DNA of 64,000 nt from Ruania halotolerans (GTDB taxonomy: Bacteria; Actinomycetota; Actinomycetes; Actinomycetales; Beutenbergiaceae). The position numbers were made by a program, and so were the translations under genes. The first letter of the stretch is position 1, and every line of letters starts with the position of its first letter. The notes below the pieces were generated by a model that saw nothing but the letters and a program-made list of their open reading frames with translations, was not told where the DNA came from and ran no database searches. Shown here piece by piece: positions 1-64,000 of the stretch. The stretch spans positions 2,553,380 through 2,617,379 of the forward strand of contig NZ_CP088017.1 in NCBI RefSeq assembly GCF_021049285.1, in the 5' to 3' direction.

Positions 1-3735
<3,735 letters not shown>

Positions 3736-3876
3736 GCTGAACAGACACCCCCAACCAACAAAGACCAAGGGCGCCAACAACCATACGAAAACAAATCCCA
3801 GCCAGATGCACACCCCCAACGGAGCAGAAGCGCACACCCAACCAATAAAAAACTGGCATCAATCACTACAAACACA

Positions 3877-3896
3877 CTGTTGAGTTCTCAAACAAC
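3877..3896 (-). promoter_or_regulatory. boxA-like antitermination element in the rRNA leader
   Basis: The minus strand contains TTTGAGAACTCAACAG, about 150 nt upstream of 16S and about 50 nt downstream of the proximal promoter. This is the position expected of an rrn antitermination boxA. Similar sequences recur in the 16S-23S spacer and, unusually, upstream of tyrS. Confidence 0.7.
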
Positions 3897-3950
3897 GAAC
3901 GCGCACCGCCATGAACCCGATCCTGGATCCCTGCCCGGGGCAACCGCTCC

Positions 3951-3980
3951 ACCCTACTCGGCCTGGGGCCTGCTCGTCAA
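3951..3980 (-). promoter_or_regulatory. Proximal rrn promoter
   Basis: On the minus strand a -35 hexamer TTGACG (3975-3980) is separated by 18 bp from a -10 hexamer TAGGGT (3951-3956). Transcription should start near 3945, about 210 nt before mature 16S and just upstream of the boxA-like element. Confidence 0.65.
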
Positions 3981-4135
3981 CACACCGACCAGATCAATCA
4001 TCTGCATCTGGACGTTGAGCCGAGAACGGCCGAACCGTGTCGGATGTGATCGTCAGCCTAGCTGTCCGATCATGCTCCGCCGGGACCGTCCACCGTATCG
4101 GTGTCCGTTGCTCCCTGGCGGGGCGACGTGATGAA

Positions 4136-4164
4136 ACATTACGGGCCCGTGAACGCGGGGTCAA
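4136..4164 (-). promoter_or_regulatory. Distal rrn promoter
   Basis: On the minus strand a -35 hexamer TTGACC (4159-4164) and a -10 hexamer TAATGT (4136-4141) are separated by exactly 17 bp. Together with the proximal promoter this gives a tandem-promoter rRNA operon. Confidence 0.6.
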
Positions 4165-4401
4165 ATCCGAGTGGCGCTGCGGCAACCTGGTCGGTCGACC
4201 TCGTCTGTATGCCCGCTGACCTGCAACGATACGCGTTGCAGGACCGGATCCTGGCCCCGGCCGGCTGCTCCGTCGAGGCGGGACGTGACACGCCTCACTC
4301 TCGCTCCGCGAGGCGCCTTCGCCATGCCGGCCAGGTGCCCGAGATGAGCCCCGAGCCAGGCGCCGCTCGTATAGGTGAGGCGGTGCCTCGCCCGTGCCAG
4401 A

Positions 4402-5670
4402 TCAACCGGAAATGACGGCCATGGATCGTCGTCCGCGGCGGACGAGCGCCACACCTCCGGGCAGAAGGTCCGCGTCGGCGATCACACGGTCCCCGTCGGT
4501 GACCTTTTCGTTGTTCAGGTATGCACCGCCGTCACCGACGACGCGACGTGCCGCATTGCGCCCCTTCTCCAGACCAGCCGCCACGAGGGCATCGACGATG
4601 GTGGTCTCCCCCACCGTGATCCGTCCGCGCGGCACCTCGGCCACAGCATCCGCCAGGGTGTCTGCATCCAACTGGCGAAGATCCTCGGCGTCACCACCCC
4701 CGAAGAGCGCAGCCGAGGCGGCCTCCACTCGTTCGGTCGCCTCCGGACCGTGAACCACTGTGGTCACCTCTCGGGCCAGCGTGCGCTGCGCCATCCGGGC
4801 GCTGGGGTTGCCCTCCACCTCGGCGGCCAGCTCCTCGATCCGCTCCCGGTCGAGAAAGGTGAACACCTTCAGGTAGCCGACCACGTCCGCGTCGGCCGTA
4901 TTCACCCAGAACTGGAAGAAGGCGTACGGGCTCATCATGTCCGGAGCCAGCCAGACAGCTCCACCCTCGGTCTTACCGAACTTGGTGCCGTCGGCCTTCG
5001 TGATCAACGGGGTAGTGAGCGCATGGACCGAGACCCCGTCGGCCTTGTGCACCAGATCCACCCCGGACAGGAGGTTGCCCCACTGGTCACTACCGCCGGT
5101 CTGCAGGGTGCAGCCGTACCGCCGGTGCAACTCAAGGAAGTCCATCCCCTGCAGGATCTGGTAGCTGAACTCGGTGAAGCTGATGCCCTCGTCGCTGTTC
5201 AACCGGCGCGCCACCGTGTCCTTGGCGAGCATGGTTCCCAGCCGGTAGTGCTTGCCGACGTCGCGCAAGAAGTCGATCGCCGAGAGCGGTGCCGTCCAGT
5301 CCAGGTTGTTCACCATCTGCGCCGGGTTCTCCCCCTCGAAATCGAGGAACCGTGAGATCTGTGCGTGGAGTCGCTCGGTCCATTCGGCCACGACCTCTTT
5401 GGTGTTCAGAGTGCGCTCCCCGGACATCCGTGGATCGCCAATCATGCCAGTGGCTCCACCCACGAGCGCGATGGCCCGGTGCCCGGCGTTCTGCAGGTGC
5501 CGCAACAGCATGAGTTGCACGAGGTGCCCGTGATGCAGGCTCGGGCCGGTCGGATCGAAGCCCGCGTAATAGGTCACCGGTCCCGTCGAGAGCGCCTCGG
5601 CCAACGCCGAGAGGTCAGTGGACTGCGCGATCAGACCGCGCCAGCGCAACTCGTCGAGGATGTCGTTCAC
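4402..5670 (-). CDS. tyrS: Tyrosyl-tRNA synthetase
   Basis: Charges tRNA-Tyr with tyrosine in the cytoplasm. It is a class I synthetase of 422 aa, normal length. The HIGH-type signature is HHGH (about 46-49) and the KMSKS-type signature is KFGKT (about 230-234); GGSDQWGN (about 192-199) lines the tyrosine site. A C-terminal S4 RNA-binding domain follows from about residue 350. I chose the GTG start (VNDILDELRW) because GAGGAAGG lies 5 nt upstream; an in-frame ATG at 5685 would overlap that ribosome binding site. It stands alone between mpg and the rRNA operon, all on one strand. A -10-like TAGGCT lies at 5725-5730. Confidence 0.96.
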   Translation of the reverse strand: MNDILDELRWRGLIAQSTDLSALAEALSTGPVTYYAGFDPTGPSLHHGHLVQLMLLRHLQNAGHRAIALVGGATGMIGDPRMSGERTLNTKEVVAEWTERLHAQISRFLDFEGENPAQMVNNLDWTAPLSAIDFLRDVGKHYRLGTMLAKDTVARRLNSDEGISFTEFSYQILQGMDFLELHRRYGCTLQTGGSDQWGNLLSGVDLVHKADGVSVHALTTPLITKADGTKFGKTEGGAVWLAPDMMSPYAFFQFWVNTADADVVGYLKVFTFLDRERIEELAAEVEGNPSARMAQRTLAREVTTVVHGPEATERVEAASAALFGGGDAEDLRQLDADTLADAVAEVPRGRITVGETTIVDALVAAGLEKGRNAARRVVGDGGAYLNNEKVTDGDRVIADADLLPGGVALVRRGRRSMAVISG

Positions 5671-5737
5671 GGGGGCCTTCCTCATCTCATGGCCGGCCGA
5701 GCCGGTCTCGGCCGCACCCGCACCAGCCTAGAGCCCG

Positions 5738-5750
5738 CTGTTGAGTTCTC
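5738..5750 (-). promoter_or_regulatory. boxA-like motif upstream of tyrS
   Basis: The minus strand reads GAGAACTCAACAG, identical over 13 nt to the rrn leader element at 3877-3892. It lies about 70 nt before the tyrS start. Just downstream is a -10-like TAGGCT (5725-5730), so whether the motif is transcribed depends on where tyrS transcription begins. Function is inferred from similarity alone. Confidence 0.4.
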
Positions 5751-5778
5751 TCGACGTGCAGATGCCGCCTGGCGTACA

Positions 5779-5798
5779 GCCGCGAATCCTCACGCGGC
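5779..5798 (-). terminator. Possible terminator hairpin after mpg
   Basis: An inverted repeat with 6-bp arms GCCGCG/CGCGGC and an 8-nt loop lies about 20 nt past the mpg stop codon. There is no U-tract, so it would be a weak or I-shaped terminator at the end of the long arg transcript. Confidence 0.35.
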
Positions 5799-5817
5799 AC
5801 CGCCTAGCGCGCGCAGG

Positions 5818-6489
5818 TCAGCGAGTGCGTGGGCCTGCGCGGAATGGTGAGACATGCGGATCGCCGTCGATCCAGTAGCGCCATGGGTAGGCATCTGTTC
5901 CGGCGATCCCGGAGACCCCGACGCGTGGTCCGGTACGAGTCTGCCCCTGTTCCATCGTGGTCGTCAGCACCAGCTGCCCAGTGGCGTCGTCGGCGGTGGT
6001 CACGGGCAGCCCGGACGTGACCTGAAGGTCCAGTCCATCGTCAGCCAAGGTCAGCCCGAGCACGACGGCCAGCCGCGCCGGGCCACGAGCAAGGTCCTCC
6101 GAACGCCGGCACACACCCGAATCGAGTCGCCGCTGCCAGGCGAGTTCCTCACCTGCCACCACCTCACCGGCCCGCAGCAGCACCGCCGTCGCTGTCCCTT
6201 CCGGGGAACACACGACGTTCACGCAGTGGTGCAGGCCGAGGTGACGGTAGACATATACGTGCCCCGGCGGGCCGAACATCGTGGCGTTCCTAGCAGTGCG
6301 GCCACGGTAGGCGTGCGAACCGGGGTCGTCGCCGCCCCGATAGGCCTCCACCTCGACGATCCGCACCGCTACCCGATCCGCCCCGGTTCCGCGCGAGATC
6401 ACAGCTCCGAGCAGCGCGGGGGCGACCGCAGTGGAGGGCGCACTCAGATCCAGCGGCTCGGGTGGGTCGGTCTGGGCAAGCCCCGTCAT
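5818..6489 (-). CDS. mpg: 3-methyladenine DNA glycosylase, AAG/MPG family
   Basis: Excises alkylated and deaminated purines from DNA in base excision repair. The 223-aa protein is typical of bacterial AAG-family enzymes. The catalytic glutamate lies in EVEAY (46-50), followed by the conserved GSHAYRGRTARNATMFG region, and the product-binding strand HHCVNVV sits at 87-93. Its start overlaps the stop of the upstream P-loop kinase by 4 bp (ATGA), so the two are translationally coupled and form the tail of the arg operon. Nothing suggests it is broken. Confidence 0.9.
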   Translation of the reverse strand: MTGLAQTDPPEPLDLSAPSTAVAPALLGAVISRGTGADRVAVRIVEVEAYRGGDDPGSHAYRGRTARNATMFGPPGHVYVYRHLGLHHCVNVVCSPEGTATAVLLRAGEVVAGEELAWQRRLDSGVCRRSEDLARGPARLAVVLGLTLADDGLDLQVTSGLPVTTADDATGQLVLTTTMEQGQTRTGPRVGVSGIAGTDAYPWRYWIDGDPHVSPFRAGPRTR

Positions 6490-7061
6490 TGGCGCAACCG
6501 TCCGAACGCGTCGACATGCAGGTCAGCAATATCGGCCGTGCGTGCCTCAGCAAACAGGTCCGCCTCGTCCGCCATCCAGGCGCGCCAATGCGGTTCTGCG
6601 GCTGTCCCATCGCGCGCCAGGCCACGCGCGAGCCGCACATCGTCGGCCGCTTCGACCCACACGATCACACTGAAGAACGGGCGGGTGTTGGCGCGTACGC
6701 AGCCCACGCCTTCCACCACGACTGTGCCCTCGGCAGGGACGTCGCGCTCCTCTGCGAGTTCCTCGGCATGCCAGTCGTACCGCCGGTAGCGGCCCACACG
6801 GCCGAGCCACAGCCGAGCCAGGATCTCCCGCCGGAGCCGGTCCGCCGAGTCACGCAGCCCGGACCAACCGAGGTAGAGGTCGTCCATATGCACGACCGTC
6901 GCATCCAGCTCCGCTACGACGGCGCCCGCCAAAGTCGTCTTGCCCGATCCGGCAGGGCCGTCAATCGCCACGATGGTGGCATCGCCGCAACGAGGGCCGG
7001 CGGCGCGGGCCGCCGCAACGACGGCCTGCACCGTTTCGGCAGGAGGATTCACCTCAGTCAC
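6486..7061 (-). CDS. P-loop kinase of the uridine kinase-like family
   Basis: A 191-aa protein with a Walker A motif GPAGSGKT (35-42), a downstream MDDLYLGWSG segment (about 59-68) where uridine kinases bind the nucleoside, and a hydrophobic strand VVVEGVG that resembles the family's second nucleotide-site strand. It is shorter than canonical uridine kinases (about 210 aa) and the substrate is not known; actinobacterial relatives are usually annotated as uridine kinase or (d)CMP kinase. It starts 8 bp after argH and overlaps mpg by 4 bp, so it is co-transcribed with both. No arginine-related role is evident from the sequence. Confidence 0.75.
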   Translation of the reverse strand: MTEVNPPAETVQAVVAAARAAGPRCGDATIVAIDGPAGSGKTTLAGAVVAELDATVVHMDDLYLGWSGLRDSADRLRREILARLWLGRVGRYRRYDWHAEELAEERDVPAEGTVVVEGVGCVRANTRPFFSVIVWVEAADDVRLARGLARDGTAAEPHWRAWMADEADLFAEARTADIADLHVDAFGRLRQ

Positions 7062-7069
7062 GGCGGAGG

Positions 7070-10433
<3,364 letters not shown>

Positions 10434-10446
10434 CGGCTCCTCGTGC

Positions 10447-12718
<2,272 letters not shown>

Positions 12719-12722
<4 letters not shown>

Positions 12723-13666
12723 ACGGGCGTCTCCTCGTGTGCGGTAGGGGTGACCATGGTGCCCACACCTGAGTCGGTGAAGATCTCCAGCAGCAGCGAG
12801 TGTGGCTGGCGCCCGTCGATCACGTGCGCACGCGGCACTCCACCGATGACGGCGCGAAGGCACGCCTCCATCTTGGGCACCATTCCCGAGGCGAGCGTGG
12901 GCAGCAGGGTACGCAGGCTCTCGGCGTCGATCTGGCGGATCAGGGAACTCGTGTCGGGCCAGTTCCCGTACAGCCCCTCCACATCAGTGAGCACGACGAG
13001 CTTCTGGGCACCCAGGGCGGTGGCCAGTGCGGCGGCGGCGGTGTCGGCGTTCACGTTGAGCACGTCCCCGGGGTTGTCCATATCCGGCGCGATCGTGGAG
13101 ATTACGGGGATACGGCCGGCAGCCAACAAGTCCTGGACGGCCCGGGGGTGCACCTCGATCACATCACCCACGAGACCGACGTCTACCGGTTCGCCGTCCA
13201 CCACGGCCTGGCGCTTACGGGCCGCGAACAGGCCGCCGTCCTCCCCGGAGATCCCGACGGCGAGGGGTTCAGTGGCGTTGAGGCTGCTCACCAGATCCCG
13301 TTGCACCTTGCCGGTGAGCACCATGCGGACCACGTCCATCGTCTCCCGGGTGGTCACTCGCAGCCCACCACGGAACTCGGACTCGATACCGAGCCGGGTC
13401 AGCATGGCCGAGATCTGCGGGCCTCCCCCGTGCACGACGACGGGCTTGAGCCCGGCATACCGGAAGAACCGGATGTCCTCAGCGAAGGCACGCTCCAGAT
13501 CAGCATCGACCATCGCATTGCCGCCGAACTTGATCACCACGACGGCACCGGCGAAGCGCTCCAGCCAGGGCAACGCCTGGATCAGCACTTCGGCCTTCTG
13601 GTCCGGGCGCAGATCGGTCTCGGTGTTGAAGACGAAGGTCTCGGAGGTGGGGGTTGTCTCGCTCAT
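12719..13666 (-). CDS. argB: Acetylglutamate kinase
   Basis: Phosphorylates N-acetylglutamate. The 315-aa amino-acid-kinase-fold protein has the phosphate-binding KFGGNAM (46-52) and [10 protein letters not shown] with the acetylglutamate pocket. An N-terminal helix of about 35 residues before the fold resembles the extension in arginine-inhibited hexameric enzymes, so feedback inhibition is plausible (inference). The start at 13666 (MSETTP) overlaps the argJ stop by 4 bp; a further upstream ATG would lie deep in argJ. Confidence 0.96.
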
Positions 13667-14931
13667 GTGGAGTACGCGCTGTTCTCGTGGACGTAGTCGT
13701 GGGTGAGGTCGTTGGTCCACACCGTGGCGGACGCGGTACCGGCGTGCAGGTCGATCAGGATGCGTACCTCGCGCTCGGCGGCCAGATCCACCAGGGACCT
13801 CTCGGCGGCCGCCGCCCCTGCCTGGCAGATCGTCACGCCATTGATGGAGACGTCCACCTGGTCGGCCTCGAACGGTGCGATCTCGACCGGCACGGTGCCC
13901 ACCTGAGCCAGGATCCGGCCCCAGTTCGGGTCGTTGCCGAAGACGGCGGCCTTGACCAGGTTCGAGCGGGTGACGGCACGTGCGACAGCAAGCGCGGCAT
14001 CGGTGCTCGACGCCCCGGTGACCTCGACGGCGATGTCATGTGAGGCACCCTCGGCGTCGGCGACCAACTGCCTGGCCAGATCGGCACACGCTGCCGTCAA
14101 CGCCTCGGCCAGCTCGTCCTCGCTCGGCGTCACGCCACTGGCACCGGAGGCGAGCAGCGCCACCGTGTCCGAGGTGGACATGCAGCCGTCGGAGTCCACC
14201 CGGTCGAAGGTGACCGAGGTGGCCGCGTGCAGCGCGCGTTGTGCGATCGCCGGATCGACTACGGCGTCAGTGGTGATGACGCTGAGCATCGTGGCCATCG
14301 CGGGGGCAAGCATCCCGGCCCCTTTGGCCATCCCGCCCACGCTCCACCCGTCGCGGACCACGTGGGTGGTCTTGGGGACCGTATCGGTGGTCATGATGGC
14401 GCGGGCGGCGTCCGGCCCCCCGTTCGCCGTGAGGGCGGCTGCGGCAGCGTCCACGCCCGGCAGCAGCTTGTCCATCGGGAGCCGCTCACCGATGAGACCG
14501 GTGGAGCAGACCAGCACATCGGCGGCGGAGACACCGAGAGCCTTCGCGGCGCGTTCGGCGCTGTGGTGGGTGTCGGCGAACCCTGCAGGCCCGGTGCACA
14601 CGTTCGCACCACCCGAGTTGAGCAGCACGGCTTCGACCACACCGTCGGAGACGACCTGGCGCGACCACAGCACAGGCGCGCCCACCACACGGTTCGTGGT
14701 GAACACCGCCGCACCGACCTTGGCAGGTCCGTCATTGACGACGAGGGCCACATCCGGGCTGCCGGAGGACTTGAGCCCGGCCGTGACACCCGCGGCACGG
14801 AACCCGGCGGGGCTGGTGACACCGTGGGGGTTCCTCGCGGTCACGGAGTTTGTCGCCGCGCCCGACTCCGGTACCTCACTGCGGTACACCTCGTCCCTCG
14901 GCGTCCCTTCGTGGGGGTTCCTCGCGGTCAC
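13663..14931 (-). CDS. argJ: Glutamate N-acetyltransferase / amino-acid acetyltransferase
   Basis: Recycles the acetyl group from acetylornithine to glutamate, running the cyclic arginine pathway. The 422-aa precursor holds the self-cleavage site [14 protein letters not shown] (203-216); the chain breaks between Ala213 and Thr214 to make alpha and beta subunits with Thr as nucleophile. The GTG start at 14931 overlaps the argC stop (GTGA). The N-terminus is odd: VTARNPH appears at residues 1-7 and again at 30-36 because a 23-bp sequence is repeated in frame, so the first ~29 residues may be a dispensable extension and translation might also begin at the second GTG. Confidence 0.95.
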
Positions 14932-15992
14932 GGTGCCACTCCTTCAGTGGTCAGGCCCATCGCTTCGGGCAAGCCGAGAGCGAGGTTCATGGACTGGACG
15001 GCCCCGCCGGCGGTGCCCTTGACGAGGTTGTCGATGGCACAGATGGTCACCACCCTGCCTGCTCGCTCGTCGACGGCGACCTGCACCAGGGCGGTGTTCG
15101 CCCCCGCGGTGGCGGCCGTCGTCGGCCACTGCCCCTCCGGGAGGAGCTGAACGAAGGTCTCCCCGGCATAGGCCCGCTCCCAGGCGGCACGCACCTGGGC
15201 GGGCGTGGCGCCCGGGGCGAGGGGCGCCGTCGTGGTGGCGAGGATTCCGCGGGACATCGGGACCAGCACGGGAGTAAAGGAGAGACCCACCTGACTCGCA
15301 CCAGCCAGACGGAGGTTCTGCTCGATCTCCGGGACGTGCCGATGCGTGCCGCCGACGGCGTAGGGCGCGGCCGAGCCGATCCCTTCTGCGGCCGTCAGGT
15401 GCGCCTTCATCGCCTTCCCGGCGCCCGAATAGCCGACCGAGAGGACGGCCACCACATCGCTGACATCGATCACGCCGGCGGCAACGCCCGGCTGAATGCC
15501 GAGTGTGACGGCGGTGACGTTACATCCCGGGACCGCCACGTGCGTTGCGGTGGCCAGCGCCTGCCGTTGCCGGGCCGGGCCGGTCTCGCCGGCGTGCAGG
15601 AGCTCGGGCATCCCGTAGGGCCAGCTTCCCACATGGTCACTTCCGTAGAAGGCCTTCCAGTCGGCGGCGTCGGTGAGGCGGTGATCTGCACCGAGATCGA
15701 GGATGAGGGCGTCCGAGCCGGCCTCTTCGAGCTCCGCAGCGATGGCTCCCGAGGCACCGTGCGGGAGACCGAGGACGACCACGTCGTGGCCGAGCAAGCG
15801 CTCGGCGGTGGTGGGCATGAAGGTCCGCTCGGCGACCGCACGCAGATGCGGATGGTGGGAACCGACCGGCTCACCGGCGTTCGAGTGCGCAGTGAGCGCG
15901 CCGATCTCCACCTCGGGGTGCGCGAGAAGCAGGCGGAGCGTCTCGCCGCCCGCGTACCCGCTGGCACCCGCGATCGCGACAGATACAGTCAT
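14928..15992 (-). CDS. argC: N-acetyl-gamma-glutamyl-phosphate reductase
   Basis: First gene of the arg operon; reduces acetylglutamyl phosphate to the semialdehyde with NADPH. The 354-aa protein begins with the Rossmann motif GASGYAGGE (9-17) and has the catalytic cysteine in VPGCNVTA (Cys157). The start at 15992 gives the normal N-terminus [15 protein letters not shown]; the longer frame to 16085 would run through the promoter. There is no Shine-Dalgarno sequence: a -10 hexamer TATAGT ends 7 nt before the ATG, so the transcript is probably leaderless. The ARG box overlaps this promoter and touches the start codon. Confidence 0.96.
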
Positions 15993-16009
15993 ATGAATAA
16001 CTATACATG
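15992..16009 (-). promoter_or_regulatory. ARG box (ArgR operator) overlapping the argC promoter
   Basis: The minus strand reads CATGTATAGTTATTCATA, an imperfect palindrome (TGTATA-GT-TATTCA) that closely follows the ArgR consensus TGAATAATTATTCA. The -10 hexamer TATAGT (16001-16006) lies inside it and the argC ATG (15990-15992) touches its end. Bound ArgR would block RNA polymerase directly. The sequence is strikingly AT-rich against its surroundings. Confidence 0.85.
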
Positions 16010-16034
16010 GAGCAGTGACGGCAAGCGCAACTGG
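16001..16034 (-). promoter_or_regulatory. argC promoter, probably leaderless
   Basis: A -10 hexamer TATAGT (16001-16006) is followed by 7 nt and then the argC ATG. A possible -35 hexamer TTGCGC lies 19 bp further upstream. The arrangement puts the transcription start on or next to the A of the start codon. Confidence 0.6.
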
Positions 16035-16062
16035 ACGCTCGATGTGCGGAAGAATGCTCGGC

Positions 16063-16716
16063 ATGAACGAACGCAGCACCACCATCGTGCAGGGCTCCGA
16101 GATCGCCGACTATCCCGAGATCCCGCCGCAGGCTCGGCGTGGCCGCGCGCTGCGCGTGACCGAGATCGGCGAGGATGTGCTGCACCGCCGCTGCCGGGAC
16201 GTGACTGACTTCGGCACCGACGAACTGACCACCCTGGTGGACGACATGTTCGCCACCATGCTGGTGGCCGAAGGCGTGGGCCTGGCCGCGAATCAGGTGG
16301 ATGTGGATCTGCGTCTGTTCGTGTACGACCTCACGGACTCCGACGGCGTTCGGTACGTGGGTCATGTGGCCAACCCTGACGTGGAGGTACTCGACCTCGA
16401 GACGGAGGAGAACGAAGAGGGGTGCCTCTCGGTCCCGGGTCCGGGCGCCGATCTGTTCCGTGCCCTCCACGTGCGCCTGCGCGGGGTGGACATCGCCGGT
16501 GCACCCGTGGAGATGACGGCACATGGCTATCTGGCACGATGCTTCCAGCACGAGACCGACCACCTCAATGGTCGGTTGTACGTGGACCTGCTCAGCAAAC
16601 GGGTGCGCAAGCGGGTGCTGCGGGACATGGAGGATATGCGCGAGGAGGTGCTCGACCGCCGGGACGAGGTCAGTGCCGTCCACGGCAAGGAACCGGCGAT
16701 CTACTCCGGCCGCTGA
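16063..16716 (+). CDS. def: Peptide deformylase
   Basis: Removes the formyl group from the N-terminal methionine of nascent proteins; an Fe/Zn enzyme in the cytoplasm. All three family motifs are present: GVGLAANQ (71-78), EGCLS (119-123, metal-binding Cys) and QHETDHL (162-168, two metal-binding His and catalytic Glu). Length is about 217 aa from the ATG at 16063; an in-frame ATG at 16015 would add 16 residues that lie against the argC promoter, so the exact start is uncertain. It is transcribed away from argC. Its 3' end overlaps the convergent response-regulator gene by 16 bp. Confidence 0.95.
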
Positions 16717-17375
16717 CCGAGGCCGCGCTCGGCCGCCCAGATCGCCAGTTCGACTCGATTCCGGGCGTCCAGCTTGGCCATCAGGCTCGCGATGTGGGTC
16801 TTCACCGTGCTCAGCGAGATATGCAGTTGGCCGGCAATCTCGGTATTGCCCAGACCGCGGGCAACGGCGGCCAGCACATCGTCCTCACGTGCGGTGAGCG
16901 GTGCTGTCGGAGCGTTCGCCGTGCTCGGCGACGGCGTACCGGTAGGCGGCCCGGCGAACCTGGAAATCAGGCGGACCGTCACAGCGGGATCGATGAGCGC
17001 ATCACCCCGGGCCGCGGCATGGACCGCCTCGTTCAGCATCGCGGGGCCAGCATTCTTGAGCAGGAACCCGCGCGCACCATGGCGCAGCGCGGCGTAGACG
17101 TACTCATCGAGATCGAAGGTGGTGATGACCACGACCGGGATCGGGTCGACGACACCTGCCGCCGCCAACTCACGGGTGACCTGCAGGCCATCGGCTCGGG
17201 GCATGCGGATGTCCACCAAGCACACGTCCGGGTGTAGCTCGCGTGCCAGGGTCACGGCCTGGACACCGTCCTCGGCCTCGGCAATCACCTCGATTCCGGG
17301 CTGGGCGTCGAGGATCATGCGCAGCCCAGTGCGGACGATCTCCTGGTCGTCGGCCACCAGCACGCGTATGCTCAT
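16701..17375 (-). CDS. LuxR/NarL-family response regulator
   Basis: DNA-binding partner of the adjacent histidine kinase. The 224-aa protein has a receiver domain (about 1-120) with the acidic pair VADDQ (7-11) and phosphoacceptor Asp55 in VCLVDIRMP, and a C-terminal LuxR-type helix-turn-helix (about 155-215) with NTEIAGQLHISLSTVKTHI. The start at 17375 overlaps the kinase stop by 4 bp. A Pro/Thr/Ser-rich linker joins the domains. The signal and regulon are unknown; the neighbouring DUF2306 membrane protein may be a target. Confidence 0.92.
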   Translation of the reverse strand: MSIRVLVADDQEIVRTGLRMILDAQPGIEVIAEAEDGVQAVTLARELHPDVCLVDIRMPRADGLQVTRELAAAGVVDPIPVVVITTFDLDEYVYAALRHGARGFLLKNAGPAMLNEAVHAAARGDALIDPAVTVRLISRFAGPPTGTPSPSTANAPTAPLTAREDDVLAAVARGLGNTEIAGQLHISLSTVKTHIASLMAKLDARNRVELAIWAAERGLGQRPE

Positions 17376-18505
17376 TCCGGCGATCCTGTCAGCGGGAGGG
17401 CGGCCGTGACGATCCAGCCGCCGGTCTGACCGGGACCTGCAATGCACCGACCGCCGAGCAGGGCGGCACGTTCGGTCATCCCGGCGATGCCGTAGCCCCG
17501 TGACGGCGGATCGTGGGTCAGCCGGCCGTCGTCGCTGATCTCCAGGTGCACCGCGAGAGCATCAATACGCAGCGTCAGCAGGGCTCGAGTCGCGCCCTGG
17601 GCGTGGCGGCGAATGTTCGTCAGAGCTTCTTGGGCGATGCGGTAGGTAGCGGCGCCTACGTGCGGTGAAACCGCCGCCTCGTTCCCGGTGATCGTGACCT
17701 CGACCGGCACGGTGGTGCCCGACCGAGCGAGCGTGCTCAGATCGGCGATTCCTGGTAGCGGCGCGAGCTCTGGTTCGTCCTCGCGGCGCAGGATCCGCAC
17801 GATCGAGCGCATCTCGTCGAGAGCGCGGGACGCTTCTTCCTCGATCACCTGCAGGGCGTCGGTGGCCGCGGCAGGATCGCTGGCCGCGGCAGTGCGTCCC
17901 GCCTGGGCCCGGATCGCGATCGCCGAGACGTGGTGGGCGACCGTGTCGTGCAGATCGCGTGCCAGCCGCTCGCCTTCGAGGAGGCGTACCCGTTCCAGCT
18001 CGCGGGCACGGGAACTTGCCCGCCAACGGAAGGCCAGACCGAGGGTGCTGGTGGTGAGGACGACGGCTGCTGAGCCCCAGGCGTCGACCCAAGGGGCGGC
18101 CCCCACAGCACTTGGCGCGAGTACCGCGATAGCCAGCAACACGGCACCGGCGAGTACCGAGCGGACGCTCCCCCACCGCGGCACTGTATACACCAACACC
18201 AGCAGATACGCCGCGGAGACCAGGGCGAGGTCGGTCGAGATCAGTTGCCCGGCAACAATGCCTGCGCCGAGTGCCGTCGTGAGAACCGCCGTCGGATACC
18301 GACGCCGCCACAGGGTGGCGGGGAGCACGGCCACCAGCAGCACAGCCCACGGCCACTGCGATGGGATGTCGGTGCGCAGTAGTGTCTCGACCGCAACGAG
18401 GACTGGGACGATGGCCAGCAGTGCCCAGTCACGCCACACCCGCTGAGGCGGCCGGGGATCTGCAGCCGGCGCGTTCCACCACGAGCGGACCCCGCGCCTG
18501 TCCAT
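17372..18505 (-). CDS. Sensor histidine kinase, NarL-partner (HisKA_3) type
   Basis: A 377-aa membrane kinase. About five hydrophobic segments lie in residues 26-160, followed by a short coiled linker, the HisKA_3 box with phospho-acceptor His186 in RDLHDTVAHH (183-192), and a HATPase domain with N-box EALTNIRRHAQ and G-box GYGIAGM. I chose the ATG at 18505 (MDRRGVRSWW); the open frame continues upstream through the DUF2306 gene in another register and is not credible. It lacks a large extracellular sensor, like DesK-type kinases. It overlaps the response regulator by 4 bp and follows the DUF2306 gene by 20 bp. Confidence 0.9.
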   Translation of the reverse strand: MDRRGVRSWWNAPAADPRPPQRVWRDWALLAIVPVLVAVETLLRTDIPSQWPWAVLLVAVLPATLWRRRYPTAVLTTALGAGIVAGQLISTDLALVSAAYLLVLVYTVPRWGSVRSVLAGAVLLAIAVLAPSAVGAAPWVDAWGSAAVVLTTSTLGLAFRWRASSRARELERVRLLEGERLARDLHDTVAHHVSAIAIRAQAGRTAAASDPAAATDALQVIEEEASRALDEMRSIVRILRREDEPELAPLPGIADLSTLARSGTTVPVEVTITGNEAAVSPHVGAATYRIAQEALTNIRRHAQGATRALLTLRIDALAVHLEISDDGRLTHDPPSRGYGIAGMTERAALLGGRCIAGPGQTGGWIVTAALPLTGSPE

Positions 18506-18525
18506 GCCCCCATCATAGGGAGGCT

Positions 18526-19194
18526 TCACCTGCGTGCCGATCGCCGGATCACGATCTCGGCGATCACCATGTTGATGGCCCAGCCGGCTGTCATGAGCAC
18601 GGTGGTCATGATGGTCCCGGGCATGCCGAGGGCGAGGGTCCACGGCAGGAATGTGAACACCTGGGTACCGGCGCCGAGGGCGATTGCGTACGCCCGGATC
18701 ATCCACGCTCGATGCACACGGACGTTCCGCCGGCGGATTGCCAGTAGCCCGATCACGAGGCCGGCCACCATCAGCGCACCGACAATGACCCGGACGGCGG
18801 CGAGAGATGTCCCATTGCTTTCTGGCATCTCGTAGGTGATGGCCATCCATATACCCGAGAGCGCGGAGATCAGGCCCGCCGGAACGAGCACCCGGCCGGC
18901 GTACCGGTGCCAACGCTGCTGCCGCAGCGATGGGACGAACTGCGCGGCACCGAGAAGCAGGTACAGGGTGGACCCGACGATGTGCGCCACGATAGGGATA
19001 GGGGCATCGAAGAACCGGGCGTTCGCTGCGGTGACCGTGGCGCCAGATGCGAGTTCGCTCACGCGCAGCGCGCCATTGAGTACCGGGACCAGGGCCATGA
19101 AAAGAAGGCCAGCCGGAATCATCCATCCGGGCTGGCGGCGACGGTGAGGTGCGGGACGGTGAGCAGTCGACGTCGATGCTGGTGTGGGGGCCAT
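18526..19194 (-). CDS. DUF2306-like integral membrane protein
   Basis: A 222-aa protein with about seven hydrophobic helices, starting after a Pro/His/Arg-rich N-terminus. Features such as the RQQRWHRYAGR loop and the VRVHRAWMIRAYAI loop with conserved histidines and arginines match the DUF2306 family of unknown function, which resembles haem-binding or oxidoreductase-type membrane proteins. I prefer the ATG at 19194 (MAPTPAST) over one 36 bp upstream. It lies 20 bp before the histidine kinase, so it probably shares its transcript. Confidence 0.75.
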   Translation of the reverse strand: MAPTPASTSTAHRPAPHRRRQPGWMIPAGLLFMALVPVLNGALRVSELASGATVTAANARFFDAPIPIVAHIVGSTLYLLLGAAQFVPSLRQQRWHRYAGRVLVPAGLISALSGIWMAITYEMPESNGTSLAAVRVIVGALMVAGLVIGLLAIRRRNVRVHRAWMIRAYAIALGAGTQVFTFLPWTLALGMPGTIMTTVLMTAGWAINMVIAEIVIRRSARR

Positions 19195-19268
19195 ATCTCG
19201 ATCGTTGCGGTGCTCCAGCACCCGGCACATCGGTCATTCGGGTCGAACGAGGTCGGCCATTCGGCCGA

Positions 19269-20510
19269 TCAGTGCCGCGCGGCCGTGACGGTCTCCACGG
19301 CAGCGCCGGCGACCCGTTCGGCGCAGCCGGGTGCAAATGGGGCGGGCATCGCGTAGTAGCGGTGTGCGTCGAGCACCTCGTAACCACCGTGGGCGTACTC
19401 GCCCGACGGCGGAAGGTAGCCGGGGACATCATCGGCGTAGCCGGCTATGAGTACCCGTTCGCCGACGCTCGCCTCGATCTGCGCCGCGGTCTCCAGGAAC
19501 GGCTCACCAGGGAGGAACACGATGGGGACGCCGAGGTCGAGTGCGGTGATGTGCCCGGTCCAGGGTGCCGGATCATCCGGTACTCCGGCGATCGCCCAGT
19601 CGATCCACGCTTGTAGCACGCGCGCCAGGCCCGCTTCGGCTGTGCGCTGCTGCGCGCGCCAGCTGCGTACCTGCGCCGCTCGCTCAGCGGCATCCGGGCG
19701 AGCGAACGGAAGCAAGACCTGCCTGCGGACGCACCGGACGCCGTCGGCCCGCACCGGTTCCTCCTCTGCCGCGAGCGCCACGGCGGCCAGGTGACGGCCG
19801 ATCCGGTCGGCTGCGCTCGGCGTTCGGTCCCCCGGTCCGGACTCCGCGTAGGAGGCCTCTGCAGGATCACCAGTGTTGACATCGCCTGCAGCGCCGGTGA
19901 GGAAGACGCACACACTGCCGGGGTGAGCCTGCTCCATCGCCGCCCGCAGCGCCCCGGGATAGTCCGCGGCGATGAGGCGGTTCGACGCGTCCAGGACGAC
20001 GGGGTGGCACGGGTAGCTCACCAGATCGGCGATCACCAGGTCCCCTGCCCGCAGCGTCAGCCGCCACACCGGTGGATCGATCGCCCGGTCGGGATGGCGG
20101 CGGTTGCGGGCCACCTCAGCGCCATACCCTCGCGCGAGCCGCCCCTCGCACGGTCTCCGGGAGGAGGCTGCCTCCTCGACGGCGCGGATGGCGGCGACCA
20201 CGAGGGCCTCATGCACCCGGGCATCGTGGCCACCGACCCGACCGAAGGCAACGCACGGGCCGGCGTGCGTATGTGTGGCCGTCACCACGCAGGTTCGCAC
20301 CCAGCTACGGACGGCGGCCGTGATCTGCTCCGAGGTACGGGCATGGACGGCGCACACGTCCAGCGCAACGATCGCGACGTCGTCGATCACGAGCGCCCGC
20401 ACCGAGGTGGGTTGGTGGACACCAAGACTCGGACCGGCTCGCCCGGCGTACCCGGACATGGGAGTTCCCGCCGGCACCGGGACAGTGCGTACTGACGCTC
20501 CCGCATGCAC
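19269..20510 (-). CDS. Neutral/alkaline ceramidase-like hydrolase
   Basis: About 413 aa. It shows the N-terminal catalytic signatures of the neutral ceramidase superfamily: ATHTHAGP (about 78-85, a zinc-ligand region), YPCHPVVL (about 166-173, resembling the family's second His region) and TGAAGDVN (about 205-212). It lacks the C-terminal immunoglobulin-like domain of full ceramidases (about 650 aa) and has no signal peptide, so the substrate may be another amide. I chose the GTG at 20510 because GGAGAGG lies 11 nt upstream; an ATG at 20582 is possible but would overlap the divergent gene's start codon. It is transcribed alone, divergent from the alpha/beta hydrolase. Confidence 0.7.
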   Translation of the reverse strand: MHAGASVRTVPVPAGTPMSGYAGRAGPSLGVHQPTSVRALVIDDVAIVALDVCAVHARTSEQITAAVRSWVRTCVVTATHTHAGPCVAFGRVGGHDARVHEALVVAAIRAVEEAASSRRPCEGRLARGYGAEVARNRRHPDRAIDPPVWRLTLRAGDLVIADLVSYPCHPVVLDASNRLIAADYPGALRAAMEQAHPGSVCVFLTGAAGDVNTGDPAEASYAESGPGDRTPSAADRIGRHLAAVALAAEEEPVRADGVRCVRRQVLLPFARPDAAERAAQVRSWRAQQRTAEAGLARVLQAWIDWAIAGVPDDPAPWTGHITALDLGVPIVFLPGEPFLETAAQIEASVGERVLIAGYADDVPGYLPPSGEYAHGGYEVLDAHRYYAMPAPFAPGCAERVAGAAVETVTAARH

Positions 20511-20580
20511 GCCGCTGACGTCCTCTCCGTGATGTGAGCCGCCCCAGAGGCGGTGTTGGCCAGAGGATACGCTGCGCCGC

Positions 20581-21357
20581 ATGTCGAACACGATCGCTCG
20601 CGTCCCACTCGTTCTTGCTCCAGGTGCCACCGAGCTACTGACCGCGGGAGCGGCAGGATTCATACTCGCGCTCGCCGGCGGCGGGTACGAGAATCGCAGT
20701 GATCACGAGGGCTCGGGCACGGCCGAGTGGCTGACCGCGCAGGGCATCGCGGCCGGGCACCTGGACTACCCGGTGGCACCGGCCCGCTATCCAGACGCCC
20801 TCGACCAGGTGCTGCTCGCCCTCGCCGATCTGCGAGCCGGGATGTATGGCCAGGTCAGCGGTCCGATCGGCGTGATCGGGTACTCCGCCGGTGGCCATCT
20901 CGCCGGAACTGTCGCCACGGCCACGGACGCTGAACGAGCGGCGCTGGCGGTGCGCGAAGGAGTCACACCTGCCACGCTGGCCCGACCCGATCTGGTCACG
21001 ATGGGCTACCCCGTGTTCTCCCTGGTGGGACGAGCCCACGTGGGTTCGCGGCTCAACCTGCTCGGTCCGGACCACGCCGAGGAACTTGCGTATGCGCTGA
21101 GTGTCGAGAACCGCGTGGATTCTGCCGCTCCCCCGGCGTTCGTGTGGCACACCGCAGACGACACCACCGTCCCCGTGGAGAACACGCTCGCCGCCGTCTC
21201 AGCATGGCGAGCGGCCCGGGTGGACGTGGAGGCGCACGTGTACCCGAACGGCGTGCACGGGGTCGGCCTGGCGCTCGGCGAAGCCGGATCCGTGGCAACC
21301 TGGTCGCAGCAGTGGCTGCGTTGGCTCAACGGTCAGGGCGTCCGACCGGCGGCCTGA
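20581..21357 (+). CDS. Alpha/beta hydrolase, probable esterase
   Basis: A 258-aa alpha/beta hydrolase resembling the acetyl-esterase/BD-FAE group. The oxyanion-hole strand is LALAGGGY (29-36), the nucleophile elbow is GYSAGG (100-105, Ser102), the acid is in HTADDTTVP (Asp193 or 194), and the base is in YPNGVHG (His226). There is no signal peptide. No Shine-Dalgarno is visible, but a -10-like TACGCT ends 7 nt before the ATG, which suggests a leaderless transcript. The substrate cannot be predicted. Confidence 0.85.
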   Translation: MSNTIARVPLVLAPGATELLTAGAAGFILALAGGGYENRSDHEGSGTAEWLTAQGIAAGHLDYPVAPARYPDALDQVLLALADLRAGMYGQVSGPIGVIGYSAGGHLAGTVATATDAERAALAVREGVTPATLARPDLVTMGYPVFSLVGRAHVGSRLNLLGPDHAEELAYALSVENRVDSAAPPAFVWHTADDTTVPVENTLAAVSAWRAARVDVEAHVYPNGVHGVGLALGEAGSVATWSQQWLRWLNGQGVRPAA

Positions 21358-21413
21358 CCGGCTCGCCGGAGGCACCCTGAGTCCCCGGCGGTCAGGTTCC
21401 GGGTCTGGTCGGG

Positions 21414-22097
21414 GTGATCCCCGATGTGGCAGCCCTGTCCAACCGGTTGGCTGAGGGCATGGACGCCTTCCTCGCAGGTCTCGCCGATCAGTTCGGTCCG
21501 TTGATGCTCATCCTGGGCGGAGTGTTCGCGTTCGCCGAGTCCGCCCTCGGCCTGGGGATCGCGTTCCCCGGCGAGACGGCAGTACTTGCGTTGGGTGCAG
21601 CGACCACGACAGGAAGCGACGTGGCCTGGGCGCTGGGTGTGGTCGCCGTCGGGGCCTGCCTGGGCGACCATGTGGGCTATCTGATCGGACGGCGGCTCGG
21701 GCCCGCGCTGCGGGAGAGCGCCCTGGTGCGCCGCGTGGGGGTACGACACTGGGACTCCGGCACGCGCATGATGGGCACGTACGGCATGTGGGCGATCGCC
21801 GGATCGCGCCTCTTGCCCGGTGTGCGCACGGTCGTGCCAGCGGTCGCGGGTGCGGCGGGCCTGGGATACCGCAGCTTCGTCCTCGGCTCGGTACTCGGCG
21901 CGGCGAGCTGGTCCAGCCTCTGGGTGGGTGCGGGGGCGACCGCCCGCAACGCGCTCCCCGAGATGGCTCGCACACTCGGGACAGCCGGGTGGATCGCTGT
22001 CGGCGCCATCGCACTGGCCGCCGCGGTCGTGCTCCTGGTGGTGCGGCAGCGACGCCGCCGCGCGCGACGCCTAGCCGACGCCGTCACGCACCGGTGA
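21414..22097 (+). CDS. DedA-family membrane protein
   Basis: A 227-aa integral membrane protein of the DedA (VTT-domain) family, whose members include lipid flippases needed for envelope homeostasis. It shows the family features: FAESALGLGIAFPGE, the acidic-containing GACLGDHVGYLIGR helix and the SRLLPGVRTVVP motif, followed by transmembrane segments and an Arg-rich C-terminus. It starts with GTG. It runs alone and overlaps the convergent response regulator by 14 bp. Confidence 0.88.
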   Translation: MIPDVAALSNRLAEGMDAFLAGLADQFGPLMLILGGVFAFAESALGLGIAFPGETAVLALGAATTTGSDVAWALGVVAVGACLGDHVGYLIGRRLGPALRESALVRRVGVRHWDSGTRMMGTYGMWAIAGSRLLPGVRTVVPAVAGAAGLGYRSFVLGSVLGAASWSSLWVGAGATARNALPEMARTLGTAGWIAVGAIALAAAVVLLVVRQRRRRARRLADAVTHR

Positions 22098-22761
22098 CCG
22101 GTGCACCGGTGCGGTCCGAGGCAGCCTCGCGCAACCAGGTCAGCACGGCCAGTACCCGCCGGTGATCGTCCGTGGACGGCGGGAGGTCAAGCTTGTCGAA
22201 GATCGACGACACATGCTTCTCCACGGCCTTTGCGGTGACCACCAGTTTCCGCGCGATCGCCGCGTTGGTCCGCCCCTCGGCCATCAGGCCGAGCACTTCC
22301 CGTTCCCGTGGGGAGAGCCGTTGCACGGGGAGCGGGCGCCTCGCCGCAAACAGCTGGGCCACAACGGTGGGGTCGAGCACGGTGCCGCCCGCGACCACCC
22401 GGTCCAGGGCGTCGGTGAGCTCGGCCAGGTCAGCGACCCGATCCTTGAGGAGATAACCCACCCCACCGCCGCTGACCAGCAGATCGTCCGCATAGGACCC
22501 CTCCACGTACTGGGAGAGCACGAGCACTGCCGTTCCCGGCGCCTCGGCGCGAACCGTCAGCGCCGCGCGGAGGCCCTCGTCGGTGTACGACGGGGGCATC
22601 CGGACGTCGAGGACGGCCACGTCCGGGCGGTACTCGCGGACAGCACGCACAAGCGAGTCGCCATCACCGACGGCGGCGACTACCTCACAGTCTGCCTCCT
22701 GTAGGAGTCGAACGAGTCCTTCCCGGAGTAGCACCGAATCTTCGGCCAGGGCGACTCGCAT
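22084..22761 (-). CDS. LuxR/NarL-family response regulator
   Basis: A 225-aa response regulator with acidic pocket LAEDS (5-9), phosphoacceptor Asp52 in VAVLDVRMPP and a C-terminal LuxR helix-turn-helix (about 145-200) containing LSPREREVLGLMAEGRTNAA. The receiver's RMPPSYTDEGL stretch is typical of the group paired with HisKA_3 kinases of the type encoded next door, in the same orientation, 59 bp upstream. Targets are unknown. Confidence 0.92.
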   Translation of the reverse strand: MRVALAEDSVLLREGLVRLLQEADCEVVAAVGDGDSLVRAVREYRPDVAVLDVRMPPSYTDEGLRAALTVRAEAPGTAVLVLSQYVEGSYADDLLVSGGGVGYLLKDRVADLAELTDALDRVVAGGTVLDPTVVAQLFAARRPLPVQRLSPREREVLGLMAEGRTNAAIARKLVVTAKAVEKHVSSIFDKLDLPPSTDDHRRVLAVLTWLREAASDRTGAPVTGA

Positions 22762-22820
22762 GCTGCGATCGTAGCCGGGACGTGGTGCACTCCGCGCTGG
22801 AGCACACCACGTCCGGACTC

Positions 22821-24101
22821 TCAGATGATGGCGACGACCCGAGTCCCCTCGCCGTCCGGGCTGATCACCTGCAGCCGCGCGTCGATACCGGCGAGCCGGT
22901 CCACCAGTCCCGCGAGCCCGTGACCCTTGCCCACGTGCGCACCGCCGACACCGTCGTCGCTGATCTGCACCACCAGCGCGCCCTCATCGGTGATCGAGAC
23001 CGACACCCGCACGTGCGTGGCGCGGCTGTGCTTGGCTGCGTTGGCGAGTGCCTCCGTGGTCACGAAGTACGCAGCGGACTCGCGCGCCGCGGTGAGCCTC
23101 TGGTCCGGTTCGAGGGCGACGTCGAGCTCCACCGGGATCGGCGATTGCGCCGCGACCGCCGAGATCGCTGCACGCAGGCCGCGGTCGGCAAGCACTGGGG
23201 GCGCGATGCCACGGGAGAGTGCTCGCAATTCGTCCAGACTGGCCTGGACCTGTCCGATCGCCTCACCGATCAGCGCTCCGGCGGCGTCCGGATCTTGCTC
23301 AGCCAGCCGGCGGCGGGCGGACTGCAGGTCCATGCTCATCCGCACCAGTCGCTGCTGCGGACCATCGTGGATGTCCCGCTCGATCCGGCGCAGGGTGTCC
23401 GCCTCGGCTCCGACGACGGCAGCACGGGACTGGGTCAAGGACTCGATCTGTTCACGGAGCGCGGCGGTGGATGTTCCACCGAGGGTGATCCGCGCCAACG
23501 CTCGGTGCACGGCAACCAGACCGCGGATCACCCAGGGCGCGCTGACCAGCAGGAGTACGCCGGCCACGGTGTTCAGCACGATGTCTGCAGCGCGCCCGGG
23601 GAAGCCGAGCAGGTCAGCCAGCCCGCTGCTGCTCTCGGGCAGGAACCGCTCCCAGACGACGTACAGCGCCGTACCGGCACCCACCACCCACCACACCACG
23701 GCGATCACGAAGGTGGCGATCGAGACCGGAAAATGTAGCAGCCCGTAGAGGAGATCGAGCCAACTCTGCCCGTGCCTGAGCCGGGTCAGGATGCGGCGCA
23801 CTCCACGTTCGGAGGTCTGGAACTCACGGGTGCGGGGTACCGGGTGCCCGAGCGCAGCAAGGCGGCGCCGTTCCACGTTGCCCAGCCCGTGGCTCGCGGC
23901 CAGCGCCACAGCCATCACCGGCAACCCCAGCAGGGTGACGAGCAGCCCTGCACTGATGGAGATCCCCGCGACGAAGACCACGAACCCGGCGATCGCCAGT
24001 GGCAGGCTGAGCAGCAGGTAGCCCGTCTCGCGACCGGCACGGCGCAGCAGGGAGGTTCGTGCCACACCATCGGCCTCGGCGGGCTTCTCGACGGCGCTCA
24101 T
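22821..24101 (-). CDS. Sensor histidine kinase with integral-membrane sensor
   Basis: A 426-aa kinase. Residues 27-200 form a multi-helix membrane domain of the kind annotated as a sensor domain in actinobacterial HisKA_3 kinases. The phosphoacceptor is His245 in RRIERDIHDGPQQ, followed by the HATPase domain with TEALANAAKHSRA and DDGVGGA. The start at 24101 overlaps the acyltransferase stop by 4 bp (ATGA), so acyltransferase, kinase and regulator form one transcription unit. This suggests the system senses or responds to an envelope state (inference). Confidence 0.9.
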   Translation of the reverse strand: MSAVEKPAEADGVARTSLLRRAGRETGYLLLSLPLAIAGFVVFVAGISISAGLLVTLLGLPVMAVALAASHGLGNVERRRLAALGHPVPRTREFQTSERGVRRILTRLRHGQSWLDLLYGLLHFPVSIATFVIAVVWWVVGAGTALYVVWERFLPESSSGLADLLGFPGRAADIVLNTVAGVLLLVSAPWVIRGLVAVHRALARITLGGTSTAALREQIESLTQSRAAVVGAEADTLRRIERDIHDGPQQRLVRMSMDLQSARRRLAEQDPDAAGALIGEAIGQVQASLDELRALSRGIAPPVLADRGLRAAISAVAAQSPIPVELDVALEPDQRLTAARESAAYFVTTEALANAAKHSRATHVRVSVSITDEGALVVQISDDGVGGAHVGKGHGLAGLVDRLAGIDARLQVISPDGEGTRVVAII

Positions 24102-25426
24102 GCGCTCAGCCTGCCGGTCCGCGCCTGCGATGACCAAGTCAATGGAGCTCCCAGCAGGAGCACCCCTGCAGCAATGGCCACCGTGGCCACGATCGGAGCC
24201 GCGAGATCCGGTCTGAACCCGTTCAGGGTGAGCCCGAGGAGCCCAAACGCCACGAGCAGCGACGCCCCAACGACTTGGGCGGGTGCAACAGGGGCCGAGG
24301 GCAGGACGAATCGCTCCACTCGGGCCGCGAGACGTACCAGCACAATCAGCATGACGGACAGCAGGGTCAACCACAGCGGCAGTTGTGTGAACCACATGCC
24401 ACTGCCCGGCTCAGGGGTGTGCTGCCCGAAGCCCAGTACGGCCACACCGGCCACCAGCACGAGCGCCGGCGTGTGCCACAGGTAGATCGTCATCGCCGAG
24501 GAGGATGCGCGGCTCAGACCCCGGGCCACCGGACGTCGGGCCGCCCAGAGGGTAATCATCGGCCGCATCCAGAGGGCGAGACCGAGCTGCCCGGCCGCGA
24601 GGGCGAGCAGGACGGCTGCCGGTGGGTTCATATTGGACACTGCGTCCCCCGGCATGCCGATCATGGAGAGCGGGTACGGGCCGAAGGTGACCGCCAGGGC
24701 TGTTCCGGTGAATCCCGCTGCGGCGAGGGCGAGGGCACGCCTGCCGCGGACGGCTGTGAGCCTGCCGGAACCGTAGTGCACACCGAACTGGTGCACCGCT
24801 CCCCAGATGAGGATCACGTTCGCGTATCCCAGCCAGGACGCATCGGTGGAGAACCGGAGCACATCCACGACCACCGCGCCCAGGGCAAGCACCGCCACCT
24901 CCCGGCCGCGCCAGGTATCGGCGAGCCGGAGCATCAGAGGGCTGGCCATGGTGATCAGGACATAGGCGGCGAGGAACCAGAGCAGCGCCCCGACCAGGCG
25001 TGCGGCCGTGATCACCGGCTCGGCCGGCACACCGAGGGTGAGCAGGAGGTGTGGTCCGGGAAGCCACACCGCAGCGAGTCCGAGGACGGGCACGGCGAGT
25101 CGGCGGACCCGGTCCGCCACCCAACCGGAGTCGGAGACTGCGCCCTGGGCTCGGCGTCGGCGCAGGCTGATCGCGGCAGCGGCACCGCCGGCGAAGAAGA
25201 TCAACGGCATCACCTGACTGATCCAGGTGATCATCCAGCCGAGATCGGCCGAGAGGGCGTTGCCGGTGTGCAGTTGCCCGTCCTTGTACGCGATCACGGG
25301 CATCAGCCAGTGCTGGAGGACGACGAGGACGATCGCGAACACGCGGAGGGTGTCGACGAAGCCGTCCCGGGAGACGGAGTGTTCCGGGGGGACCGATGTT
25401 CTCGGCCCGGTCAGGGTTGTGGTCAT
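24098..25426 (-). CDS. Acyltransferase-3 family membrane protein
   Basis: A 442-aa integral membrane protein with 10-12 hydrophobic helices. The N-terminal FVDTLRVFAIVLVVLQHWLM segment has the Arg-x10-His pattern of the acyltransferase-3/OafB/YrhL family, which O-acylates sugars, lipids or antibiotics at the membrane. Later loops include GGAAAAISLRRRRAQG and IYLWHTPALVL. The acceptor is unknown. It heads the three-gene unit with the second two-component system, overlapping the kinase by 4 bp. Confidence 0.82.
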   Translation of the reverse strand: MTTTLTGPRTSVPPEHSVSRDGFVDTLRVFAIVLVVLQHWLMPVIAYKDGQLHTGNALSADLGWMITWISQVMPLIFFAGGAAAAISLRRRRAQGAVSDSGWVADRVRRLAVPVLGLAAVWLPGPHLLLTLGVPAEPVITAARLVGALLWFLAAYVLITMASPLMLRLADTWRGREVAVLALGAVVVDVLRFSTDASWLGYANVILIWGAVHQFGVHYGSGRLTAVRGRRALALAAAGFTGTALAVTFGPYPLSMIGMPGDAVSNMNPPAAVLLALAAGQLGLALWMRPMITLWAARRPVARGLSRASSSAMTIYLWHTPALVLVAGVAVLGFGQHTPEPGSGMWFTQLPLWLTLLSVMLIVLVRLAARVERFVLPSAPVAPAQVVGASLLVAFGLLGLTLNGFRPDLAAPIVATVAIAAGVLLLGAPLTWSSQARTGRLSA

Positions 25427-25608
25427 GCCTTCCAGCCTGCTGTCGCAGGATGCCTCGGGACACGGGTGCCTCCCGGTCTCTCACAGGTGGGGGTAGCCCC
25501 ACCCGCCGTCTGCCGATCGCCACCGAACGGACGGACATGACGTCCGGCTCCGCAGCATGCGGTGAGGCGTGTGCCTTCCACCGTTGATTCCGGACATAGA
25601 TTGGGGTG
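25427..25608. other. Intergenic region between divergent genes
   Basis: 182 bp between the acyltransferase and quinone reductase genes, holding their divergent promoters. On the plus strand a -10-like TAGATT (25597-25602) lies 6 nt before the quinone reductase ATG, with no Shine-Dalgarno sequence. No convincing -35 or operator was identified. Confidence 0.4.
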
Positions 25609-26595
25609 ATGCATGCGATGGTGGCCCGCGAGCCGGGCGGACCCGAGACCCTGACCCTCGTCGATAGGACGGTGCCGGAGCCCGGACCTGGCCAGGTGCT
25701 AGTCCGCACTGAGGCGATTGGGATCAACTTCATCGACACCTATCACCGTTCGGGTGTGTATCCGATGGACTTCCCGCTGACCCCAGGCGGAGAAGGGTCC
25801 GGCGTGGTGAGTGCCCTGGGTCCCGGGGTGGACACGGTCGCCGTCGGAGATCGGGTGGCCTGGGCTGCCAGCGCTAGCGGGAGCTACGCCGAACAGGTGC
25901 TCGTGGACGCCGCCCAGACCCTTCCGGTGCCCGATGACCTGGACGCCGAGACGGCGGCCGCGATCCCACTGCAAGGGATGACGGCACACATGCTCGTTGA
26001 CGGCGTCACCCGCCTGGGGCCCGGGCAGACCGTACTGCTCACCGCCGGTGCCGGCGGGGTGGGCCTGCTGCTCACCCAACTCGCCGTGGCACGTGGCGCA
26101 CGGGTCATCACGACTGTCTCCTCCGGTTCCAAGGCTGAGCTGTCCCGTGCCGCCGGGGCGGCCGAGGTGATCCGCTACGACCAGTTCGACGACCTCCCCG
26201 CCGAGTTGCCCGCCCGGGTGCGCGAGCTCACCGACGGCGACGGCGTGCAGGTGGCCTATGACGGCGTCGGCAAAGACACTTTCGACGCCTGCCTGGCGAG
26301 CGTGCGCCGCCGGGGGATGCTGGTCCTGTTCGGCGGGGCGAGCGGTCAGGTGCCACCTTTCGACTTGCAACGGCTGAACCAGGCGGGCTCGCTATTCGCC
26401 ACCCGCCCGAAACTGTTCGACTACATCGCCGACCCGGCCGAGCTGGCGTGGCGAGCAGGCGCCGTGTTCGACGCCGCCGCCACGGGCGCGCTGAACGTGC
26501 GGATCGGCGCCCGGTACCCACTCGCCGACGCCGCCGACGCCCACCGCGCCCTCGAAGGACGCCAAACCACGGGGAAGGTCCTGCTGATCCCGTGA
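25609..26595 (+). CDS. Zinc-independent NADPH:quinone oxidoreductase
   Basis: A 328-aa medium-chain reductase of the quinone oxidoreductase (QOR, zeta-crystallin-like) group. Catalytic-domain landmarks are GINFIDTYHRSGVYP and PGGEGSGVV; the NADPH Rossmann motif is AGAGGVG, followed by ATRPKLFDYI typical of QorA. Zinc-binding cysteines of alcohol dehydrogenases are absent. It reduces quinones by one or two electrons with NADPH. I chose ATG 25609 (MHAMVAREPGGPETL) over the GTG one codon earlier because MHA matches the family N-terminus. The MFS gene follows after 6 bp, in the same operon. Confidence 0.9.
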   Translation: MHAMVAREPGGPETLTLVDRTVPEPGPGQVLVRTEAIGINFIDTYHRSGVYPMDFPLTPGGEGSGVVSALGPGVDTVAVGDRVAWAASASGSYAEQVLVDAAQTLPVPDDLDAETAAAIPLQGMTAHMLVDGVTRLGPGQTVLLTAGAGGVGLLLTQLAVARGARVITTVSSGSKAELSRAAGAAEVIRYDQFDDLPAELPARVRELTDGDGVQVAYDGVGKDTFDACLASVRRRGMLVLFGGASGQVPPFDLQRLNQAGSLFATRPKLFDYIADPAELAWRAGAVFDAAATGALNVRIGARYPLADAADAHRALEGRQTTGKVLLIP

Positions 26596-26601
26596 TGCTC
26601 G

Positions 26602-27765
26602 GTGAATAGGCAGCTTGGCGCCGGGTTAACCGTTGCGCTCGGCCTCCTCGTGCTGTGCTCCTTCGGTACCTGGTACTACGGCTACGGCGTGCTGATCGAG
26701 CCGATTGCACGGGAGACCGGCTGGAGCCAGACCACGCTCACCAGCGCCTATGGGGTGGCGCTGCTGCTGGTTGGGGTTGGTTCAGTCTTTGCCGGGCGGG
26801 CCAGTGACCGGTTCGGCCCGCACCTGGTGCTCGTGGTCGCGGCCGGGTGCACGCTGGCAGCCAGCGGGGTCGCCGCGTCAGCGAGCAGCCCGGCGGTGTT
26901 CTTGGCGGGTGCGATCCTCACCCAAGCGTGCGTGGGGGCAGTCGGCTATTACGCGTTAGCGCACGCGATCATTGCCCGTGTGGCCCCGAAAGGGCGCACG
27001 CGGGGGATCACCCGGAACACCCTCTTCGGGGCCTTCGCGAGCACCGTTTTTCTACCGGTGATGGCCTGGTCGGCCACCCAGTGGGGTTGGCGGCCCACGA
27101 TGATGGCGGCCGGGTGTGTGGTTGCAGCCGCGATGCTGTGGACGGCTGCCCTGGTGCGCCACCTCGGTGGGGCGGACGGCTCCGGTGCCAGCCTGCTCGG
27201 TGGGCTCGCCTACGCGATCCGCGACGCGCGGTTGCGGCGGTTGCTCGCCCTCGGGGTGGTCGGCGGAGCGATGATGTCGGTGCTGCTGCTCTTCCAGGTG
27301 CCGGCGATGGTGGAGGCCGGGCTGACCCTCGCGATGGCGTCGGCGTTGGCTGGTGCCCGAGGAGCGTTCCAGATCGCCGGCCGGCTGCCACTGCCGTGGG
27401 TCCTCGACCGCGTTCCGCACCGGCTGGTGGTGCGGGTGTGCCTGCTGCTGTTCGGCTTGCCAGCGCTGCTGCTGCCGTTCTCGGATTCGATGACGGCGGC
27501 CATCGCCTTCGTGGTGTTGGCCGGGATCGGGGTGGGCACCTTCTCCACGATGGAAAGCGTGTACACGGTGGAGTTCGTGGACGCCCGGTCCGTCGGCCTG
27601 ATGCTCGGTGCGTACGCGCTCGCACGCGGCGTCGGTTCGGCCGTCGGACCCACCCTGGCCGGGTGGACGGTGGATGCCTTCCAGACCCGGGTTCCGGTGC
27701 TGATCGCACTGGCCGTACTGGCCCTGCTGGCCGTGGTGCTGGTCCCCCGGCCGGTGGAGCGCTGA
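26602..27765 (+). CDS. MFS transporter
   Basis: A 387-aa protein with about 12 hydrophobic helices. The loop between helices 2 and 3 reads GRASDRFGPHL (MFS signature A), and the N-terminal YGVLIEPIARETGWSQ region is typical of the family that includes monocarboxylate- and CynX-like permeases. The substrate is not deducible. It starts with GTG 6 bp after the quinone reductase and ends 67 bp before the ArsR gene. Confidence 0.85.
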   Translation: MNRQLGAGLTVALGLLVLCSFGTWYYGYGVLIEPIARETGWSQTTLTSAYGVALLLVGVGSVFAGRASDRFGPHLVLVVAAGCTLAASGVAASASSPAVFLAGAILTQACVGAVGYYALAHAIIARVAPKGRTRGITRNTLFGAFASTVFLPVMAWSATQWGWRPTMMAAGCVVAAAMLWTAALVRHLGGADGSGASLLGGLAYAIRDARLRRLLALGVVGGAMMSVLLLFQVPAMVEAGLTLAMASALAGARGAFQIAGRLPLPWVLDRVPHRLVVRVCLLLFGLPALLLPFSDSMTAAIAFVVLAGIGVGTFSTMESVYTVEFVDARSVGLMLGAYALARGVGSAVGPTLAGWTVDAFQTRVPVLIALAVLALLAVVLVPRPVER

Positions 27766-27798
27766 TCACCTCCCATGAAGACCGCCTGACTCCCTGCC

Positions 27799-27828
27799 TT
27801 GACGCATTCCGATATGGGAATACGATTG
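27799..27828 (+). promoter_or_regulatory. Promoter and inverted repeat of the ArsR cassette
   Basis: A -35 hexamer TTGACG (27799-27804) and a -10 hexamer TACGAT (27821-27826) are separated by 16 bp, and the ArsR ATG follows 6 nt after the -10, so the message is leaderless. Within the spacer and -10 lies ATTCC-gatatg-GGAAT (about 27806-27821), a likely ArsR operator that would give autorepression. Confidence 0.6.
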
Positions 27829-27832
27829 GTCC

Positions 27833-28171
27833 ATGGCACGCGCAGCAACGACATCGGACGTCTTCAACGCGATCGCCGAACCGCAACGCCGGGACATCCT
27901 CGTGCTGTTGCGGGCGGGTGAGCGGCCGGTGACCGAACTGGCCCAGGAGCTGGGCATCAGCCAGCCCGGGGCGTCCAAACACCTCCGGGTACTCCGGGAG
28001 GTCGGGCTCGTCCAGGACCGCAAGGCCGGCAAGCAACGCCTGTACGGCCTTGATGCCCGCGGGCTGCGACCAGTCCATGAGTGGACCGGCGGCTTCGAGC
28101 AGTTCTGGAACGAGAGCTTCGACCGCTTGGACGCGTACGTACAAGACCTGAAACAGCAGAGGCAGGAGTAG
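27833..28171 (+). CDS. ArsR-family winged-helix regulator (SdpR-like)
   Basis: A 112-aa metal-independent ArsR/SmtB-type repressor. The winged helix spans about 8-85, with VFNAIAEPQRRDILVLLRAG and the recognition region LGISQPGASKHLRVLREVGL. No clustered cysteine/histidine metal site is visible, in line with the SdpR-like branch that pairs with SRPBCC proteins. It lies 3 bp before the SRPBCC gene. It probably represses its own cassette through the inverted repeat in its promoter. Confidence 0.9.
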   Translation: MARAATTSDVFNAIAEPQRRDILVLLRAGERPVTELAQELGISQPGASKHLRVLREVGLVQDRKAGKQRLYGLDARGLRPVHEWTGGFEQFWNESFDRLDAYVQDLKQQRQE

Positions 28172-28174
28172 CAG

Positions 28175-28681
28175 ATGAGCACATCCGGACAAGCAATGCC
28201 GGGTCCGTCGGCAACAGCCGACCGCGAGATCGTGATCGACCGGTTGATCGACGCACCACGAGAGCTGGTGTTCGAAGCGTTCACGCAGGTGCGGCACCTC
28301 TCCCAGTGGTGGGGCCCTGAGGGCTTCACCACCACCACGCGGGCGTTTGAGTTCCGCGTCGGCGGAGTGTGGGACTTCGTGATGCACGGACCGGACGGGA
28401 CGGACTACCCCGAGTGGATCACCTGGACCGGGATCGCCGCGCCGGAGCGGATCGAGCTGCTCCACGGCGAATCGCGGGACGACCCGAACGCCTTCGAGAC
28501 GGTGCTGACCTTCATGCCCGACGGCGCGGCGACCCGGATCGAGATGTGCACCGTGTTCCCCACCAAGGAACTGCGCGACGAGGCGATCGAGAAACACGGC
28601 GCGATCGAGGGTGGCCGGCAGACCCTGGGCAACCTGGCTTCCTATGTCGCAGAATTCGTTCACAAGGGAGCGCAGGGCTGA
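28175..28681 (+). CDS. SRPBCC / AHSA1-family protein
   Basis: A 168-aa START-like ligand-binding protein of the AHSA1 family. Diagnostic stretches are REIVIDRLIDAPRELVFEAF at the N-terminus, HLSQWWGPEGFTTT, and an acidic/aromatic C-terminal helix. These proteins bind hydrophobic small molecules, and the ligand here is unknown. It is transcribed with the ArsR regulator and the DHFR-like gene, a frequent actinobacterial trio. Confidence 0.9.
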   Translation: MSTSGQAMPGPSATADREIVIDRLIDAPRELVFEAFTQVRHLSQWWGPEGFTTTTRAFEFRVGGVWDFVMHGPDGTDYPEWITWTGIAAPERIELLHGESRDDPNAFETVLTFMPDGAATRIEMCTVFPTKELRDEAIEKHGAIEGGRQTLGNLASYVAEFVHKGAQG

Positions 28682-29301
28682 TGGCCGCACAGGTGTTCTT
28701 CAGCGTGTCGATGTCACTGGACGGGTTCATCGCACCCGAGTCACCCGAGGAGCTGATGGGGCGGCAGTGGATGGAGCTGCAGCAGTGGGTGTTCCGGCAG
28801 CGGCACTTCCGCGAGAACCTCAAGCTCGGGAAGGGTGGTGAGGAAGGGCGCGACAATGACATCGTGCGGGAGGCCTATCGACGCACCGGCGCGAGCGTGA
28901 TGGGCAAGCGCATGTTCGACGCCGGTGAGCACGCGTGGCCGGACGAGGCGCCGTTCCACACGCCGGTCTTCGTGGTGACCCGCGAGCAGCGGGACCCCTG
29001 GGAGCGCCCGGGTGGGACGACCTTCCATTTCGTCAACGACGGCATCGAGTCCGCGCTCGATCAGGCCCGCGAGGCGGCCGGCGACCGGGACGTCCGCATC
29101 GCGGGCGGCGGCGCCACGATCCTGGAGTACGTGAACGCCGGTCTGGTCGACGAGTTCTCGATCGCGCTGGCACCGGTGCTGTTCGGCGCCGGAATCCGCC
29201 TGTTCGAGGGCGTGGATGCGGCCCGCGTGGCCCTGGAGCAGGTCCGCGCGGAGCCATCGTCGAGGGTGACGCACCTGACCTACGCTGTCCGGGAGCGGTA
29301 G
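28681..29301 (+). CDS. Dihydrofolate reductase-family protein (RibD C-terminal fold)
   Basis: A 206-aa protein of the DHFR/RibD C-terminal superfamily, probably an NADPH-dependent reductase. Motifs are SMSLDGFIAPE near the N-terminus, GASVMGKRMFD in the middle, and RIAGGGATILEYV plus PVLFGAGIRLFEG towards the C-terminus. It is not the housekeeping folA type. Its ATG shares one base with the upstream TGA (TGATG), so its translation is coupled to the SRPBCC gene. Substrate unknown. Confidence 0.88.
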   Translation: MAAQVFFSVSMSLDGFIAPESPEELMGRQWMELQQWVFRQRHFRENLKLGKGGEEGRDNDIVREAYRRTGASVMGKRMFDAGEHAWPDEAPFHTPVFVVTREQRDPWERPGGTTFHFVNDGIESALDQAREAAGDRDVRIAGGGATILEYVNAGLVDEFSIALAPVLFGAGIRLFEGVDAARVALEQVRAEPSSRVTHLTYAVRER

Positions 29302-29325
29302 CTGTCTCGAACAGAACTCGGCGTT

Positions 29326-29371
29326 CCCCCGCCCGCCTGCCGCCTCCGCGAGGGGGACAGGCGGGCGGGGG
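29326..29371. terminator. Bidirectional terminator between convergent genes
   Basis: A perfect 14-bp inverted repeat, CCCCCGCCCGCCTG (29326-29339) and its complement (29358-29371), with an 18-nt loop. It sits between the DHFR-like gene and the convergent pheT, so it can serve both. There is no U-tract, as is usual in actinobacteria. Confidence 0.7.
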
Positions 29372-29375
29372 TACC

Positions 29376-32002
29376 TCAGCTGCGCAGCTCGGCTCCGTGC
29401 CGCTGGCCCGCCAACGCCACGACGGCGTCCCGCACCTTCGCCGAGTCCTCCGCCTTGAGCGTGCGGTCAGGCGCGCGCAGGCGTAGCGAGAACGCCAGTG
29501 ACACACGGCCCTCACCGAGGGAGGCACCGGCGTAGGAGTCGAACAGACGCACCTCCTCAGCCAATTCACCGGCACCCTCGCGGACGGTGGCGAGCAGGTC
29601 GGCCGCGGGAACGTCGTCGGAGACCACCAGGGCGATGTCCTCCTTGGCGGCTGGGAAGGTGGAGAGAGCCCGGAACTGATTCGGGTCCTGCGGCGCCGCA
29701 TCAAGCAAAGCCGCGAGATCGATCTCGAGCGCCACGGTCCGGGGCGGAAGGTCGAGCCCTTGGGTCACCTTCGGGGCCAACTCGCCGGCCCACCCGACAA
29801 CCGTGCCGTCAGTCAGGCCGAACCGGGCGCACCGGCCCGGATGCCAGGGAGCCGTATCAGCATCCGCGGTGACCGTCACCGGGACCCGGAGGAGCTCGGC
29901 CACCCGGCGGACCAGGTCGATGGCATCGGCATAGTCGGCCGGCCGGGCGCTCGTATGCACAGAGGCTGGTACCCGGTTCCCCGTAAGCACGGCAGCCAGG
30001 TGTAGCGGCTGGTCCGGGACGGCCGCCCGGACGGCATCCAGATCGGCATCGCTCGGGCGGACTCCCAGTGCCGGCAGCGGGGAGACGTGCCCACCGCCGT
30101 CGGGAAGGGTGACCAGGCCGAGTTCGTAGATGGCCAGGTCGGTCAGTCCGCGGCCGATATTCCGCACGGCGGCGTCCACGAGAGTCTCCAGCACCGTGGT
30201 CCGCATCAGCGGTTGCGCCTCGGAGAGCGGATTTGCCAGCCGCACGGAGCGGCGCCGGGCGTCATCGGCGGGAAGGCCGAACTCGTCGCGTCGCTCGGCA
30301 GCGACGAACGGGTAGGTGAGCACCTGCACCAGTCCGGCGTCAGCGAGCAGGTCGGCCACTCGCCGACGGGATCGTTGGCGCAGCGTGAGGCCGCGCCCTG
30401 GCGGCGCCGCGGGGAGCACGGAGGGCACCTGGTCATATCCCTGCAGCCGGATGACCTCCTCGACCAGGTCGGCGGGCACCTGCAGGTCGGGGCGCCAGGT
30501 CGGCGGGGTGACCTGGAGGGTCAGCGTGCGGCGCGCACGACGCCCCGTCTCGCCGTCTCCCTCGGCAGGGTCCTCACCGACCGTGACCTCGGCACCGAGA
30601 CTACGCAGCGTGTCGGCCACGGTCTCGCTGCTGTACTCCACACCGGCGGTCCGGCCGGGCAGGGCCGCGTCCAGGGCGATTGGTTCCCGTGCGCTCGTCT
30701 CGTTCACGTCGGCCACGGCCGGATCCGCGGTGCCGCCGCCGAGCTCGATCAGCAGGTCCACCACAAGCTGCGCCGCGATGCCAGGCAGGGCCGGGTCCAC
30801 GCCGCGTTCGAACCGCTTGGCGGCCTCACTGGGCAGCTTGTGCCGACGGGCAGTGCGAGCCACGGTGATCTGATCGAAGTGCGCGGCCTCCACGAGGATG
30901 TCCGTGGTGGACTCGCTCACCTCGGTTTCGGCGCCCCCCATCACCCCGGCAAGGCCGAGAATCCTCGAGCCCGGACCCGTGGGCGAGTCGGTGATGAGCA
31001 GGTCCTCGGGGTCCAGGGTGCGGGTGACGTCGTCGAGTGTGGTGAGCTTCTCCCCCGCCCGCGCGCGACGCACCACGATCGGGGCGGCCAGCGTGGCGAG
31101 GTCATAGGCGTGCAACGGCTGACCAAGATCGAGCATCACATAGTTGGTGATGTCCACGGCGAGGGAGATCGGGCGCATCCCGGCCTGCCGGAGGCGGGTG
31201 GCCATCCAGCCCGGGGTCGCCGCTGTGGGATCCACACCGCGCACGATCCGGGCCACGAACCGGTCACAGCCGGGCACGCCGTGGATCGGGGCGTCGTCGG
31301 CGAGGTTGATCGCGAAGCCGTCCTCGGTAGCGGCCGGCGGCGGGCTGGCCGACCCCACCGGGCCGACCAGGCCAGGGTCGGTGAACGGCGCACCGGTGGA
31401 GTGGGCGTACTCCCGCGCGATCCCGCGCATGGAGAAGCAGTACCCGCGGTCCGGGGTGACGTTGATCTCCAGGATCTCCTCCCCCAGTCCGAGCAGGGTG
31501 AGTGCGTCGGTGCCGGGTGCGGGCGGGTCGGTCAGAACGATGATGCCGTCGTGGTCCTCCCCCAGCCCGAGCTCGGCGGAGGAGCAGATCATCCCGTCGG
31601 AGATGTGCCCATACGTCTTCCGGGAGGCGATGGCGAAGTCACCGGGCAGCACGGCACCGGGCAGGGCGACCACGACGGAATCGCCGGGGGTGAAGTTGTG
31701 CGCACCGCAGACGATGCCGCGTGGCAGCACCTCTTCGGAGCCCTGCGCACCCTCGGGGGCGGAGTCCGGGGCGTGCTCGGCGCCGACGTCGACCAGGCAC
31801 CAGTTGATCGTCTTGCCGTTCTTCTGCTCCTCGGGCGTCACCTGGAGCACACGGCCGACCACGAGTGGCCCGCTGACGCCGGAGGTGTGGATCGTCTCCT
31901 CCTCCAGGCCCACCCGGACCAGGTCGGCGGCAAGCTGCTCGGCGGTGGTCCCGGTGGGGACCTCGGTGTGTTCACGCAGCCAGGGCAGCGGAATGAGCGG
32001 CA

Positions 32003-32003
<1 letters not shown>
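29376..32003 (-). CDS. pheT: Phenylalanyl-tRNA synthetase beta subunit
   Basis: Large subunit of the alpha2-beta2 enzyme that charges tRNA-Phe. At 875 aa it is slightly longer than the ~800-830 aa usual in the family. Domain order is as expected: N-terminal B1 with the EMAP-type tRNA-binding OB fold (about 40-165), the B3/B4 editing domain (about 215-400), the B5 and catalytic-like core (about 420-700) and a C-terminal anticodon-binding FDX-ACB domain (about 785-875). The start codon shares one base with the pheS stop (TGATG). Confidence 0.96.
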
Positions 32004-33380
<1,377 letters not shown>

Positions 33381-34328
33381 ATGTCACGCAGACCGGATCC
33401 GGGCACCGTCGTCTCGGGCACAGTTGTCTGCTGTGGCCTGACCACGCTGGATGTCACCCAGGTCGTGAACCGGTTGCCGATGCCGAACGAGAAGATCGTG
33501 GCCTCTGAGGCGCGGCTCGCCGTCGGAGGACCGGCCGCGAACGCTGCGCTCACCGCCGCTGCGCTCGGTGCGCCAACCATCCTGGTGACCGCGCTCGGGT
33601 CCGGACCGCTGGCCGATATCGCTCGTGCCGAACTGATGGCGTGGGGCGTCATCGTCGAGGACGTGGGCGCCACCGGCCCGGGCGGCCGTGCCGCCACTGC
33701 CGGTCCCCCGATCTCCACGGTGCTGGTCACCGCCGGAACGGGCGAGCGCGCTGTGGTCTCCACGAACCTTCGCCGGCCGCCAGGCGGACCAGAGTTCGCC
33801 CCAGCACCCATGCCCGAGGCTCGACTCGGCGAGATCCTCGACGGCGCAGGGTCCGTGCTCGTGGACGGTCACCTGATCCCCACCTCGATCGAGCTCTGCG
33901 CGGCGGCCCGCGACCGCGGTATCCCCACGCTGGTGGACGGCGGGTCGCATAAGCCCGGGTTGGCCGAACTACTCGCGCAGGTGGACGCCGCATTGCTCTC
34001 CGACGACTTCACCTGGCCCGGCGAGCACGACCCTCTCGATGCGGTCGCCGCTCGCGGACCATCGCTCGTGGCGCAGAGCCGGGGCGGCGATCCGATCGTG
34101 GTGCACAGCACATCCGGTGGGCGGACCGAGGTCCCGGTGCCCCAGATCCTCGCGAACGAGATCGTGGACACCCTCGGCGCCGGGGACGTGCTGCACGGTG
34201 CCTGGGCGTATGCCGTGGCCACGGGACGGTGGGCAACCGGCACCGATGCGATCACCGACGCAGCCTCGGTGGCGAGCCGATCGGTCCGCTTTCCCGGCGC
34301 CCTCGGGTGGGCGGGGATCAACCGCTAG
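33381..34328 (+). CDS. PfkB-family carbohydrate kinase
   Basis: A 315-aa ribokinase-fold kinase. The first PfkB signature region is GGPAANAALTAAALG (49-63) and the second, with the anion hole and catalytic Asp269, is DTLGAGDVLHGA (263-274). The substrate is not deducible; the divergence from ribokinase and fructokinase is clear. A Shine-Dalgarno-like AGAGGA precedes the ATG. It overlaps the convergent DUF5107-type gene by 4 bp. Confidence 0.88.
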   Translation: MSRRPDPGTVVSGTVVCCGLTTLDVTQVVNRLPMPNEKIVASEARLAVGGPAANAALTAAALGAPTILVTALGSGPLADIARAELMAWGVIVEDVGATGPGGRAATAGPPISTVLVTAGTGERAVVSTNLRRPPGGPEFAPAPMPEARLGEILDGAGSVLVDGHLIPTSIELCAAARDRGIPTLVDGGSHKPGLAELLAQVDAALLSDDFTWPGEHDPLDAVAARGPSLVAQSRGGDPIVVHSTSGGRTEVPVPQILANEIVDTLGAGDVLHGAWAYAVATGRWATGTDAITDAASVASRSVRFPGALGWAGINR

Positions 34329-36289
34329 AACATCCGGTAGTCGTACGAGGCCGGGACGGGGTCCTCGGGGAACGCGGCCAGCCACAGGTCGGAGAGCTCC
34401 CGCTCCCCTTCCCGCAGATCCGGCACCTCGATCCCTTCGCGCAACAGGGACCGGGTGAGCGCGGCACCTGCGGCGCTCCCCTCGCTCCAGGCAGCCCGGG
34501 CTCGCAGCAGTCGCACCCGTCCCAGTGCGCGCACACGGCCGCTCGCCTGCTCGGCCACCTCCAGGGCCACAGCCGGCCGACCCGCAGCCAGGGCCGCCGT
34601 CATCGCCTCGATCAGCACCGTCCGCTCCGTCGCTGAGCCGAGCACCCCCTCGCTCTGCCAGGCACTGACGAACAGATCCAGGGCCTGATCGCGCTCGCCC
34701 CGCTCGGCCGCAAGCTGCGCCACGCCGCGCAGCGCCCACGCGGTGGGTGCGTGCTCGAGGGAGGACAGGTACCAGGACTCGGCCTCGTGCAGCGCGCCGC
34801 GACTATGGGCAAGGACGCCGAGGTGGTAGTCCCGCGCCCAGCAAGGTTCGACGTCGCCGAGTGCAACCTCCCAGTGCGCTCCGGACACGTACGAGGCAGG
34901 GGGCCGACCTGGGTCGGCGTCGGCAAGGGCGGGGCTGGCAGCGCTCGGGTCCTCCAGCATCGCGGCCCAGGGCGCGCTGTCACCATCGAGCATGTCGCGG
35001 GTGAATGGGGTGCCGGGTGCCACGGCGAGGTCGCGGCGGCCGTGCGCAGCGGCCATCACCTCGAGGGCGCCCCAGCCGGAGCCAATCCCGAGACGTTCCT
35101 GCGGTGCACAGTCGGCCACCGCCCGCGCCTCCGCGAGAGTCTGGTCTGGATCGGGAAGCAGCCGTGCGGCCGCCTGCCCCACATGCCCGACGGCGGCCGC
35201 CCAGTCTTCGCCGTGCGCCACCGACGCGTCGGCGTCAGCATCCCCGTAGACCTCCACCCAGTCCCACTGCGTGCCCGCAGGCATGGCCACGTGCTCGAAC
35301 TGCGTCGGCAGCAGTCCGGCCTGGATCTCCAGGTACCGGCCACCGGTGGGGCTGAGCCAGTCCTGCCAGTGCGCGCCGCCGGTGGAGGCGCCCCAGCAAA
35401 ACAACTTCCGCCCACGCAGCCGTTCGGAGGACACCTGGAGCAGGCCGTGCCCGTCCCCGGCGACGGCCGCGACCCAGGGCAGCTCGCCGTCGGCGATATC
35501 GAAGAAGTAGTCCGCGGCCTTGGGTGAACGGGCAGACCAGGTGACGTCCGCGCCGTCGTGCCTCGGGACGCTGACCCGGCGGACCGGACCCGCACCGGCT
35601 GTGGCGAATGCGGAATGGGCGGGGGCGAGTACCCGGACGTCCGCGGCCTCGGGAACGGCGGCGTTGGACCACCAGTACATCGGCACAGCGGTGGCGCCGG
35701 GGTTCTGGATCCGCACGTAGACGTGCAACCCGGCGCTGCCGCGCGGTAGCCACAGATCGACCTGGAACGCCACGCCCCGCAGGCGATCCCACTCCCACAG
35801 GCGAAGGCGAGGAACGCCGTCGGGGCCGGTGACCTGAGCAGCGTGCACCGGTGCCATGGTGTGCGCAGCGTGCCCCTTGGTGCCGATGTTCCATTCGACG
35901 CCGCCGGCGAACCAGGCGTTGCGCAGCGCCAAGTTCGCCGGCTGCAAGGCGCCGTTGGCGTAGAGCAGTTCCCGGCCGGTCCGCACCTCCTGCAGCGACC
36001 AAAGCCGCCCGCCCAGGCCGGGCACCACGGTGGCACGCAGCACCCCGTTGTCGAGCACCACGGTGTCCAGCGTCAGCTCCGTCCGGTCCCGGCCGTACCG
36101 GTCCTGCTGCAGCGAGGGGTGCACCGAGCGGGGCCGGTCCAGCCGGGCCCGCTCGTGCATCGCCGGTGGCAGATCGTCGGCGAGGGTGAAGCCGCCCTCG
36201 ATCAGCTCGTTCGGGTGCGGGAGCGGGTCGGTGTGCGGGAGCGTTCCGGGCAGGGTGAGGGTGGATCGGCGCAGCGCGGGTTCTGACAT
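34325..36289 (-). CDS. DUF5107-like protein with C-terminal repeats
   Basis: A 654-aa cytoplasmic protein. The N-terminal ~350 residues resemble the DUF5107/galactose-mutarotase-like beta-sandwich (VVPGLGGRLWSLQEVRTGRE, FAGGVEWNIGTKGH, YWWSNAAVPE). The C-terminal part is Ala/Leu/Trp-rich and reads as TPR-like helical repeats (for example AESWYLSSLEHAPTAWALRG). Relatives combining these parts are usually about 1,000 aa, so this one is shorter. The fold suggests binding of a sugar or oligosaccharide; enzymatic activity is unproven. The start at 36289 (MSEPALRR) is the second of two close ATGs. The neighbouring PfkB kinase gives weak support for a carbohydrate role. Confidence 0.7.
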   Translation of the reverse strand: MSEPALRRSTLTLPGTLPHTDPLPHPNELIEGGFTLADDLPPAMHERARLDRPRSVHPSLQQDRYGRDRTELTLDTVVLDNGVLRATVVPGLGGRLWSLQEVRTGRELLYANGALQPANLALRNAWFAGGVEWNIGTKGHAAHTMAPVHAAQVTGPDGVPRLRLWEWDRLRGVAFQVDLWLPRGSAGLHVYVRIQNPGATAVPMYWWSNAAVPEAADVRVLAPAHSAFATAGAGPVRRVSVPRHDGADVTWSARSPKAADYFFDIADGELPWVAAVAGDGHGLLQVSSERLRGRKLFCWGASTGGAHWQDWLSPTGGRYLEIQAGLLPTQFEHVAMPAGTQWDWVEVYGDADADASVAHGEDWAAAVGHVGQAAARLLPDPDQTLAEARAVADCAPQERLGIGSGWGALEVMAAAHGRRDLAVAPGTPFTRDMLDGDSAPWAAMLEDPSAASPALADADPGRPPASYVSGAHWEVALGDVEPCWARDYHLGVLAHSRGALHEAESWYLSSLEHAPTAWALRGVAQLAAERGERDQALDLFVSAWQSEGVLGSATERTVLIEAMTAALAAGRPAVALEVAEQASGRVRALGRVRLLRARAAWSEGSAAGAALTRSLLREGIEVPDLREGERELSDLWLAAFPEDPVPASYDYRMF

Positions 36290-36362
36290 CAGCACAGGCT
36301 AACGAGTGAGGCTGCGCACCTCACGTGCCGAGACGCCTCAGCAGCCCACGGGGCTTCGCAAC

Positions 36363-36375
36363 TAGGCTGGGCGGC
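36363..36375 (+). promoter_or_regulatory. Leaderless promoter of the aminotransferase gene
   Basis: A -10 hexamer TAGGCT (36363-36368) followed by 7 nt and the ATG at 36376. There is no Shine-Dalgarno sequence and no strong -35. This is the typical arrangement of actinobacterial leaderless genes. Confidence 0.5.
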
Positions 36376-37467
36376 ATGGCAACCGAACCCGCACCGATTT
36401 CCTTTGCCCGTGGCGCACCCTCGCTCGACATCATCGACGTCGAGGGCCTGCGCGCCGCCGCCGACCGTGCGTTCACGAATGACCCCGCAGGGTCGTTCGC
36501 CTACGGCACGTCGGTGGGTTACAAGCCGCTGCGTGCCTGGATCGCCGACCGGCACGGCGTCAGCGAGGACCAGGTGCTCGTCACCAACGGGTCCATGCAG
36601 GCCGATGCGTTCCTGTTCGAGACGCTCGTCTCGGCCGGGGACACGGTCGTGGTGGAGCGCCCCTCCTACGACCGTACGCTCCTGTCCTTGAAGGGCCGCG
36701 ACGCGGACCTCAAGGCTGTCCCGCTGGACGAGGACGGGGTGGACGTGGCCGCGTTCGCCGAACTGCTCGAAGGCGGCGCGAACGTCTCCCTTGCGCACCT
36801 CATCCCGAACTTCCAGAACCCGGCCGGCTACTCGCTCTCCGGGGATAAGCGCAGGGCGTTGGTGGAGCTGGCGCGCACGCACTCGTTCACCATCTTCGAG
36901 GACGACCCGTACGTGGAGTTGCGGTTCTCGGGGCAGCCGCAGCCGACGATGCTCTCGTTGTCCACCTCCGGTGAGGTGGTCTACGCCTCCTCGTTCTCCA
37001 AGACCGTGTGCCCCGGCATCCGGGTGGGTTACCTGGTGGGCGATGCCGCGCTGATCGCGACAATTGCCAAGCTCGCCACCGGCACCTACATCTCGCCGAA
37101 CATGGTGGCTCAGTCCATCGTGAACGAGTTCGTCCGCGGCGGTTCCTTCGAGACCTCCATCGAGACCGTGAAGACGGCGCTCGCCGAGCGCGCCCAGCGC
37201 CTGTGCGCGGGGCTGCGTGAGCATGTTCCGGATGCACAGTTCGTGGAGCCGGAGGGCGGCTACTTCCTCTGGGTGAACCTGCCCGAAGGGGTGGACGGCG
37301 ACGCACTGCACGCCGCCGCCGCCGCGCGCGGTGTGCAGATCGTCAAGGGCAGTGACTTCCTGCTCGACGACTCGAAGAATGCGATCCGGCTCGCCTACTC
37401 CGGTGTGACCCCGGACGAGATCGACGAGGGCGCCCGCCGCCTCGGCGAGGCCTACCGCTCGCTCTGA
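36376..37467 (+). CDS. PLP-dependent aminotransferase, fold type I
   Basis: A 363-aa aminotransferase related to the catalytic domain of MocR regulators and to 2-aminoadipate aminotransferase (LysN), but with no GntR DNA-binding domain. Key sites are the substrate/PLP loop NFQNPAG (145-151), EDDPYVEL (175-182) and the Schiff-base lysine Lys209 in SSFSKTVCPG with the phosphate-binding RVGY after it. The upstream in-frame ATG at 36325 would put 17 residues across the promoter, so ATG 36376 is preferred. The substrate is unknown. Confidence 0.88.
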   Translation: MATEPAPISFARGAPSLDIIDVEGLRAAADRAFTNDPAGSFAYGTSVGYKPLRAWIADRHGVSEDQVLVTNGSMQADAFLFETLVSAGDTVVVERPSYDRTLLSLKGRDADLKAVPLDEDGVDVAAFAELLEGGANVSLAHLIPNFQNPAGYSLSGDKRRALVELARTHSFTIFEDDPYVELRFSGQPQPTMLSLSTSGEVVYASSFSKTVCPGIRVGYLVGDAALIATIAKLATGTYISPNMVAQSIVNEFVRGGSFETSIETVKTALAERAQRLCAGLREHVPDAQFVEPEGGYFLWVNLPEGVDGDALHAAAAARGVQIVKGSDFLLDDSKNAIRLAYSGVTPDEIDEGARRLGEAYRSL

Positions 37468-37484
37468 GCACACCTCCTTGACGC

Positions 37485-37540
37485 CGAGTGCCCGGCTTTT
37501 CGCTCATCCTCTGAGATATTTGCGAGAAGTCGGGCACTCG
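37485..37540. terminator. Long hairpin after the aminotransferase gene
   Basis: An inverted repeat of about 19 bp with two mismatches: CGAGTGCCCGGCTTTTCGC (37485-37503) and GCGAGAAGTCGGGCACTCG (37522-37540), with an 18-nt loop. Ten outer base pairs are perfect. It ends about 30 nt before the polymerase-domain gene and most likely terminates the aminotransferase transcript. Confidence 0.7.
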
Positions 37541-37551
37541 TGTGTCATCGA

Positions 37552-37568
37552 GTGACCGATAGGGTCAC
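37552..37568. promoter_or_regulatory. Inverted repeat over the polymerase-domain promoter
   Basis: GTGACC-GATAG-GGTCAC, a perfect repeat with 6-bp arms and a 5-bp spacer. It overlaps a -10-like TAGGGT (37560-37565) that lies 7 nt before the ATG. It looks like an operator for an unidentified repressor. Confidence 0.5.
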
Positions 37569-37572
37569 CACC

Positions 37573-38619
37573 ATGGCGTCGACAGCGCAGATGCTCACCG
37601 TCCCCTCCCCCGACGGCGACCGTGACGTTCGCATCTCCAGTCCCGATCGCGAGATCTGGCCGGGGATCACCAAATGGGACCTCGCCTCCTACGTGGCCGC
37701 CGTGGGCGAGCCGATCCTGCGGGCACTCGGTGACCGGCCGGTCACGCTGCAGCGGTTCCCGCAGGGGGTGGGTGGGGAGGAGTTCTTCTCGAAGAACCCG
37801 CCCCGCGGGGTGCCCGCGTACACCCGCACGGTGATGTGCACCTACCCGAGCGGGCGCAAGCACTCCCAGCTCGTGGTGGACGAGATCGCGACCGCCGTGT
37901 GGGCCGTGCAGATGAACACGATCACGTTCCACCCGTGGCCTGTGCGCACCGCGAACACGGACAACCCGGACGAATTGCGGATCGATCTGGACCCCCAGCC
38001 CGGTCGCACCTTCGCCGACATCATCACCGCCGCTCGGGCCCTGGCAGATCTGATGCGGGAGATCGGACTCACCCCGTGGGTGAAGACCTCCGGGAGCCGC
38101 GGGCTGCACGTGTACGCGCGGATCGCACCGGCCCGCGAGTTCCTGGACGTTCGCCACGGCGTGATCGCGATCGCGCGCGAGTTGGAGCGCCGCCTGCCGG
38201 AGTTGGTGACCACCGCCTGGTGGAAGGAGGAACGCGGGGAGAAGATCTTCGTCGACTTCAACCAGGCGAACCGGGACCGCACCATCGCCTCCGCCTACTC
38301 CCCCCGCCCACTGGAGGGCGCAACGGTCTCGATGCCGGTGCGCTGGGAGGACCTGGACGAGATCAGCACGGCGGACTTCACCGTGCTGACGGTGCCCGGG
38401 CTACTGGAGAGCCAGGGTGACGCCTGGGCGGGGCTGGATGACGCCGTCGGGGATCTCGGGCCGGCCCTGCAGATGTGGGAGCGGGACGTCGATAACGGGC
38501 TGGGCGAGCTGCCGTTCCCGCCGGAGTATCCGAAGATGCCGGGTGAGCCGCCGCGGGTGCAGCCGAGCAAGAAGGTTGCCGAGCACTGGGACTCCAGCGG
38601 GAACAGAGTCGAGGAGTAG
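37573..38619 (+). CDS. Stand-alone LigD-type primase-polymerase (PolDom)
   Basis: A 348-aa archaeo-eukaryotic primase-type polymerase like the polymerase domain of LigD and the mycobacterial stand-alone PolD proteins; it adds nucleotides, often ribonucleotides, during end joining or gap repair. Metal-binding aspartates lie in RIDLDP (Asp138, Asp140) and VDFNQANRDRT (Asp228), and SGSRGLHV (173-180) binds the nucleotide phosphate. No ligase or nuclease domain is fused. It converges with DNA ligase C, 49 bp apart, as Rv3730c and Rv3731 are neighbours in M. tuberculosis. No Ku gene is in the window. The start at 37573 is leaderless. Confidence 0.93.
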   Translation: MASTAQMLTVPSPDGDRDVRISSPDREIWPGITKWDLASYVAAVGEPILRALGDRPVTLQRFPQGVGGEEFFSKNPPRGVPAYTRTVMCTYPSGRKHSQLVVDEIATAVWAVQMNTITFHPWPVRTANTDNPDELRIDLDPQPGRTFADIITAARALADLMREIGLTPWVKTSGSRGLHVYARIAPAREFLDVRHGVIAIARELERRLPELVTTAWWKEERGEKIFVDFNQANRDRTIASAYSPRPLEGATVSMPVRWEDLDEISTADFTVLTVPGLLESQGDAWAGLDDAVGDLGPALQMWERDVDNGLGELPFPPEYPKMPGEPPRVQPSKKVAEHWDSSGNRVEE

Positions 38620-38668
38620 GTGGCGAGCAACTGAGTTCGTCCGGACGGGGCGCTCGTCAACACTCAGG

Positions 38669-39745
38669 TCAGCGGGTGAGCACCTCTCCCAGGTCGTACG
38701 CCACGGCCCGGTCCACCTGGTCGAGCGTGCAGGAGGTCGCATCGCGGTCCGGGCGCCAGCGCAGGAACGTCACGGCATGGCGGAACCGGTGCCCTTCGAG
38801 CTGGTCGAACTTCACCTCCACCACACGCTCGGGCCGGAGGCGGACGAAGCTGACGTCCTTGTTGGAGCTGAACCGGGACCGGTCGGTCTCACCGCGCACC
38901 GCGTCGCCGTCGTCATCGCGTGCCACGAGGGGTTCGAGTTCCTCCACCAGCTCCAGGCGCCGGGCGTTGGTGAACGCGGCGATCCCGCCGACGTTGATGA
39001 GCTGCCCGTCGTCGGTGTACAGCCCGAGCAGGAGCGAGCCCACACCCTGGCCGGACTTGTGTACGCGATACCCGACGGCGACCGCTTCGGCGGTCCTCGA
39101 GTGCTTCACCTTGATCATGGTGCGCTTGCCGGGCTGGTAGGTGGAGCGGTTCGGCTTGGCGATCACACCGTCCAGGCCGGCGCCCTCAAACCGCTCGAAC
39201 CAGTCGCGTGCCACCGCCTCGTCGTCGGTGACGCGGGTGAGGTGGATCGGTGCCGGGTCAGCGTGGCCGGCGAGATCCGCCAACACCTCCTCCAGCCGCG
39301 CGCGGCGCTGGTCGAAGGGTGCCTCCATGAGGTCCTCGTCACCGATGGCGAGCAGGTCGAAGGCGACGAACTCCGCCGGGGTCTCGGCAGCCAGCCGTTG
39401 CACCCGGGACTCGGCCGGGTGAATCCGTTGCGAAAGCGCCTCCCAGTCGAGGCGCTGTGCGCCCGGCTCCCCGGAACGCACCACGATCTCCCCGTCGATG
39501 GCGCACCGAGATGGCAGATGGTGACGGATCGCCTCAACCAGCTCCGGGAAGTACCGGGTGAGCGGCTTCGACCCTCGCGAGGCGATCTCCACCTCGTCGC
39601 CATCCCGCAGCAGGATGCCGCGGAACCCGTCCCATTTGGGCTCGTAGGTGTAGCCACCGTCGACGGCGCCAGAAGCGGGCACCTCTTTCGCGGCCTTGGC
39701 GAGCATCGGTGTGATGGGCAACTGGATGGGCAACGAGATCGGCAC
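38669..39745 (-). CDS. ligC: ATP-dependent DNA ligase, LigC type
   Basis: A 358-aa ATP-dependent ligase, the same size as mycobacterial LigC. The adenylated lysine is Lys37 in YEPKWDGFRG; further nucleotidyl-transferase motifs are AIDGEIVV, VAFDLLAIG, GLDGVIAKP and IKVKHSRTAEAVAVGYRVHK. A C-terminal OB fold follows from about 215. LigC acts with a polymerase domain in gap and excision repair in mycobacteria, which fits the convergent PolDom neighbour. The next gene upstream on the same strand, 33 bp away, is the RNA cyclic phosphodiesterase. Confidence 0.93.
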   Translation of the reverse strand: MPISLPIQLPITPMLAKAAKEVPASGAVDGGYTYEPKWDGFRGILLRDGDEVEIASRGSKPLTRYFPELVEAIRHHLPSRCAIDGEIVVRSGEPGAQRLDWEALSQRIHPAESRVQRLAAETPAEFVAFDLLAIGDEDLMEAPFDQRRARLEEVLADLAGHADPAPIHLTRVTDDEAVARDWFERFEGAGLDGVIAKPNRSTYQPGKRTMIKVKHSRTAEAVAVGYRVHKSGQGVGSLLLGLYTDDGQLINVGGIAAFTNARRLELVEELEPLVARDDDGDAVRGETDRSRFSSNKDVSFVRLRPERVVEVKFDQLEGHRFRHAVTFLRWRPDRDATSCTLDQVDRAVAYDLGEVLTR

Positions 39746-39778
39746 CTGAGTCAGTCTGCCCGCTCGGACCAGTGGGGG

Positions 39779-40399
39779 CTAGTGGCCGAGCTCGAGCGTG
39801 TCGATCACCTCGTAGCGCGGCGCACCACCCGCCCCCTCCCCCAGGTGTGAGGCCACGAGCGTGATCTCCTCTGCCATCCAGTCCGGACCCCGGTAGACGG
39901 CGAGCGCCCGGGCCGCCACGCGGACCGCCGAAGGTTCCTCGGCGGCATGTTCTCGCCGGCGACGCCCCCGGCGCTCCGGTGTGCCGCGACGCGAGGCTCG
40001 GGCGACGGTGAGGTGCGGCCGGGGTGAGCGAGCCGGCGGGCCGTCCTCGGCAGCCACGTACGGGGCACGGGCACAGGCCTGCATCAGATCGGTGAGAGCG
40101 GCCACCTCACCCCCGACGCCCACCCAGAGCGATCGGTCGCCGAAGGAACCGGACCCGGCCAGGTGCAGGTACACCGGCGCTGCGCCGGCTGCCTCCTCAG
40201 CAAGCGATGCGCGCACATCGGAGGCTGCGCCGTCGGGCACCGTTCCGTAGAAGGCCACGGTCACGTGCAGGTTCTCCTGCGGGGTGCGCCGCAAGGTCGG
40301 TGGACCGCCCGACGGCGATGGCTCGAGTACAGCTGCGAGCGCACCATTCAGGTGATCTAGCACCTCTGGCGGCGGCCAGAGCGCAGCGAAGAGCCTCAT
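39779..40399 (-). CDS. thpR: RNA 2',3'-cyclic phosphodiesterase (2'-5' RNA ligase family)
   Basis: A 206-aa two-histidine phosphoesterase. The two catalytic HxT motifs are HVTVAF (45-50) and HLTVAR (129-134), with the family N-terminus MRLFAALWPP. ThpR opens 2',3'-cyclic phosphates in RNA and can ligate tRNA halves in vitro. A basic insert (about residues 136-152, RRGTPERRGRRRREH) follows the second motif. The start at 40399 overlaps the surface-protein stop by 4 bp. The unit surface protein-thpR-ligC is co-directional. Confidence 0.88.
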   Translation of the reverse strand: MRLFAALWPPPEVLDHLNGALAAVLEPSPSGGPPTLRRTPQENLHVTVAFYGTVPDGAASDVRASLAEEAAGAAPVYLHLAGSGSFGDRSLWVGVGGEVAALTDLMQACARAPYVAAEDGPPARSPRPHLTVARASRRGTPERRGRRRREHAAEEPSAVRVAARALAVYRGPDWMAEEITLVASHLGEGAGGAPRYEVIDTLELGH

Positions 40400-41400
40400 G
40401 GTCTGTTCCCTTCCCTGCGGCGCCGTGTGCTCTGCATGATCACCCAGACCAGGAGCCCGGCCAGCACCAGGGTGGCCGCGGCGCCGATGACGATCTGCCA
40501 GGCGGCGATGCCGGGCATCTCGTCGGGGCGTTCCACCTGAACGTGGGCGAGCGTGGCATCCAGCACGGTGGCGGCGGCGCTCACGCTGACGCTCCCGGTG
40601 CAGCCGCCGGACCCGTTGGGCACACACAAGCGCAGGGTGACGTCTGTGCTGACTGCCAGGTGCAGACCCACCGCGTGGGCGCTGTCTGTCGTCGTCTCGT
40701 CCCGGCCGGTGGCGACCACGCGGATCGACCCACCACCAGTCACCACGGCACCGACCAGATCAGCAACCGTGCCGAGAGCGGGAAACTGGCCTTCGAGTGC
40801 CTCGAGCACATCGGAACTGGTCAACTCCCGCGTGGTATCCACCTCCGGGTTCGCACCGACGTGCTGGCCAAACACCTCCAGGCCAGCAACATCCCGTTCG
40901 AGACGGGCTGGACCTTCCGGCGCCATGGCGATGGACGCCGTCACCGCCTGAATGTCGAGCACCGAGGTTCCGAACACCTGAACGCTGCCCCCTTCAACGG
41001 CGGACCGTGCGCTGAGCGCAGCGTCCTCGAGGCGCTCCGTATGGGCATTGACCTGCCGGAAGGTGGCCACACTGCCCACCTCGTACGGCCCGATTGCGTG
41101 GCCGTCGCTGCCTTGCGGGCTCTCCGGCGTGGTGGCCGAGACGCCGCTCACCTGCACGCCCTCGATGGCGGCCTCTCCGGCGACGATGTCGACGAGCCCG
41201 GAGAGCGCACCGGCGGCGCCCTCTGTGGTCACCTCCCACTCGAGATCACCCACCACAGCGTCCACCGCGTGGGCGTGCGCCGAACCGCCGGTGCTCGCCT
41301 GAGCGGGTTGCGCATCAGCGACGAGGAGACCTGCCGCGGCCAGGGCCGCCGTCAACACCCACCACCGGCGCCGTGGACCGCCCCTCCCGCGCTTCATCAC
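40396..41400 (-). CDS. Exported, membrane-anchored protein of unknown function
   Basis: A 334-aa protein with a basic N-region and hydrophobic signal sequence (about 12-30) ending in an AxA-type site before STGG, a low-complexity Ala/Val/Gly/Thr-rich outer domain, a single hydrophobic helix (about 300-325) and an RRRREG cytoplasmic tail. This is a signal peptide plus C-terminal anchor architecture. Repeated SAHAHAVDAVVG/DSAHAVGLHL segments suggest two related beta-rich halves and resemble choice-of-anchor-type actinobacterial surface domains (weak). One pair of cysteines (LCVPNGSGGC) could form a disulphide. Function unknown. Confidence 0.65.
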   Translation of the reverse strand: MMKRGRGGPRRRWWVLTAALAAAGLLVADAQPAQASTGGSAHAHAVDAVVGDLEWEVTTEGAAGALSGLVDIVAGEAAIEGVQVSGVSATTPESPQGSDGHAIGPYEVGSVATFRQVNAHTERLEDAALSARSAVEGGSVQVFGTSVLDIQAVTASIAMAPEGPARLERDVAGLEVFGQHVGANPEVDTTRELTSSDVLEALEGQFPALGTVADLVGAVVTGGGSIRVVATGRDETTTDSAHAVGLHLAVSTDVTLRLCVPNGSGGCTGSVSVSAAATVLDATLAHVQVERPDEMPGIAAWQIVIGAAATLVLAGLLVWVIMQSTRRRREGNRP

Positions 41401-41423
41401 ACCGAGCCTACCCGGGGCGACTG

Positions 41424-41435
41424 TAGGCTGATCGG
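41424..41435 (+). promoter_or_regulatory. Leaderless promoter of the small membrane-protein gene
   Basis: A -10 hexamer TAGGCT (41424-41429) followed by 6 nt and the GTG start at 41436. No Shine-Dalgarno sequence is present. Confidence 0.5.
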
Positions 41436-41933
41436 GTGCTCACGCGTGACGCTCGCCGCGCCACCTACCTCCGGCTGGGAACCGGCGAGTGGGCCGCGAC
41501 CGTGGCGTTCACACTCGCCTACCTGATGCTGCGGGACACGCTCGCCCCTGGTGACCAGATCGCCCTCGCGGCAGCCCTCGTCCCGCTGCTCCTGATCCTC
41601 ATGCAGGCAGGGTCTTACTGGCTCCTCGCGCGCCGCTGGGTGGGTGTGCGGGTGATGCCTCCCGGTGTGGCCGGTATGTATCGCGCGTTCCGGCTGGCGA
41701 ACCCGATCGTGCTGGCGCCCGGTCTTGGCGTGGTGATCTGGGGTGCTTCCACGATCGGTGCCACCGTGCTCATCGCTGGCGTGTGGCTGTTCGCGGTGGT
41801 CGAGTACCTGAATTACTACGTGATCCGGCTGGCATACCCGGTGGCTCAGTGGGCGTCATTGGTCCGGCAACGTCGTACTCCACAACTGATGAAAGATGTG
41901 CGCGCGCGAGGCACGGCAGCTGGCGGCTGTTGA
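41436..41933 (+). CDS. Small membrane protein of unknown function
   Basis: A 165-aa protein with four predicted membrane helices (about 18-32, 42-62, 88-108 and 110-130) and a basic N-terminus. The segment VVEYLNYYVIRLAYP between helix 4 and the cytoplasmic tail is distinctive. I do not recognise a family with certainty. It is a single-gene unit with a leaderless GTG start and converges on the nucleoside-kinase gene, 9 bp away. Confidence 0.7.
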   Translation: MLTRDARRATYLRLGTGEWAATVAFTLAYLMLRDTLAPGDQIALAAALVPLLLILMQAGSYWLLARRWVGVRVMPPGVAGMYRAFRLANPIVLAPGLGVVIWGASTIGATVLIAGVWLFAVVEYLNYYVIRLAYPVAQWASLVRQRRTPQLMKDVRARGTAAGGC

Positions 41934-41942
41934 GCGCAGCGA

Positions 41943-42611
41943 CTACCGCTCTTGCCAGGTGACCTGCACGTCGGCACGCGCGGCAGTGGATTCGATGAAA
42001 TCGGCGTTGCGGGCATCGGATCCGTCAGTGAAGGCGAGGGCGCGTTCCATGGTCTTACCGTTTGCGAGGTGGCGCGCGAGCAGGCGCTCTCGCCGGCCGA
42101 CCGGATCGGTGGCCAGGAACCAGGTCTCGTCCACGATTCGGGCGATCTCGTTCCATGGCGGACTCTCCGCGAGCAGATAGTTGCCCTCCGTGAGCACCAC
42201 CCGCACCTCTCCCGAGACGGGGACAGCACTGCCGATCGACTCCTCGATCGCGCCGCGCACATATCGCGGCGCGTAGATCATCTCGTCCCCGGGCCGCTGG
42301 TCGCGTAACCGGCGCAGCAGCGCCACATACCCGGCGGCATCAAAAGTGTCGATGGCGCCTTTGCGATCGGCCCGGCCGAGGCGATCCAGTTCGGCCTGGG
42401 CAAGGTGGAAACCGTCCATGCCCACGACGGCGGAGGTCACCTTGTGCGCGGCGAGGGCCTCCTGCAGGGCGTCGGTGAGGGTGGACTTGCCGGCGCCCGG
42501 GGCGCCGATGATGCCGATGAGCACGCGTGCCTCACCGGCGCCGGCTCGGTCGAGGATGCGCTCGGTGAGGCTGCCGACCCGGCCCGGGGCGGCAGTGAGG
42601 TGCAGCGGCAA
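41943..42611 (-). CDS. P-loop nucleoside/nucleotide kinase-family protein
   Basis: A 222-aa kinase of the uridine kinase/pantothenate kinase superfamily, resembling the group annotated as nucleoside/nucleotide kinase family proteins or YggC-like kinases. Walker A is GAPGAGKST (36-44); VVGMDGFHLAQAEL is the acceptor-binding region and VVLTEGNYLL is the family's hydrophobic strand. The RREAL-type lid is represented by GRRERLLARHLANGKT. Substrate unknown. It follows the rRNA methyltransferase gene by 22 bp on the same strand. Confidence 0.82.
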   Translation of the reverse strand: MPLHLTAAPGRVGSLTERILDRAGAGEARVLIGIIGAPGAGKSTLTDALQEALAAHKVTSAVVGMDGFHLAQAELDRLGRADRKGAIDTFDAAGYVALLRRLRDQRPGDEMIYAPRYVRGAIEESIGSAVPVSGEVRVVLTEGNYLLAESPPWNEIARIVDETWFLATDPVGRRERLLARHLANGKTMERALAFTDGSDARNADFIESTAARADVQVTWQER

Positions 42612-42633
42612 GGGGGCTCCCGTCGTCGATGGT

Positions 42634-43479
42634 TCAGCGCTGCGCGCGGGCGGAGGCGTACAGGCAGATCGTGGCTGCCATGGCCAGGTTCAGGGATTCG
42701 GCGTGGCCGTGGATCGGGATGCGCACGACGGCGTCTGCCATGTCTCGTTCGGTGGTGCCGAGACCGTGGGCCTCGTTGCCGAAGAGCCACAGGGTCGGCT
42801 GTGCGAGGGTGGGCACCGTCGACTCCGGCTCGCTATCGGCGTGACTCTCGGCACGGTCGGCCAAGTCGTCCAGGTCGAGGGCGCCGGCGCCGTCAGCGGC
42901 GAGCACCTGCATGCCGGCTGCCCGGGCGGCCTGGATCGTCGCAGCGAGGTCGGCGCCGGTGCCGGTGGGCAGGTGAAAGAGTGACCCGACGGTCGAGCGC
43001 ACCACCTTGGGATTGTGGACGTCGACGCTGCCGTGGGTAAGGATGCAGGCGTCGGCTCCGGCGGCGTCGGCGGCGCGGATCACAGTGCCGGCGTTGCCAG
43101 GGTCGCGCACCTGGTGCAGCAGGGCGACCAGGCGGGGCGTTCGCGCCAGCAGGTGATCGGGCTCGATCGCCTTCTGCCGCTGCAGTACAGCGAGGACTCC
43201 TTGAGCGTCCTCACTCATCGCAGCGAGCGCCTCCGGAGTAGTCAGGTGCACATAGAGCCCGGCTTCTCGGGCCCCGCGGGCGATCTCCGGGTGGCGTTCG
43301 TCCGCGTCCGGGGTGAGATAGACGTCGCGGACCTGCTCGGCGGCGAACCGGACCGCCTCGCGGACACCCTGGGGCCCCTCAACGAGGAACTGGTCTCGAC
43401 GTGATCGCACCGATGCCTGGGCGAGAGCGCGCACGGAACGCACCCGGTCCGACTTCGGGTTGGCCACATCGACACTCAC
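42634..43479 (-). CDS. SpoU-family (TrmH-like) rRNA 2'-O-methyltransferase
   Basis: A 281-aa SPOUT methyltransferase that uses S-adenosylmethionine to methylate a ribose in 23S rRNA (TsnR/RlmB-like). The N-terminal substrate-binding domain (about 15-95) contains FLVEGPQGVREAV; the knot has motif 1 HQVRDPGNAGTVIRAA, motif 2 WLFGNEAHGL and motif 3 SLNLAMAATICLY. The GTG start at 43479 gives the usual N-terminus ending the extra upstream frame; a -10-like GATACT lies 7 nt before it, so it has its own leaderless promoter. The position behind infC-rpmI-rplT is conserved in actinobacteria. Confidence 0.9.
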   Translation of the reverse strand: MSVDVANPKSDRVRSVRALAQASVRSRRDQFLVEGPQGVREAVRFAAEQVRDVYLTPDADERHPEIARGAREAGLYVHLTTPEALAAMSEDAQGVLAVLQRQKAIEPDHLLARTPRLVALLHQVRDPGNAGTVIRAADAAGADACILTHGSVDVHNPKVVRSTVGSLFHLPTGTGADLAATIQAARAAGMQVLAADGAGALDLDDLADRAESHADSEPESTVPTLAQPTLWLFGNEAHGLGTTERDMADAVVRIPIHGHAESLNLAMAATICLYASARAQR

Positions 43480-43656
43480 ACCAGTCAGTATCCCGCGCGA
43501 TCGGAGCCGTTGACCAATCCGATCCACTCGGCTCAGACAGCGATATGTCCGATCCTCGGCAGATGAGCGACCCGCCACCTTGCCCCATCCGCCCCATGTT
43601 CGGCGAGCCACGAGCGGGCGCTCTCCAGCGGCGGGAGATGCGGACGGCACACGATC

Positions 43657-43695
43657 GACGGCGCCCCTCCCGAACGAATCGGAAGGGGCGCCGTC
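43657..43695 (-). terminator. Terminator of the infC-rpmI-rplT operon
   Basis: A 17-bp stem with one mismatch (arms 43657-43673 and 43679-43695, GC core GGCGCCCC) and a 5-nt loop, 32 nt past the rplT stop. No U-tract follows, as is common for actinobacterial terminators. It separates the ribosomal operon from the methyltransferase gene. Confidence 0.75.
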
Positions 43696-43726
43696 GTAGT
43701 GAGTCAGTCAGGCTGTTTCAGGTGCT

Positions 43727-44116
43727 TCAGGCAGCCGGGTTCTTCGGGGCGTTCACGTCCTCCGGCAGCGCCTTCTTCGCCGTCTCGACGAGGGCCTTGA
43801 AGGCCACTGCATCGTGTACGGCGAGCTCGGCGAGCAGGCGACGGTCCACCTCGACCTCAGCGGCCTTGAGACCCTGGATGAGGCGGTTGTAGGTCATGCC
43901 CTCGGCCCTGGCAGCGGCGTTGATCCGCTGGATCCAGAGGCGACGGAAGTCGCCCTTCTTCGCCCGCCGGTCCCGGTAGGAGTAGGCGAACGAGTGCGTC
44001 ACCTGCTCCTTGGCCTTGCGGTAGAGCCGGGAGCGCTGCCCGCGGTAACCGCTGGCGCGCTCGAGTACTGTCCTGCGCTTCTTATGGGCGTTGACCGCCC
44101 GCTTGACGCGTGCCAC
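43727..44116 (-). CDS. rplT: 50S ribosomal protein L20
   Basis: L20 binds 23S rRNA early in 50S assembly and in many bacteria represses its own operon. The 129-aa sequence starts [15 protein letters not shown] and contains [37 protein letters not shown] and the conserved C-terminal [12 protein letters not shown]. An extra acidic/proline C-terminus adds about 10 residues. It is 29 bp downstream of rpmI. Confidence 0.98.
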
Positions 44117-44145
44117 GTCTTACTCCTTGCGTTCGGGGGCCGGCG

Positions 44146-44340
44146 TTACTTGCCGAGCAGCTTCTTGATCTTCTTCGCGTCGGCCGGGGCGACCTCGACG
44201 TCGTTCACGAGGCGGCGAGCGTTCCGGCTGCTGCGCTCCTGGAACTTGTGCACGTGGCGTGCGCGCTGGCGCATGACCTTCCCGGTCCCGGTGAGCCGGA
44301 AGCGCTTCTTGGCACCGGAGTTCGTCTTGTTCTTCGGCAT
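44146..44340 (-). CDS. rpmI: 50S ribosomal protein L35
   Basis: A 64-aa basic protein, MPKNKTNSGAKKRFRLTGTG, typical of bacterial L35 in length and sequence. It lies between infC and rplT in the universally conserved order, 28 bp after infC. Confidence 0.98.
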   Translation of the reverse strand: MPKNKTNSGAKKRFRLTGTGKVMRQRARHVHKFQERSSRNARRLVNDVEVAPADAKKIKKLLGK

Positions 44341-44368
44341 AACTCTTCTCGTCCTTCTCGGTTCGGCC

Positions 44369-44956
44369 TCAGCCGGCGTCGGCAGTGCCCTGAGCGTCCC
44401 CGGAATCCCGGGAGGCGCGGCGGCGCTGTTCGTTGCGGGTCTCGGACTTCTTCTTGTTCGGGCCGAGCACCATGGTCATGTTGCGCCCATCCTGACGGGG
44501 CACGCTCTCCACATGGCCGAGTTCGGCCACATCGTCGGCCAAACGCTCCAGCAGGCGCATACCCATCTCCGGGCGGGACTGCTCCCGACCACGGAACATG
44601 ATCATCACCTTGACCTTGTCTCCGCCCTTGAGGAACCGCTCGACGTGGCCCTTCTTGGTGCCGTAGTCGTGCGGGTCGATCTTCAGCCGGAACCGGATCT
44701 CCTTGAGGACCGTGTTCGCCTGGTTGCGCCGCGCGTCACGCGCCTTCATGTCGGACTCGTACTTGAACTTTCCGAAGTCCATGAGCTTGCACACGGGTGG
44801 GCGGGCTTCTGGCGCCACCTCGACGAGGTCGAGGTCGGCCTCCTGGGCCAGCCGGAGCGCATCCTCGACCCGAACGATGCCAACCTGCTCACCGTTCGGT
44901 CCGACCAGACGCACCTCGGCAACGCGGATCCGCTCATTGATACGGGGCTCGCTGAT
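44369..44956 (-). CDS. infC: Translation initiation factor IF-3, with AUC start codon
   Basis: IF-3 prevents premature subunit joining and checks the start codon. Reading from ATC at 44956 gives 195 aa beginning [20 protein letters not shown], the canonical IF-3 N-terminus; the nearest standard start (GTG at 44914) would remove the first 14 residues of the N-domain. GAGGAG lies 6 nt upstream of the ATC, which fixes the start. The N-domain (about 1-85), KKGHVERFL linker region and C-domain with [12 protein letters not shown] and [10 protein letters not shown] are intact. A non-AUG start is the classic basis of IF-3 autoregulation, since IF-3 itself rejects such codons. Confidence 0.93.
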
Positions 44957-45001
44957 GTGGTGCTCCTCACCTGAGTTGAAGTCAAATCACCGCCGCCACG
45001 G

Positions 45002-45115
45002 AAAAAGCCTCCGGGCGAGATGCGCGCGGAGGCTCAGGTGGTGCGCCACACAGGGTGCGACGGAGAAGCACGAGTGCTTCTCGACCTGGACCCGGGCTCT
45101 GTCGCACTGGCGAAC
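45002..45115 (-). ncRNA. Structured infC leader with intrinsic terminator (candidate attenuator)
   Basis: The infC 5' leader on the minus strand has three visible elements. A long-range stem GTGCGAC/GTCGCAC (45101-45107 with 45055-45061) encloses a strong hairpin GAGAAGC/GCTTCTC (45063-45082). Next comes an 8-bp intrinsic-terminator stem AGCCTCCG/CGGAGGCT (45027-45034 with 45006-45013) with a 13-nt loop and TTTT at its 3' side. The terminator lies upstream of the gene it would control, about 45 nt before the AUC start. This is the layout of L20- or IF-3-linked transcription attenuation known from Bacillus; here it is inferred. Confidence 0.6.
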
Positions 45116-45323
45116 CAATGCTGTTGAGCAAGGGTGGGAGAGTCTCCACTTGCATATCGGCTTGGTCCGTCCTGCCCAGGCGAACCCGCGCATCACGTTC
45201 CAGACCGATCGGTCAGCCTCAAGGTTAGCACGCAAGTGCCGTCATGCTGGAGTGCGGATCAATGCGACGTGCATCACGAGCAGTGAGCGATTCCGGACTC
45301 CTCCTATGCCGCTGCACGCCCAG
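45116..45323 (-). promoter_or_regulatory. infC promoter region; no gene
   Basis: About 210 bp between the leader structure and the SseB-like gene. A -10-like TAACCT (45222-45227) on the minus strand could start an infC leader RNA of about 260 nt; no good -35 was found. Short open frames here lack ribosome binding sites and family features. Confidence 0.4.
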
Positions 45324-46070
45324 TCAGCCGGTCGGCCGGACCTGGAACTCCAGCGAGTCCACCCGATCAGCCACCTGCTCCTCGGCAGCCAGCAGCTGCC
45401 CTGCGCGCGAGACGATCCCGGAGACGTGCTCCCGGGCCAAGCCGGGTGCAATTCCCAGCACGACGCGTACTTCGGCACGCTCTCCCGGCTCCACACGCAC
45501 TGCGGCAACCCCCTCGAGAGAGCGCATGGCACGTTGCACCGCCTCGGCGACCTCCGGGTCCTGTGCGGCCGGGATCCAGGGACGCTGCTGCGCGAGCGCC
45601 CAGACCGCGGGCCGGGGTAGCAGGATGGCCACGGGACCGCCGGGGTCCAGGACCAGCAGACCGTCAGCGTCGGACGCCGCGGCAAGGGCGGCACGCGGTC
45701 CCTCCACCGGGATCGGCCGAGCATCAGCGCGCCAGCGGGTGAGGGTGGCCATACTGCTGAAGACGGGGATGGCCGCACGCCCGTCCGGAGCCGCGACCGT
45801 CACCATCGCCGCAGACGCCGACTTCTCCCCCGCCACCGGGGCCCGCGTCTGCTCACTCGCCTCGTCCCGCTCCTCGAGCTGGGCCACCACCGGCACCAAG
45901 ACGCGCACCTGCGCCAGCACGGCGACCACGGCGGGCAGGCGCTTTGCCGGATCGCCCATGGCCAAGGCAAGCGCCAGTGCCTCGGGCGCTGCGCCGTCGT
46001 CTCCGGCGAAGGGTGAGGTGGGTGGGAGCGAACGCCCGGCGCCCCCGGATTCAGGTACTGGCTCGATCAC
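45324..46070 (-). CDS. SseB-family protein
   Basis: A 248-aa protein that fits the actinobacterial SseB-like family: an N-terminal disordered Gly/Pro/Ser stretch, then an alpha/beta domain (about 40-160) with [19 protein letters not shown] and [17 protein letters not shown], and a C-terminal ~80-residue domain. E. coli SseB enhances serine sensitivity, but the function in actinobacteria is unknown. The position between hisA/priA and infC is conserved in the order. Its start overlaps the hisA stop by 4 bp. Confidence 0.8.
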
Positions 46071-46798
46071 GGCCTCCCAGCGACGTCCAGCGCCTCGGGC
46101 AGCGTGAACGCCCCCGCGTAGAGGGCCTTACCCACGATCGCGCCTTCGACGCCGACGCCGGTCAAGGTCCGCAGCGCCTCCAGATCGGCCAGGCTGGACA
46201 CCCCACCCGAGGCGACCACGGGCGCGTCCGTCGCCTCGCACACCTGGCGGAGCAGTTCGAGGTTCGGTCCCTTGAGCGTGCCGTCCTTGGTCACGTCCGT
46301 CACCACATAGCGCGAACAGCCGTCAGCGTCCAGGCGGGCGAGGACGTCCCACAGGTCACCGCCCTCGCGGGTCCAGCCGCGTGCAGCCAGTGTGGTGCCG
46401 CGCACGTCCAGCCCGACGGCGATCCGGTCACCGTGGCGTGCGATCGCACCTGCCGTCCACTCAGGGTTCTCCAGCGCGGCGGTGCCGAGGTTCACGCGGC
46501 GGCAGCCGGTGGCGAGCGCGCGCTCGAGAGAGTCATCGTCGCGGATGCCACCGGAGAGTTCCACGTCCACGTCGAGGCGCCCGACCACGTCAGCGAGCAA
46601 CGCCGCATTGGATCCGCGACCGAAGGCAGCGTCCAGGTCCACCAGGTGGATCCATTCCGCACCACCGGACTGCCAGGCGAGGGCGGCGTCCATCGGGGCG
46701 CCGTAGGTGGTCTCGGAACCGGCTTCACCTTGAACGAGGCGGACGGCTTGACCGTCTGCCACATCGACGGCGGGGAGCAGTTGCAGGCGGGTGGTCAC
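46067..46798 (-). CDS. priA: Bifunctional HisA/TrpF isomerase (PriA)
   Basis: A 243-aa TIM-barrel isomerase acting in both histidine (ProFAR isomerase) and tryptophan (PRA isomerase) synthesis in actinobacteria. Catalytic aspartates are Asp12 in PAVDVADGQ and Asp171 in [15 protein letters not shown] and GGVSSLADL bind the two phosphates. The [11 protein letters not shown] loop (about 139-149) matches the PriA loop that lets the site adapt to both substrates. No separate trpF is in the window. It lies 69 bp after hisH, a gap containing short repeats, and overlaps the SseB gene by 4 bp. Confidence 0.93.
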
Positions 46799-46814
46799 GC
46801 GGGTCCTCTCGGTG

Positions 46815-46856
46815 GGTGGTACTCAAGTCGGTGGTGCTCAATCGGCGGTGCTCAGC
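46815..46856. repeat. Three imperfect 13-15 bp tandem repeats
   Basis: Units GGTGGTACTCAAGTC (46815-46829), GGTGGTGCTCAATC (46830-46843) and GGCGGTGCTCAGC (46844-46856) fill the hisH-priA spacer just upstream of priA. No function is evident; replication slippage is the simplest origin. Confidence 0.6.
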
Positions 46857-46867
46857 AACCCATCCGG

Positions 46868-47497
46868 TCAGCTCAACGTTCCGAGCCAGTTGCGCAGCAG
46901 CTCGGCACCGGCGTCGCCGGACTTCTCCGGGTGGAACTGGGTGGCGCACAACGGTCCGTTCTCGGCGGCGGCCACGAACCGGGTGTGGCCGTGCTGTGAC
47001 CACGTCACCGAGACGAAATCCGGTGCGCTCCGGGCCGCGTAGGAATGCACGAAGTAGAAGCGCTCGTCCTCGATTCCGGCGAAGAGCGCACTTCCGGCTG
47101 GCGGTTCCACCGTGGACCAGCCCATGTGCGGGACCACTGGCGCCTCTAGGCGCTCCACCACACCGGACCACTCGTCCAGTCCGGCGCTGCCGTCCTCACC
47201 TTCGGTCCGGTGTTCGGCGCTGGAGGTGAACAGCACCTGCAGCCCGACGCAGATGCCCAGCACCGGCCGGCCACCGGCGAGCCGGCGGTCGATCATCCGT
47301 GGGGCGCCGACGCTGCGCAGCCCGTCCATCACGGCGGCGAACGCTCCCACGCCGGGAACCACGAGACCATCGGCCTCGGCGACCGCTGTCACGTCAGCTG
47401 TCAGCTCCACCTCGGCGCCGACTCGTTCCAGGGCGCGCACGGCGGAGCGCACGTTGCCCGATCCGTACTCGAGCACCACCACCCGGCGGGCGTTCAC
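46868..47497 (-). CDS. hisH: Imidazole glycerol phosphate synthase, glutaminase subunit
   Basis: Supplies ammonia from glutamine to HisF for the imidazole ring. The 209-aa class I glutamine amidotransferase has nucleophile Cys83 in [19 protein letters not shown] near the N-terminus and the His-Glu dyad in [10 protein letters not shown]. Its partner hisF is not in this window. The start overlaps the upstream unknown gene by 4 bp. Confidence 0.95.
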
Positions 47498-48318
47498 GGC
47501 CGCTTCTTCCGCGTGGCTTTGCCGAGCATGCGGGCCGCCTGCCAGCGGCCGAGCTCTTTCGGCGCCAACCGGCCCGGTGCGTCCTGCGGCTGGAGCATCC
47601 CGAGCAGGATCTGCTCGACCACATCGTCGGCGTGCGCGAGGATGAGCCCGGCGGCGACTTCATCGCCTGCCTCCCCAGCGGTGAACTGGCGGCCGCTGAT
47701 GGTGCCGGTCAGACCCTCGTCACCCTGACCGAGTCGGGCGGTCAGGAGCACGACGCCTGCCTTGGCGGTCCGGGAGAGGGTGCCCGCTAGCTCCACGGCC
47801 TCGGCCGGATCTCCGCCGAGCAGTTCGCTCGGATCATCCGCAGCGGTCTCGATCACCCGCACGGCCAGTGCACCTGAGCGGGTGGGCACGATATCGGCGT
47901 CCAGTTTGGCGATCGCGCACAGTCCCGCGAGCGCAGGCGCGGAGGCGATGGGAGTGAGCACCACGGCGACGACACGGCGCGGAGCCGGCTGGTCTGCGGC
48001 AGGTTCCGCAGATTCATCCGATGTGCCGGAGTCCTCGGACTCAGATACACCGACACGAGCCTCACTCTCGCCAGAGGCCCCGTCAATGGCACCCTCATGG
48101 GCGGAACCCTCGGCGGAACTCCTGAAGGTGCGCTCCGGCTCCACCGCTTCCCCGAAGGCCTCAGCGAACGCAGCATCGAAGGCGCTGGAGTCGAAATCCT
48201 CCGGTTCGAACGCCTCGACCTCCTCGGGCATGCCGCCGTCCTGTGGCGCACCCTCCTGTGGCGAGCCGCCATCTTCGGGCGAGCCGGCGCCGTCGGGAAT
48301 CTCTTCGCGTCCGGTCAC
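47494..48318 (-). CDS. Conserved-position his-operon protein of unknown function
   Basis: A 274-aa protein between hisB and hisH, overlapping both by 4 bp, so it is translated with the pathway. Residues 1-110 are acidic and low-complexity (Glu/Asp/Ser/Pro/Gly) and probably disordered. Residues about 113-240 look like a compact alpha/beta domain ([58 protein letters not shown]), ending in a basic tail KATRKKRP. No catalytic motif is recognisable. Unassigned ORFs at this place are known in actinobacterial his clusters. A role as an assembly or regulatory factor is only a guess. Confidence 0.75.
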
Positions 48319-48932
48319 AGCAGACCCTTCGTGGACGGGACCCCCGAGACCCGCGGGTCCACGGCAACGGCGGCACGCAGCGCACGCGCGAGCGCCTTGA
48401 ACTGAGCTTCGACGATGTGGTGCGGATCGCGGCCGGCCAAGACCCGCACGTGCAGGCAGATCCCGGCGTGGAAGGCGAGCGCCTCGAACACGTGCCGGGT
48501 GAGCGCACCGGTGAAGTGGCCACCGATCAGGTGATACTCCTGCCCGGCGGGTTCGCCGGAGTGCACCAGGTAGGGGCGTCCGGAGACGTCCACGACGGCC
48601 TGGGCCAGCGCCTCATCCAACGGCACCAGGGCATCGCCGAACCGGGAAATCCCGGACTTGTCCCCCAGTGCCTCACGCAGGGCCTCACCGAGGCAGATCG
48701 CGGTGTCCTCCACGGTGTGGTGGGCGTCGATGTCCGTGTCCCCGGAGGCGCGCACGGTCAGGTCGATCAGGGAGTGCTTGCCCAGCGCGGTGAGCATGTG
48801 GTCGTAGAACGGCACGGTGGTGGACACGTCCACGGCTCCGGTGCCGTCGAGATCGAGTTCGACGACCACACTGGACTCGGACGTGGTGCGTTCGATCCGG
48901 GCCGTGCGGCGTGGCTGTTCGGACTGGCTCAT
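48315..48932 (-). CDS. hisB: Imidazoleglycerol-phosphate dehydratase
   Basis: Manganese enzyme of histidine synthesis, monofunctional (205 aa) without the phosphatase domain of E. coli HisB. The two metal-binding motifs are present: [13 protein letters not shown] and the [12 protein letters not shown] motif, with their counterparts HLIGGHF and ECQFKA-type [11 protein letters not shown] in the second half. Both ends overlap neighbours by 4 bp (hisC upstream, unknown gene downstream). Confidence 0.96.
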
Positions 48933-50053
48933 CGGCCGGTCACCTCCTTCAGTGCGCCGCGGAATGCGGCCATGTCCTCAGCGGTCCCGATCGAGACCCG
49001 CAGGTACCCTTCCGGTCCAGTCTCCCGGATCAGCACACCCTTCTCGAGCAGACCCTGCCAGACGGCGTGGCGATCGTCGAATGTGCCGAACAGGACGAAG
49101 TTGGCGTCCGTGTCCGCCACGGTGAATCCCTGCTCGCGCAACCAGGTCACGCAGGCGTCCCGTTCCTCACGGAGCTGTGCCACCTGGGCCTGCAGGGCGC
49201 CGGTGTGGCGCAGGGCGGCCCGGGCCACCGCCTGGGTGACGGCGGAGAGGTGGTACGGCAACCGCACGATGCGCAGGCAGTCGATGAGCGCGGGAGCAGC
49301 GGCGAGGTAGCCGACCCGCGCCCCTGCGAGCGCGAAAGCCTTGGACATCGTGCGGGCCACGGCCAGGTGGGGGTACTCGTCCAGGACGGTCAGAGCGGAG
49401 GGAACACCACGGCGGCGGAACTCGGCATAGGCCTCATCGATGACCAGGATCGTGGCCGCCCCCTCGGGGCCGGTCTGGGCACAGGCGTCCGCGATCGCGC
49501 GCACGTCAGCCAGTGGGAGGGCCGTGCCTGTCGGGTTGTTCGGGCTGGCGAGGAGCACGACGGCGGGGCGCACCCTCTCGATGTGGGCGATCACCTCGGC
49601 CACATCGAGGGTGTGATCGGCCCGGCGGGCGCCTGCCACCCAGTTGGTGAGGCTGTCCCGGGCGTACTCGGGGTACATCGAATACGTCGGGGCGAACGAC
49701 ATGACCGTGCGCCCGGGCCCCCCGAAAGCCTGCAGCAGGTGCAGCATCACCTCGTTGGAGCCGTTCGCTGCCCAGATGTGCTGCGCGGTGAGGCCGCCGG
49801 CGGCGGACTCGGCAGCAAGGTAGGCGGCCAGGTCGGCGCGCAGGTCGAGGAAGTCCCGGTCCGGGTAGCGGTTCAGGGTGGCGGCGGCAGCGGCGACGGC
49901 CTCAGCGATCTCCCGTACGACCGCCTGCGGCGGCGCGTACGGGTTCTCGTTGACGTTCAGCAGATGTGCCACATCCAACTGCGGCGCGCCGTAGGGGTGC
50001 TCGCCGACCAGGTCGGCACGCAGGGGCAAGCGAGTCTCTAGGCGTTCGGGCAC
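48929..50053 (-). CDS. hisC: Histidinol-phosphate aminotransferase
   Basis: PLP enzyme converting imidazole acetol phosphate to histidinol phosphate. The 374-aa protein has NENPYAPP near the N-terminus, [14 protein letters not shown], the phosphate loop LASPNNPTG and the Schiff-base lysine in [17 protein letters not shown]. The start is GTG at 50053. A -10 hexamer TAAACT (50060-50065) lies 6 nt upstream and there is no Shine-Dalgarno, so hisC appears to have its own leaderless promoter rather than depending on hisD. It overlaps hisB by 4 bp. Confidence 0.94.
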
Positions 50054-50155
50054 GGGCCAAGTTTAGGCGTCCCACAAGCCCGGCCGGTTCGGCGCCCATT
50101 GCACGGACCCGCCAGGAGACGGGCACACGGCGAGAGATCGGGGGCAGGACCTGGT

Positions 50156-50416
50156 TCAGAGAGTCTCGCGGCCGCCGAGCCGATCGATGAAGCGTTCGAG
50201 CGGGATGCTGCCGTTCTGCCACGGGGTGAGGATCCATGCGACGAGATATGCACCCACGCCCACCACGGGGAGCAGGAAGGAGAGCAGCACGAGAACGCGG
50301 ACCACGGTCACGCTGATGCCGGCCTTGTCGGCCAGGCCGCCACAGATCCCGCCGACCAAGCGGCTGGGACCTCGCCGGAAGCCGGACTGACGGATGGAGT
50401 CGAAGAAACGTGTCAT
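50156..50416 (-). CDS. PspC-domain membrane protein
   Basis: An 86-aa protein with the PspC pattern: a basic N-terminus RRGPSRLVGGICGGLADKAG, the VTVVRVLVLLSFLLPVVGVGAYLVAWILTP transmembrane hairpin (split here only for description) and a short polar tail. PspC proteins sense or bind envelope-stress components. It lies between hisD and hisC on the same strand but has its own -10 hexamer TAGCGT 7 nt before the ATG, so it is probably an independent leaderless gene. Nothing links it to histidine. Confidence 0.85.
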   Translation of the reverse strand: MTRFFDSIRQSGFRRGPSRLVGGICGGLADKAGISVTVVRVLVLLSFLLPVVGVGAYLVAWILTPWQNGSIPLERFIDRLGGRETL

Positions 50417-50549
50417 GGGACTCACGCTAGGCCTTCGTCGGGCAGTGCACATCCGGGACTGCCCTGAATCACACCCTGATTCCGGCTGAGGTGCGCTGAG
50501 AACGTGCAGCCGACGGTACTCAGTGGCATCTCCGGCCGGTGCGGCCTCA

Positions 50550-50579
50550 GGTCAGTGCTGCCTCCGGTCAGTGCTGCCT
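50550..50579. repeat. 14-bp direct repeat at the hisD 3' end
   Basis: GGTCAGTGCTGCCT occurs at 50550-50563 and 50566-50579, period 16. The second copy contains the hisD stop codon (complement of 50568-50570), so the 3' end of hisD has been duplicated once. Confidence 0.6.
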
Positions 50580-51899
50580 GCGCAGGCGCGCTGCTTCCCC
50601 GTGCGCCGGCAGGTCCTCCGCCTCGGCGAGGGTGATGAGCTGGTCGGTGACCTCGGTCAGCCCCTCCCTGTCGTACTCGATCACCTGCACGGACTTCAGG
50701 TAGGCCTGCACACCCAGTCCGCTGGCGAAGCGGGCCGTCCCACCGGTGGGGAGGACGTGGTTCGACCCGGCGATGTAGTCCCCCAGCGGCACCGGGGAGT
50801 ACGGGCCCACGAAGATCGCGCCGGCGTTCTGGATCCGATCGGCAACAGCCGCGGCATCACGGGTGTGTATTTCCAGGTGCTCCGCCGCGTAGGCGTCCAC
50901 TACGGCAATCCCGTGCTCGAGGTCGTCGACGAGCACCACGCCGGATTGCGGGCCGGTCAGGGCCGTCCGGATCCGCTGGTGGTGCTTGGCCACATCGGTC
51001 TGCAGCCCGATCGCTTCTGCGACGGCGGTCGCCAACTCCGGAGAGTCCGTCACCAGCACCGATCCGGCGGCCGGATCGTGTTCGGCCTGCGAGATCAGGT
51101 CGGCCGCGACAAGCTGCGGGTCGGCACTCTCATCCGCCAGGACGGCGATCTCGGTGGTGCCAGCCTCGGAATCGATGCCCACCACACCGAGGACGGCGCG
51201 CTTCGCGGCTGCCACGTAGATGTTGCCCGGGCCGGTCACCACATCCACCGGTGCGCAGGTGCTCAGCTCATCGGCCTCAGCGCCCGTGGCGCTCACACCA
51301 TAAGCGAACATGCCGATGGCCTGTGCACCCCCCACGGCGTAGACCTCGTCCACGCCGAGCAGTGCACACGCCGCCAGGATCGTCGCATCCGGCAGGCCGT
51401 CGTTCTCCTTCTGCGGTGGGCTCGCCACCGCGATCGAGCGCACACCCGCCACCTGTGCGGGCACCACGTTCATCACCACCGAGGAGACCAATGCGGCGAG
51501 GCCGCCGGGCACGTACAGTCCCACGCGCCCGACCGGAACCCACCGCTGCCGCACCTCGGCCCCTGGGGCGAGGGACGTCGTCACCGGCTTGGGCACCTGG
51601 GCCTCATGGCCCAGCCGCGCACGGCGGATCGCCTCCTCCAGGGCCGCACGGACGGCCGGTTCCAGTTCCCGCAGCGCCTGCTCCAGCGCACTGCGCCGAA
51701 CGCGCAACGTCTCGGGCCGAACACCATCGAACTGCTCCGAGAGGTCGGCCAACGCCGCGGCCCCTTCGGTGCGCACCCGATCCAGGATGGGGCGCACTCG
51801 CTCCGACGCCACCTCGATGTTGACCTCGGCACGTGGGAGCACGGCTCGGAGTTCGGCGGGAGCCATGGCCCGCCCACGGAGGTCGATGGTGCGCAACAT
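50568..51899 (-). CDS. hisD: Histidinol dehydrogenase
   Basis: Zinc- and NAD-dependent enzyme for the last two steps of histidine synthesis. The 443-aa protein has the NAD region [18 protein letters not shown], zinc-site residues in [10 protein letters not shown] and the catalytic His-Glu region in [10 protein letters not shown]. Its ATG at 51899 follows a -10-like TACACT (51906-51911) by 6 nt without Shine-Dalgarno, so it looks leaderless. It is separated from hisC by the PspC gene. The spacer to the divergent S4 gene is only 33 bp. Confidence 0.96.
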
Positions 51900-51932
51900 G
51901 GGGCGAGTGTACGACCGCGCGATAATGGAGCG

Positions 51933-52175
51933 ATGACACGCCCAGCACTCGAACCTGTCCCGATCGCCGATGCGATGATCCGCCTCGGTCAGCTGCTCAA
52001 GCTCGCCGGCGTCGCCGAGGACGGTGCTTCGGCTCGCCTGCTGCTCGGCGAGGACGCAGTGCGAGTCAACGGTGAGCCCGAGTCTCGTCGAGGGCGGCAG
52101 TTGGTCGTCGGGGACGAAGTCGATCTGGATCTGCCCACCGGAGCCCGGCGCTTGCAGGTCACCAGCCAGTCGTAG
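51933..52175 (+). CDS. Small S4-domain RNA-binding protein
   Basis: An 80-aa protein made almost entirely of an S4 RNA-binding fold (about 10-65): [23 protein letters not shown] followed by [21 protein letters not shown]. Similar small proteins (YaaA/YbcJ-like) probably bind structured RNA or the ribosome. The ATG follows GATAAT (51921-51926) and GGAG (51927-51930) at short distance, so it may be leaderless or use a very close ribosome binding site. It is divergent from hisD and converges on dnaE. Confidence 0.85.
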
Positions 52176-52202
52176 GTCGCGCCGATCACCTCGTCGAACG
52201 GC

Positions 52203-55200
52203 TCAGACGAGGCAGTTCGGGCCGAGCAGTGCCTTCAGATCACCGAACAGCGCCGGGGTGCGTTCCACTCGCAAGGCGTCTTCGAGGCGCATCACGGTCG
52301 CGCGCCCTGGTGAGACCAACCGCACGTGCACCTCGGTGACCCCCGGATGCGTGGAGAGCACGTTCTTCAACTGCAACAACACCGGCTCACTGCACCGCGA
52401 CTCCGGGATCCGCACCGTCACCGGAGCCGACTCCCCCACGGTGACATCCGGCAACGAGACCTCCATGGCCTGCAGTGAGAGCGTCTCGTCGCGCCGCCGG
52501 ATCCGTCCCTTGACCACCACCACCTGGTCCTGCGCGAGCACGGTGGAGTAGGCCAGGTAGGTCTCGCCGAAGAACATCACCTCAACCGAGCCCTCCATGT
52601 CCTCGATCGTGACGGCGGCCCACGGGTTGCCCTGTTTCGACATCTTCCGCTGCAGGGACGTGATCAACCCGGCGATGGTCACCGTGGAGCCGTCCGCTCG
52701 TGTCTCATCGGTGGTGAGAGTGGCAAGGGAGACGTCCGCAGCCTGGGTCAGCACGTGCTCGATCCCGGAGAGCGGATGGTCGGAGACGTACAGACCGAGC
52801 ATCTCCCGCTCGAACGCCAGCTTCTGCTTCTTGTCCCATTCAGGAAGCTCAGGCACCTCCACCGCAAACCCGGATGACTCACCGTCGTCCCCGCCGAGTC
52901 CGGCGAACAGGTCGAACTGGCCTTCCGCCTCCTTGCGCTTGACCCCAATCACCGCGTCCACGGCCTGTTCGTGGATCATCAGCAGCGACCGGCGCGTGTG
53001 CCCGAGCGAGTCGAACGCACCCGCCTTGATCAGGGATTCGATGGTGCGCTTGTTGCACACCACAGCCGGCACCTTCTCCAGGAAATCGGTGAAGGAGGTG
53101 AAGTCGCCCTTGTCCTGACGCGCTTGCGCGATCGCGGCCACCACGTTCTGGCCCACATTCCGCACCGCTGCGAGCCCGAAGCGAATATCGAGGCCCACGG
53201 GTGTGAATGTGCCCGCCGAGGCATTCACGTCAGGCGGAAGCACGGTGATCCGCATCCGGCGGCACTCACCGAGGTAGAGCGCTGACTTGTCCTTATCGTC
53301 CCGGGTGGACGTCAGGAGCGCCGCCATGTACTCGGCCGGGTAGTGCGCCTTGAGGTAGGCGGTCCAGTACGAGATCACTCCGTACGCCGCCGAGTGCGCC
53401 TTGTTGAAGGCATAGTCGGAAAACGGCAGCAGGATCTCCCACAGCGTCTTCACCGCGTTCGCGGAGTAGCCGTTCGCCTTCATCCCGGCCTCGAAGTTGG
53501 AGTACTCGGCATCGAGGACCGACTTCTTCTTCTTGCCCATCGCGCGGCGCAGCAGGTCGGCTTGTCCGAGTGAGTACCCGGCCAGTTTCTGCGCGATCTC
53601 CATCACCTGCTCCTGATAGACGATCAGGCCGTAGGTGGTGCCGAGGACCGGGTCGAGCGGTTCGGCGAGTTCGGGGTGGATCGGGGTGATCGGCTGCTGG
53701 CCGTTCTTGCGCAGTGCGTAATTGGTGTGCGAGTTCGCCCCCATCGGACCTGGCCGGTACAGCGCGCCCACGGCGGAGATGTCCTCGAAGTTGTCCGGCC
53801 GCATCATCCGCAGCAGTGAACGCATTCCCCCGCCGTCAAGCTGGAAGAGGCCGAGCGTCTCCCCCCGCCCGAGCAGCTCGTACGTGGCGCGATCATCCAG
53901 GGTGAGCTCTTCGACTCGTACCGGCTCCTTACCGTTGACCACGATGTTCTCGAGCGCATCATCGAGGATGGTGAGGTTGCGCAGCCCGAGGAAGTCCATC
54001 TTCACCAGGCCGAGATCCTCCCCTGCCGGGAAGTCCACCTGCGTGATCACGGCGCCATCCTGCTCGCGGCGCATGATCGGGATGATGTCCAGCAGCGGCT
54101 CGCTCGCGATCACCACACCCGCGGCGTGGACTCCCCATTGCCGCTTGAGGTTCTCCAGGCCTCGCGCCGTCTCCAGCACTCGCTGGGCTTCGGGATCGGA
54201 GTTGACCACCGAGCGGAACTCGTCCGCCTCGGCGTAGCGCTTGTCCTCGGGATCGAACATGCCGGCGAGCGAGACGTCCTTACCCATCACGGCAGCCGGC
54301 ATCGCCTTGGTGAGCTTCTCCCCCATCGCGAACGGGTATCCGAGCACGCGGGATGCGTCCTTGAGGGCCTGCTTGGCCTTGATCGTGCCGTACGTGACGA
54401 TGTAGGTGACCTTGTCCTCGCCGTATTTGTCACTGACGTACTTGATCACCTCGCCGCGACGGCGCTCGTCGAAGTCGATATCGAAGTCCGGCATCGACTC
54501 GCGCTCCGGGTTGAGGAAGCGCTCGAAGATCAGCCCGTGCTCCAGCGGGTCGAGCTCGGTGATGCTCATCGCATACGCCGCGATCGACCCGGCGCCGGAC
54601 CCACGCCCGGGGCCGACCCGGATGCCGTTCTCCTTGGCCCAGTTGATGAAGTCCGCGACCACGAGGTAGTACCCGGCGTATCCCTTGCCGGTGATCACCT
54701 CGATCTCATACTCGGCCTGTTTGCGGGAGGCGTCCGGCACGGCGCCGTTGTACCGCTCCTGAAGGCCCGTCTCCACCGCCTTCACGAAGGTGGATACCTC
54801 ATCCTCACCCGCCGGAACCGGGTAGTGCGGCATGTACTTGCCGACCTCTTCGGTGAAGGTCACCTCACACTGTTCGGCCACCCGGAGGGTGTTGTCGCAC
54901 GCCTGCGGGAACTCGGCGAACAGCTCGCGCATCTCGGCAGCGGACTTCAGGTAGTAGCCGCTGCCGCCGAAGGCGAACCGCTTGCCGCCCTGGTCATAGG
55001 TGGGCTCGGCGAGTGTGGATCCGGACTGCACGCACAGCAGCGCCTCGTGTGCGTGCGCGTCCTCATGTGTGGTGTAGTGCAGATCGTTGGTGGCCAGCAG
55101 CGGGGCATTGATCTCCTTGGCCAGCCGCAGGAGGTCCTTGGTGACCCGGCGCTCGATGTCGAGCCCGTGGTCCATCAGTTCGATGTAGTAGTTCTCCTTG

Positions 55201-55748
55201 CCGAAGATGTCCTGCAACTCCCCGGCTGCCCGGACCGCTTCCTCGTACTGCCCCAGACGCAGACGCACCTGCACCTCGCCGGAGGGGCAGCCGCTGGTCG
55301 CGATCAGACCTTTGCTGTACGTCTCCAGCAACTCGCGGTCCATCCGGGGCCACTTGCCGAGTTGTCCCTCGAGGGAGGCCAACGAACTCATCCGGAACAG
55401 GTTGTGCATCCCGGGCGTGTCCTTGGCCAGGATCGTCATGTGCGTGTACGCACCACGGGCGGAGACGTCGTCACCGGCCTGGTCGGCCTCACCCCATCGC
55501 ACCCGGGTCTTGTCGAACCTGCTGGTGCCCGGGGTGACGTACGCCTCGACACCGATGATCGGCTTGATCCCGTACTTGCGGGCCTTGGACCAGAAGTCGT
55601 AGGCACCGAACAGATAGCCATGATCGGTGGTGGCAAGCGCCGTCTGCCCGAGCCGCTGTGCCTCGGCGAAAAGATCGTCCAACCTCGCCGCACCGTCGAG
55701 CATCGAATACTCGGTATGGACGTGCAGGTGGACGAAATCATCAGCCAT
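52203..55748 (-). CDS. dnaE: DNA polymerase III alpha subunit, DnaE1 type
   Basis: Replicative polymerase. The 1181-aa length is usual for actinobacterial DnaE1. The N-terminal PHP domain (about 1-290) keeps the metal-binding pattern HLHVHTEYSMLDG and TTDHG, so it is probably an active 3'-5' proofreading exonuclease as in M. tuberculosis DnaE1. Polymerase aspartates lie in PDFDIDF, with GPGRGSGAGS upstream. A helix-hairpin-helix segment and the C-terminal OB fold (about 1000-1090, TIAGLITSLQRKMSKQGNPW) follow. The sequence is intact. It is divergent from the dapC-like gene. Confidence 0.97.
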   Translation of the reverse strand: MADDFVHLHVHTEYSMLDGAARLDDLFAEAQRLGQTALATTDHGYLFGAYDFWSKARKYGIKPIIGVEAYVTPGTSRFDKTRVRWGEADQAGDDVSARGAYTHMTILAKDTPGMHNLFRMSSLASLEGQLGKWPRMDRELLETYSKGLIATSGCPSGEVQVRLRLGQYEEAVRAAGELQDIFGKENYYIELMDHGLDIERRVTKDLLRLAKEINAPLLATNDLHYTTHEDAHAHEALLCVQSGSTLAEPTYDQGGKRFAFGGSGYYLKSAAEMRELFAEFPQACDNTLRVAEQCEVTFTEEVGKYMPHYPVPAGEDEVSTFVKAVETGLQERYNGAVPDASRKQAEYEIEVITGKGYAGYYLVVADFINWAKENGIRVGPGRGSGAGSIAAYAMSITELDPLEHGLIFERFLNPERESMPDFDIDFDERRRGEVIKYVSDKYGEDKVTYIVTYGTIKAKQALKDASRVLGYPFAMGEKLTKAMPAAVMGKDVSLAGMFDPEDKRYAEADEFRSVVNSDPEAQRVLETARGLENLKRQWGVHAAGVVIASEPLLDIIPIMRREQDGAVITQVDFPAGEDLGLVKMDFLGLRNLTILDDALENIVVNGKEPVRVEELTLDDRATYELLGRGETLGLFQLDGGGMRSLLRMMRPDNFEDISAVGALYRPGPMGANSHTNYALRKNGQQPITPIHPELAEPLDPVLGTTYGLIVYQEQVMEIAQKLAGYSLGQADLLRRAMGKKKKSVLDAEYSNFEAGMKANGYSANAVKTLWEILLPFSDYAFNKAHSAAYGVISYWTAYLKAHYPAEYMAALLTSTRDDKDKSALYLGECRRMRITVLPPDVNASAGTFTPVGLDIRFGLAAVRNVGQNVVAAIAQARQDKGDFTSFTDFLEKVPAVVCNKRTIESLIKAGAFDSLGHTRRSLLMIHEQAVDAVIGVKRKEAEGQFDLFAGLGGDDGESSGFAVEVPELPEWDKKQKLAFEREMLGLYVSDHPLSGIEHVLTQAADVSLATLTTDETRADGSTVTIAGLITSLQRKMSKQGNPWAAVTIEDMEGSVEVMFFGETYLAYSTVLAQDQVVVVKGRIRRRDETLSLQAMEVSLPDVTVGESAPVTVRIPESRCSEPVLLQLKNVLSTHPGVTEVHVRLVSPGRATVMRLEDALRVERTPALFGDLKALLGPNCLV

Positions 55749-55883
55749 GTCCCGAGTCTAAGCGCCCCCACCGTCAGTCCGGCGTACCCTCCGGGTGGCG
55801 GCACAGCCTACGATCGCAGACGAGGCTGGCGGCCCAGTGACGGGCCCAGGATGGCCGCCAGCTGCGACCGTGAGGACCGATGG
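55749..55883. other. Divergent promoter region, dnaE / aminotransferase
   Basis: 135 bp between the two start codons. It must contain both promoters, but I recognise no convincing -35/-10 pair or operator. Confidence 0.35.
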
Positions 55884-57149
55884 ATGACACAGTCAGGCCA
55901 CACGCAGCAGCCGTGGCAGCGGGTCGCCCATGCGGCAGGCCTGCTCGCCGCGGACGGCACCACGCGGGCGACCATCTTCGCCGAGATGACGGCACTGGCC
56001 ACGAAGACCGGGGCAGTGAACCTCGGTCAGGGCTTTCCGGATAGCGACGGCCCCCGCGCCGTCACCGATGCCGCTGCGGCAGCGATCCGCGACGGAATCA
56101 ACCAGTACCCACCCGGCCCGGGGATCCCCGAGTTGCGTCAGGCGATCGCGGCACACCAGGAGCGGCACTACGACATCAGCCTCGATCCGGACCGCCAGGT
56201 GCTCGTCACCACCGGGGCTACTGAGGCGATCGCCGCCGCATTGCTTGCGCTCGCCAGCCCTGGGGATGATGTGCTCACCCTGGAGCCCTACTACGACTCC
56301 TATGCCGCCGTGATCGCACTCACCGGTGCCCGGCACACGCGCGCCCCCTTGGTGCCCGGCCCCACCGGGTTCCGCCTGGACCTCACGGCGCTGCGCCGCG
56401 CCGTCAACGACCGGACCCGGGTGATCCTTCTGAACACCCCGCACAACCCGACCGGTGCGGTGCTCAGTGCAGCCGAACTCGCCGAGGTGGCCCGCCTCGC
56501 CCAGGTGCACGACGCCGTCGTGGTCACCGACGAGGTGTACGAGCACCTCACCTACGACGACGTCCCGCACCTCCCGATCGCCACCATGCCCGGCGCGGCG
56601 GCGCGCACCCTGACGATCTCCTCCGCCGGGAAGTCCTTCTCCGTGACCGGTTGGAAGATCGGCTGGATCAGCGGACCAGCCGAACTCATCGAAGCCGTCC
56701 GTACGGTCAAACAATTCCTCACGTACACCAGCGGTGCGCCGTTCCAGCCGGCAGTCGCCCTCGCACTCGGCCTGGAGACATCCGACTCCCCAGACGCCGA
56801 CTGGCTCCCCACCTTGCGCCGCTCACTCGCGCACCGCCGGGACCAACTCACGGACGGACTGCGGCACGCCGGACTGGCTCCCGTACCCGCGGCAGGTACC
56901 TACTTCGTCATGGCCGACGCTCAGCCGTTGCTGGCAGGCCCGCTGGCCGGTGCCGGAATCACCACGGCGGAGGAATTGTGCCGTCGCCTGCCCGAACTCG
57001 CCGGGGTGGTGGCTGTTCCCGCGACGGCGTTCACCACAGCCGGCTCACCCAGCACGGACGCCTTGCGCACCTGGGTGCGGTTCACGTTCGTGAAGTCGGA
57101 GGCCACCATCGCCGAGGCGCTACGCCGCCTGCAGACCCTCGCTGCCTGA
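55884..57149 (+). CDS. dapC: N-succinyldiaminopimelate aminotransferase-like enzyme
   Basis: A 421-aa fold-type I aminotransferase that closely follows actinobacterial DapC (M. tuberculosis Rv0858c) in layout: NLGQGFPDSDGP, INQYPPGPGIPELRQAIA, LVTTGATEAIAAALL, NTPHNPTGAVLSAAELAE and the PLP lysine in ISSAGKSFSVTGWKIGW. DapC works in the succinylase branch of lysine and diaminopimelate synthesis; kynurenine-type aminotransferases share the same motifs, so the substrate is not certain. Start ATG 55884 (MTQSGHTQQP); an ATG three bases earlier is out of frame. Confidence 0.85.
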   Translation: MTQSGHTQQPWQRVAHAAGLLAADGTTRATIFAEMTALATKTGAVNLGQGFPDSDGPRAVTDAAAAAIRDGINQYPPGPGIPELRQAIAAHQERHYDISLDPDRQVLVTTGATEAIAAALLALASPGDDVLTLEPYYDSYAAVIALTGARHTRAPLVPGPTGFRLDLTALRRAVNDRTRVILLNTPHNPTGAVLSAAELAEVARLAQVHDAVVVTDEVYEHLTYDDVPHLPIATMPGAAARTLTISSAGKSFSVTGWKIGWISGPAELIEAVRTVKQFLTYTSGAPFQPAVALALGLETSDSPDADWLPTLRRSLAHRRDQLTDGLRHAGLAPVPAAGTYFVMADAQPLLAGPLAGAGITTAEELCRRLPELAGVVAVPATAFTTAGSPSTDALRTWVRFTFVKSEATIAEALRRLQTLAA

Positions 57150-57168
57150 CCGGCAAGCCCTGCGCCGA

Positions 57169-57642
57169 TCACAATCCGAACAACGCCTCCGGCAGCAGGT
57201 GCGGAATGCTCACCACTGCCCAGAACCGGCCGAACCGGCCCACGAGCGAGACGCCCGCGAACACCCACCAGCGCATGTGGAGCGATCCGGCAAGTACGGC
57301 GACCACCGCGTACGGCGGCAGGCCTGCAAAGGCGCTCACGAGCGTGAGAGCGGCCGCGCCCCATGCGTGGCGAGAGCACCATCGCTCCAGGGTGCGGATC
57401 CGCTCGGCCCAACGTGCACTGGGCTTCGCTCGTAGCCGGGCGACATCCAGGACTCCGCGGCCCACCAGGTAGGAGAGCATCTTGCCGGCCACCTGGCCGA
57501 GCGCCCCGGCCGCCGCCAACCACACGGGTGGCACATCGGCGACCACAGCCGCCCCGACCAGGTAGACCTCGGCGGGCAGCACCATCACGACGGCGGAGAG
57601 CGCGCAGTATCCGAATGCCGCCGCGAGCGCCCACAGGTCCAT
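57169..57642 (-). CDS. Small VTT/DedA-like membrane protein
   Basis: A 157-aa membrane protein with hydrophobic segments at about 5-35, 40-60, 95-120 and 128-150. The amphipathic VGRGVLDVARLRAKPSARWAER segment and the FAGLPPYAVVAVLAGSL loop recall the VTT (SNARE-associated Golgi) family to which DedA proteins belong, but it is shorter than DedA (about 200 aa). Function unknown, perhaps lipid handling. It lies 34 bp upstream of the pseudouridine synthase gene's 3' end and converges with dapC. Confidence 0.7.
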   Translation of the reverse strand: MDLWALAAAFGYCALSAVVMVLPAEVYLVGAAVVADVPPVWLAAAGALGQVAGKMLSYLVGRGVLDVARLRAKPSARWAERIRTLERWCSRHAWGAAALTLVSAFAGLPPYAVVAVLAGSLHMRWWVFAGVSLVGRFGRFWAVVSIPHLLPEALFGL

Positions 57643-57676
57643 CGGTCAGGCGTCACCCACCTGCAGCGCACGCATC

Positions 57677-58603
57677 TCAGCCACTGCGCAATCGATCCAC
57701 GGCATCCTGCAGGTCGGCCGGGTAGCTACTGCTCACCTCGACCCATGAGCCGGAACCGGGGTGGGTGAAGCCGAGCCGCATCGCGTGCAACCACTGCCGC
57801 TGCAGGCCAAGCGTGCGCGCCAGCACTGGGTCTGCGCCGTAGGTCAGATCCCCGGCACATGGGTGGCGCAGGGCGGACATGTGCACCCGAATCTGATGAG
57901 TGCGCCCTGTTTCCAGATGGATCTCGAGCAGGCTGGCGCTACGCATCGCCTCGAGAGTGGCGTAGTGGGTCACACTCGGGCGCCCCTGTGCGAGTACCGC
58001 CCACTTGTAATCGTGCTGCGGGTGCCTGCCAATGGGGGCATCCACAGTTCCGGCGCTCGGGTCGGGATGGCCCTGCACGACGGCGTGGTACACCTTCTCC
58101 ACTGTGCGTTCCTTGAATGCACGCTTGAGCTGGGTGTAGGCACGTTCACTCTTGGCGACCACCATCAGACCGGACGTGCCCACGTCCAGACGGTGCACCA
58201 CTCCCTGGCGTTCCGCCGCACCGGACGTCGCGATCCGGTAGCCGGCCGCGGCGAGCCCGCCGATCACCGTGGGTCCGGTCCAGCCCGGGCTCGGGTGGGC
58301 CGCGACCCCGACGGGTTTGTCCACCACGACCACGTCCTCGTCGTCGAGACGGATCGCCATCCCTGGCACCGGCTCAGGCGCCGCCAGCGGCTCCGACGTG
58401 AGGTCCGGCAGTGTCACCTCGAGCCAGCCACCACTGACCAGGCGATCCGACTTGCCGAGCTCACGACCGTCCAGCACCACATGGCCGGCGCTGGCGAGCT
58501 CGGCCGCTTTGGTCCGACTCATGCCGAGCATGCGGGCGAGTGCGGCGTCCACCCGTTCACCGGCGAGCCCATCCGGTACCGGTAGCGAACGGAGATCACC
58601 CAT
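57677..58603 (-). CDS. rluD: RluD-family 23S rRNA pseudouridine synthase
   Basis: Isomerises uridines in 23S rRNA helix 69 (family function). The 308-aa protein has an N-terminal S4 domain (about 15-70, [21 protein letters not shown]) and the RluA-type catalytic motif [10 protein letters not shown] with Asp140; KVYHAVVQG and [13 protein letters not shown] complete the fold. The start at 58603 (MGDLRSLPV) overlaps the lspA stop by 8 bp, so translation is coupled. The lspA-rluD pair is conserved in bacteria. Confidence 0.94.
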
Positions 58604-59309
58604 CGGATCGATCCCGGGTCCCACGGGTCTCTTCCGACAGGTCCCCGCTCGCCGACGCATCCACGTGCCCGGCGTGCTCGTCATCCTCGGCGAACGTGGT
58701 GCTGGCCGAATCGCTCTCGTCTCCGGCGGGTTCACGCTCGTCAGCGACGGGCTCGCCGCCACCACCCGCACGCGTACCGTCCAGTGCGACGCCGCGAAAG
58801 CTGAGCACGGCAATCGCGACGGCGGAAAGCACGATGGCGATGTCGGCAATGTTGCCAACGAAGTAGCCACCGTAGTTGATGAAGTCCACCACGTGCCCCA
58901 CACCGAAACCTGGCTCCCGGAAGAGCCGGTCACCGAGATTACCGAGATTGCCGCCCAGTAGAGCTCCAAGAGCGATCGCCCAGGCGAGTGATCCCAATCG
59001 GCGCGAGATCCGCAGGATCACCACTGCGACGACCACCGCGGCGATGGTGAACAGCCAGGTGGCCCCTTCGGCGAATGAGAAGGCCGCGCCGGGGTTGAAC
59101 ACCAGGCTCAGCCCGAGCAGATCGCCGATCACTGGGTGGTACTCACCGGCGTCGAACTGGGCCAACACTGCGAACTTGGTGATCTGGTCCGCGGCGAGCA
59201 CACCGAGCGTGAGCAGGACCACCACGCGCAGCAGGCGGCGACGGCGCCCCCGCACGCCGGCTCCGGTGCCGACCGGATCGCGGTCGCTCTTCTCGTGCGC
59301 GCCTGCCAT
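58596..59309 (-). CDS. lspA: Lipoprotein signal peptidase II
   Basis: Membrane aspartic protease that cleaves signal peptides of lipoproteins. Four helices span about 28-172. The catalytic aspartates are Asp127 in GNLGNLGDR and Asp156 in VGNIADIA, and [10 protein letters not shown] precedes the latter. At about 237 aa it is longer than usual (about 160) because of a ~65-residue Glu/Asp/Ser/Gly-rich tail after the last helix and a basic N-terminal extension. I prefer ATG 59309 (MAGAHEK) to the one 15 bp upstream. Confidence 0.93.
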
Positions 59310-59334
59310 GGCTGGCCCTTTCACTCATGACGAC

Positions 59335-59365
59335 GGCGGGCCCCCTGCCGATGCGGGGACCCGCC
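59335..59365 (-). terminator. Hairpin between divIVA and lspA
   Basis: GGCGGG (59335-59340) pairs with CCCGCC (59360-59365), with an inner CCCC/GGGG stem. It lies 27 nt past the divIVA stop and before lspA, so it probably terminates the division-gene transcript. Confidence 0.6.
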
Positions 59366-59391
59366 GAACGCCTGCGGTATGCGTCAGTGCC

Positions 59392-60129
59392 TCACGGGCG
59401 GCGTGAATCGCTTTGCTCGCCGGAGGTGTACTGCGAGGCGATGCTTCCGCGGCCCTCGACATCGCTGAGCAGACCCTCGAGGTAGCTCTTCAACCGGGTC
59501 CGGTAATCCCGCTCGAAGACGCGCAGCTCGTCGATCTTGCGCTCGAGCAGCGAACGCTCGCTCTCAAGCTGGCTGAGCGTGCGGTTGCGCTGTTCGTCTG
59601 CTTCTCGCGTGAGGCGTTCACCCTCGGCCTGCGCCTCGGCGAGCAGTCGGTCCGCCTCGGCCTTGCCGTTGCTGACGTACTCGTCGTGGAGTCGCTGGGC
59701 CAACTGCAACATGCCTGTGGCGGACTCCGGCTCGTTTCCGCCGGTCGCAGCAGCCGTGGTGGCCTCGTCCACCTGCGGGGACACCTCGGCAGGCGCCTGT
59801 GCCGCGTCGCTGTCGGCTTCCGGTGCCGCAGCTTCTGCGGCAACGGTGTCCTGGCCGGCACCCACCGCGGAGAACTGCGTGGTCTGCTCGGCGGGTGTCT
59901 CGGCTGGCGCAGCCGCCGGAACGGTACCAGCGCCACCGGACAGTTCGGCGATTCGCCGCTCCGCCGCCTCGAGCTTCGCCTTCAGCTCCTCGTTCTCTCC
60001 GCCTACGACCCGCAGGGTGTTGACGACCTCGTCGAGGAAGTCATCTACCTCGTCCTGGTCGTACCCCTCACGGAACTTGGTGGGCTGGAACTTTTTGTTG
60101 AGGACGTCGTCTGCCGTCAGCAGAGCCAT
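59392..60129 (-). CDS. divIVA: DivIVA / Wag31 polar growth and division protein
   Basis: A 245-aa coiled-coil protein that marks negatively curved membrane at poles and septa and guides peptidoglycan synthesis in actinobacteria. The N-terminal DivIVA membrane-binding domain (1-60) begins MALLTADDVLNKKFQPTKF and contains GYDQDEVDDFLDEV. An Ala/Pro/Thr/Glu-rich linker (about 75-145) follows, then a long C-terminal coiled coil (about 150-225). I chose ATG 60129, which has AGGTGA upstream; an earlier in-frame ATG adds 11 unrelated residues. Confidence 0.95.
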   Translation of the reverse strand: MALLTADDVLNKKFQPTKFREGYDQDEVDDFLDEVVNTLRVVGGENEELKAKLEAAERRIAELSGGAGTVPAAAPAETPAEQTTQFSAVGAGQDTVAAEAAAPEADSDAAQAPAEVSPQVDEATTAAATGGNEPESATGMLQLAQRLHDEYVSNGKAEADRLLAEAQAEGERLTREADEQRNRTLSQLESERSLLERKIDELRVFERDYRTRLKSYLEGLLSDVEGRGSIASQYTSGEQSDSRRP

Positions 60130-60231
60130 TCTCGTCACCTCGGTCTGTGTCGGTCGGGCCAACGGTTCTCGCTGACTCGGAAGATAAGGGTTCGGCGAAG
60201 ATCACCGTAGCGGAAGATTTCACTCTACGCG

Positions 60232-60525
60232 TCACATGGTGGCCAGACGCGCCAAGACGCCGAGCAGGATCCAGCACGCCACGAGGACGATGAGGAACCC
60301 GACATCGAGCGCGATGCCACCTAGGCGCAGGGGTGGAATCAGACGCCGAAGCGCCTTCAAGGGTGGGTCGGTGGGCGTGTAAACAATCTCCGCCACGATG
60401 AGGGCGAGGCCGCGCGGCTTCCAGTCCCTCGCGAAATACGTCACCCAGTCGAAGCCCATCCGGACCAGAAGCGCCACCAGGTAGAGCAGGACGACCAGGT
60501 AGAGGAGCCCGAAGATCCAGCCCAC
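60232..60525 (-). CDS. YggT-family membrane protein
   Basis: A 97-aa protein with two membrane helices (about 3-25 and 70-93) separated by the YggT loop WVTYFARDWKPRG and VYTPTDPPLKALRRLIPPLRLG. Found between sepF and divIVA in most actinobacteria and linked to division or osmotic tolerance. It begins with GTG one base after the sepF stop codon, so translation is coupled. Confidence 0.9.
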   Translation of the reverse strand: MGWIFGLLYLVVLLYLVALLVRMGFDWVTYFARDWKPRGLALIVAEIVYTPTDPPLKALRRLIPPLRLGGIALDVGFLIVLVACWILLGVLARLATM

Positions 60526-60526
60526 G

Positions 60527-60994
60527 TCAGCTCTGGTTGAAGAATCGTGTCGTCGCCTCGGGCTCCTGACGCTCGCTGGCCACCTCGACGGTCGCAGGCG
60601 AGAGCAGGAAGACCTTGTTGGTGACCCGTTCGATGCTGCCATGCAGCCCGAAGATCAGACCCGCAGAGAAGTCCACGAGGCGCTTGGCCTCGGCGTCGGA
60701 CATGTCGGTGAGGTTCATGATCACCGGGGTCCCGCCCCGGAACGCTTCGCCAATCGACTTGGCGTCGGTGTAGGTGCGCGGGTGCACCGTGGTGATCCGG
60801 CGCAGGTTATGACCGACGTGGGAGGCGGCCTGACTGATCGGTGTCACCTGGGCCTCCTGGGCGGGCTCGTCGTAGTCATCGTGGGCGAGTTCGGCGTAGC
60901 CGTCCTCATACTCGCCGTCCGCGTATCGCTCCTCGCGCTCCTGGTCGGCCTCGGAGAGGCCGAGATACAGCATCGTCTTGCGCAGTGCTCCCAT
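60527..60994 (-). CDS. sepF: Cell division protein SepF
   Basis: Membrane anchor of FtsZ in actinobacteria, which lack FtsA and ZipA. The 155-aa protein has an N-terminal amphipathic helix (MGALRKTMLYLGL), an acidic linker (about 18-50) and the C-terminal FtsZ-binding domain with VHPRTYTDAKSIGEAFRGG, PVIMNLTDM and RLVDFSAGLIFGLHGSIERV. Confidence 0.95.
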   Translation of the reverse strand: MGALRKTMLYLGLSEADQEREERYADGEYEDGYAELAHDDYDEPAQEAQVTPISQAASHVGHNLRRITTVHPRTYTDAKSIGEAFRGGTPVIMNLTDMSDAEAKRLVDFSAGLIFGLHGSIERVTNKVFLLSPATVEVASERQEPEATTRFFNQS

Positions 60995-61102
60995 GCCTGC
61001 TCCTTTTCTGATCCGGCGGAGCCGGGTAATGAACTGAATGATCTGGTGTTCTAGACGCTAGACCAGGCACGGCGTGCTCAGCGGGAGCAGGTGGCGGCGT
61101 GT

Positions 61103-61126
61103 CGTGTGCGCTGATCAGCGCACACG
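61103..61126. repeat. 24-bp perfect palindrome between pgeF and sepF
   Basis: CGTGTGCGCTGA joined directly to its reverse complement with no loop. It lies 109 bp before sepF and 23 bp after the pgeF stop. It could be a terminator hairpin without U-tract or a dimeric-protein binding site. It is the longest perfect palindrome I noticed in the window. Confidence 0.7.
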
Positions 61127-61157
61127 CCGGTGTTCACGGCAGCCGGCGTTCACGGCA
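61126..61157. repeat. 16-bp tandem repeat at the pgeF 3' end
   Basis: GCCGGTGTTCACGGCA (61126-61141) is followed directly by GCCGGCGTTCACGGCA (61142-61157), one mismatch. The second copy includes the pgeF stop codon, so the gene end has been duplicated next to the palindrome. Confidence 0.65.
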
Positions 61158-61863
61158 CTGCGCGCACCACACCGGCGAACCGACCCGTGACGCCGTCACG
61201 CCGGTAGGAGTAGAACCGGCGGTCCTCCCGGGTACAGATGGCGTGCTCGTGCACGTGGCGCACTCCTGCTGCCGCCAGTTGGGCTCGAACGCCAGCACGC
61301 AGGTCCAGTGCGGGCGTCCCCCACGTCGTCCACGAGGCAAGGGCGGGCTCCTGATCGCACGCCTGCTCGCGCAGTTGCGCTGGCACCTCGTAGCAGGTGC
61401 CACAGATGCCCGGGCCGATTGCCGCATGCGTCACTCCGTGGCCCGCACCGGCCATTGCCGCGGTCGTTGCCGGCACGATCCCTGCGAGTAGCCCGCGCCG
61501 TCCCGCATGGACGGCAGCAACTGCGCCAGACCGGGAAGCCAGGAGGACCGGGATACAGTCGGCCACCAGCACAGCGGCACCGACCTCAGCTGTGGTCAGC
61601 ACCACAGCATCCGCCGTCGGTTCCTCACCAGGGGCGCTGACGCCCCGTACGTCGAGAAGCACCTGCGCGGAGTGCACTTGCCGCAGATACACCACCGGAG
61701 CGCCGAGCTCAGCAGCCACCACATCGCGATTGTGCGCAACATCGTCGCGGCGATCACCAACACCAGCCGCGAGGTTCATCTCGGAATACGGAGCGGCGCT
61801 CCGGCCGCCGAATCGAGTGGTGAACAGCCCCAGCGCTCCCGGACCCAGGTCGGCGGTCAACAC
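61150..61863 (-). CDS. pgeF: Peptidoglycan editing factor / laccase-domain protein
   Basis: A 237-aa YfiH/PgeF-family protein (CNF1/laccase-like fold). In E. coli PgeF removes wrongly made UDP-MurNAc-Ser; others oxidise purine nucleosides. The metal-site residues are in VYLRQVHSAQ (His), VADCIPVLLA (Cys) and VAAVHAGRRGL (His). The start GTG at 61863 lies 1 bp beyond the ftsZ stop codon; a TTG at 61860 is an alternative. The yggS gene that usually follows in this cluster is missing; sepF comes next after 155 bp. Confidence 0.88.
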   Translation of the reverse strand: MLTADLGPGALGLFTTRFGGRSAAPYSEMNLAAGVGDRRDDVAHNRDVVAAELGAPVVYLRQVHSAQVLLDVRGVSAPGEEPTADAVVLTTAEVGAAVLVADCIPVLLASRSGAVAAVHAGRRGLLAGIVPATTAAMAGAGHGVTHAAIGPGICGTCYEVPAQLREQACDQEPALASWTTWGTPALDLRAGVRAQLAAAGVRHVHEHAICTREDRRFYSYRRDGVTGRFAGVVRAVP

Positions 61864-61864
61864 C

Positions 61865-63112
61865 TCACTTGAGGAAATCGGGGACGTCGAGATCTTCCTC
61901 GCGCCGGTTGCGCGGCTCCTCGTCGAAGACGCGGGGCACTTCGAGCGGATTCGCTGCGCCGTGCTGCCCACCGTCTCCCACTGTCGTGGCCGGCTCAGGC
62001 ACCGGTGCACTCTCCCGGGAATCCCGAGAACTGGAGCGCGACGGTGCCGGCTCGTCTGCGGGCTCGACGACGGGCTCCTGCCGCGCCGGGGCCGGTTCTG
62101 CGGCCCGCTCCGGCTGGGCGGCAGTGGTCGCGCGTGCACTCTGTGTGGTCGCCGTCGACGTCGGACCCCCTTGGTCGAAGCCGGCGGCGATCACCGTGAC
62201 CCGCACCTCGTCGCCGAGCGCGTCATCGATCACCGCACCGAAGATGATGTTCGCTTCTGGGTGCGCCGCTTCCTGCACCAGGCGGGCCGCCTCGTGAATC
62301 TCGAACAGCCCGAGGTCGCTCCCACCCTGGATGGACAGCAGCACGCCGTGCGCTCCATCGATACTCGCCTCGAGTAGTGGCGAGGAGATTGCCAGCTCCG
62401 AGGCTTGGACGGCGCGGTCCTCCCCGCGCGCCGAGCCGATCCCCATCAGCGCACTCCCTGCGCCCTGCATGACTGACTTCACGTCCGCGAAGTCGAGGTT
62501 GATCAAGCCCGGTGTGGTGATCAGGTCGGTGATGCCCTGCACACCTGAGAGCAGAACCTGGTCAGCGGATTTGAAGGCGTCCAGCACCGAGACGTTGCGG
62601 TCGCTGATGGAAAGCAGCCGATCGTTCGGGATCGTGATGAGCGTGTCCACCTCTGAGCGGAGCGACTCGATCCCGGCGTCTGCCTGCACGCCACGACGGC
62701 GGCCCTCGAACGTGAACGGGCGGGTCACCACGCCGATGGTCAAGGCCCCGAGGGACCGGGCGATCTTCGCCACGACGGGAGCTCCTCCGGTTCCGGTGCC
62801 ACCACCCTCGCCGGCGGTCACGAAGACCATGTCGGCCCCGCGCAAGACCTCCTCGATCTCCTCGGTGTGATCCTCTGCTGCCCTCTTGCCAACCTCGGGG
62901 TCGGCGCCTGCGCCCAACCCCCGGGTCAACTCCCGCCCGACGTCGAGTTTGACGTCGGCGTCGCTCATCAATAGGGCCTGCGCATCCGTGTTGACGGCGA
63001 TGAACTCCACGCCCTTCAACCCGACGTCGATCATCCGGTTGACGGCGTTCACGCCGCCACCACCGATCCCGACCACCTTGATGACCGCCAGGTAATTCTG
63101 CGGTGCCGCCAC
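61865..63112 (-). CDS. ftsZ: Cell division protein FtsZ
   Basis: Tubulin-like GTPase forming the Z ring. The 415-aa protein starts with GTG at 63112 ([21 protein letters not shown]); GAGAGGGATCGAC lies just upstream and supports this start over an ATG 69 bp earlier. The GTP loop GGGTGTGG is at 103-110 and the T7 catalytic loop is [11 protein letters not shown] variable Pro/Ala/Thr linker (about 310-405) leads to the C-terminal peptide DLDVPDFLK, the binding site for SepF. It is followed by pgeF after 1 bp. Confidence 0.98.
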
Positions 63113-63330
63113 GTCGATCCCTCTCGTCCGGTGCTCGTGCTCGGGTGACCCTGAAGTCCGACCCTCAACCCTCACCCTCAACCTGAGGGTAAGAGTTATG
63201 TCATTTTTCCAACACCACTGACGCTAGGTCTCCGACCGCAGGAGGGCAACGACATCGGGGGGTGTGTCGCCGACCGCGTTTCGGCACGGTCGATGGCACG
63301 CTCGCAACCCCGGCGATCACCGGCTGGGCG
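63113..63330 (-). promoter_or_regulatory. ftsZ upstream region
   Basis: 218 bp between ftsQ and ftsZ. On the minus strand TTGGAA (about 63206-63211) and a following AT-rich stretch with TAACTC and TACCCT form a plausible promoter. Immediately downstream are four GAGGGT-type units and the inverted repeat TGAGGGT/ACCCTCA (63174-63190). ftsZ is known to have several promoters in actinobacteria; their exact sites are not determined here. Confidence 0.5.
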
Positions 63331-64000
63331 CTACTCGGTGGTGATCGGCGACCGCGGCGCGGAGAGGTCGTAGGTCGAGGCCTCCACCTGTCGCAGCGTG
63401 CGGAACACCTCGACCTTGAGTGTGTTCTCCTCCGCACTCCCCCACACCACCTCGTCACCATCGGTCAGTTCCAGCCGGACCTGGTAGGGCGTCTCCGCCC
63501 CGGCGCTTGACACCTCGGCCTGGATGTCCTCCGGAAGCGCCGCAAGCACGGTGAGCACCGCCGTCAGCGATTCCGCCGTGTCTGGATCGTCCAATGGCAC
63601 CGTGACCTGCGGCACCCCGTCGACAGGCTCATCACGGCGGACCATCACGACCGCCTCGGCATCCAGGAGCGCGTAGCGGTCACCATCGGAGACTGTGGCC
63701 ACCGGGACGCGCGGTTCCAGGGCGATCTCCAGGCCGTTCGGCCACGAACGCCGGATCTGGACGTCTCTGACCGCAGAGAGTTCTCGGATCTCCTCGGCCA
63801 CACCGCCGGTGTCCACCCGTGCCACCGGCACCTCGTGCGCAACGGCGGCAATCTCCTGGATCTGCTCCTCCTCGATGTACTCCGACGTGCCGGTCACCAC
63901 GACGTCCTCGGCATGGACCACCAACACGGGAGAGGCGAGAACCAACCAACTGAGGCCGGCCACCACCAGTACCGCCGCGAGGGCGGCAGCGATCCCGCGC
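63331..64000 (-). CDS. ftsQ: Cell division protein FtsQ, 5' end outside the window
   Basis: At least 222 codons are in the window, with the N-terminus cut off at 64000. The visible part starts in a membrane helix (RGIAAALAAVLVVAGLSWLVL), followed by the POTRA domain (EDVVVTGTSEYIEEEQIQEIA, DTGGVAEEIREL, VRDVQIRRSWPNGLEIAL) and the beta domain (EPRVPVATVSDGDRYALLDAEA). FtsQ links early and late divisome proteins and binds FtsB/FtsL. It precedes ftsZ as expected, since actinobacteria lack ftsA. Confidence 0.92.
   Translation of the reverse strand, partial: RGIAAALAAVLVVAGLSWLVLASPVLVVHAEDVVVTGTSEYIEEEQIQEIAAVAHEVPVARVDTGGVAEEIRELSAVRDVQIRRSWPNGLEIALEPRVPVATVSDGDRYALLDAEAVVMVRRDEPVDGVPQVTVPLDDPDTAESLTAVLTVLAALPEDIQAEVSSAGAETPYQVRLELTDGDEVVWGSAEENTLKVEVFRTLRQVEASTYDLSAPRSPITTE

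Follow-up and report, generated by a model that had tools for sequence, protein, structure and literature searches.

We propose that the leader of the infC-rpmI-rplT operon of Ruania halotolerans, as read from its sequence, is a transcription attenuator that senses the ribosomal protein L20, and that it represents a branch of the L20 leaders that has diverged, is as yet unlisted and has an antiterminator of its own. We consider this proposal quite probable. The leader, which lies in the 64,000-nucleotide stretch of DNA that we analyzed (the window), is predicted to form one of two structures: (a) a hairpin P1, an arm P3 and an intrinsic terminator, or (b) an antiterminator in which 45155-45140 pairs with 45035-45020. 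As drawn, P1 and the antiterminator are mutually exclusive. When there is more free L20 than rRNA sites to hold it, L20 would bind a core formed by an AAG motif, P1 and P3, which would mimic the L20 site of 23S rRNA. The bound core would hold P1 closed (as an anti-antiterminator), the terminator would form, and transcription would end. When L20 is scarce, P1 would open during transcription, the antiterminator would form, and the operon would be read. Control by IF3 via the ATC start codon of infC would be a second, translational layer. A preliminary description of this DNA had read the leader as holding a conditional terminator for its own operon, analogous to the L20 attenuator of Bacillus, and the comparative evidence supports that reading. 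The features are:

45222-45230, minus strand: extended -10 promoter element TGCTAACCT, matching the conserved TGNTANNNT upstream of AAG
45140-45155, minus strand: 5' strand of the predicted antiterminator (AUGC, unpaired AA, GUGGAG, A, CUC), which overlaps P1 and pairs with 45020-45035
45150-45151, minus strand: AA dimer of the invariant AAG (88 of 88 leaders, and also in the RF00558 consensus), a putative L20 contact
45136-45149, minus strand: P1 hairpin, with G45149-C45136, bulged U45148, and GGAG 45147-45144 paired with CUCC 45140-45137; from covariation and the predicted fold
45090-45135, minus strand: P3 arm, with ACCC/GGGU, a UU/CC loop, GCUC/GAGC, a 4x4 loop, a 7-bp stem and a UUCG loop
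45063-45082, minus strand: spacer hairpin of 8 bp, from the predicted whole-leader fold
45044-45062, minus strand: local spacer hairpin (45055-45062 with 45044-45051), from the minimum-energy fold; a rival of a long-range stem
45006-45034, minus strand: intrinsic terminator stem-loop, with its U-run at 45006-45002 and the 3' strand of the predicted antiterminator at 45020-45035
44369-44956, minus strand: infC (IF3), with start codon ATC at 44956-44954
44146-44340, minus strand: rpmI (L35), an open reading frame
43727-44116, minus strand: rplT (L20, the proposed ligand), an open reading frame

We examined the minus strand of the window from 45900 to 43300. A protein search with IF3 gave at least 80 loci among 588 relatives, mostly Micrococcales and their neighbors, and together with the window these provided 81 upstream regions. 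Homologs of both rpmI and rplT lie 3' of infC in all 64 loci with sufficient downstream DNA. Among the 80 listed relatives from the protein search, infC starts with ATC in 74 and with ATT in 4, and the other 2 alignments begin late. The start codon is also ATC at 77 and ATT at 1 of the 78 infC genes that follow matches to our covariance model R1, ATC at 52 of 52 further loci matched by model R2, and ATC at 18 of 18 loci in another set, whose genomes partly overlap the others and in which only ATC and ATT were sought. Because infC starts with ATC, ORF callers that require ATG, GTG or TTG shorten the gene (to 44914 in the ORF list for the window).

The extended -10 element places the start of the leader. 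TGNTANNNT was found 40-132 nt 5' of AAG in 104 of the 109 loci with sufficient upstream DNA (mean of 2.85 of 109 in shuffled sequences). From its position in the window we infer that transcription starts near 45215 on the minus strand, so the terminator, whose stem ends 49 nt 5' of infC, falls inside the leader, which is probably transcribed as one unit. The preliminary description had taken the region up to 45230, which does contain the complete leader, and it had noted that a start 3' of 45006 would leave the terminator outside; instead, the conserved promoter element precedes the entire leader. By eye, a sequence resembling GACCGACC can be seen after the -10 element in many loci (45200-45221 in the window), near the inferred start.

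The terminator stem pairs 45027-45034 with 45006-45013 (8 bp, or 9 with G45035-T45005) and is followed by TTTTT at 45006-45002. Its fold has an energy of -20.4 kcal/mol (z = -3.43; 1 of 200 shuffles was as good), which together with the five U bears out the 8-bp stem and T-run that had been described. A T-tailed hairpin precedes infC in 129 of 158 leaders, versus 13 of 40 shuffled ones. A simple promoter and terminator scanner gave no result here; that it missed the terminator is probably due to its loop limit of 3-8.

The minimum-energy fold of the leader (45215-44996) has -106.0 kcal/mol and contains P1, P3, both spacer hairpins and the terminator. The hairpin at 45063-45082 had been described as having 7 bp and as part of the switch; it is present, with 8 bp, but we regard it as a spacer. 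In several close relatives an equivalent hairpin is kept with altered letters (by eye). The description had also enclosed this hairpin in a long-range stem, 45055-45061 with 45101-45107. That complementarity exists, and the stem forms if that piece is folded alone, but forcing it into the whole leader gives -95.0 instead of -106.0 kcal/mol, a cost of 11 kcal/mol, because the P3 arm and the local hairpin at 45044-45062 are broken; in the form drawn, the long-range stem is not supported. In the leader of one relative (L002), a shorter long-range match of 5 pairs can be drawn by eye, and this leader also folds the local spacer hairpin.

The conserved core lies at 45151-45090 (minus strand) and consists of AAG, one bulged base, the hairpin P1, a C, and the arm P3, which is closed by ACC..GGU. 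P1 and P3 are both in the predicted fold of the window's leader. Of the working parts in the preliminary description, the terminator stands; the sensing part would be this core, which was not named there. Aligning the regions upstream of infC and looking for covariation, which had been put forward as a check, showed that both the core and the antiterminator covary. In an alignment made without reference to structure (A1; 52 of the 81 upstream regions, excluding near-duplicates and awkward ones, such as L043 with only 69 nt upstream), the leaders share AAG-N-P1-C-ACCY...RGGU, P1 has GC/AU and AU/GC exchanges, and 91.1% of cells pair. A class-wide alignment (A2; 88 of 158 leaders) points in the same direction, with 94.9% of cells paired and 6 pairs with changes on both sides, although its sequences were aligned to the structure with R1, which biases these counts towards structure. 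None of 500 shuffles of A2 reached any of five measures of covariation in the core. AAG, the G after the bulge, CCACC and GGU are each present in all 88 aligned leaders; the closing pairs of P3 are A-U, C-G and C-G in 88 of 88, and the fourth pair covaries.

We also considered a pseudoknot between GACC in the P3 loop and a downstream GGUC, but native pairs were not better than swapped ones (1900 of 2000 permutations were as good, 78 loci). The window also holds a 16S rRNA gene and the 5' part of a 23S rRNA gene (1-3733, minus strand). The likeness of the core to the window's own 23S rRNA was judged by eye, and we give it no evidential weight.

In the 81 listed upstream regions, the core block was found by a search pattern in 75 and anchored by hand in 5 (L054, L059, L072, L076 and L081, of which L081 and L054 are doubtful), and 1 region was too short; it lies 146-259 nt 5' of infC. 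Across 196 genomes of the class, R1 matched 89. Besides the window's own leader there were 91 matching places, of which 89 were fetched: 78 lie before infC and 11, mostly weaker, do not. Model R2, which was built from the 88-leader alignment A2, matched 142 of the 196 genomes, at one place per genome, and by position all 142 places are directly before infC. Leaders found with a model resemble each other partly by construction; their linkage to infC does not come about in this way. R2 had no match in the other 54 of the 196 genomes, which may have divergent cores, may lie beyond the strict filters, or may lack the element.

In a draw from the phylum, 21 of 246 genomes matched R2. Outside the class there was one match (L189) among about 221 drawn genomes, and it too lies before an infC that starts with ATC. 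By eye, L189 has a short leader with the core, a UCCUCUUG complementary to its own CAAGAGGA near the infC start, and no U-run. Within the order of Ruania, the family f9 (L110, L117, L118, L125, L130, L136, L146, L156 and L158) keeps P1 and P3 of the core, and a clear T-tailed hairpin is missing in 7 of its 9 leaders; here the switch may act on translation or use another type of terminator. In L110 and L125 we noticed by eye a AUCUCCGCU, about 75 nt 5' of infC, that is complementary to the P1 5' strand AGUGGAGAU, and near versions of it in L117 and L118.

Attenuation might instead be mediated by a ribosome on an upstream reading frame, such as the ORF that starts at 45155 in the window, which has 57 codons and overlaps the core. 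PMC13236596 describes one attenuator that has an upstream frame, in another actinobacterial operon. But a translated frame seems inconsistent with the lengths of the core, which vary in all three phases: taken modulo 3, P1 lengths fall as 108, 49 and 53 of 210, and the distances from AAG to RGGT as 68, 62 and 74 of 204. Furthermore, a start codon preceded by a Shine-Dalgarno sequence is found near the core in just 28 of 210 leaders (an ATG in 44 of 210), and the invariant bases of the core are structural. We consider this explanation very improbable.

Besides its core, the L20 attenuator that we propose has an antiterminator. In the window it would have 13 pairs: ATGC 45155-45152 with 45020-45023, GTGGAG 45149-45144 with 45026-45031, and CTC 45142-45140 with 45033-45035, with the AA left unpaired. 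We took the 161 of 210 leaders that have a strong T-tailed hairpin 3' of the core and swapped the arms among leaders. The mean energy was -18.58 kcal/mol for native arms versus -15.90 for swapped ones, and 0 of 5000 permutations were as good. The result was the same (0 of 5000) for 63 dissimilar leaders (-18.72 versus -15.50), for 89 class-level leaders (-18.64 versus -17.17), and for 35 dissimilar class-level leaders (-18.90 versus -16.71). These permutations ignore relatedness, so they are strong indications and not exact probabilities. A control segment from the same leaders gave no signal (1982 of 2000 permutations were as good). In earlier runs, 17 class-level leaders gave 24 of 5000, and a control with reversed arms came out as borderline, at 246 of 5000.

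The base that P1 leaves bulged, and so does not hold, is paired in the antiterminator in 50 of the 75 loci that could be scored (of 107), versus 48.5% expected (0 of 1000); among 43 dissimilar leaders it is paired in 22 of 31, versus 54.6% (2 of 1000). The part of the antiterminator that joins the flank to the terminator loop is conserved and, taken alone, does not covary. (L081 was dropped from the reversed-arm and flank run and from the bulged-base run.) Many other segments match in GC-rich leaders: in just 12 of 79 loci does no other upstream segment pair equally well with the terminator arm (L074, which is without a terminator, was skipped), and in the window's own leader 27 other segments reach the proposed pairing.

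At full length, the antiterminator fold of the window's leader has -97.6 kcal/mol versus -106.0 for the terminator fold, or 8.4 kcal/mol weaker. Read-through would therefore depend on which parts fold first as the RNA is transcribed, at a time when the terminator still lacks its 3' arm, and the predicted resting state is termination rather than read-through. The greater stability of the terminator fold would also suit an unregulated or protective terminator, which lowers expression or ends the transcript from upstream, with the core serving mRNA stability or processing. Intergenic terminators are common, and a same-strand ORF upstream of the leader ends at 45324. However, the conserved promoter element lies between this ORF and the terminator, the antiterminator covaries, and the R2 matches are tied to infC (142 of 142), so we think this improbable.

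Returning to the attenuator, we compared it with the L20 leaders of Rfam (RF00558). RF00558 had no match in the window's leader at E values up to 10, no match in 19 genomes (this one and 18 relatives), and none that reached the curated threshold in the 196 class genomes. It had 8 weaker matches in 7 of the 196; of these, 5 were inspected, and none had IF3 within its 3.1 kb. A scan with Rfam 15 gave only chance-level matches in the leader and no T-box or riboswitch family; a scan of 20 relatives found no family there and one chance-level match elsewhere. In the literature searched, mostly outside subscription journals, we found no actinobacterial infC leader.

Yet the core of the two RNAs has the same order, AAG-N-P1-C-RCC(Y)...(R)GGY. 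On the L20_leader of an Anoxybacillus (L190), the RF00558 consensus reads AAG-a-AGAAGC-ACCC-GCUUCU-C-gCCU...CAGGc, and the actinobacterial core is AAG-N-GGAG (or GAAGC)...CUCC (GCUUC)-C-ACCY...RGGU. The g-c pair of the consensus is A-U in the actinobacterial core, and L190 itself has ACCU...AGGU. Thus, the earlier view that this RNA is unlike the Bacillus L20 leader holds for the RF00558 score, which is below threshold, but not for the order of the core. With both RNAs already in view, we derived a rule from RF00558 (AAG-N-hairpin-C-NCCY...RGGN'); it picks out 133 of 158 leaders, always at the position of the anchored core (mean of 0.85 of 158 for shuffled leaders). This includes 57 of the 80 listed leaders that were found by protein alone; by eye, those it misses mostly have a P1 stem with three pairs. 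Conversely, with filters off, the best score of R2 in 17.5 kb was the L190 leader, in register, with 10.6 bits and E = 0.51, which is not significant alone.

The Anoxybacillus leader also has the same operon (infC-rpmI-rplT), the same 5' position, a T-tailed terminator at its 3' end, and an antiterminator that competes with P1. The window's leader, as far as its sequence goes, likewise has a terminator that is exclusive with an antiterminator using P1. The two differ in P3, and the actinobacterial leader has long, lineage-specific spacer hairpins. In L190, the one locus examined, the best antiterminator pairs the terminator arm with the loop and 3' strand of P1 (-17.8 kcal/mol), while here the P1 5' strand and its flank would be used. 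Since either antiterminator would open P1, the two leaders would share their logic despite the different wiring.

In B. subtilis, L20 attenuates the infC-rpmI-rplT operon via a terminator (PMC10931766), and, according to PMC7247131, L20 leaders have in common an AA dimer and two G-C pairs in a row. Since the leader has a Bacillus-like core and both of these features can be pointed to in it, L20 is the likely ligand. We also considered that the same attenuator might respond to something else: IF3, L35, another assembly factor, or transcription speed alone. infC is the first gene of the operon, and IF3 regulates its own noncanonical start codon (PMC5472188). As in the statement on Streptomyces in that paper, infC of the window starts with ATC. 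However, the IF3 autocontrol described there is translational and independent of leader RNA, unlike the attenuator proposed here; it works via the start codon and has no need of a terminator. And in its order and key bases the core is the same as that of the Bacillus L20_leader. We therefore consider another ligand unlikely.

If L20 is the ligand, a broader view, which in our judgment stands at an even balance, is that one L20-sensing core occurs in both Bacillota and Actinomycetota, either through common descent or because the same rRNA site was imitated more than once, and that the output module was swapped: the P1 strand that is used would differ by phylum, and family f9, some of whose members carry a P1 complement close to the start codon, has the core mostly without the terminator. 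On this view the L20 leader would be a sensor module comparable to the aptamer of a riboswitch, far wider than the Rfam record, and it would show how one protein-sensing RNA connects to different output structures. Ribosomal leaders are typically not widespread across phyla, according to PMC7247131. With a Bacillus-type core in most sampled genomes of the class (142 of 196), the leader would show operon-level control of IF3, L35 and L20 in a major phylum. The model involves three short RNA segments with predicted and separable mutants, which makes it directly testable.

Two other L20-sensing RNAs can be compared with the actinobacterial leader. In the deltaproteobacterial L20 r-leader (Eckert and Weinberg 2020, PMC7247131), which we liken to ours by its description there, the scaffold and the lineage are different, but the two G-C pairs and the AA dimer can be pointed to in our leader as well. 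An L20 operator of the E. coli type was not found here: the element is 5' of infC, and the single pseudoknot tested (GACC/GGUC) had no support. As described in PMC10931766, the E. coli operator is translational, lies before rpmI, and combines a pseudoknot with a hairpin, whereas the actinobacterial element lies 5' of infC and has a terminator. Like the leader in our proposal, the E. coli operator lets L20 control its own synthesis by imitating the L20 site of 23S rRNA.
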